DNA of 41,129 bases, taken from the NCBI GenBank assembly GCA_000310025.1, contig FN649737.1, positions 3,589,520 through 3,630,648 on the forward strand, in the 5' to 3' direction. Origin of the DNA: Ectocarpus siliculosus. Taxonomy: Eukaryota > Sar > Phaeophyceae > Ectocarpales > Ectocarpaceae. How positions within the stretch are numbered: the stretch's first letter is position 1; each line of letters starts with the position of its first letter. Below, one piece after another: positions 1 through 41,129 of the stretch. A model generated the notes under the pieces. It was not told the origin of the DNA and searched no databases. It worked only from the letters and a program-made list of their open reading frames with translations. Both the position numbers and the translations under genes were made by a program.

Positions 1-380
1 TATTTTTAACCCCCCCCCTTTTTCCGGGTTTTTTTGAATTTGGGGGTTTGGGCCCTTTTGGAGGATGGGGGGGTTTTTACGGGGGGGGTTTTTTTTTTGC
101 AGGGTTAAATTCCACCCCTTCCGCCTTTGGGGGGGGTTCGGACGAAAATCCAAAAAGTTTCTTGGGCCCCAAAAAATAAAGGGGTTTTGGGCCCGCCCCT
201 TTTGCCCCCCCCAAAAAAACCCCCCCCCTTCCCCCAAAAAAATTTTCCCCGGGGGCCCCCCCAGGCCCCTTTTTCCCCCTTTTTGGTTTTCCCCCCCCCC
301 CCGGGAACGGGGGGTTTTTTGCCTCCAAGATCCAAAACCTCAAAATCCCCCCCCCCCCCCCCCGCCCCCCTTGCGTCAAG
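1..380. other. low-quality contig end
   Basis: This stretch is made almost entirely of runs of C, G, T and A, many six or more long, with no interpretable codon structure. From about 381 the composition switches abruptly to ordinary mixed sequence. It looks like the unreliable tail of a sequencing read rather than genomic DNA. Open frames across it (proline/glycine/phenylalanine-rich) are artefacts of the homopolymers. Confidence 0.85.
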
Positions 381-1009
381 CAGTGCAAGGGTATTGCTGT
401 GGATGAGCTGTTGTGAAGTGTTGAGTTTAGCTTCCACCCGTGCCTCGTGTCGGCCGTGCTGTCTTGTCTCTCCTGTGGTGGGGACCGCGTTCGCGAGAAA
501 ATAAGTTTAATGAAGTTAATGAGGAAGTAGAAGAGGAAGGGTTCACGGAGACCCTGTTCTAACAACCCTAACCCAAGTCGCTCGATCGCTCGATTGCATA
601 CTTTATCCAACGTGCTCACTTGATAGAAAAATCGTAGGAAGGCTGCTGCTGTCCTGTGGCTTTTTGGTTCAAACTAAGACCACCGAGGGTTGTTTACCAT
701 AAGGTTGCGAGAATTTGTCCGGAAAGCTGTCGGTGAGATATTAACCGCCCTTTTCGACCGTGGTAACCTCCTGGTTCCTGGTTGTGAGAAATTACGCTTA
801 GAAAATCGCTCGCACCCCTGTGCGCTGACTCGCAATCTTTACGATATGCGTGCACTTGGAAGTATATATTATATATTATAGTAGTATCATGCACTTCGTC
901 CCTTGTGTGGGTTGCGCATGCGTGCATTCACCATGTTGGCATGTTTCCAAGCCCGCCCCCCTCTCTTCCCTTGACACCCTCCTCGTCCTGTTGTTCTCCT
1001 TGCCAAAAG
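381..1009. other. no gene recognised; upstream intron or 5' flank of the membrane-protein gene
   Basis: Ordinary mixed sequence with no frame that reads as a convincing exon. The last 50 bases before 1010 are pyrimidine-rich and end in AAAAG, which fits a 3' splice site. At least one upstream coding exon must therefore lie in the unreadable first 380 bases, outside the window, or here unrecognised. Confidence 0.5.
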
Positions 1010-4000
1010 GTACCGTTACGCCGGATACGATACCACGTACCAGTACTACGGAATGACCTTGGACGATGACGGTTTCTTCAACGGAATGTCTCCCTGCGAC
1101 GTGGGCACCGACTGCACTGACTGCGGAGTGAAGGTGCGATGATGGGCGCAGTAGAGGGCCCTCAGTAGGGCCGGTTGAACACGACCTCTGGGCCCAAGTG
1201 TTTACCCCTGTACTATGCATGAATCCGTTACGTATATCCCTGGTCTGAATGGTGCCGGTCCCTCTGAAGAGCGGCTATGATTGGTCTGGTGCATAATCGG
1301 CACTAGTAGGGGCCTTCTAGTGGACGAACTCCCCCTCTCTATGATACTCCATGCATTTATGAGAAAGTCCTCGCGCAGGTGGTCCTCGCGAGAGGGTGGT
1401 TGGTGATTTGGTCCCATTTTCCTGTTAGTTTTTTCGGTCAAGTTGTGTGCTCCATGTTTCCTTGGCCGTGGAGAGAACTTGTCGTAGACTAAACCAGACC
1501 GACCTTATTGGTCGAGCAGTGGTTCTACGGGGGGGGTGGGGGGGGGTTGCGTCTGGACAGGGCGTACAAGTGGGTTGATTCGGCAGTGCTGTGTTTGCTG
1601 CTCGATAAATTATCAGAAAACCAGAGTCGAATTTAATTCGTCTACACAAACTGCAATGCAATAGTTTTGATTTCCTTCGATGTGCGCGCAATAAGGGGGA
1701 CAAGGCCGCTCCATGGTATTCGTTGAGTATTGTTTGCTTCCAGTGCCACCGTGAGTTTACTTTTCGCTTTGCTGTAGCCGATGCGCTTGGCTTCATCAAT
1801 CTGCCCTATTGTTTCGTCGTGCTTGTTTCCCCCCCCCCCTTGCGTTTCGTTTACGTCTTTGCTGACGTTGTCCCGCTCGCGCGGCTTGACCAACCTGCTC
1901 TCGATGATTTTTTTTTCGTTGTGGTATCGTGTGGCGTCTTGCAGTTCGTGGATGACGGGACTTGCACCAACACATGCCAGCACGCGAGAGACGGATACTG
2001 CGACGACCCCCGTGCCTCCGGCGTATGCCCCTCAGGAACGGACTGCCAAGTGAGGGTTTACCCTTTTTGTTATCTCATGGTTTTCTTTCTTGCGGGTGTA
2101 TTTTTGTATTGACGGACGTCCTTCCTTGATTAAGGATTGAATACGAAAATGATTGATGTTTGGTCTCTGCCTGTGGGCTCCCTCGAGATGCGGTGTGCTA
2201 GAGAAGCCGGAGGTTTTGAGGAGGGGGACGTAGTGCGAGCGATAGCGGTAGACGGGATGAGAGAAAAGGGCAGAGCGCGCGATATGACGCTCCAGGAGAA
2301 GGAGAAGAGAGCAGCACTATCATCTGTGCCAGCCGTCCAGGTTTGGCCATCAATCGATGTTTTTGGTCTTGTGGGATCAAAGGCGTGGATACGGACTCCT
2401 GCCCTTCCTGGAAGATGAGTTCACGCAACGACACGAGTTGCCTTGACGTGACTTTATATCATGCCTTATCACGAACGCGCCTCTGCCGTACTACCGTGAC
2501 TCCACGTGGTCAGGACTGCGGCCCCTGGGGGGACGGCAACTCGAACTTCACGTTGACAACGTTCTACCAATCGAGCTCGTGGTTTGACGATGACGATTGG
2601 GAGATGCTCTGGAATGACGACGGAGTCTTGTACGGACAGGAGATGAACGCACAGGCCCCGTACAAGAGAGACTGGAATGACCACGAAGTTCTCCACAAGG
2701 TGGGTGTACCATACTTGTACCTCGCCGTAGGGTAGTAGTGACCCGGTTTTTTACGCAAGTGCCCTAGGGTAATAGTGGGTCGGTTTTTCTTGAAGATCTC
2801 CACAGGGTACCTCGTTATCCGCCATGTTTTTGGTAGACGACCTTTTCCGGCCAAGTTGTGCGCAAGTTCTCGGCATGCTACAGTACCGCGTTATATCCGC
2901 GATGTAGGAGTTTTTCCCACCGATTTCTCCACCAGGTGGTACGCGCCTTTGCCCTCCATTTGTGCCTTAGCAGCATGACTTTCATGAAAATCACGAGTCA
3001 AGACGAGACTGTAGAACCCCATGACGCCGCATCGGCACTCTTGGGCAGCTTTTGGCTTGCATAGACTTGCCAACAGAATGCCACAACAATTAAAGGTGTT
3101 AGTTCGTGGGAAAAAAGTAACAAGACCGAGTCGACAGGGAGACCCACACAACGCGCAAGTGCGCCTGACGCATAGCGTAGGCGTACTCTCCACCAGCAGT
3201 GGTGACACACGGACAACGCCAGGGCGGTGAATCAGAGTGCCGGCCCGATTCTCTCACAGAGGGGACAGCAGTGGAAGCACACCTAACCCTGTTGTTGACT
3301 CTTCTTGATCCTCTTAGAGCGTTTCTGTCCTTCTCCGCGTTAAATCTCCGAAATCTCCTGAACTCACCCTATTCTCGACACAACCATTTTGCTGAAAATT
3401 TGTGTGCTCGTCCCAACCTCCTTGTGACGTTCGTTCTTTGATAATCCTTGGTGGCGCTGTATCTCCGAAATCTCCGACAACCCACCCTTTTCTCTACACA
3501 CACCCATTTTGCTGACAATGTGTGCTATTCTCTTCCCATCTTCCTTGTTGCGTTCATTCTTTCCAGGAGGCCCCCGGCGCGGGAACAATTTTTGTGGACG
3601 TGCTTTGGGCGATGGTGGTGCTGGTGGGCTGTTCGATGTCCCTCGGGGGGTGCATGGTTGCGTACCGGCACTTCAAGGCGGGGGGCGGGGGCGCGCCCAT
3701 GTACCTCCCTGTTCAGGCAGCGGTGAGTTTGGCTTTTATCTATTTGTGTGTGTGTGTGAGTTTTTTTTTTTTTCAGAAACGAAACGTTTCGTGCTCGGTG
3801 GTTTGTTGTATGGTTGTATGTGTTTCTTAGTTAGCATCTTCCCGACTGACCAATGAAAATGAGAAGATGCCAGTCCTGTAGCGACATAGAAACTATCAAC
3901 ACATTCTAATGCCGGTGTGTGTTGTTTTTTTAATCAACGTCGACCGCGCTACATATGAAGCCGGCTGACCAATGAAAAGACGCCAGTCTTGGAGCGGGAT

Positions 4001-4451
4001 TAAAACACAACAATTTCTTATGTCGGTGTGTGTGTTTTCTTTTCTTTTTAATAAAAACAGAACGAAATCGTCTCTTGGCAGTGAGTTTTTGTGTGTGTGT
4101 GTTATATGCATATTCACATGTCTTCATTGTTTTTGTTGCGTATTTTGTCAGAAACCTAAGCAAAATCGGGTCTGTGTTTCCTGCTTTGTCTACGTATCAT
4201 TCACTTGGACGGCTCTTTGAGGGGTCACGTCGTCCTTTCTTTATTCTGTCCCAACGGTACCAAGTGCTTGCTGTATTGTCTCCCAACGTTACCAAGTGCA
4301 GGACAACCGCCAGCAGTAAGCATGTCTAAACATGCTCTTGTCTTGTCGCATTCCCCTTCGCGTGTTTTTTTTTTGTTTTCAGGAGGAGGTGGAGTTGTCG
4401 AGGCGTGCGGGGGGAGCCGAGCAAACTCCCGATGTGGTTCGCATTGGGTAG
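1010..4451 (+). CDS. single-pass membrane protein with cysteine-rich LNR-like ectodomain (5' incomplete)
   Basis: Five exons join in phase: 1010-1133, 1945-2049, 2514-2699, 3567-3722 and 4383-4451 (stop TAG), giving 212 visible residues. Each boundary has GT and AG. Exon 1 ends with a GTDCTDCG-type motif. Exons 2 and 3 together spell C-x3-C-x6-G-x-C-D-D-x7-C-x2-GTDC-x-DCG, with the intron falling between GTDCQ and DCG. This resembles calcium-binding LNR-type cysteine modules and similar motifs in secreted proteins of algae and protists. Exon 3 continues into an acidic Trp/Asp-rich segment with one N-glycosylation sequon (NFT). Exon 4 holds a roughly 24-residue hydrophobic helix (FVDVLWAMVVLVGCSMSLGG), and exon 5 a 22-residue charged tail. 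The inferred topology is ectodomain outside, short tail in the cytoplasm. No enzyme domain is visible; ligand and function are unknown. The first exon begins with one base completing a codon, so a signal-peptide exon upstream is expected but not seen. Confidence 0.72.
2723..2790 (+). repeat. short imperfect tandem duplication in intron
   Basis: A ~28-base block beginning CCGTAGGGTAGTAGTG recurs about 36 bases later as CCCTAGGGTAATAGTG. Both are followed by a T run. It lies just inside the third visible intron of the membrane-protein gene. Confidence 0.55.
3344..3563 (+). repeat. 117-bp-period tandem duplication ending at a splice acceptor
   Basis: Two diverged copies (about 3344-3439 and 3461-3563) share the start ATCTCCGAAATCTCC, the middle CCATTTTGCTGA and an end like TTCGTTCTTT. 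Only the second copy ends in TTTCCAG, the acceptor used at 3567. The duplication therefore copied the 3' end of the intron but left one working acceptor. Confidence 0.7.
3829..4028 (+). repeat. dispersed repeat R1, two copies in tandem
   Basis: Two copies about 110 bases apart lie in the last intron of the membrane-protein gene. The shared core is GGCTGACCAATGAAAAGA followed by a block like CGCCAGTCTTGGAGCGG. Each is trailed by a GT-rich stretch that leads into the next unit. The second copy keeps the GTCGACCGCGCTA head; the first has lost it. R1 recurs at about 5660, 6436, 6680, 10527 (reverse) and 13560. Confidence 0.75.
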
Positions 4452-5655
4452 AGTGATTTCGTTGCCTGGATCGGCATGAACATGATAGGGCAGGACACGC
4501 GCAGTCCCAGCAGGAGCAGGAGCAGAGGGGGGGTTAGTTGCATCTGTGTGACGAATCGTTTTTTCGAAACGAGAGTCGTTCTTAAGCCCAGGAGTTGCGA
4601 CGAGAATGATGCGAACGTCGAGAAAGGAGTCGCAGTGACTGCTGGACACCGGCCTGCAAGCCTTGTTCGAAGCGAGCTGGGGGGGGGGAAACGGGGGGGG
4701 GGAGGGGCACCCCGCCCGGTGTGTGAATGCCGTTCCCTTCGGAAACCTGGTGCCTTGATTGGTTGTGGGCTGTCTGTCTGAGAGGCTTCCAAGCGTGTGC
4801 TCTGAGAATATTGCTACTGAGCAGCGTGGTGGTTGGTCCGTAGCGTGGGATGCTTTTTTGGCTTGGTCATTTTTTGCCTTGGAAAAGCTGCTCGCAACGT
4901 ATTGTTGCTGCTGCTGTGACCGTCCCCGGTGAATACGGTCCACCTCCGGGGAACAATCGGTCTTGGTCAGAAGCTCGGACGCCCTCAAAGTCGTTTACGC
5001 TGCCAACGATGGCTTGGTCTGTCTGTCCCTCCCCGTTGGTCGCCGTGGAAATCCTTGGCCGCATGTTTCTCCCTGCTTGCTTTCTGTAGCTTATCTTGTA
5101 TTTTGGTCTTCGTCGCGTCTCTTGTTCCGGACGGTTTGGTTGGCTGGTGAGTTCCTAGCGCTCAGTCCCGTCATGGTTGATGCCCTGCGACAGCGCGTGT
5201 AGGTTTTTTGCCGGGAGCTCCTAACGTTACCGACGTTTATATATCAGGTCGCTTGCTCCCGTGCGTGTGCTGTCAGTGCTTCGGTGTGCTGCTTGGTGTA
5301 TTTTGGAGTTCACAATGAAAAACCCTGCTGCACGTTGAAAATGTGCGGGAAAAGGCAGTTACTACTCTTACGAAATTATGGTGGAAGAACTGAGTCCTAG
5401 AACAAGTCATTTAAAGCTGTGCAGCTGCCTTGGGGGGAACAAAGGGTGGACGAGACGAGCACCGCTAAGAAGTTTTTGGATTGATTTGTCGAATAGTTGC
5501 GAGGCGTTTTGCTGGTCGGTGATGGTTTCGGCGACGCGTCGTACATCAGTTGACCAACCGTGCCAGCGAGCTATAAACGAACGTACGCGCCGCCCTCCCA
5601 GGATTACCTTGCTTGTCCCGGGATTAGTGTGCGCGCGTGCGAGTGTTGTGTGTCT
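4452..5655. other. intergenic, no gene recognised
   Basis: Downstream of the membrane-protein stop codon. G-rich and A-rich patches occur at about 4680-4705. No frame on either strand has recognisable domains or phase-consistent exons. Confidence 0.5.
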
Positions 5656-5702
5656 TTTATTTCTAGCGCCGACCGCGCTTACCGTCTGACCAATGAACAT
5701 AC
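5656..5702 (+). repeat. dispersed repeat R1, head fragment
   Basis: Contains GCCGACCGCGCTTACCG followed by TCTGACCAATGAACAT. This is the head and core of R1 without the downstream half. Confidence 0.65.
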
Positions 5703-5812
5703 AATATATATAATATTGTTGCCTCTCTGCCTTGCTGTACACAATCTCCCAACCCGCGTGCCCCCTAGAAGTACAACCAACCGTACATCGCCTGGTACTG
5801 GAAATTTTTGCT

Positions 5813-5891
5813 GACTTGGCTTCAGTATAAAAAGTGTCCCCACGTGTTTCGGGGACACTTACTTTTCATCTTTTCATGCTGAAGCCAAGTC
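5813..5891. repeat. compound hairpin (nested perfect inverted repeats)
   Basis: Outer arms GACTTGGCTTCAG (5813-5825) and CTGAAGCCAAGTC (5879-5891) are perfect 13-base complements. Inside them AAGTGTCCCC (5832-5841) pairs perfectly with GGGGACACTT (5851-5860) around a 9-base loop. The stem is interrupted by an asymmetric internal loop of 6 and 18 bases. It could be a small foldback element or an RNA structure; no transcript evidence is visible. Confidence 0.75.
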
Positions 5892-6307
5892 ACCCGTTGT
5901 CTAGCAAGGAGCTCAGGTGCTTTGGAGGGACTGTAGCCATGCGTCCCAGACGGAGTGAATGAATGTTCTCGTCCGCGTTTGTTTGCTGTCAACATGTAAT
6001 GTGTTTTGCAACAATTTGTTTGGCTAACACACAGCGAGAGCGGTGTCATCATGAAGAAAGAGGGGATGATGTGATGGCAACAAAAAAGAGCAGGCAGGAA
6101 AAGGACCAGCTATCTATGTACAACATAGATCAGATGTGTACAACAACAGCAGTAGTAGCTCCCACGAGGTAGTTCGTATGAAGTAGTGTTTACAGCAGCA
6201 ATAATAGTCGAGTTTTGTGATGTTGTGATGATGATGAATGATCTTTCCTGAGATCAATCAACAGCTCGCACAGACAGCTGGCTGGCGGGTTTCTGACTAC
6301 GAGAGAG

Positions 6308-6350
6308 AACACTTACATACATACATACATACGTACATATATATGCATAC
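6308..6350 (+). repeat. TACA microsatellite
   Basis: Tandem ACAT/TACA units followed by an AT-rich stretch (ATATATATGCATACAT). Confidence 0.8.
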
Positions 6351-6435
6351 ATCTGCAGGCACACAACTTATTAGGAGCTGTATGTAGCCTCACAACAAGT
6401 AAAAGTGTACTTGTATGTACGGGTGGTGGTGGTGT

Positions 6436-6650
6436 GTGTGTTTTTACTATTGGCATCGACCGCGCTCACCGGCTGACCAATGAAAAGACGTCAGTCTTAG
6501 TGCGGTTGAAAACACAAAACACTTACTACTTCTATCTGCCATGAACCGACTGGGACCCCGTGAGGGGGCAGCATGGGGGAGGCTAAACTATCCTTCGGAT
6601 CAAAGACAGAAACAGCAGCAACAGAAGAAAACTGGACGCGTCTACCAACG
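6436..6650 (+). repeat. dispersed repeat R1, long copy
   Basis: This is one of the two most complete copies. It has a GT-rich leader, then CATCGACCGCGCTCACCGG, the CTGACCAATGAAAAGACG core, CAGTCTTAGTGCGGTTGAAA, and a 130-base 3' part ending near CGCGTCTACC. The 3' part aligns with the copy at about 13560-13745, including GGGACCC-GTGAGG and AAAGACAG blocks. Colinearity of the two copies sets the length at roughly 200 bp. No ORF or terminal inverted repeat is visible, so it is a short non-autonomous repeat of unknown class. Confidence 0.75.
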
Positions 6651-6679
6651 CTTTTTACCTTGTACTCTACCGTAGTTCT

Positions 6680-6750
6680 TTTGTGTGTGTGTGTGTCTTT
6701 ATTGTTAGCATCGACCGCGCTAACCGGCTGACCAATGAAAAGAAGACTAG
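6680..6750 (+). repeat. dispersed repeat R1, head copy with GT leader
   Basis: A GTGTGTGTGTGTGTC leader and TTATTGTTAGCATCGACC are followed by GCGCTAACCGGCTGACCAAT and GAAAAGAAGACTAG. The match stops soon after the core. Confidence 0.7.
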
Positions 6751-7667
6751 ACGTGTGTGTGTGGTGGAGATCAGATATATATCACCAAGAAGAATAATAC
6801 AAGATTTTTAACCTACATGTATGTATGTGACTCCCATTTTTTCACAAGACAAGTTTTACCCTCCCGCCCAAGTCCTGCCTGTCGTGGATCGAGCAATCAA
6901 TGGCACCAAAATTGTGTCCACATGGTTGCTATCACTTATATATATAGCGGTCGATCTAATATATATATAGGTCAATCAATCGCCTGCCTGGGTGTCGTTG
7001 GTTGACGGACCCCCCCCCCCGCCCGCGTTCTTCTTCGCCATTTTGCGAAACACCAACGACACACACAACAAAAGGAGTAGCACGATCCATCCACTGCTGT
7101 GTATGCACTGTACCCACCACCCGCCTCTCTCTCTCTCTACCCAAGCGAGACAGACTCTGAGCACAACGCGATCAAAGGTGGGTGACATAGCTGACAGATG
7201 CAGGGGAGCGTCCGTAAGGCCGGCTGACAGCCAGCGAGCAGCATAGGCGGGCGCGGGAAGAAGACACAGCACCGCTGTTTCCGTAACTATACATGTACCT
7301 CCGCCTCTGTCTGTGGCAGATTTTTGACATTAGGAACTTTCATGAACGAACACTTCCTTCCTCGCAAATACACCACACGCACCTTCCGGTCCACGAATGT
7401 CGCTGTGAACTGAGCTGTGCATCGCCCCGTGGGCAGTACAGGTGACCCTGGCGGTAGTCATGGGCACATATATGATTTCCTCCTCTGTTTTTGTTGTTGC
7501 GATGATCGATGGCAATCAACCCACCCCTCTCTTTTGTAGACTTGTCCTGCTGCTGGCGGTGTTCTGGGAGGGACATCATCAGTATCTATTGGAATTCGAT
7601 ATCTCGCGTTCGAAGTTCGAGCCTTATTGGTCGTTAATAATACCCCTTACCCACAAACGGGATGCGC
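6751..7667. other. intergenic, no gene recognised
   Basis: Contains AT dinucleotide tracts at about 6935-6970, a C run at 7010-7021 and a short CT tract at 7126-7138. No supported exon or RNA gene. Confidence 0.5.
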
Positions 7668-7857
7668 ATACATGTATGTGTGGAGGGTTGATCTGCGTGG
7701 AACAGGGGTGGGTGCGCATGAAGGGTGATGCGCGCGTATCCTTTTCGCCCGGTCTTGCCGCCATACATGTATGTGTGGAGGGTTGATCTGCGTGGAACAG
7801 GGGTGGGTGCGCATGAAGGGTGATGCGCGCGTATCCTTTTCGCCCGGTCTTGCCGCC
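7668..7857 (+). repeat. 2 x 95-bp near-perfect tandem repeat
   Basis: Copies at 7668-7762 and 7763-7857 run from ATACATGTATGTGTGG to CGGTCTTGCCGCC with essentially no differences. The near-identity indicates a recent duplication. It is not in any recognised gene. Confidence 0.9.
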
Positions 7858-8413
7858 TCTATACAGCAGTAGCTCGTTTTCCAGTCGATCTGCAAGAAAG
7901 GCGAGGGTGTGACGGAAAAATCCGCATCTTGCTGACGCTATCGGACACTGGTTGCGAGTAGTTTCTCACTCACCCGTGGCAGCTGGCTCTCAATCTCTAG
8001 ATACGTATGCATGGATGTACGAAGCACCGTGCGAGAAACTTGATTCCCGTGTTCAGCGGCGCTGTGCTCTACTGCTGCTGCTTTCCTTGGCAGCTGCTCT
8101 CTTTTGTGGTTGAGTTCACGTGCTCGCTCGCGTACAAAGGGCAGGTAGATGCTATTTTTCGATTTTTCATCCAACCCTGTGGTAGCCGTTTGTTGGGCCG
8201 TTGGGTGGGGCGGTGCTCACCCGAACGTTGAAGGAAGGACCTGTTGGACCCGCAAGTCGCGACCACTCAATAATATGGCTCTTCATGTTCTGGGGGTCTT
8301 TTTGTTATCCCATATTGTTGTAGAGTCTGTCTCTGCGCGAGAGGTTTACCATTGAGATTGTGAATAGGTAATCTTTCTGTGTGTGGTATTTATTATTCCT
8401 TAATAAGGCCACT
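7858..8413. other. intergenic, no gene recognised
   Basis: Mixed sequence without a supported exon, RNA gene or repeat. Confidence 0.45.
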
Positions 8414-9614
8414 TGTTAAGCTGTCCTTTTTTTCGGCTGTCTTTTTCTCAAAAAGGACAACTGGCCAAAGAACCACTTGTTACGTTGTCTGTTTTTGCAT
8501 TTTTGGACCTTCGAAAAAGGGACAGAAGAAAAAGACAGCGCCATCCTGTCTCTTTTCGGGCAACTTTGTGACAGGATGGGACTGTCATTTTTTGTTGCCC
8601 TTTTTCTGTCACAACACATGACACTTGCCCACAAACTTGAATATCTCGACGGATGATCCCCGCAAACTCTAACGGTATTCGCACGAGTCGTGTCATGTGA
8701 GTGGTACGGAGTCAGTAGCCTCGGCGATAGACGTAATGTTGTCATTCGGCTGACCAGGTGGACAACCCGATGTGTGCGGCAAACAAGCGACAAACGAGCC
8801 GAAAGCGGACACGCAGCAGCGGTGGGTCTTTTTGGTGCACAGTCAACTTTTGCGAACCCAACTTCTGGGTGACCTATAGCGTCCTGGTCTGTATCAATCA
8901 CCACACAAGACGAATGAGACGCACAGCTCATGGCGGATACCTTTGTCATCGCTGTTGCTTCGGTGTGTGACGAGGGAGCATCGATGAACCAAAGTTGCAA
9001 CACGGGAAAAAGAACAAAAAATATGCTTGGAGACGCGGCGGGTCATTTTTCCCGCTTGTCCACCACTCTCGCGCTCACAACCTCTGACTGCCCGTCAGCC
9101 TCCTGGTCTGTATCAACCACCACACAAGACGGACCATACACATAGCTCGTGGCGGATACCTTTGTCATCGCTGTTGTTTCAGTGTGTGGCGAGGGAGCAT
9201 CCATGAACCAAAGTTGCGGCATGGGCAAAAAAGAGCAAAAAAAGCTGGTTGTTGGCGCGGTGGGGTTTTTCAAGGTGCTGTTGACTCTCGCCACCTCAGT
9301 TGCCGTGCCTCCCACTGCCCTGTGGTCTCGATTAGCCGCCACACAAGGCGGACCAAGCACCCAGCTCGCGGGGGATAGCTTTACAGTTGCTGATGCTTCG
9401 CTCTGTGCGGAGATATCACCGAAAAACCAACTCGGTGCCAAGGTACTTACTGTGTAACGAACGGCCGTTGCACTTGTTGCAGGGTCATTTTTTTTGGCGG
9501 ATGAGCAAAAAGGATCGACCAGCACCGTAACAAGGGGGTCATCTTTTTGCTAGATTATTTTTTGGTTCGTCCCTTTTTGAGAAAAAGACAGCCCAAAAAA
9601 AAGACAGTTTAACC
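8414..9614. mobile_element. 1.2-kb element with 43-bp terminal inverted repeats and internal 219-bp tandem repeats
   Basis: The left end (8416-8458) contains GGCTGTCTTTTTCTCAAAAA. The right end (9570-9613) is its inverted complement with a few differences (TTTTTGAGAAAAAGACAGCC). Both ends abut a TTAA, so a TTAA target site is possible but unproven. Between them are three diverged tandem copies with an exact period of 219 bases; the landmark TGGTCT falls at 8885, 9104 and 9323. Each copy carries a CCACACAAG block and an ACCAAAGTTGC- or ACCAACTCGG-type block. On the minus strand the copies share reading frame and peptide pattern (for example PQLWFMDAPSPHTE against LQLWFIDAPSSHTE), but a TGA at 9043-9045 interrupts it and no ATG start is seen. 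It is best read as a non-autonomous or decayed DNA element. Confidence 0.65.
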
Positions 9615-10524
9615 CCTTTGGGTCTAGGCTGGACTGTCAGATTTTTTTTTTTGCGCCAAAATAAAAAAATGAGAGCGAGAGCGAGCGGGAGAGAGAGAAG
9701 TGCAGAGAAAGACACCAGTGTGTACTTCTGCACACGCAACAGCTATCTCCACCTGTAGGCCATGAGAGAAGCCGGCGACAGGGTGGTGGCCACAGACAGG
9801 GTCGTAGAAGGGTTGGTGGGTGGTCGCGCTGCGGTCAGTAGGGCAGGTTAGCTGTGTAGCCTTTGAAATGATCAGTCGTCTAGCTGCCTCAACTAGTCTA
9901 TTTTCGGTATATTGTAAATGATCAGTCCAGAGAATGATCAGTGAAGACCCATAGCTGGTATTTGTACTTGTGTACTTCTCTGTTCTCTGTCCCCCCCCGA
10001 AATGTGCCCTGCCAACTCTCTAGAGCTCCTGTGTTTTTCAAACAACAAGCACATCCACCAGCACACACCTGTACCTCGTGGTTTCCTAGGTTCGGGCGAG
10101 GGTGGTATGTGTGGCGCTACGAGTGTGGATGTTTTGCTGATATATATGTTTTACTCGTCTACAGCAGTAGTAGTAGTGTGCAGTAGTAGTAGTGTTGTAG
10201 CGTTCGTTGTAGCTGTTGACACAACAATGACTGCTGGATCTTGGGAACGATTTTCAAATTGTTGGGAACCACGATATCCTCGATATCTGGGCTTCGGCAG
10301 GGACTGCAATACCCCTCCCTTTTGCTGTCCTCTGCTCTTTGCAGCAGTGGGTTCCTACGTTCGGGCGAGTGTATGTGTGGTGCTGCGAAAGAACACGTAC
10401 GTATGTATGTATGTACTGTATGCACACACGCGTTCATTGACATGTGCATACGTTGAGAGATTCATGATTTGGCATTGATTGGCCCCATTCCCATTCCCGA
10501 GACCTTGATTTTACCCGCTGTCAC
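9615..10524. other. intergenic with short direct repeats
   Basis: No gene recognised. TGATCAGT occurs at about 9869, 9919 and 9935. A ~40-base block (TTCCTAGGTTCGGGCGAG, then GTATGTGTGGCGCT) at about 10082-10120 recurs diverged at 10349-10387. AGTAGTAGT triplet runs occur at 10165-10196. Confidence 0.5.
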
Positions 10525-10577
10525 TGAAGTCTCTTCATTGGTCAGCCGGTTAGCGCGGGTGCTAATAATAATCTAGA
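10525..10577 (-). repeat. dispersed repeat R1, head copy, reverse orientation
   Basis: CTTCATTGGTCAGCCGGTTA followed by GCGCGGGTGCTAATAATAA is the reverse complement of the R1 head and core. It is the only reverse-strand copy found in the window. Confidence 0.7.
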
Positions 10578-11915
10578 CACACCTACCTATGGACTTGCCA
10601 ATACACGGCGCGAAGGGCTGCAGGGCGGCAACTCCACGACTTGCCACTACACCAGCATTTGCAAATGATCAATCAATGATCAGTGAGAACGCCTGAAGAC
10701 TCAAAAGGGTTAACAAGTGGCCTAAAGCACACACAGAAAGTCTTTCTCTGTGTGTGTATCTATTTTGACAAACAAACTGACGGCCCCACAAGTCAACACT
10801 GCTGCTGTGTGGTAAGCGAGCCAATGGTAATAACGTAGCAACGCACGAGCCTACCAGGTACTTTTTTATTCTGAACTTGAAATATTCAAAAACCGTTCCA
10901 CCTCCCGATCTTCTATGTATTCTGTCGAGATAGACATATTTCTACTACTACTGCTGTAGACATGCATACAAACGTACTCCGAAGGATATGCGAATTGCAT
11001 GGCAGCAGGGGGTACGTAGCTAGGAAGTCGTGCCCTAAGGACCTGGATAGTGTAGGTGCGTCTGTGCACCATTGCACGGAACGGATCTCGGTGGTGAGTA
11101 CGCCGCAGCATTGGATGCAGTCAAGATCGGCAAGCGTGTTTCGTTTTTTCAACCCCGCCTTGGCCATCTACCAGTACCTCGTGCTGGGTAGGTTCTCTCT
11201 ACGCTGTCAAACCAGGCAGGTACTCGCGACTCTGTACTTGCACACAATGTCGTTCGGGGTGCAGCGGAACACCACTCTAGGATGTGTGGTGCCTGTGGTG
11301 TGCGTAACGTTCGCGACTATGACCCATCCATAGGCATAAAACATCGTCCCATGGCGGGCCATGTTCGGCAAATTGCGGCGATTTTCCCATATGGTTGGGG
11401 CTCTTTTCTTTATAGAAGGCGTGTGGCTGTCAGGCAGTCCGTCACCCCGGCAGTGAAGCTGCACGCAACTCAAGCAGCCATGCCCCACTCAGCGCTTGTC
11501 CGCTCTGCCTGCCGGATCGGATTGATTTACCGACCCGAACGTTCTTTTGGGGGCGGTGGGGGGCCGTACCGGGTGTAATGCACCGAGGCAGCATTTCGGC
11601 GCGATGATGAAGGAATTCTTTGATTTTTGGTTGTGTGGTATGCGGTGTGCGCTTCTCTCGGGACTAGCCGAGTTCGGGACGTGTAGGGTACGCTTGTGCG
11701 ATTAGCCTTGTATGAGTAGACAACATGCACGCATGGCTGCAGAAAGAAGGAAGCCTTCGTCACCGTATACAAACACCAACACCAACATAAACACCTTGTT
11801 GCATACGTAAAAGAAGTATTTATTCGTAAAGAAAAGACGCGGACGATCATGCCGCCCTGCTGAAAGCCGCGCAACCGACGGCCAATGGAACGTGCCACCT
11901 GTGAGAGGTAGAGAA
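10578..11915. other. intergenic, no gene recognised
   Basis: Mixed sequence with no exon, RNA gene or repeat that can be supported. Confidence 0.45.
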
Positions 11916-12232
11916 TTCACACCCCCTGGCTAGCCCGATTCTCAAAGCTCGATTGCTCAAGAACCAAGATTGATTGTACCAACACCGGAAGGTGGTTTTG
12001 GAACGATCTCGTCGAGAGCTTTCCGTCGACGTATCGGGTTCTTTCTGCACCGCCTCGGTTGTGGAGCAAAATCGAGCTTTGAAAGTCGGTCTAGGGGGGG
12101 TGCCATCTCTCCGACTCTTACGGAATACCACGGTACGGTATACGGTACGGTACAGACAATCTCGGTCGTGGAGCAAAATAGAGGTTTGAAAGTCGGTCTA
12201 GGGGGGTTGCCATCTCTCCGTTTTACGGTACA
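11916..12232. mobile_element. inverted-repeat element family E, copy 1 with an extra right arm
   Basis: The left arm (about 11918-11955: CACCCCCTGG, then TCTCAAAGCTCGATT) is the inverted match of the right arm at 12066-12105 (ATCGAGCTTTGAAAGTCGGT, then GGGGGGTG). The interior shares CGTCGAGAGCTTTCCG with other family E copies. A second right arm follows at about 12166-12232, separated by a CGGTACGGTATACGGTACGG stretch. Other copies lie at 17155-17365, 32488-32560 (partial) and 33246-33462. Confidence 0.65.
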
Positions 12233-13083
12233 TATCGAACCCGACGCCATTCTAAAACTGGTGCGATTCATCAGGTACAGCAGTAGTAGCTGTTGATAAA
12301 CCGAAGGGTGATCAATAACATAATAACAGGAGCTTCGAAAGTGTGGGCACTCCGATATGCTTCGAAGGACCCGATTTCACAGAGGTATTTGTCACATGAC
12401 TTTCGCTGAAATTGGTACCGCGCTTGAACACGTGAGCTATGGCCTCGTCGGGTGCTGCTGTACACCTTCAATGGGTGTTCTTCATCAGGAAACACTTTGT
12501 TTTTTTGGTCGTAGACAAGCACGACAGGGAGAGAACCCAAACATGTTCTTTATGTTCTTATTCACTTTATTCCCCGAAACCAATACTACTTGAAAACTAC
12601 AAACTATTTCATACGAACACACGCATGATTATGCGGCTGTTGGCCTGGCCAAAAACAGGTATTTTTTGTTAAGTTTTCTGACATCGACAATGAAGGCCTC
12701 CGAGAACGAACATGTTTCTCCGAGACAAGCTTTTTCCCAGCCTGGAAATCAGTTTTTGAGCTTTCTTGGAAACCCAGAGAAGGCGTTTTTTTTGTTTCGT
12801 TCGGTCTGTTGATTTTCTCAACAAGACAAGAATGAATGAGATGTGTCGCGTTCGCCTCTCCTCGAGTCTTTCGCATGCCCTGTCCGAGAGGCTGGTTTTA
12901 GCCTGTGACTCCAGCAGCTTGGGCAGGCACCAAACCAAAAACACAACTCCTGGTTACCGTCCCTTCTGCGAGCTTCCCCTTTGCTTCCACCATCGTTCCA
13001 TCCTCATCGCTTCCCGCGCGAGCACAACGCGAGGGATTGTAGAACGAAGTGTGATATTTGCAGCACTATTTTACAGTTGTATC
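12233..13083. other. 5' flank of the seven-helix protein gene, no separate gene recognised
   Basis: No supported exon. The region becomes pyrimidine-rich towards 13080, just upstream of the CT microsatellite. Confidence 0.4.
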
Positions 13084-13098
13084 ATGTCTCTCTCTGTC

Positions 13099-13184
<86 letters not shown>
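13084..13184 (+). repeat. (TC)n microsatellite upstream of a start codon
   Basis: About 100 bases of nearly pure TC dinucleotides end some 55 bases before the ATG at 13240. The tract runs into CGACTACAG at 13187-13195, so it could be the polypyrimidine tract of a 5' UTR intron, a CT-rich promoter tract, or both. Its length is probably unreliable in assembly. Confidence 0.9.
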
Positions 13185-13186
<2 letters not shown>

Positions 13187-13239
13187 CGACTACAGGCGAC
13201 AGGCGCCAATAAGCGCATCCCCCAAACAAAAGAAGCACG

Positions 13240-16200
13240 ATGATCGCGGAAGTGATCCTGTCGATCACGCTTTCCCTGATCCTGGCGAGGACCCTGTTCG
13301 CCATGGATGCCATCCGAGATATCCGCGGGTACAAGAGCGTCGTCTGCCGTGCCGCTAAGGCCGCCCATAGCCTGCAGCAGCCGTCATCGTCGTCCCAGGG
13401 TGGAAGGCGACCATCATTACCCTCAAACGATGCCGTTAGCACCCCCAGGGCACGGACACACAGCGCGGGCTCTCCGCAAGTCAGGTGTGAAGCCAGCCAG
13501 GCGACGCCGTAGGTTAGACGGTTGTCGCAGAGAGCGTTGGGTAGGGTCCAACGTCATGTGTGTTTTTTTTACTTGCATCGACCAGTGAAAATACGTCAGT
13601 CTCATGGCGGTTGAAAACATAACATGCTTCTAAAGGCCACGATCTGGGACCCTGTGAGGAATCGCCGTGGGGGAGTCTACGCTACTCTACGGATTAAAGA
13701 CAGGCACCGTAGCAGTAATAGAAGGAAACTGCACGTGTCTACCATGTCATGTGTATGCGTGCGTCGTCAAGAACAAACGTCTGACCATTCGAGCCCTTTC
13801 CCATAAAGGGCCCATAGGCCAGACGTGATAATCTACCTCACCCCCCGTTGTGACCGTTTCGCTGCACTGCAGGTTCCTTCATATTACGCTGCTAGTTACG
13901 CACGTCGTGTCGGTCATGGCGGTCGTCGCCGCATTGTTCAAATATACGCTACCCGTGACAGTGGAAAACTGCACGGCGACCCACAAGGTCCTGGTGTCCA
14001 TGCTACTCCTCTACGATGTGAGTTAGAGAAACGACAAGCTGATAAACAGTTATTGTACGCTTTCGTGAGAATCGCCTCGCGTTTCATGAGCTCCCGTATT
14101 GAGAAACAAGCTGAGAAAACCTCGGGAGTTTCGCTTTGTACTGATGAGAATACACGACTCGCGTGCTACAAGCTTCTTGCCCAGGGCGGTGTTCTAAGCA
14201 TTACAAGGGTGAAAGCTCCGGCAGAAATTCCCTCCGTCTACTAATGGTTATTTTGACCGTTACATAGGACGGTTTGTTTTCCTGGACGATTCCCTGCCGT
14301 AGGCATCGTTCATCGGGGTTGGTGGCGGGAAGCTTTCTCTTGCTTCTCTCCTGCTTTGTCTCATGCAGGGTGTGGCGGTATTCGTGCACACAAACAATGA
14401 TGACCACCATATAGTACCCCCAACGTCCTCCAGTAGATCCACCTATCCTTTAACGTATGCTCACCGAACCGTCCGTTATCCAAAGCGGCTTAGATGTTGT
14501 ACCATTGCTTGTCAGAAACCACCCCCACGGTACTCCCGATGACGTCATTGATGTTCGACGTACCAATCCGTTTTTCTAGCCTCATTTTGCTCTGCAGAGC
14601 GCTACGGAATGCGCCACGACTCTACTATGAACTTGTTGCGTAAGTTATGACTCCGTAAAACCAAGGAGGGGACTACCGCACACTAAACCCATGTACGCTC
14701 TGTGGTAGCTATAAAGCTTGACAGGGGAGATCCGCTGCGAGGGTTGGCCCAATAGCTGTAGCCATTTGTTTTTTCTCACGACGGAACTACTACAGTATTC
14801 AAAATCGCGAATCTGGTCACTCCCGCATGCGCTCGTGAAACGCCAGTAGCATCTGCTGAACGACGCTGTCGGCATTTTTATCTCGTCTCGGGTGCTGCTA
14901 CCGCTGTAGGCGAGTCTCCTGACGTTCCTCCTCGCCAAGGTCCACGTGACGAACGGCCACAGGAAGCTCGCGTGGTGGGAGACGGCCATCGTCTGGATCA
15001 GCAGAGGATATGCGTGGATCTATTTGTGAGAGAGCGGCCATGCATCGTTGTTTTTTTTTAGTCTCACTTGTTTCTGGCCGTCGACCGTTACAACTATCTG
15101 TCGGTACAGTATTCTGGGCGCACCAGCCGGGGTCGCACAAGAGGAAGCAATGCCAACCGGGGTTAGTTGTTGACTCACCCGCCCTACTTGTACGGTGATT
15201 ACCTTGGTCTGCGTTGCTACAAATTTCTTCTGATGTATCATGCTCGGACCTCTCGGAGTGGCCTTTAGCACCTCGCGGAGTTTCTACACTTGGGTGATTA
15301 CCTTGGTCGGCGTTGCTACAAATTTCTTCTGATGTATCATGCTCGGCCCTCTCGGAGTGGCCTTTAGCACCTCGCGGAGTTTCTACACTTGGGTGATTAC
15401 CGTGGTCGGCGTTGCTACAAATGTATTCTGATGTATCATGCTCGGCCCTCTCGGAGTGGCCTTTAGCACCTCGCGAAGTTTCTACACTTAGCCTTCACTA
15501 TGAGTATCCGTGGTGTACAAGCAAGTGTTGGAAATCTCGCATGCCCGCTGTGTTGGCCTCACGTGGGCCGGAAACCCGTCCCATGTTTGTTTGCGGTTGT
15601 TGCAAATGGTCGTGGACAGACCCATCGTCGCGGTGGCTATTCCGTACCAGTTCCGCGGCGGCACCAACGATGAGGCGAGTGGTAACTCCAGGAGCATTCT
15701 GTGCGTAGGTTTCGCCGCAAAGCATGTTCTTGAGTGCCCGTTCGGGTAAATGGCTGTCGATTTTGTTCGTTTTGATGCGGAGCAATTAGGCTGAAAAAGG
15801 GGAGTAGTCTTCGGGGTCTCTCGTCACGAGCTGGTCGCTAGATCGCGCCAGCACGCTGGACAACGGATACCCTGCGAATCGGGCCCTCCTTAACATGGTA
15901 CCATATCTTTGTGGTCTCATCCACGAAGCGTGATACCAACCCCACGGTTGGGCTACGACTGCTCTGTCCTTCCGATTCGATTCGCACCGCTAGTTCCCGT
16001 GCACTGCTGTCGGAGGTTGGACACCATACACGCGTTTTCTCAACTTGTCATCACTTCGTTTGTCGAACGTCCTGTTCGTTAGGTTGCTTTGTTTTTCTCC
16101 TTCCTTTCGTTCCGTCGCTCAAACCTAGCGTGTGGTTGCAAGCATGCCTCAGTCAAGTTGAGTGTTGGTTGCAAGCAGGCCTTAGCCAAGTTGAGTGTTG

Positions 16201-19200
16201 GTGGAAAGCAGGCCTTAGCCAAGTTGAGTGTTGGTGGAAAGCAGGCCTTAGCCAAGTTGAGTGTTGGTGGAAAGCAGGCCTTAGCCAAGTTGAGTGTTGG
16301 TGGAAAGCGCCTCAATAGTCATGCGTCAAGGTGTAACGAACGTGTCGTGTCCCGATGACAAACGGCGACCGCATCTCCACTTGAAAATGACAGCAACATG
16401 TTCGCTTACTAGACGTTTTGCCCTACACCTGGAATGTTGTGCTCAGAGGACGTTTTGCATTAACGGGTACAACATGGACGACGACGCCGACGAAGTACAC
16501 GAAAACATCCGGGGATACGGCTCAAACATGGGTTCACTCATAATCCAGGTGAGCCAGGAGACAAATGCCCCATTCAAGGCGCTCGCCTCAGGCGTGGGCT
16601 CATCAGAGCATGGTATTAGTGTCTTCGAGACGTGGTGCAAGATGAAAGCAAATCAGATGCCATCAGCGCCGTTTCATCCAGAGCATAGTAGTAGTGTCAT
16701 CAAGGCGCGATGCAAGATCGAACGCAAAGCATGTGTTGGTGTGAATGAATCAGCTGCCAGCTGCCATCAGTGACGTTTCCCGAGCTCGACACAGCTCACA
16801 CACCTGACGTGTTGTTGACTGTAAGGGTCCAAAAGCCTCAACGATCCCAAGCATATTGTTTATTTTTCAAATCTGTATAATATATATTATACAGTCTTAC
16901 ACTGTTGTTANNNNNNNNNNNNNNNNNNNNNNNNNNNNNNNNNNNNNNNNNNNNNNNNNNNNNNNNNNNNNNNNNNNNNNNNNNNNNNNNNNNNNNNNNN
17001 NNNNNNNNNNTATCTTGTTTACAAATCTGTATAATGTACAGTCGTACATTGTTGTTGTCTTCACATTAGAAACCGGTCTCCGCATGGTACCTTCTAATGG
17101 CCCAACCATACAACCAAGAGAGACCAACCTTAGGTTACATGATGAAAGATACCAAACCCCGTGCACCGGGTTTCAAAGCTTGATTACTCCACGACGAAGA
17201 GGATGCCGAAATCAAATGATACGTTTTCGGAAATATCTCGACGAGAAAATTCCAACGTCGCCATTGTCGGCACCGTCACTGCTTCTCATACCGAGTAATG
17301 GAGCTGTTACAAGCGGTGCAGAGGATGTTACATCTTTTGCAACCTATGGTATTGCCCGTTCGAGATATTACCACGGTCGAAGGAGAAGGGTTCAAGTCTT
17401 TACAGTGAAGGGGGAAAAAGACACAGGTGATACTGGGCTTATTCTGAGTCTGTTTGAGCCTATACACTGGATTTTTGAAGCAGTGATGCCAGCTGGTGCT
17501 ATGCACGAAACAAAGCATTTTCCTGTGAACAGCTCCACAGGTTTCGGCGAGGGGCGGGTGTGTTCTCTTTTTGTTTCTCGTTTCGGACGAGAGTGTTAGT
17601 ATTGCCATCGATTCCACACCTGGACGTATACAGGGATGGGTTGGATGTCGGAGGGATCCGTGTTTTCGACGGGAAAAAAACACCGGCCGTCGCAGAGTTA
17701 TGACGTCACTCGCGAGATTCCTCGCCCAATTGGTGACATATTTAGTGTGGAGGAGTAGCGGGCGTGTCATATTCCTTGCTGAGTTGCGCAGATGCGGGTT
17801 GCTTGTGACCTGTTGGTCCATGATCGTGTAGGAGTGGAAGCGAACGAGGCATTGCCTTTTCAGGGAGCTAAAGGTGTAGGCCATGTCGGGGGCACCTCGC
17901 ATCTCAGGTGGTAGTCACACGGCTGCTCGCCGTGTTGTCGTGTATTCAGGCAGGTATTATAATAGGTGTTTTCCTACTTCCACGTCCCATTCTCGTAAAA
18001 GGTAAAGAAGTAGGTACCTCCCAGTCGTGCTCGCAGCACTCCATGCCGCAAATCCTCCGCCATATAGACTATATATGTATGTCGAACAGATTAAGAATTG
18101 ATGACGTTTCAATAAAATTGCCCAATATATTGTGTGGTTTGGAGCATCTCGTCCCTAGTGTCGAAACCGAGTTCGCAAAGTGTCGTTGGTGATTTTTGCA
18201 TGCATCCAATGTTGATTATATCCTCATCATCTTGGGAACGAGAGTCTCCGTTTAGAGATATCCCTGTTCTATTTTCTCTCCCGACTCCCCTTTTTCTGAA
18301 ATTATTGCTTTGTACATATCGTGCGTGATGCTGGTGCTGATGGTTTATGCGTCTCAAGCTCAACTCCGTTGTACAGTAGCCCATTTCCCCCGCATTTTAA
18401 CGGTTGTGAATGTTGCATTCGCAACCGGAGTTTGACATATCAGCCCTTCCCACCTTTGAAGGGGTGGTCAACGGCTACGACATGCGTTACAGGAGTATTC
18501 CCCCCCCCCCCCCCCCCGCCCCCGACTAATGCCGTCTCCACAACTACCAGGAGAAGCTGAAAGTCTTTTTTTTTGCTTCTCCCATCATTGGACGCTGTCG
18601 ACTGCCGCTGTGGCCCCCATCCTCCACTTCTACTAGCTAGACAACCCAATCGGGGTCACATAGGAGGGGGTAGACCCCTCCTGCGGTTCCTGTCTGAGAC
18701 GTTTTATCGCGAGAAGGGTACAGCAATCCCTTCCCTCGCGCCTTCTGAAGTCGATCTAGTTTTTTACTTACAACGAGCTTTGCAGCGCGTCGCTTCCAAC
18801 TTAGACCAGTATTTATTTAGTGAGAAAAACAACTCACTCTAACGGGACTCGAACCCATCACCTGGCCCTTAGCAGGCGGCGAGGGTACCCACTAGGCCAC
18901 CGGGGCGACCGGTTTGAGCCCTTCCCGGTGCCCGTTTGAAGTCTCAACTGACGCATCGCTACTTACCCGATGCATGCGTGGTGCCGACGCCTTTTCTTTC
19001 CCTTGATTGATGTACAGTTCGTGCTGCTTCTGATCCTGTTCGTGCGGCCCCTCCTGGTGCGCCTTGAAGGCTCCCAGTCTGGAGAGGCCATCTACCGGAG
19101 GGTGGTCATCAAAAACATAACGTGCACCATTGCGGTTGTCACCGCCTACGCGGTCACAACAGTGGTGGTGATCGCCGCTCTGCTTAGGCAGAACAACGAC

Positions 19201-20736
19201 AGTAACACGGTACGGTGCGGGTTTTCAGCGTTTTTTTTTGTTTTCACGAGGGGGGCAAAGCTTGCATACAGTCATTCGTGGAACTGCAGAACAAACTACC
19301 ACCAGTCGCCAGAGGACAATACGTAGTACAGTCGAAGTCTCTGTTTTAGTGCCGGTGCCCGGTAAGTGCCGGTGCCCGGTATAGTGCCGGTGCCCGGTAT
19401 GGTGCTGGTATAGTGTTTTCGGCGGGCACACAGTGAATTTCCAAGCCATTCTCAGCACTTTGAATTGAATAGTGCCGGTAAATGTGCTGGGCACATACCG
19501 GCACTAAACAGGGACCTCCACTGAACGGGATACGGGTATGTTTTGTAGCTTGTGGAATGCGGCACGGTCAATACGTACGGCTAGGCCGGGTGCTGGCCGT
19601 GTCCTCACAAACCTGAGCGCCAAAATAGCCCCCCCCCCCTTCTCTGTGTGTCTCCCTGTAGCGACCCTTCTCTGGGACCGTACTGTTGTACAGTAGAGCG
19701 GTTGCACAGGTACATACCACTGAGAACATGGTTGACTCGAGATACTCGCCTATGTGGTCGCGGACACATGCGGCTGTGACACAGCAGTAGTAGTACATGT
19801 AGTCGACCCTCTCCTTCCTCCTCGCCACGCTGCCCTTGTTCTGTCTCCTGTTCTTTCTCGGCAGGCCTCGCTTTTCGCCGACATCACCCCATTGGTCAAC
19901 CAGTTCGCCACACTCTGCCTGACTGAGGTAGAAGGAATATTGGGCTGATGTTGCCGACTTGACCCGTTACAGAACGCGCCACCGCTTCCATAAGAGAACC
20001 TCTTGTTTCGGGCAATCGTGGCCGCTTGTTCCCTCTGTGAAGAAACCAACAGAAAACGTGTACCCGTAGGTTTGTGTATGTGGGGGATCCAAGTTCTTCA
20101 TTTTTGTTTTTAAACTTTTCCCTCTCAACTTCGCAACTACCAAGCAAGTGCTTCCACCGGCACCTTATTCTGGGACCACACGGAATGTTTTCGTGTTGAT
20201 GTCGAGACGTGGAAACCTCCTGTAGTTTGCCGCACAGCTGGTGTTCTATAGGAACAGCCTTCTGCCACTGTGTCGCTTCAGGAAATGAACATACAGATGG
20301 AACTTCATCGCCTGTACGGCGGAACATGCACGTAGCACTCCTAATACATGCAGTACCCCAAACCGTCCGACTCCCCCACCCGAAGCGACGCCAGACTGAT
20401 CCGTTTTGCCTCAGTATCAACTCCCCACCCCAAGCGACAGATAACAAGAGTTTGTGCTCTGCTCCCTTGCGTGTCCACCTGACGACCTGCCTGTGGCTCT
20501 TACCAGCGGAGGAAGGCGTGCTTACGGCTGACCCAACCTCTTCGTGTAACCGTATGTTTTATCTTCAGATTGCCCTCCCTCTGGGTTTCACTAGCTGTTG
20601 GAAGGCGTGCTCCCTCGAGCTCTGCACGTGGCCCTCTTCCTCGAAAGAAGGGCCGTCGGACTTGGAAACGGCGATGACAGGCGATTCCTCCGGCAGCGGC
20701 ACTGCGGCGAACAACCACAACAGAGACGTGCCGTAA
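13240..20736 (+). CDS. seven-transmembrane receptor-like protein (one or more internal exons not found)
   Basis: Phase-consistent exons are 13240-13484 (ATG start, A at -3; helix 1 IAEVILSITLSLILARTLFA), 13873-14017 (helix 2 and the start of helix 3, with Asn-Cys-Thr before helix 3), 14910-15025 (end of helix 3, LLTFLLAKVHV, and a Trp-rich stretch), and tentatively 15620-15704 or 15745 (IVAVAIPY then a Cys-containing loop). These are followed by 19018-19209 (FVLLLILFVRPL, then helix 6 beginning at about NITCTIAVV), 19865-19927 and 20569-20736 (helix 7 split across the junction, then a Ser/Thr-rich tail ending TAA). Helix order, the Cys before helix 3, the LF-x-RPL end of helix 5 and RN/KN before helix 6 resemble uncharacterised seven-helix families of diatoms and oomycetes. 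The exon carrying the start of helix 5 is missing and may lie in or near the N gap. A sensory or GPCR-like role is inference; no ligand or G-protein motif is certain. The stop codon at 13210 in frame supports the ATG chosen. Confidence 0.68.
13560..13745 (+). repeat. dispersed repeat R1, long copy inside intron 1
   Basis: GTGTG/T-rich leader, CATCGACCAGTGAAAATACG (the CGCGCTAACCGGCTGACCA part is deleted), GTCAGTCTCATGGCGGTTGA, then a 3' part matching the 6436-6650 copy to CACGTGTCTACC. It lies in the first intron of the seven-helix protein gene in the sense orientation. Confidence 0.75.
15194..15489 (+). repeat. 3 x 99-bp tandem repeat in an intron
   Basis: Three copies (15194-15292, 15293-15391, 15392-15489) run from GGTGATTACCTTGGTC to CGCGGAGTTTCTACAC. 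They differ by only a few substitutions. They lie between exons 14910-15025 and 15620 of the seven-helix gene. Confidence 0.92.
16134..16307 (+). repeat. 33-bp minisatellite, about 5.3 copies
   Basis: The unit reads GGTGGAAAGCAGGCCTTAGC then CAAGTTGAGTGTT. Unit ends fall at 16166, 16199, 16232, 16265 and 16298. The first two units are the most diverged (GTTGCAAGCA in place of GTGGAAAGCA). The period is a multiple of three, so open frames appear on both strands, but there are no exon signals. Confidence 0.92.
16590..16735 (+). repeat. diverged ~72-bp tandem duplication
   Basis: CATCAGAGCATGGTATTAGT...GTGCAAGATGAAAGCAAATC recurs diverged as CATCCAGAGCATAGTAGTAG...ATGCAAGATCGAACGCAAAG. It is intronic. 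Confidence 0.6.
16859..17056. other. assembly gap (100 N, 16911-17010) flanked by direct repeats
   Basis: Both sides of the N run carry the same ~45-base sequence: TTGTTTATTTTTCAAATCTG...ACACTGTTGTT on the left, and TTGTTTACAAATCTGTATAA...ACATTGTTGTT on the right. The gap therefore probably sits inside a tandem or longer repeat, and its true size is unknown. A missing exon of the seven-helix gene could be here. Confidence 0.85.
17155..17365. mobile_element. inverted-repeat element family E, copy 2 (intronic)
   Basis: Left arm TTTCAAAGCTTGATTACTCC followed by ACGACGAAGAGGAT; interior CTCGACGAGAAAATTCCAAC; right side with GATGTTACATCTTTTGCAAC and CTATGGTA, matching the outer end of the 33246-33462 copy. 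It is more diverged than the other copies. Confidence 0.55.
18839..18907 (-). repeat. tRNA-like sequence with Pol III boxes, probable SINE head
   Basis: On the minus strand, box A TGGCCTAGTGGGT (18887-18899) and box B GGTTCGAGTCC (18845-18855) are correctly ordered and spaced. A good T arm is present (ATGGG, loop TTCGAGT, CCCGT). The anticodon region contains CTGCTAA, as in serine GCU tRNAs, but its stem has mismatches. The acceptor halves (GCCCCGG and TAGAGTG) do not pair. It is therefore a tRNA-derived repeat or pseudo-tRNA rather than a working tRNA. It lies about 110 bases upstream of the exon at 19018, antisense to the gene. Confidence 0.65.
19346..19412 (+). repeat. GTGCCGGTGCCCGGTA micro-repeat
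   Basis: Three or more imperfect copies of a ~19-base unit with core GTGCCGGTGCCCGGTA, with a related AGTGCCGGTA near 19470. It lies in the intron between exons 19018-19209 and 19865-19927. Confidence 0.75.
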
Positions 20737-20949
20737 CAGCAAAACGTGACGTCGACGGCACAGCGGCAAGGGGGAGATCTACACACACGAGGAGACGGGT
20801 CTCACTTTATGTGAAAATTCCGCTCGAAGTGAAATAATGGAAACTGTTGCCACTCCTCCAACAACTAACGTGTTGTTCGGGTCGTTCTTGTGTCTGGCGT
20901 TCCGTGGGTAGGGGGACGGCTTTCTTTTTTTTGTTGTTATGGGGTGGGT

Positions 20950-21300
20950 CTTGCTCTGTTCAACAGGTACGACCTCCTTTCGTTCCGTCGTGAATTTTGC
21001 TGTTCTTGTGTAGAGAGCCTTTTGTCCATGGGACTGCTATCGAATCGCGTATTGTCGTGCATGCGGGCAAAAAAAAGGGTAGATGATTTGTTGTGGTGCT
21101 GTGGAAAGATATACAATTGCACGTCTTGCTCTGTTCAGTAGGCCACAACGGCACCTTCAAAGTACCTCCTTCCGTTGTGATTTTCCCTGCGCTTGTGTGT
21201 AGCTTTGTCAACGGGACTGTCGAATCAAGAATACTGTTTTTTGTGTGTGTGTTCTTGATGCAGTAGGTAGTTTGCTTGCTCTGTTCGGTCGCCAAGACCA
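20950..21300 (+). repeat. diverged tandem repeat downstream of the seven-helix gene
   Basis: CTTGCTCTGTTC begins units at about 20951, 21126 and 21277. The first two units share CTCCTTTCGTTCCGTCGTGA / CTCCTTCCGTTGTGATTTTC, a CTTGTGTAG or CTTGTGTGTAG block and GGGACTG...TCGAATC. Period is about 150-175 bases; the third unit is only a start. Confidence 0.6.
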
Positions 21301-23596
21301 CCTTCGTGTTTCTCTCTCATTCGGTAGTGCATGAATACGTGCCGCCCCCCTCGTATGCGTAAGAACTATGTTCACGAGGAACCGAGGAATGCTCCTTAGC
21401 CCCTGAGCCCCAAGGGTCAGCCGTAAGCCCTGAACGGTGAGATAGAAGTTGAAGCCGTACCGTTGCGCGCGTTACGGGGCATGGTGGTCAGACTAGGTGT
21501 AGGGCCGAGTGGTCTGCTTCAATCTGCCGTGTTGAGTTACTGGTTTGTGTGTGGAACGAACATATTGAAGGTTTCAATGGATAAGGATAGTAAACATGTG
21601 GGCAATGGTGCGCGGGGTGTCTCGGCGCTGAGCTTTTTGGGTTACCGTACCTGTTTCCCTGGTGGCCTTCGTGTGACGGCGTTTTCGTGAGGGTGGGATT
21701 TTTGGTCGTGTTTTCGCGTGAAGGTAAAAATTTGTTTTTGTTAGATGCTGCTGCTGTTGCTGGGTCGTATTTTCGCGTGACGTATGCATAGTCTATATAC
21801 ATACGTACATTTTTTTTGTGGATATTATATCTACTGGTGTCAGGTTTCGCCACCTCACCGTACGGATCCACCCCTCTCGGTTGTTGTGGTGCTTTTAGTG
21901 TTCGAAGTTTGTAAAATGTTGACGGGTGTCCTTCTTGCGCTTTTTTTTCGTCTTTTACCGGTTGAAGAATACTTTCATGTGTCAGTGTTGAAATTGTGGT
22001 AACTCTGTGCGTTCGACAGCCTACCGGGTGAAATCTGGCGTTTTTTAATGCTAACCCCCAGAGAGTATTGTTGTCCTATTTTGGTTGGCCGTATGTATAC
22101 CGTTCGAACTTCATGTCGTGTATCTTGCGTTAGTTACCGTTCCATGTCATCGTCGTCTGTCAAGACCGTTACGGGGGATGGCCTCAGGGTAAAGCGTTGT
22201 TGATTGCGCGTGGCGAGGTGTGCTTGAACTCACTTTTGGGTACTGCTGTGGGATAGATTCCATTGAAGGAAGTCTCATGTCAAGGAGATGTTGTAGAAGG
22301 CTTATGGTACATAGTCTACGGCTGCTACGGGAGACAGATTCTCTATCTACAGTTCAGTTTTCTTTTGTTTGAGAGCTTTTCCCTCACACTTTGTGGGCGA
22401 GGCTCGTTTTTTTTTCTGTTGTCTACGGGGTACCCCCAGGGCGACTATTATATGGTTTTAGTGTAGGCTTCTTGACTGAGCACCCGCTCTTACGGCCAAG
22501 TTCTCAGATTTTCGAGTTTTTCAGGCTCAAGTTCTTAAGATCCTAATATAGTGGTGGCGTGTTCTGTCTACCCATCCAGCGGTTGGTTGTAAAATTTGTG
22601 TCGTCACTCGGTCTGTCATCTTCGGGTTGGCCGGGTGCGGCACTCTTTAGTTTTCTTTGTTGCTTCGTTGGTCTTCGTTTGCCGATATTAAGCTGGCGGA
22701 GCAGAAACAGTGTATTGGCTATGTTGGCAAGCCGGCGGCTGCGTGATGGGTAGTCTTCAGCAGTTCTCTGTCGTTGTCTATGTACGTACACGATGAGACT
22801 GCTGAAATGATAATTTCTTCTTTTGGGCGAACATCGTTGGGCGGTGAGTGCCGTTGACCTCTCTGTCTCTCTCTCGCTCTCTGTGTATCTGTCTCTCGTG
22901 TTACGTATGAGACAGAGTACCGCACCTGTCCCGTCACCGAAAGATGGGGGGGGCGTTGTGGAGACGACGACCACGTGTGGTTTGGACGTTCGGACCCGAG
23001 AGAAAGATATCATGGACCCACGTGCAAGTAACAGTAAGTAACAGTTTCTTTCCGTGTAGTCTACGTAATTCTTATTCGCATAGACAGTCTACAGTATTAG
23101 TAGCACGTAGTACACACCTACCCCCGATCTCATTGCGAACCTCCGAGAAGTACCCATAGTGCTGTCTAGCTGAGACGATATTATCAAGACTTGCACTGAC
23201 TGGCTGTTGTTGGAGGAGCTATGGCACGAACCGGTTAATCGTCATACTGCAAACGCAGCAGTCATGCAGCGCGCCTTTGCTTCCACTAATGATGATGCTG
23301 CTGCACAATGCATGCTCGTCGGTAGACCCCACACACACATGTGCCCTTTTAGCTCTTTCCCGGGAACATTTATTTACGGCGAGGGCGAGGACAGAAAATT
23401 TTCCGCGAAAGCAAAACCTGATAAAAAAAAAAAAGTGAACATATAATAATAAAAAAAAGAAGTAAACCCATCAATAACACTCTCACACATACACTATTCT
23501 CATATTTCAATATCCGTGGGTTTTTGGGTGGGTGGGTGGAACTTTTATTCGCATAGCCCACCCCTTGCCCGACCCTGTCTCAGATGCCGATCTCGA
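21301..23596. other. intergenic, no gene recognised
   Basis: T-rich on the plus strand, with a CT-rich tract at about 22855-22900 and an A-rich patch at 23420-23460. No phase-consistent exons and no conserved domain in any open frame. Confidence 0.5.
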
Positions 23597-23802
23597 GCTA
23601 CAGTGTAAATCTCGGGGCGCCCGAAGTATGGTTCGGTCGGCAATCGCAAACCACTACCCCTTCTGGAGTTTCAGCAGCTTCCACCTGCTGTGGCCGACAC
23701 GACTCGGCCTGGACTGTTCCTTGCCTGTGTCGCCATGGGAACGGCCGGTTGAACAGCGAAAGAGGGTCCTGCGTGCTGCGCGCCACAATTTTTTTTTTTT
23801 TG
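23597..23802 (+). repeat. dispersed repeat R2, copy A
   Basis: Shared landmarks with the copies near 30.3 and 30.5 kb are AAGTATGGTTCGGT, TCGCAAACCACTACCCCTTC, a CTTCCACCTGCTGTGG-type block, TGTGTCGCCATGGGAACG, and AAAGAGGGTCC followed by a T run. The conserved order and T-rich 3' end suggest a short retroposed or non-autonomous repeat. Copies lie on both sides of the Copia element. Confidence 0.65.
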
Positions 23803-24410
23803 TGATTTTCTTCGTGAGTGACCATGCAGCTGTTGCTGAATTGCTTCAGTCTTTGTCGCTTTGGGCTGCACGCGTTGCTCGCGTAGGCGTTGCTCGCGTA
23901 GTAGGCGATGCGCGTCACTTACTTTTCGCCTGTTGCAACAGCAGCGCAACCGTTGAAGAGACAGACAACAGCAGGCCTTTTTTTCTGTTGCTGCATATGC
24001 ATGGGTGGTATGCATCGCACAGCAGTGTAAGCGGCATATATATGCATGTGGTGTGGAATACATATCGTATAAGCGTGTTACCTTTTTGCAGTCACTGCGT
24101 AGTCAGTCGTAACTTGAGCCATAAGGTAGATGGCAGCACAATCTTATTTACAAAAGTGAGGTGTGTGGCAACGGACAGTTCCCTCCTTCGTGCAGCGGTG
24201 CACATCTATCGCGGACGGACTTGATACTACTGTAATATAATAGTTCGTCCGTGTACAGCAGTGGTCATGTTCTTTTTTGTTATCACTTCGTCACAGGAGA
24301 TGAAAGTCCGCAGTGTTCTTTGGTTGTGTTGCTGAGAGCCCACATCGGATACCGCCGTCCGTTACACATGTCTGACAGCCTGCGGTGGGCCAAAGGGACG
24401 AGAGTGAGTG
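23803..24410. other. intergenic, 5' flank of the Copia insertion
   Basis: No gene recognised. A 15-base GCGTTGCTCGCGTAG repeat occurs twice at about 23872-23901. The sequence ends with GAGTG immediately before the LTR. Confidence 0.5.
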
Positions 24411-24648
24411 TGTTGGAGTAATTGCGGTACAAGAACGACTCTATTCTACTGCATGGGTTTATGCGGTATTGTGAAGGCGTTGCCAAGTCTGTAACCGTCA
24501 GGTGAAGACAGCTTGGGCGTCTGTGTGGATAATAATATCACTCTGTGTGTTTGCCTACCTAACCTCGCATCACATGCCAGCTACTTTGTAGCCTCAGCTG
24601 AAGGAATAGCTGTACAGCAACTGCAGTGACAGTGCTGTTGCCTCAACA
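24411..24648 (+). repeat. 5' LTR
   Basis: TGTTGGAGTAATTGCGGTAC at the left end, GTGCTGTTGCCTCAACA at the right end. It differs from the 3' LTR at about 24474 (A for G) and in TAGCCTCAGC against TAGCCACAGC. Confidence 0.95.
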
Positions 24649-24662
24649 GGTTTATGAGCCTC
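24649..24662 (+). promoter_or_regulatory. probable primer binding site (half-tRNA type)
   Basis: Directly after the LTR comes GGTTTATGAGCC. TTATGAG is the complement of a methionine tRNA anticodon loop (CTCATAA) with stem bases on both sides. Drosophila copia uses an internal cleavage product of initiator Met tRNA in the same way. The usual complement of a tRNA 3' end (TGG...) is absent. Confidence 0.5.
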
Positions 24663-24706
24663 GAGTTGCTCGAGCTAGCACACCAGAGTCACAAGCGTCG
24701 GTAAGC

Positions 24707-27700
24707 ATGGCTACCGGCTCGTCAGGCGAGATCCGAAGAGGATTCGCCAAGTTCAGTGGCGACCCAGGCGACTACGTTGGCTGGCGAACTCTGCAGACCT
24801 CCTTATTCATGGAGGACAAGCTGCACAAGGTTCTGTTGGGAGTGGAGAAAGCCCCTACGGATCCTGGACCAAGCGCTACGCCAAACCAGACTTTGGCATA
24901 CCAAACTGCCCTGGAAGGATACCAGGACAAAAACGGACAGGTCTTTACCCGGCTGATGCTCGCCACATCTGAAACCGGGGGCTACCAGAGCGCGGCCTCG
25001 CAGACTGTGCAGGCATACGCGCCTATCGGGTCTTCCTACAACGGAGACGGTCGTGGAGCATTCCTCGCCCTAGAACGAAAGTACCAGGCCGCTGGGGTAT
25101 ACCGTACGCAGGAGGAGCTGCACGAGAAGTTCATATCTTTGGCAGTTACTGCGGACCACGACTTTGATCCGGCCAAAGTTATTCAAGACATGCGCCGGAT
25201 CTGCACGGAGCTAGCCGTGTATAACGACACGGTGGCTGACCACCGCAAGACGTTCGCTTTCCTGAAAACACTGCCGGACGACCACTACAAAGAGTTCAAG
25301 ACAGGACTGCTGTGCGGCCAGGCTGCTGGGAGCGTCTTGTCCTTCGAGGAGGTCGCCGACCGAGCCACTTCGTTCCACGCGATGCACATTCGTGGTAAAG
25401 TTGCCTCGAAGAACACGTCCGGAAGCAGCAGCCGTGCGCTGAATACCGTCACACACGGCGGAGCGCGTTCTTTCCGTAAGGGCGGCGGTCATCATGGTCG
25501 TGGACGCGCGCAGCGCGGTGGACGCGGACGTGGCAGCTGGAACAACTCGTCGAACCGTAACAACGGGTCGTCGAGGGGGAACAACAGCAACGACCAGAAC
25601 CATGGCGGCGCAACTTCTGGCAACGGAGCTGGTGGTGCGTCTTCCGACAACCGGTCCTCTGGACGGCCAAACCACTCACAGCAAAGACACGGGTACGACA
25701 GGGACGGCTTATGCAGTTACTGTCACAATTCTACGGAACACACCTGGACGAACTGCCCGCTTCGCGCCTCCAATGCCACGCGGTTTTCGAACCGTGAACA
25801 ACAGCAACCGCAGCAGCAGCAGCAGGTCAACACGACCGCGGAAGCCACGACACAGGCGTGGCTCACGCACGCGCGCGAGGTCGACCTCACGCTGGAATCG
25901 TTCGATATCGCCATAGGCGATCCAGAGCAGGTGCCGTTTGCGCCTGCTGCATCGACCCCTGAGGAGGCGTCCGATGTCAATGTAGGGCAGGTGTTGGCTG
26001 CGCCTGCCACAGCTTCGCTACCATTGTTGGAACGTGCTGTCCCATTGCAGGTGCCGATTGCGCCTGCCACAGCAAAGGAAACCGAGGAGCCTGCTGCCTC
26101 CTACGAGAAGGAAAAGGACCCGCCTGCCGCGATACAGCATGAGGAGCTGGTCGCGTACACCAACGTTTTTCGTGCAGTGGACAAGACAGCGCCCGCCGAG
26201 AATACGAGGGTGTTCATCGACACCGCCGCTTCGGGACACATGGTAAGCGGCGAGAGCCCAGTCTCACAACATGTAGTCGACTTGGTTGACTGCGACGTCC
26301 GCATCAAGGGTTCGTGCGGCACATCCAGCGCCACCAAGAAAGGTACGCTGAAGTTCAAACTCAAGAATGACAAAGGTCAACCCGTCCCGATAGAATTGGA
26401 GGTTCTGCTTGTGCGGGACCTTGGAGCAAACATATTTTCTGTCGGAGCGTTGGATGAGAAGGGGGTGAAGACGGATCTACTTTCGGCACCTCCGGCCCTG
26501 CGAAGCCGGAACCTGTCTTTCCCCATATCAACAGCAGAGGTGCCTCGAATGTACGTCGTGAATCTCATCCTGGACGACCTGAATCTCGACCTGCCTAGTT
26601 CTCCGCTGGTTTTCCGTGCCGATACCGATGCCGGTGTCTGGCACCGGAGGATGGGACATTGCAATGCGCGCGCCCTGAAGCAGCTCTCGGATAAGGAAGG
26701 CACCGGCATCAAGTTCATCACCAACATTCAACCAGGTGACTGCGAAGTGTGCGATGTATCTAAAAGCAAGAAGGCGAGTCACCCCCCGGTTGGCCGCGCC
26801 CGTTCACTGACGCGAATGATGCTTATGCATCTCGACCTGTGGGGGAAACATGGTGTGCCATCGTATAGCGGATGTCAGCATATCGCAATGTTCACCGACG
26901 ATAAATCTCGCATGCGGTGGGGCATTCCCCTGAAGACAAAGGATGAAGTGACTGACGCGCTCGAAACACTGATTAAAGAAGTCGCCGATCCCGAGGGCAT
27001 CTGCATCGGGAAAATCCATTGCGATGGCGCAGCCGACTTCAAGGGTAGGTTCTTACCAATGTGTCGGTCCTTCGGGATCGCTGTGGAGACAAGCCCCCCG
27101 TACGTCCCTCAAGGGAATGCTGTCGCCGAACGCGGTTTCGGGACCGTCATCGGTGCAGCACGTAGTCTCATGCTTGGAGCTCCGCACCTACCGCGTCAAC
27201 TGTGGGCGGAAGCCGCGAAGGCCGCCATTTACATCAAGAACCGCACACCTACTGACGTCCTGGACGGCAAAGCACCACTTGAGGTTTGGGAGGACAAACC
27301 ACTCGGCAGCTTGAAGCACATGTATGAGTGGGGGTCTGTAGCGTTTAAACACGTAGAAGCTCGCTCGCGAAACGATAAGTTTTCTGCCAGGGCCAAGAAG
27401 TATTACATGGTGGGATACAATACAACCAGCAAGACGTGGCGGCTATGGGACCCGGCGGAACCACTCAAAATTACAAACTCTGCTGAAGTGTCATTCCGCG
27501 AGGTAGATGCCCGCGACGTCGCTCGCCCCATGCACGGGTCTGACTCATTTCCCGAACAAGGCCAGATTTTCCAGCCCGGCATCATCACTACTGGGGCCGA
27601 GACAAAAGACGAGGAACCAGAACTGGCAGAAACGAACGACGGACCGGACGAAGAACCGCCCGCGGTGCGCAAAAGCGGTCGTACGACAAGGCCGCGGGAC

Positions 27701-29365
27701 CGTCTGAACCTGTTTACGACGGAGCAGGTGTTCGAAACGGAATACGCGCTGGTGATCGGAGGTGAGATTGGGAACCTTGGTCAAGGGATACCTGGCCAAC
27801 TAGGATACATGCCCGCCGATCCACCGAACTACCGCGCAGCGGTCAACGGACCAGATGCTGTTGGATGGATGAAAATCATGGAGGAGGAGAATCGCTCCTT
27901 GCTAGACCACGACGTTTATGAGTGGGTCGACCCCCCGTGCGATGGTCAAATCATCCCGTCAAAATACATCTACAAATGGAAGTACAACGAGGCCGGCATC
28001 GCTGTTCGACAGAAATCGAGAATCGTAGTGCAAGGATTTTACGAAGCTGAGACCGGAACCGACAATGCTGCACCGGTAGCGTCTCTCCAAGCCGTCCATC
28101 TGATAGTTGCGCATGCAGCCAAGAATGGACTTGTTCTTCGCCAAGCCGACATCAGGACGGCGTTCCTCCACGCGAGGATGGAACCGAGATCGAAACCAGT
28201 GTACGTCATTCCCCCGGAAGGATTCTCGTGCGACAGCGGGAGAGCCAGGCAAGTCTGGAAGCTCAGAGCATGGCTTTACGGGTTGCGTTTTTCCCCAAAA
28301 GGCTGGTGGGGCACTCTGCACGACTTTCTCCTGAAGATCGGATTTGTTGAGAGCACCGCTGAACCGTGCTTGTACATCCTGGACGACGGAGATGTGCTCC
28401 TTCTCGTTTATGTGGATGACATTCTGCTGACCGGGGAGGGCGAGAACAAAGTACTGAGCATAGTCGATCAGCTGAATGAGCGTTTCGAAACGGTGGACCT
28501 GGGAGGAGCCAGATTCCTACTCGGTATGGGAATCAACCGAGACAGAGCCGCAGGGACAATTCTTTTGGAACAGGAAGCGTATACCAACGCCGTGTTGGAC
28601 AAGTTCGGCATGGCCGACGCGCGTCCGACGACATCTCCGTCTGAGGCTGGACCGGTGTCCGTCTTGGAGGACGAGGTGCTGTCAGCGGAGGATACCACAT
28701 ATTTCCGCTCCGCCACAGGCTCGCTTCTATATCTCAGCAGGTGCACAAGGCCCGACATTACACACTCCGTGATGGTTCTGACGCGGAGTATGGCGAAACC
28801 AGGTCCGAGGGCGATGCAGAAACTCAAACGCGTACTCAGGTACCTGAAAGGTACGATATCAATCGGTGTACGCTACGGCGAGGACGCCGGAGATGGAAAC
28901 GTCATTACGGCGTTTGTCGACTCAGATTTTGCAGGCGACCTAGACAAGGGCTACTCCACCACGGGAGTCGTGTTGTACTTCGCTGGTGGACCGGTGGAAT
29001 GGACATCATCCAAGCAGACGGTGGTGGCGACCTCTTCCGTTGAAGCAGAGTTCGTGGCTTTGTCGAAGGGGTGCAACATCATCAAGTACTTCCGCCACCT
29101 GCTGGACACCATAAATCAGACTCAGGAAGAAGCAACCGTGGTGTGGGAGGACAACTCGGGAGCTCTAAAATTAACTCGCAGCTTCCGTATCACCCCAAGG
29201 ACGAAGCACATTGACGTAAAGTTTCACCACGTAAGGTCGCTGGTAGCTGATGGAGTCGTAGACGTGAAGCAAATATCGACGTCGCTTCAGAAAGCGGACA
29301 TTTTTACGAAAGGGCTAAACCCGTCGGAGTTTCTCCGCGCCCGTGGCATGCTGTTAGGAGTTTGA
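24707..29365 (+). CDS. Copia Gag-Pol polyprotein (1,552 aa, intact)
   Basis: The ATG at 24707 is the first in frame; the frame is open further upstream into the LTR but has no ATG there. Residues are numbered from this Met. The N-terminal Gag part (FAKFSGDPGDYVGW onward) is the Copia Gag type, followed by a Gly/Asn/Arg-rich stretch and a zinc knuckle CSYCHNSTEHTWTNC (336-350), whose C-H spacing is one residue longer than usual. Protease: DTAASGHM, Asp about 505. Integrase: zinc-binding WHRRMGH...CEVC (645-682), then Asp 710, Asp 773 and Glu 808 in a D-D-E core. Reverse transcriptase: QADIRTAFLH with Asp about 1148, and YVDD at 1235-1238. RNase H: VDSDFAGD (Asp 1405), EAEF (Glu 1448), WEDN (Asp 1482) and a RTKHIDVKFHHVR end. 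The product makes the virus-like particle, copies the RNA and integrates the DNA. No stop or frameshift separates gag from pol, so proteolysis or alternative RNAs must set their ratio. Confidence 0.96.
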   Translation: MATGSSGEIRRGFAKFSGDPGDYVGWRTLQTSLFMEDKLHKVLLGVEKAPTDPGPSATPNQTLAYQTALEGYQDKNGQVFTRLMLATSETGGYQSAASQTVQAYAPIGSSYNGDGRGAFLALERKYQAAGVYRTQEELHEKFISLAVTADHDFDPAKVIQDMRRICTELAVYNDTVADHRKTFAFLKTLPDDHYKEFKTGLLCGQAAGSVLSFEEVADRATSFHAMHIRGKVASKNTSGSSSRALNTVTHGGARSFRKGGGHHGRGRAQRGGRGRGSWNNSSNRNNGSSRGNNSNDQNHGGATSGNGAGGASSDNRSSGRPNHSQQRHGYDRDGLCSYCHNSTEHTWTNCPLRASNATRFSNREQQQPQQQQQVNTTAEATTQAWLTHAREVDLTLESFDIAIGDPEQVPFAPAASTPEEASDVNVGQVLAAPATASLPLLERAVPLQVPIAPATAKETEEPAASYEKEKDPPAAIQHEELVAYTNVFRAVDKTAPAENTRVFIDTAASGHMVSGESPVSQHVVDLVDCDVRIKGSCGTSSATKKGTLKFKLKNDKGQPVPIELEVLLVRDLGANIFSVGALDEKGVKTDLLSAPPALRSRNLSFPISTAEVPRMYVVNLILDDLNLDLPSSPLVFRADTDAGVWHRRMGHCNARALKQLSDKEGTGIKFITNIQPGDCEVCDVSKSKKASHPPVGRARSLTRMMLMHLDLWGKHGVPSYSGCQHIAMFTDDKSRMRWGIPLKTKDEVTDALETLIKEVADPEGICIGKIHCDGAADFKGRFLPMCRSFGIAVETSPPYVPQGNAVAERGFGTVIGAARSLMLGAPHLPRQLWAEAAKAAIYIKNRTPTDVLDGKAPLEVWEDKPLGSLKHMYEWGSVAFKHVEARSRNDKFSARAKKYYMVGYNTTSKTWRLWDPAEPLKITNSAEVSFREVDARDVARPMHGSDSFPEQGQIFQPGIITTGAETKDEEPELAETNDGPDEEPPAVRKSGRTTRPRDRLNLFTTEQVFETEYALVIGGEIGNLGQGIPGQLGYMPADPPNYRAAVNGPDAVGWMKIMEEENRSLLDHDVYEWVDPPCDGQIIPSKYIYKWKYNEAGIAVRQKSRIVVQGFYEAETGTDNAAPVASLQAVHLIVAHAAKNGLVLRQADIRTAFLHARMEPRSKPVYVIPPEGFSCDSGRARQVWKLRAWLYGLRFSPKGWWGTLHDFLLKIGFVESTAEPCLYILDDGDVLLLVYVDDILLTGEGENKVLSIVDQLNERFETVDLGGARFLLGMGINRDRAAGTILLEQEAYTNAVLDKFGMADARPTTSPSEAGPVSVLEDEVLSAEDTTYFRSATGSLLYLSRCTRPDITHSVMVLTRSMAKPGPRAMQKLKRVLRYLKGTISIGVRYGEDAGDGNVITAFVDSDFAGDLDKGYSTTGVVLYFAGGPVEWTSSKQTVVATSSVEAEFVALSKGCNIIKYFRHLLDTINQTQEEATVVWEDNSGALKLTRSFRITPRTKHIDVKFHHVRSLVADGVVDVKQISTSLQKADIFTKGLNPSEFLRARGMLLGV

Positions 29366-29637
29366 TCACCTCCCCTCTTCGTAATCAGACTTTATGTCTT
29401 GAGGGTTGGATGGTGTGTGTGTGTGTATATGTTAGAAGAAAATTCGGGAGATTTGTGTCGAAGGAAAATAAATCGCTGCTGATGCAACGCAGCTGAGAAA
29501 GGCAAAACAATTGATATTGAGTCAGAAGTTAAGATAGCATTGTTTCGAGAGGACATGGATATTGTTTTCGAGAGGACATTGAGAGAGAATTGGATCTGAT
29601 GCATTGGTACTAGAATGACGTAGTTCTTGAGAGGACA
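29366..29637 (+). other. Copia 3' non-coding region with repeated polypurine motif
   Basis: GAGAGGACAT occurs three times (29547-29556, 29570-29579 and 29629-29638). The last copy directly abuts and overlaps the first base of the 3' LTR, where the polypurine tract that primes plus-strand DNA is expected. A GT repeat lies at 29414-29426. Confidence 0.7.
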
Positions 29638-29875
29638 TGTTGGAGTAATTGCGGTACAAGAACGACTCTATTCTACTGCATGGGTTTATGCGGTATTGTG
29701 GAGGCGTTGCCAAGTCTGTAACCGTCAGGTGAAGACAGCTTGGGCGTCTGTGTGGATAATAATATCACTCTGTGTGTTTGCCTACCTAACCTCGCATCAC
29801 ATGCCAGCTACTTTGTAGCCACAGCTGAAGGAATAGCTGTACAGCAACTGCAGTGACAGTGCTGTTGCCTCAACA
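29638..29875 (+). repeat. 3' LTR
   Basis: 238 bp, TGTTGG...CAACA, two differences from the 5' LTR. Followed by GAGAG. Confidence 0.95.
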
Positions 29876-29984
29876 GAGAGTGTGTGTCTTCTCGACGAGA
29901 GTTCATGCCTTCTCTTCTCGAGTCTCCCTTCCTTTAGTCAACCTCTCTCGCTCTGTTGCATTTTCGCCGTTAGGGTCCCCAATA

Positions 29985-30310
29985 ACATCGAACGTCAACG
30001 GCAATCGTTCTGCGTCTTGCTGAATTGGAGGCTACCCGTGTACCCGGCTGCTGCATGTGAGACGATGGGCGCCGCCTCTTTCCGTCAAGCAATGCGCATG
30101 GCCCCTACGGTTCGCCGCACATGCAGTGCTGTGTGACAGCTTCCAGCGGTTCAGAGCGTCGACGGTGTTTTTCGCCGGTAGAGCCAGCCCCAGAACAACG
30201 CGAACCCTGCGACTGTTCCATTGTTTTGGGGTCCCCCACTCACCCACCCATCCATGAATTTCAGCAGTTAGGTTTCGTTGGGGGGATGTTTTTCTTGGCA
30301 TGTCCATGAC
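29985..30310 (+). repeat. duplicated segment R3, copy 1
   Basis: Shares colinear blocks with about 30955-31390: CCCGTGTACCCGGCTGCTGC/ATGTGAG, a CAGCTTCCAGCGGTTCAGAG-type block, GGGGTCCCCCACTCACCCAC, and TTTCAGCAGT. Copies are strongly diverged with indels. It directly follows the Copia insertion. Confidence 0.55.
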
Positions 30311-30311
30311 G

Positions 30312-30487
30312 TGTTGCCCCGAGCGAGTATGGTTCGGTAGGGACTCGCAAACCATGACCCCTCCCCTAGTTTGAGCATCAGCTTCGGCCTCCTGTGACGG
30401 ACAAGAAGACCGGAAATTGTCTCGCCATCCAAACAACAGTCGGCCAGTTGAAAAAAAGAGGGTCCGGTCCGCCGAAGTTTTGTTTTT
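30312..30487 (+). repeat. dispersed repeat R2, copy B
   Basis: GAGTATGGTTCGGTAGGGAC, CGCAAACCATGACCCCTCCC, the CTTCGGCCTCCTGTGACGGA block and AAAAAGAGGGTCCGGTCCGC, then a T-rich end. It lies directly before copy C. Confidence 0.65.
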
Positions 30488-30512
30488 ATGTTTCCCTGCC
30501 GACAAATAACCT

Positions 30513-30757
30513 CGGCTACGGCAGTGCAAATCTCATGGCGCCTCAAGTACGGTTCCGTAAAGAATTGCAAAACACGACCCCTCCCCGACTTTGAGTATAG
30601 TTTCCACCTCCTGCGGCGGATAAGACCGACGTCAAACCCTAGGTTTTGCCTGTCTGCCTGTCTGTGTCGCCATGTCGTCGCCATCCACGAACAGCAGTTG
30701 GAGAGTCACAACAAAGAGGGTCCGCTTCGCCACCAAGAAAACATTTTCTTTTTTCGA
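30513..30757 (+). repeat. dispersed repeat R2, copy C
   Basis: CAGTGCAAATCTCATGGCGC, CAAGTACGGTTCCG, ACGACCCCTCCCCGACTTTG, TTCCACCTCCTGCGGCGGAT, TGTGTCGCCATGTCGTCGCC and AAAGAGGGTCCGCTTCGCCA, then a T-rich end. It is the longest of the three copies. Confidence 0.65.
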
Positions 30758-30954
30758 TTCTTCTATTATAGCTGGATATGATGCTACCATGTATCGGGTA
30801 TATAGCTGTGGTTGAGCTTGAGGGATATAGGGTCTACGGCAGCATATTCTATGCGAAGAGTTAACGCCTTCCTCGCGTAACGATGCGCATCTCCCATGGC
30901 AAGCAGAATGGATGACGTCATCATGACGCTATTTCTTGTGACTACAAGTTCAAG

Positions 30955-31390
30955 TTCGCCCGGGCGTTATTGTTCTTGCCGGAGAAAGAGACTAAACTTC
31001 TGCTACGTACCAGTCCATGCATGTATCCGGCTACTGCATGTGAGGTTGTGGGTGCTGCCCCTGCTGTTTGCTACGATACATGGAAAGCTTCCAGTGGGTC
31101 AGAGCGGCAAGGGGTCTTGTTTCTTCACTTGTTTCTTTGGCTCTGCTCTCCTCTACTTCTTCTTTGTTTCCTGTCGCTGGCGGTCTCTCTTTTGTTATCG
31201 CCCTTCGTTCTTGCTTGCAAGAAACTGTGAGGATGTAAAATGGCTGAGTCTGACTGTTTCTTAGGGTCCCCCGCCCACCCACGACCCACCTGTCGGCATG
31301 ATTCATTTGTGGTCTCCAATATTTTCAGCAGTAGTGGTCTATTACAGGACATACATGCGCTACTACTGCTGCGTCCATGGGTGGGTGCAA
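30955..31390 (+). repeat. duplicated segment R3, copy 2
   Basis: Blocks CATGTATCCGGCTACTGCAT/GTGAGGTTG, AAGCTTCCAGTGGGTCAGAG, AGGGTCCCCCGCCCACCCAC and TTTTCAGCAGTAGTGG match the order in copy 1. No exon is supported in it. Confidence 0.55.
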
Positions 31391-32330
31391 CAGAAGAGCT
31401 CCGGGGACTGGTGGCCTTCTGACCTGATCGCAGAGAGAGGTCCCTGCCACTACCACAATACGACTCATATGAAATGTCCATGACGGGGAACGCGTCCTAC
31501 GCCTCTTCTCTTTTTTTCTCCCCTCTCTCCCGTCCGGTTCTTTCGTTTCGGAGAGGAAACCTACTGTGAAAAGCGCATCCTCTGGGGTCCGCATCCATTT
31601 AGTCCCGGATTCTTTCCCAGCGTGCGGAAGAGCGCGTTCCGGGTGTGGTCTCCTTTTCATTCGGGTGTGACGTGCGCACTACATGTATGTAAACGAAAAA
31701 AACAGATCAACGAGATGATTCTTGAAAGTATGGAGTCCCTCGCCACAAAAAAGTGCGTGCGCATGGATGGGCGTAGTGAGATATTATGCCGGTCGAAGAC
31801 TGACCGTTTTTTCGTGTGCGCGTGAGGTCGCCTCTAACATTCGTTTGCTCATTTTTTGCTTCATTGTCCAGTCTATAGTTAGTTACTACCTCGCAAAGCG
31901 TATTGAAGCGAGCGGAGGGTCCTAGACTAATCTATCGTCGACTTGCGGACCCTTTTTCGGGTCCATCATATTCTCGTATAACTTTTTTGCGTAAGTTAGC
32001 CTATGACCACGGCGGGAATCGACCGCGTCAAGTTAAGTGTCAGACTATCATACAGAATAGTACCAACAGACGAAGGTACAAGAAGGTACTGGGTAGAGAG
32101 AACAGAACGAACACGGTTTTTTGTAATTAATTGTGAAGACATCAACAACAACGGTACTGCTGGGTTCGTCCATGGATAGTTTTTGCAGCACTTTTTGTTT
32201 TTTTACTTTTCGTGTATAAAACGACTTCTTCATGGATGGGTAATGAGAGGTTTCAATTCAACTACTACATACAGTAACTTACTCCCTACTTGGAGTATGG
32301 AGGGTGCTCGTTGTTCTTATGCATGGCATG
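31391..32330. other. intergenic, no gene recognised
   Basis: Mixed sequence without a supported exon, RNA gene or repeat. Confidence 0.45.
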
Positions 32331-32382
32331 TACCGGCAGAAGTAGGTGACATAATATACCGGCAGAAGTAGGTGACATAATA
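32331..32382 (+). repeat. 2 x 26-bp perfect tandem repeat
   Basis: TACCGGCAGAAGTAGGTGAC plus ATAATA occurs twice without a difference. Confidence 0.9.
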
Positions 32383-32487
32383 TATCGCATCATCAATATT
32401 CACAGCTAACAATGTTAGTCCACGGCGACGAGGATATCAAACGATAGGATTGTGTCGGAAGCTATCGGTGCCAACGCCGCCCGGCCA

Positions 32488-32560
32488 CGATAGTATATCA
32501 GCTGTGGAGTAATCGAGCTTTGAAAATTTAAAATTGTTCAGGGGGTGTGATATCTGATGT
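32488..32560. mobile_element. inverted-repeat element family E, solo right arm
   Basis: GTGGAGTAATCGAGCTTTGA followed by a diverged segment and CAGGGGGTGTGATATCTGAT matches the right arm of the 33246-33462 copy. No left arm is found nearby. Confidence 0.6.
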
Positions 32561-33080
32561 CATCTACTCTGTGTATAGAACTCTTTGTCGTGCTCGGTGG
32601 GCGAGCGTGTCGCGGTGTGCGCCCTCGACTTTATTAACGGCTAAAAAACTGGAAAGCTTCAGACAGGCAACGCGACGATACTCGTCGAGTTGCTATCACA
32701 ATACCCTACTTCTACAATAATATAGGAGAACAAGGTACCACCACCCGCATCAAATCTTCTTGTGTTTTATTTCATCTTTGGAAACGGCATCACTTCCCTT
32801 GCAGTTTGGCTGCCGGCTCCACTGGGGGGCGGGGGGGCCAATCGTTCCCCCTACAATATTTTACGACTCAAGGGCTGGGTGACAGTTTGCGAAGGTGATG
32901 CAGGTGACTCCGGATGGGAAGAGGGCGTCAAGCTGGTGGTGGAAATAACCTGACGACGGATAACCTAGTACAAGATCCAGGAACGTGGTGCTGGCATGCA
33001 CACATAACGAACAGCGAAAAGTGTCAAGGCTGGAGTTGGGGCCTGCCTTGCTTGGTCGTTTAGGGCTCAGAGTGAGTAGG
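32561..33080. other. intergenic, no gene recognised
   Basis: Mixed sequence with a short G run near 32825-32838. No supported exon. Confidence 0.45.
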
Positions 33081-33245
33081 CCCATGTTTGTTTATGGTTT
33101 CCAAATCTTTATCTTCTTTTCTTTGGACAAATGTTGACTTTTTCGACCTTCTGGGCAGTCTGCCTCCCGAACGAATGCGAATCAGCTGTTGTTCGACCTT
33201 TGAGAATAGTCACAGCTTTGGCTGAGATGTCTACAGATCGCCTAC

Positions 33246-33462
33246 CCGTAGGTTGCATAAGATATCACACCCCCTGGACCAATATTGAAAGCTCGGTATC
33301 TCGGCAGGAAAAACAATGACTGTACCGAAAATGGCTGCGTTAGAACCGTCTCGTCGAGAGCTTTCCGAAAACTCTTTTTTCAGTATCGGTATCCTCTTCG
33401 TCGTGGAGTAATCGAGCCTTGTAAATCGGTCCAGGGGGTGTGATATCTTATGCAACCTACGG
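33246..33462. mobile_element. inverted-repeat element family E, best-preserved copy
   Basis: Terminal arms of about 50 bp. The left starts CCGTAGGTTGCATAAGATAT and runs through CACACCCCCTGGACC; the right ends with its complement (CTTATGCAACCTACGG). The interior keeps CGTCTCGTCGAGAGCTTTCC and TCGTCGTGGAGTAATCGAGC, shared with the other copies. At 217 bp it fits a MITE. Confidence 0.8.
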
Positions 33463-33467
33463 TATAT

Positions 33468-33660
33468 GTTTCGCCAGGGCCCACGTTTGATTTTTGCAAG
33501 ATGCGCAATTTTCACGCAAGATTTTTCCAACACCACCAGCTTTTTTTTTTGGACAGACAGATCTTGGCCCAAGATTTGCTCCGAGGTGTGGTCTTTCGGC
33601 CGAATCTTGCACATACATCTTGCTCTGCTGGAAAAATCCAAACGTGGTCCCTGGCGAAAC
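33468..33660. mobile_element. inverted-repeat element family F (MITE-like, 193 bp)
   Basis: Starts GTTTCGCCAGGGCCCACGTT and ends with the complement (AACGTGGTCCCTGGCGAAAC), with one mismatch in the first 20 bases. The complementarity extends about 30 bases inward. It sits 5 bases after the family E copy, within the same foldback loop. No other copy was seen in the window. Confidence 0.78.
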
Positions 33661-33831
33661 AAATAGGCGGCCTGTAACATCTCAGGCAAAGCTGTGACTA
33701 TTCTCAAAGGTCGAACAGCTGATTCGCATTCGTTCGGGAGGCAGACTGCCCAAAAGGTCGAAAAAGTCAGCATTTGTCCAAAGCAAGTAAGATAAAGATT
33801 TGGAAAACAATAAACATGGGTCGTAGGGTTC

Positions 33832-33939
33832 GGGCGCGAATATTTGCAATCCATGGATTATAGAAGAGAACCACAGTCCAAACATCCAGACGGATCGAAA
33901 CCCCGGGAAACCGCCCGGAGTGTCCCCGAAGAGGTTCTT
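33832..33939 (+). repeat. MULE left terminal inverted repeat
   Basis: Contains GAAACCCCGGGAAACCGCCC and GGAGTGTCCCCGAAGAGGTT. It differs from the right arm at one base after ATGGATTATA and one in CCAGACGG (CCGGACGG on the right). Transposase binding and probably the element promoter are expected here. Confidence 0.92.
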
Positions 33940-35058
33940 CTCCCTCTCCTATAAAAGCAGCGATAATCACGGCGGCGGAGAGCCGTCTGAAGGCGGCGAC
34001 ACGCACCCGCACGCTGGGGGAAGACGAGGAGACAACACACAACGATAACTGGTGAGATCCCGTCCCGACAGGCGTCCGTGCATCCTCTGTGTCTGTGCCT
34101 CACCCTCACCCTCTCTGTGATGTTTTTTTTGGAAATAAAATAGCAACGGCCGCACCCGCACCAGCGCCATGTGTGTGTTGGTCTGTCTCCTGTGTTGCAG
34201 CCTCCCTCATGCTGTCCCACGTGTCGATGCTGCTCTGTACCTGTTGTTGCCGTCGTACGTACGTTGGTGATCATGTGCCTGCACTGGTGTGGTCAGGCCA
34301 GGCCAGGCCCTGCCTGTTGTCCTTGCCGTATAGTCCGGAGTCTTTTCTTCTGGCTGCTCGGCTGTATGGTGGTGCTACAGCAGTGCTGGGCTGGTAGAGG
34401 TGCAGGCATTGTGCACGCACTTGCCCAACCCCTTAACTTCATGTGTCTACCCTCCATGTTCGCGTCGTGGGACCCGTGGCCTGCCGTGCGGTAGTGTCAT
34501 TGCTAGGAATGCTTCCATCCAGTGCTGCTCTGTCGGCCTCTTACGGTGCTCGTCATGCTGGCGCTGCGGGAGCCTTTGCGGGCTACCCTGTACAAGCCCA
34601 CCCCGTACAGCAACAACAGCAGCAGATATTGACCACCAGCCCTCCGCCGGAAACGCAGGCGAGACGGGTTGATGTTTGACAAGTGCGGTTCGACGTGACA
34701 CCGGCAATGTTTGTTCCGTGGGTGTAGCACGCCAGTGGATTGTCGCTGCTGTGCTGTACCTCGTGCCTTTCAACGCGTGCACGTTCGGTTCGCTGTTTTC
34801 GTGTACTCAGCGGTGGACGGCGAAACGTTTCATTTGTCTTGTCTTGTGAATCAAATATGGGGCAAGGAAGATTGAACTCGTTGGAGTAGGTCTACAGTGG
34901 CTCCCGTCGTATCCCACGGTTTGTCATGGTTGGTAGTCATGATGCCGCATGACGAACGGCCCTTGAAGCGTGGTACTGCTGTCGCCTCCACATTGTTACC
35001 CTGTTTGTCTGTGACACGCCACTTATTTTTGTGCTCCCGGCTCTCCCATACGGCGCAG
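33940..35058 (+). other. MULE 5' subterminal region; transposase N-terminal exons unresolved
   Basis: This must hold the start of the transposase, because the first certain exon (35059) begins inside a codon. Candidates are an acceptor at about 34200 (CTGTGTTGCAG) and a Gln/Ala/Pro-rich open stretch from the ATG at 34510 to about 34667. The latter frame does not join the 35059 exon in phase, although an overlapping frame does. I could not choose. Confidence 0.4.
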
Positions 35059-38000
35059 GTCATGGGATGAAGCCAAAAGAGGTGACGAAAGCAATGAAGG
35101 CGTTGCACGAGGACAGCGACATCGACATCAACAAGCGCGCGGTGCAGAACGCAGCTGCCATTGTGCACGGGGCGGAGAAGCCGAGAGATGCTGCCGATGC
35201 GTACGAAGAGGTGTGTCCATGTGTCCGTTGAGACTGTTGCCTCTCTTGTTTGTGTGTGGGATGCTTGGGTTTTGCTCAAGGCGGTATCCGGGCGACAAGA
35301 CACATACGATCGCAGGTGACAACCGGGAGAATATATGCCCCATGACACCAAACCAAGAAATGTTGGAGGTAAAAAATGTGTGCCGTGCCGTCGTCGTGGT
35401 TTTGCGCTGATGCCCTCGATGTTTCCGGGCGCTTAACATGTTGCAATTTCAGGTCATGGCCGCGACGGCCGACGGCGGAGTGTGCGAGATCAAGATGGAT
35501 GACAGCGGCCGCCTGACGCACATCTGGTGGCAAACGAGAGAGCAGGTAGGTCGCCGGTCGTTGTGCCCCATACGAATATTCCCCAGCCGGAAGGTTTGCT
35601 TTCATTTTAGCATCTCGCACGTACCGCTTCGCCGTCCGCAAATGTAGGACGTCTGACCGAAAGCACGCCGTAGGCAAGGGTGGGGGTGCGTTGTGACGCG
35701 TCCAACACACGTCACACCCACAATTAAGTGCTCTCGATCCCCTTCGACGTCATGCTCCGAATACGCAGGTGGCGCTTTGGAATCGGTACGGTCACGTTGC
35801 GCTCTACGACGACACCGCTGTCAAGAACAGATACCGTATGCCTCTCGGTGTGCTCGCTGTCGTCGATTCGGAGTATCGGACGCGGATCGTCGGCCAAAGC
35901 ATAACGGCCGACACCACAACGGACACTTTCCTGTGGATGTTGAAGAGTGCGTTGGAGTCTCGCGGGAAGCAGCCGGATACCTTCATCCAGGACGCGGACG
36001 CGGCGATGACGGCGGCGGTGCGAGAGGTGTTCCCGGACGCGCTGGCGAGGCGCAATTTATGGCACCTCAACCAGAACGTTATCAAGGCCCTCGCTAAAGT
36101 CCTTGGTGGGTACATGAAGGTGCGCTCTACTGTGTGTGTTGGCGTGGTTAGTCTGGCCTCTCGTATTGTCCTGGTCGCGCGACGTACGCTGCCCACTCTA
36201 GCCCCCCTCCCCCACTCCCGCTTGTATCCCCTGTGCGAGTTGGTGCGTTGTCATGGATCAGTGTCGCCTACTTGGAAGAGTGATATCCAGCGTCTCTGCG
36301 TAGACCGTGATGCGGAGACGACCTCGGCTTCGACGGAAACATACCTCACGACGTCCAGTGCACACAGAAAAAGCAGCAGCAGCAGCAGCAGGTTGTAAGC
36401 ACCAATGGTATGTCGCTGAGTTTTTTCAACCCTCTCCTCGTCTCGCCTTAGCGCTAACGAAGTGTACGGGGTTGTTGGTGGCAGTCAATCGTACAGACCG
36501 GTAGCCCATATCGCAAAGGCCCCAACTCACGCAACACCCACCCGGCCCACGTCGTTTGTGTTTTCCGCAGCCTTTCATGGACGAGTTCAGGTGTGTGCGT
36601 CAGCAGCTGTCATTGGCGAAGTTCGAACGGAAGTTCAACGCCCTCATCGAAAAGTACCCGAAGGCGGAGAAGTACATGCCAAGTAGTATATGACGACCGT
36701 GCACGGTGGGCGGAATATGTGTCGCCCCTGGTGTTCTCCGTGGGTTCGTGGACGACATCAAGAGTTGAAGGTGCGTGTATGCGTCATCTGCCATCATGAG
36801 CGTTTTGTTCGAGAACGACAGCGCATATAGCGTTGTCGTTGTTTTTGGGAGTTTTTCTACATCTGTAGGGGTTGGGGGCGGCTATCTTCCTTGCCCCCTA
36901 TTTACTATGCCATTGGTGAGTGCTTCTGGACGAATTTATCGTACGCCGTCAGTGGATGACCAGTAAACAACTCCCTACATGACGCTAATGTTTACGACCT
37001 CTTCGAAACATGTGGCTGTTGTCCGGCCCCTGTTGTTCGGGATTGATGTACTTGGTCGGTGCACTGCGATCGTCCGGCTCACGTGTACATACATCTGTGG
37101 CGATGGGTGCGTCAAGTCATAGGCTTCTCTTTCAGTCGTTTGGCGTACTGCGACTTCAACGATGTCTGATGACACCAATCACTAACCTACGGTTTGGTTT
37201 GTGTGTCGCTTCTTGCGTGTTTGTCCGCCGCACACACAACAGGCCAAAACGCCCTCATCAGGGATAGGTGCAACTCGCGCTCCTCGCTTTTGGACGTGGC
37301 GAAGTACTTTTCGGGCATCATCTGTTCCCAGAAGGATGCCGCCATGCTGCGTGACGCAATCGACCATCTGCCGCCTAATCGGATGGCGGCTCCACCAGCG
37401 ACCGCTTTCAAGAGTGTGCTCGAGTCCTGCGAGTTCTCCATCGCGGGCTGGCCGCGGCGGTTCATGGAGCAAGAGATGACCGCGGCCATCACGTTTTGCC
37501 AGATGGGTGGTGGGGAGGTGGATGGACCAGAACGCGCGGCAGCTTCGGGGCGCACGTTCGAGTACATCGAGGACAAGCTTTGCGACGCCATTTACGTCTT
37601 CGGGATTCACGAGCAGCGTGATGACAAGGCCTTCGACTACCTCGTCTTGCTCTTTTCCGACGGTAGCCATCTCTGCCAGTGCCGCACACTCCAAACTCTC
37701 AGGCTATTTTGTCGCCATGTGTGGGCGGCGATGATGTACAGCCCCCGATTCAGATTCCACGTAGGCCTCCTGCACGAGCACTGGCTGACGGAAAAGGCGA
37801 GGGGAACACCGCAGCAGGACTGGCCGGATGTCGCCCGCCCTCGGTGGGTGGTATCCAACCGCCACGCTGCGAGAGAAGTGGACGGGGCGGCGGGAGAGGG
37901 AGAGGGAGAGGGGGTGGGGGGATGCAGCGGGAGGTGGAAGTCTTTCGTTGGGAGCAGCCAGACGGTGCAGACGGTCCTGTTGGACTTGAAGGAGAAGGGG

Positions 38001-38315
38001 CCCACGGACCAGGATAGACAAGTGTTGTACGCCGACGTAACGAAGAAGCTCGGGCAAGCCGCGAGTATTTTGTCTGATCGCTTTTCACCGACAGTCGCCG
38101 TAGCCCTCGTGGACCAATTTCTGACGATGGTCAATGTGCAAGCAGGCGGGGTAGGAACTACAACGACGGGAGGGCGGGGGGCGGCTCTCTTCATGGCCAA
38201 CCCTGGAACTGTTCGCCTGCCCGCTAGGACAAGTAATAAAAGACGACCTGGCGCTGCAGAAAGATACACAAGAGGGGGTAGCAAGAGAGCCGCGACTTCG
38301 GGGTCCCAACTCTAG
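35059..38315 (+). CDS. MULE-family transposase with SWIM zinc finger (5' end unresolved, one apparent frameshift)
   Basis: Exons that join in phase are 35059-35212, 35281-35368 (less sure), 35453-35545, 35769-36119, 36571-36770 and 37243-38315 (stop TAG). The MULE core reads HVALYDDTAVKNRYRMPLG, with the first catalytic Asp, then FIQDADAAM, with the second, followed by LWHLNQNV; the usual Cys before WH is Asn here. A Phe-Glu in SLAKFERKF may supply the third acidic residue, but I am not certain. After TTSRVEG come QNALIRDR and an alpha-helical region, then a SWIM finger C-x-C...CRH (HLCQCRTLQTLRLFCRH) near 37670-37720, a Gly/Glu-rich linker and a basic Arg/Lys-rich end. In exon 36571-36770 the frame must shift by one base at about 36679; otherwise a TGA at 36691 ends it. 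The enzyme would cut and join the element ends in the nucleus. The frameshift may be a real lesion or a base-call error. Confidence 0.85.
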
Positions 38316-39243
38316 TTTCGGTGTTGCATACTTTGGGGTACGTGAGTAGCGGTACGCGGCCCTAGGTTTACGACGTCACCGGGGCATATGCCTGAACGAT
38401 GTTTTGTCCCCCCCCGGCGGCAGGTCAAGGCTCGGTGTGTTGTTTATTTTTCGCTTCGGCGTTTTTGCGCCCGATCGCCGTCTGTGATGTTGTCGATTTT
38501 GTGTTTGTATGTCTATTTGGTTGTTGCGGTGTAGCGTTCGATGGGGCCATCTGGTTCCTGTCCTGTTTTTATTTCTTTTGTTCCATTTCCTTTTCTTTTC
38601 TTTCTTCCGCCCCCTTTTTTGCCGTGTTGGGGTCATATCCAGGTCCTTTCATTTTTTTGGTGGGGGTCAGTCTATCATCAAATCGCTGTTGGATATTGAT
38701 TGTTCTGTTTTGTTTTTTTCTGCGTCTATCTGTGCTTGTCGACCTGTGTGCTCTGCGAAGAAAACCGTGTGAGCCGCGTCTCGAGTTTGTTGAGCGGGCC
38801 TGCGGTGTGCGAACTAAACGATGCCTACAGATTTTGACGGCCTCCATGATGACTGACATCCATCACGGCAGCACCGTGCAGCAGGTTATATCTACCAAAA
38901 AAAGAATACTGCTGTATGTAGTTCACAAAATCTACAGCAACAATTGCTTGCAGCAGCAGAAACGCACAACAACAGCAGCACCACACGCGGATAGACACAC
39001 ACACAGAGAGAGACGAGCACTCCTCTAAGTACGGGGCGTTGTGTGTCGTCGTGTCCTCCTGTTCCTCTGAGGCCTAGCGTCTCCTGGGCATCCCGGGTGC
39101 GAAGGGTGGCCTTGGCGTGAAATATGTGCCAGTATGGCAGTATGGACTGTTGAGGCTGTTGCTGCAGACGAGAGCTCTGCTTCCGAAGACAACGGGCGTT
39201 AGATCCAGGCTCCGAGATAATATTGAATTTGAGAGGGAGAGAG
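38316..39243 (+). other. MULE 3' subterminal region, no gene recognised
   Basis: T-rich on the plus strand at 38400-38740, giving hydrophobic open frames by composition. An AC repeat occurs at 38995-39004 and CAGCAG/CAACAA triplets at 38930-38985. No second element gene is seen. Confidence 0.55.
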
Positions 39244-39351
39244 GAGAACCTCTTCGGGGACACTCCGGGCGGTTTCCCGGGGTTTCGATCCGTCCGGATG
39301 TTTGGACTGTGGTTCTCTTTTATAATCCATGGATTGCAAATATTCGCGCCC
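39244..39351 (-). repeat. MULE right terminal inverted repeat
   Basis: AACCTCTTCGGGGACACTCC through GGATTGCAAATATTCGCGCC, the inverted match of the left arm, ending exactly at 39351 before GTAGGGTTC. Confidence 0.92.
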
Positions 39352-39360
39352 GTAGGGTTC

Positions 39361-40089
39361 GCTTTTTCAGCGGCTTTGTTTATCCCTCTCTTTCGTTCGG
39401 TTGACAGTTATCGTCTGCATCCGTTTAACTCCTTGGTACCCTCGTGGACTGCTGTATCCCGCCTTTATTTTGTGACGCGAATGCGCTGTCTACCTTGATG
39501 TGTAATGTGGGCGGAAGTAAAGTGTGGTTCATCATGTATGTGTCTACTCTAAGTAAGTCTATAGTGACAAGCATGTTGTCTTATTTTTTCTTGCCCAAGA
39601 AGCCAATGGGATCCCTGGAGATCGGGAAACCTCGGGAGAATCCAATTGGAACTCTTGAGCGAGATTGACGGTCATGTTTGTGTGTGAATACTTGTTTCAT
39701 TTAGATATGTAGGATCCATACGTTGTACTCGGTCCTCTTGTGTCTGTTCATGTTAGCAGGTAGGTGTTTTCGAACTATGCATACCGCCGTGCACAGCACT
39801 ACAGAGTACTGCTGTCCGGACAAAGTCGGTCCAGACGTACAAATCTATTTCAACAAAAAAAGCACAACACTAAAAACACTACACTACGCTGTATGGCAGG
39901 AATGCGTTTCACATATGGCTCTCTATCTTCCTCTGAATTTTTCAACCCGAGTTGCTGTGCGTCATGCTCAGCAGCCCGCCGCCTGTACAACAAGAACGAG
40001 ATGAGCGGCACCGATCAGCTGCAACAACATAAATCCAAAGAGTCACGACCAACTCACAACGACCAAGGTCTGTTCACCCCTGTACGGCG
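39361..40089. other. intergenic, no gene recognised
   Basis: Right flank of the MULE insertion. Mixed sequence with no supported exon or repeat. Confidence 0.45.
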
Positions 40090-40713
40090 GTGTTCAGTGT
40101 TCGTGGTACATGTGTACGTATGTACCGACACCGATTGTTTCTCCGCCAAAAACCCCAGGGACAGCGAGGAACGATTGGGGAACGTTTGGGAGACAGGTTG
40201 GGTCACGTGTCATGTGCCGTGTCAACAAGAGGCGCGGAGGCCGGTCTTCTCGCGAATCCCGGACTCTCCTATCGGCATGTGCGGTTTGTGAGGAGCCATC
40301 ATACCACACGATCACACAAGCTTTTGGGTCACACCAACAATATCTTTCGCGCTTTGTTCCTCTGGCGACTTGCTGACGAGCTCATCTCACGGATAGAAAG
40401 GCGGGACAAGCGGTCGGTAAGTGAGATGATGATGATGCTACAGCTTGAGATCGCACACGAAAAGATCAGAGATCTGAGTGGCGCGATGAACGATAGACGT
40501 GGTATGTATGTGGTCGAGTGGACTGCGAATGCTGAAGATAACAATTTGCTGCCCCGCTACTTGAGCTGCGAAATCGCGTTGCATCTGGCGCCAACCTTTA
40601 CAGCACCCACGATCCTTACGGCAATCGAGGGCGCAGCGGGACCTCTCGCACTCCACTCAACTATGCGCGTGCGTGCGTTCGGTACGTACATCAGAGTTGA
40701 GCGTGACTTCTGA
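40090..40713 (+). CDS. unassigned open frame (207 codons), doubtful
   Basis: This is the longest uninterrupted frame in the right flank. Its middle part (about 40380-40500) would encode a charged, helix-prone segment (ELISRIERRDKRSVSEMM, then LQLEIAHEKIRDLSG). I recognise no domain, no clear promoter and no homologous neighbour. Length alone is not convincing at this base composition; it may be a chance frame or part of an exon. Confidence 0.2.
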   Translation: MFSVRGTCVRMYRHRLFLRQKPQGQRGTIGERLGDRLGHVSCAVSTRGAEAGLLANPGLSYRHVRFVRSHHTTRSHKLLGHTNNIFRALFLWRLADELISRIERRDKRSVSEMMMMLQLEIAHEKIRDLSGAMNDRRGMYVVEWTANAEDNNLLPRYLSCEIALHLAPTFTAPTILTAIEGAAGPLALHSTMRVRAFGTYIRVERDF

Positions 40714-40860
40714 AGCAGTAAACCGTAGAATGTTCTCCCTCCCAGAAAGAGGAGGGAGGAGCGTTTTTTGTCCATGCCGTCCCCACTACAGTCAAACTAT
40801 TTTGGAGAGCGATGGCCGTGTGTGTGCCAAGTATGTGCAGGCGCGCCTCTGTCTTTGTTA

Positions 40861-41129
40861 GGGCCCACGGCATCGGGGGGGGGGGGGGGGGGGGCTTAAT
40901 CCGGGGGGCCCTTCCTTCCTGAAATGTAAACCCCCGAATGGGGGTTTTCCCTTGGGGGGGGGTTTTTTCTCCCCCCAAAAGGGCGGGCCCCGGACCCTTC
41001 CCATAATTTGGGAAAAAACAAACAAAAAAAACCAGGGTGTTCCCCCCTGACCCCCCAACCGGGGTTTCGGAAATTGGGTTGGCCCGGGGCCCCCTGGGGC
41101 CCGCCGCCCTTTTCAGGGGAAGAAAGACT
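40861..41129. other. low-quality contig end
   Basis: Homopolymer-dominated sequence (runs of G, C, A and T) begins abruptly after 40860, mirroring the left end. It should not be interpreted. Confidence 0.85.

Follow-up and report, generated by a model that had tools for sequence, protein, structure and literature searches.

The window, a 41,129-nucleotide stretch of Ectocarpus siliculosus contig FN649737.1, contains a Mutator-type element of 5520 bp (33832-39351) with both ends intact (Table 1). The first 115 bp of the inverted ends are identical at 111 positions in an ungapped alignment; with one 4-base gap the match extends to 117 bp, and a separate comparison gives 116 nt at 97% identity. 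Long terminal inverted repeats, such as these of 115-117 bp, are usual in MULEs but not universal. The ends are flanked by an exact duplication, GTAGGGTTC, that is absent elsewhere in the window on both strands, and its 9 bp lie within the 8-11 bp that MULE target duplications are described to span (PMC6446971). An earlier note on this DNA had fixed both ends to the base and claimed just such a duplication; the adjoining inverted arms and the exact match at both ends confirm this. The inverted repeat that it described is also present, but the length given, ~108 bp, is slightly short. To judge from the letters, a TATAAAA just inside the left repeat may be a promoter for the transposase gene; the opposite strand has the same motif at 39318-39324, within the right repeat. 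No RNA family is found in the window at gathering scores.

Table 1 Features of the Mutator-type element in the window
Feature	Position	Strand	Remarks
Left target-site duplication GTAGGGTTC	33823..33831	.	
Left terminal inverted repeat, starts GGGCGCGAATATTTGCAATCC	33832..33946	+	111/115 identical to right end; tip 67x in genome
TATAAAA, possible transposase-gene promoter	33950..33956	+	just inside left repeat; sequence only
Interval with 534-bp deletion junction	34757..34785	+	between two 136-bp direct repeats of 6.05-kb sisters; same interval in L032
First remaining coding exon (start ATG AAG CCA)	35067..35214	+	exon 5 of FAR1-bearing sister; splice sites conserved in sisters
Exon 6	35316..35368	+	gene model
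Exon 7	35453..35545	+	gene model
Exon 8, MULE transposase (RNase H-like) domain	35769..36119	+	PF10551 52.4 bits; NLWH vs CLWH in FAR1-bearing sisters
Exon 9, likely catalytic E in TTSRVEGQN	36571..36770	+	gene model
Extra base, frameshift	36679..36679	+	no other readable copy has the extra base; stop after residue 255
Exon 10, C-terminal part	37243..38315	+	gene model
SWIM-like finger CQC...FCRH	37674..37718	+	PF04434 below cut-off; pattern seen in sequence
Right terminal inverted repeat	39237..39351	-	inverted match to left end; tip 67x in genome
Right target-site duplication GTAGGGTTC	39352..39360	.	

The element is a MULE by its transposase domain: PF10551 scores 52.4 bits in the window exon and 48.3 bits in the spliced protein of a sister copy, against a cut-off of 27.6. 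Transposase_mut (PF00872) reaches 26.2 bits against a cut-off of 21. A SWIM zinc finger is present in many MULEs, though not in all, and here a CxC...CxH pattern is visible while PF04434 scores 13.6-15.4 bits, below its cut-off of 19.6. Thus, of the MULE transposase with SWIM finger for which the earlier note had proposed the PF10551 and PF04434 searches, the MULE identity stands with a significant score, and the finger can be called only SWIM-like. The E in the TTSRVEGQN motif of exon 9 is presumably catalytic. An alternative exon 6 with 11 further residues was dropped, as the sister has a stop there. Three pattern matches to the transposase core in viral contigs yielded no relative confirmed by tblastn, and solved structures gave no match at E up to 10.

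Damage in the window copy and the FAR1-bearing sister type

The window copy lacks 534 bp present in its ~6.05-kb sisters, and exon 1 of the gene model falls in the deleted stretch. A 1-bp insertion at 36679 breaks the transposase frame, which ends after residue 255, ahead of the presumed catalytic E; in this comparison L032 and L043 read N at the position. Among the copies read, the deletion is common to the window and L032 only, with its junction in the same interval, and a deleted form was therefore probably mobile, with gene conversion as an alternative source of the shared deletion. The six substitutions that separate L032 from the window are all G>A.

The 6.05-kb group, moreover, lacks exons 2-4 of a rarer 6.88-kb sister type, and these exons encode the DNA-binding FAR1 domain (28.8 bits for the spliced exons of L071, cut-off 28.1, a score barely over the threshold). 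The order FAR1-MULE-SWIM is accordingly missing from the window copy. In a genome search the FAR1 exon stretch occurs at four places, all four candidates having been scored, compared to 25 loci with both ends in the 6.05-kb group. The ends of the two types are 95.7-96.6% identical and their bodies ~95%. The exon-1 donor GT is lost in all three 6.05-kb copies aligned (L035, L037 and L044). The three-way comparison of types is unrooted, and we infer loss of FAR1 rather than gain.

With its deletion, its frame-breaking insertion and no FAR1 exons, the window copy is not the complete MULE that had been proposed; it is internally deleted and probably helper-dependent, moving only when a rarer and fuller sister provides the enzyme. 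Rather than serving as a reference for finding non-autonomous relatives, it is itself best read as such a relative. It is very improbable that it is a complete autonomous MULE in which deletion and frameshift are both assembly errors. Single-base insertions are common in the assembly and the frameshift alone could be one, but the deletion with the same junction interval in L032, the lack of FAR1 exons in the group copies read and the position of exon 1 within the deleted stretch all argue against it.

None of the four FAR1-bearing copies could be shown to have both ends intact and a gene without interruption. L071 has a frameshift late in exon 10, L072 a stop near the end (its first 1272 bases read N), and L073 is truncated, with a frame shift in its exon 8. 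In L074 an uninterrupted frame of 847 residues results when the copy of exon 1 adjoining the donor is used, but the 7.4 kb read at this locus showed no ends. This would be expected if the family were dead, all copies being relics with no present helper in the strain. We regard this as unlikely: the unbroken frame of L074 speaks against it, stretches of N may hide copies, and the low divergence and perfect duplications described below point to recent movement. It would in any case be compatible with the explanation that we favor below, which concerns how the copies spread.

Copies across the genome

The 30-nt tip of the element has 67 matches with up to three mismatches in the 189.5-Mb genome, and the reversed pattern has none, which excludes recurrence by chance. 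Hand sorting of these matches gives 40 loci with ends. Exact 9-bp duplications flank 24 of the 28 two-ended loci, and all 24 differ in sequence. In the main set the count is 23 of 27, with 0 of 702 among mismatched left/right pairings; the additional locus, L022 (607 bp), also has an exact duplication, and the four loci without one are L035, L038, L045 and C18:4491964. The genome search with the element end that the earlier note had suggested thus passes strongly, revealing many loci with different 9-bp flanks. The two-ended loci of the 6.05-kb group are 5.5-6.1 kb long and make up ~0.08% of the genome by our own arithmetic; 16 of the 25, the window included, were fetched whole, and nine are known by length and domain score only. 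Miniatures of 607 bp and 196 bp share the same ends.

In a search for an empty site, the joined flanks of the window element match the genome only in two separate halves. Among the 40 of 91 candidates scored, the right half is found at its own locus only, and the left one at 38 other places, which are copies of a foldback repeat ending about at the start of the duplication.

Mean divergence between copies is only ~0.16%, which identifies the spread of the family as a recent burst. Many private differences are single-base insertions: across 15 copies there are 59 inserted bases, of which L034 alone has 23, and 2 deletions. These look partly like assembly error, and the numbers of broken frames and nonsynonymous changes given below are therefore possibly inflated.

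Constraint on the transposase and its probable source

The C/DxxH motif of MuDR transposases (PMC3706591) is kept as CLWH in all four FAR1-bearing copies. In the window and in 19 of the 20 aligned 6.05-kb copies, N replaces C to give NLWH, and the twentieth has no sequence there; the motif expected of a working autonomous transposase is thus missing from every readable copy of the group. The 638-residue frame is unbroken in 4 of the 17 copies in which all six exons are readable. The branch that leads to the 6.05-kb copies has 17 synonymous changes (P = 2.4e-5 for a count this high) and 12 nonsynonymous ones; among the copies themselves the ratio of nonsynonymous to synonymous changes is 28:10 (Fisher p = 0.012), or 15:4 (p = 0.017) after 19 rows that were clustered or beside indels had been dropped. 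The transposase was therefore under constraint before the burst, and none is detectable since.

These results bear on whether the 6.05-kb group could be autonomous, its 638-residue protein (MULE core and SWIM, no FAR1) binding the ends by another part and moving its own elements, with only the window and broken-frame copies dependent. The four unbroken frames, the purifying selection on the branch, the small number of FAR1-bearing copies and the fact that it is the 6.05-kb type that amplified are in keeping with this. Nevertheless, we judge it quite improbable, given the C-to-N change in all 19 readable copies, the lack of detectable constraint after the burst and the loss of the DNA-binding exons, together with the exon-1 donor in the copies aligned.

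We consider it likely instead that this is a non-autonomous MULE family, amplified with transposase borrowed from rare FAR1-bearing relatives, of which the window holds a both-ended, internally deleted copy. The FAR1-bearing copies would supply a transposase that binds the ends shared by both types, excises the element and reinserts it at a cut staggered by 9 bp. By this route the 6.05-kb group would have spread in trans, and further deletions may have given rise to the subtype of the window and L032 and to the two miniatures. In the window copy, the transposase gene is probably just carried along. The unbroken 638-residue frames, the FAR1 score so close to its cut-off, and the failure to find a FAR1-bearing copy in which gene and both ends are intact, run counter to borrowing. 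A more doubtful idea is that the FAR1-less protein, whose frame several recent copies keep unbroken, has a role of its own: it would either move elements although the usual DNA-binding domain at the N terminus is missing, or compete with the full enzyme and limit it. If such a shortened competitor existed, the family would spread along with its own brake.

Comparison with known systems

The base-precise anatomy of this brown-alga MULE family provides a graded series with common ends, from the FAR1-bearing element through the 6.05-kb and 5.5-kb forms to those of 607 bp and 196 bp. The series makes it testable whether a MULE transposase needs FAR1 for movement and whether a FAR1-less form is able to spread. 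It also carries a warning, as copies with perfect ends and duplications may be counted as intact or autonomous despite missing a needed domain.

In maize MuDR/Mu, internally deleted forms were moved in trans by a master element. The deleted majority here differs in that the transposase gene is largely kept and what is missing is the N-terminal DNA-binding domain. Long inverted ends and 9-bp duplications, as described for MuDR/Mu (PMC2774946), are found in both. Table 1 of a transposable element library of Ectocarpus sp. 7 (Dinatale et al. 2025, PMC12477816) lists a single DNA/MuDR family with 56 copies, 42 of them intact, occupying 0.13% of a 200.2-Mb genome. This is probably the family described here, likened by copy number and genome share rather than by sequence, the ~0.08% from our 25 two-ended loci being of the same order. 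By a keyword search of the main text and in two of its sections, that paper makes no mention of a FAR1-less majority or of helper dependence for this family. Compared by description, group 37 in PMC6446971 (MULE-Diatoms, stramenopiles) resembles the present family in end length (123-124 bp) and in its SWIM finger, to which the finger here corresponds as SWIM-like, and is listed there without duplications or FAR1. Group 36 (Jittery, a plant sub-group) is described in the same source with an N-terminal FAR1 and with SWIM or CCHC, and its domain order, FAR1-MULE-SWIM, is like that of the FAR1-bearing sister type with its SWIM-like finger.

Ends, target duplications and genomic copies

The 9-bp duplication GTAGGGTTC flanks the window element on both sides and has no third site anywhere in the window. 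The inverted repeats directly inside are 111/115 identical ungapped (117 bp with one gap), and TATAAAA lies directly inside the left one. The duplicated 9-mer and inverted ends described in the earlier note are thus confirmed. The 30-nt outer tip of the repeat, with up to three mismatches, has 67 matches in the 189.5-Mb genome (492 contigs, window included), against none for the reversed control. Grouped by hand, these form 40 loci: 25 two-ended loci of the 6.05-kb group, which lacks FAR1 exons and includes the window copy; the FAR1-bearing L071; the short L033 and L022; and 12 loci with one recognised end only. Sixteen of the 25 were fetched whole, including the window copy and L043, which contains 1953 N; the other nine are classed solely on length and MULE-domain score, and for one of these, C43, the domain match is only partial. 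Exact 9-bp duplications occur at 23 of 27 two-ended loci, every 9-mer being different, and at one further locus, L022, while mismatched left/right end pairings gave none in 702. The main test proposed in the earlier note, a search for further copies with different 9-bp flanks, therefore has a positive outcome. The miniatures L033 and L022, both with exact duplications, are derivatives that could have arisen either before insertion or afterwards. In L035 a 77-bp partial end directly precedes the full element and the right flank opens with the left outer flank in reverse-complement form; its sequence marks it as an aberrant or nested insertion. Weaker PF10551 matches (G000:C28:71254, C27:4267271, C24:354948 and six partial ones) are perhaps other MULE-like or ZSWIM genes.

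Features of the window and of related loci
Feature	Position	Size	Remarks
MULE element	33832-39351	5520 bp	
Target duplication	33823-33831, 39352-39360	9 bp	
Deletion junction	between 34757 and 34785		
Extra base	~36679	1 base	
Foldback-like repeat	33081-33821	about 740 bp	nested inverted arms
Open frame	24626-29365	1579 residues	Copia-type polyprotein look (by eye)
Short N run	about 16900-17010		within ORF; likely assembly gap
L032	G000:C1:2911500-2920316		
L033	L033:401-596	196 bp	two-ended, short
L022	L022:1501-2107	607 bp	two-ended, short
L035	L035:201-6334		exact duplication missing; second partial end adjoins
L038			exact duplication missing; none present
L045			exact duplication missing; one extra base
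C18:4491964			exact duplication missing; imperfect
L071		6880 bp	two-ended; frameshift late in gene
L072			readable from exon 2 nearly to end; start is N; right end only found
L073			truncated; frame shifted in exon 8; one end found
L074		847 residues	stop-free

Among the 40 candidates scored, 38 other places match the right arm of the foldback-like repeat at 90-96% identity, and these matches stop about where the MULE duplication starts.

The window copy as a deleted form

The other 24 two-ended group loci measure 6048-6071 bp in 22 cases, with L037 at 5913 and L043 at 5930 bp. The window element, previously called complete, is not the full form: 534 bp are missing from it, in an interval bounded by a pair of 136-bp direct repeats (96% alike in L040), and an extra base breaks its frame, with a stop after residue 255, upstream of the presumed catalytic E. 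This base is absent from every other readable copy. It could be an assembly error, given that copies often carry single-base insertions of their own: 59 inserted bases, including 23 in L034, compared with 2 deletions. For the deletion such an error is hardly likely: L032 has the identical junction interval, and the deleted form has therefore probably moved. Relative to the window copy, L032 carries six substitutions, every one G to A (element strand) and all inside a 512-bp stretch.

FAR1-bearing copies and probable helper dependence

L071 and the 6.05-kb type share about 95% identity; about 1163 bp of L071 take the place of about 320 bp in that type. This stretch, located at four genome places (L071-L074), contains three exons in frame with the remaining gene. 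The spliced protein scores 28.8 bits for FAR1 (cut-off 28.1), 56.1 for MULE and 15.4 for SWIM, under its cut-off of 19.6. As judged from sequence, the 6.05-kb group is without one domain, FAR1. We looked for ends at L074 and found none. Exon lengths and splice sites match between the two types, the exceptions being a single codon of exon 8 and some indels of exon 10. For the part that both share, 487-488 codons give a dN/dS of 0.20-0.34; the 151 codons of the FAR1 exons give 0.25. Both results support the predicted gene model.

By analogy with the MULE family, the transposase would bind the inverted ends, excise the element and insert it at a staggered cut of 9 bp. With ends common to both types, one enzyme could serve all copies. 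In the CxxH motif (from an excerpt of PMC3706591), N replaces C in 19/19 group copies readable there (20 rows, one without sequence), versus C in 4/4 FAR1-bearing copies. The unrooted branch to the group carries 12 nonsynonymous and 17 synonymous changes, compared with 28 and 10 within it (p 0.012), or 15 and 4 after dropping 19 rows clustered or beside indels (p 0.017). The core was thus under constraint before the burst, with no constraint shown since, as would be expected of passengers. Counting against helper dependence, the 638-residue frame is intact in 4/17 readable copies, and assembly errors would shift the counts in the same direction. We nevertheless consider it quite probable that the 6.05-kb type depends on a helper. 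Mean substitution divergence is 0.16% (top pair 0.42%; 15 copies, 105 pairs, L043 excluded for its N), an upper figure because part of it is misalignment beside indels; the burst is recent, and we claim no date.

Comparison with known MULEs

MULE groups for comparison were taken from an excerpt of PMC6446971. Among the papers listed on FAR1-lacking Mutator derivatives and on Ectocarpus MuDR, PMC12477816 set aside, none describes the present arrangement in its title or abstract opening. Ectocarpus, or an alga close to it, is the probable host. The excerpted account in PMC12477816 gives Ectocarpus sp. 7 a single MuDR family of 56 copies, 42 of them intact, at 0.13% of the genome; in copy number and genome share it is of the same order as the family found here.
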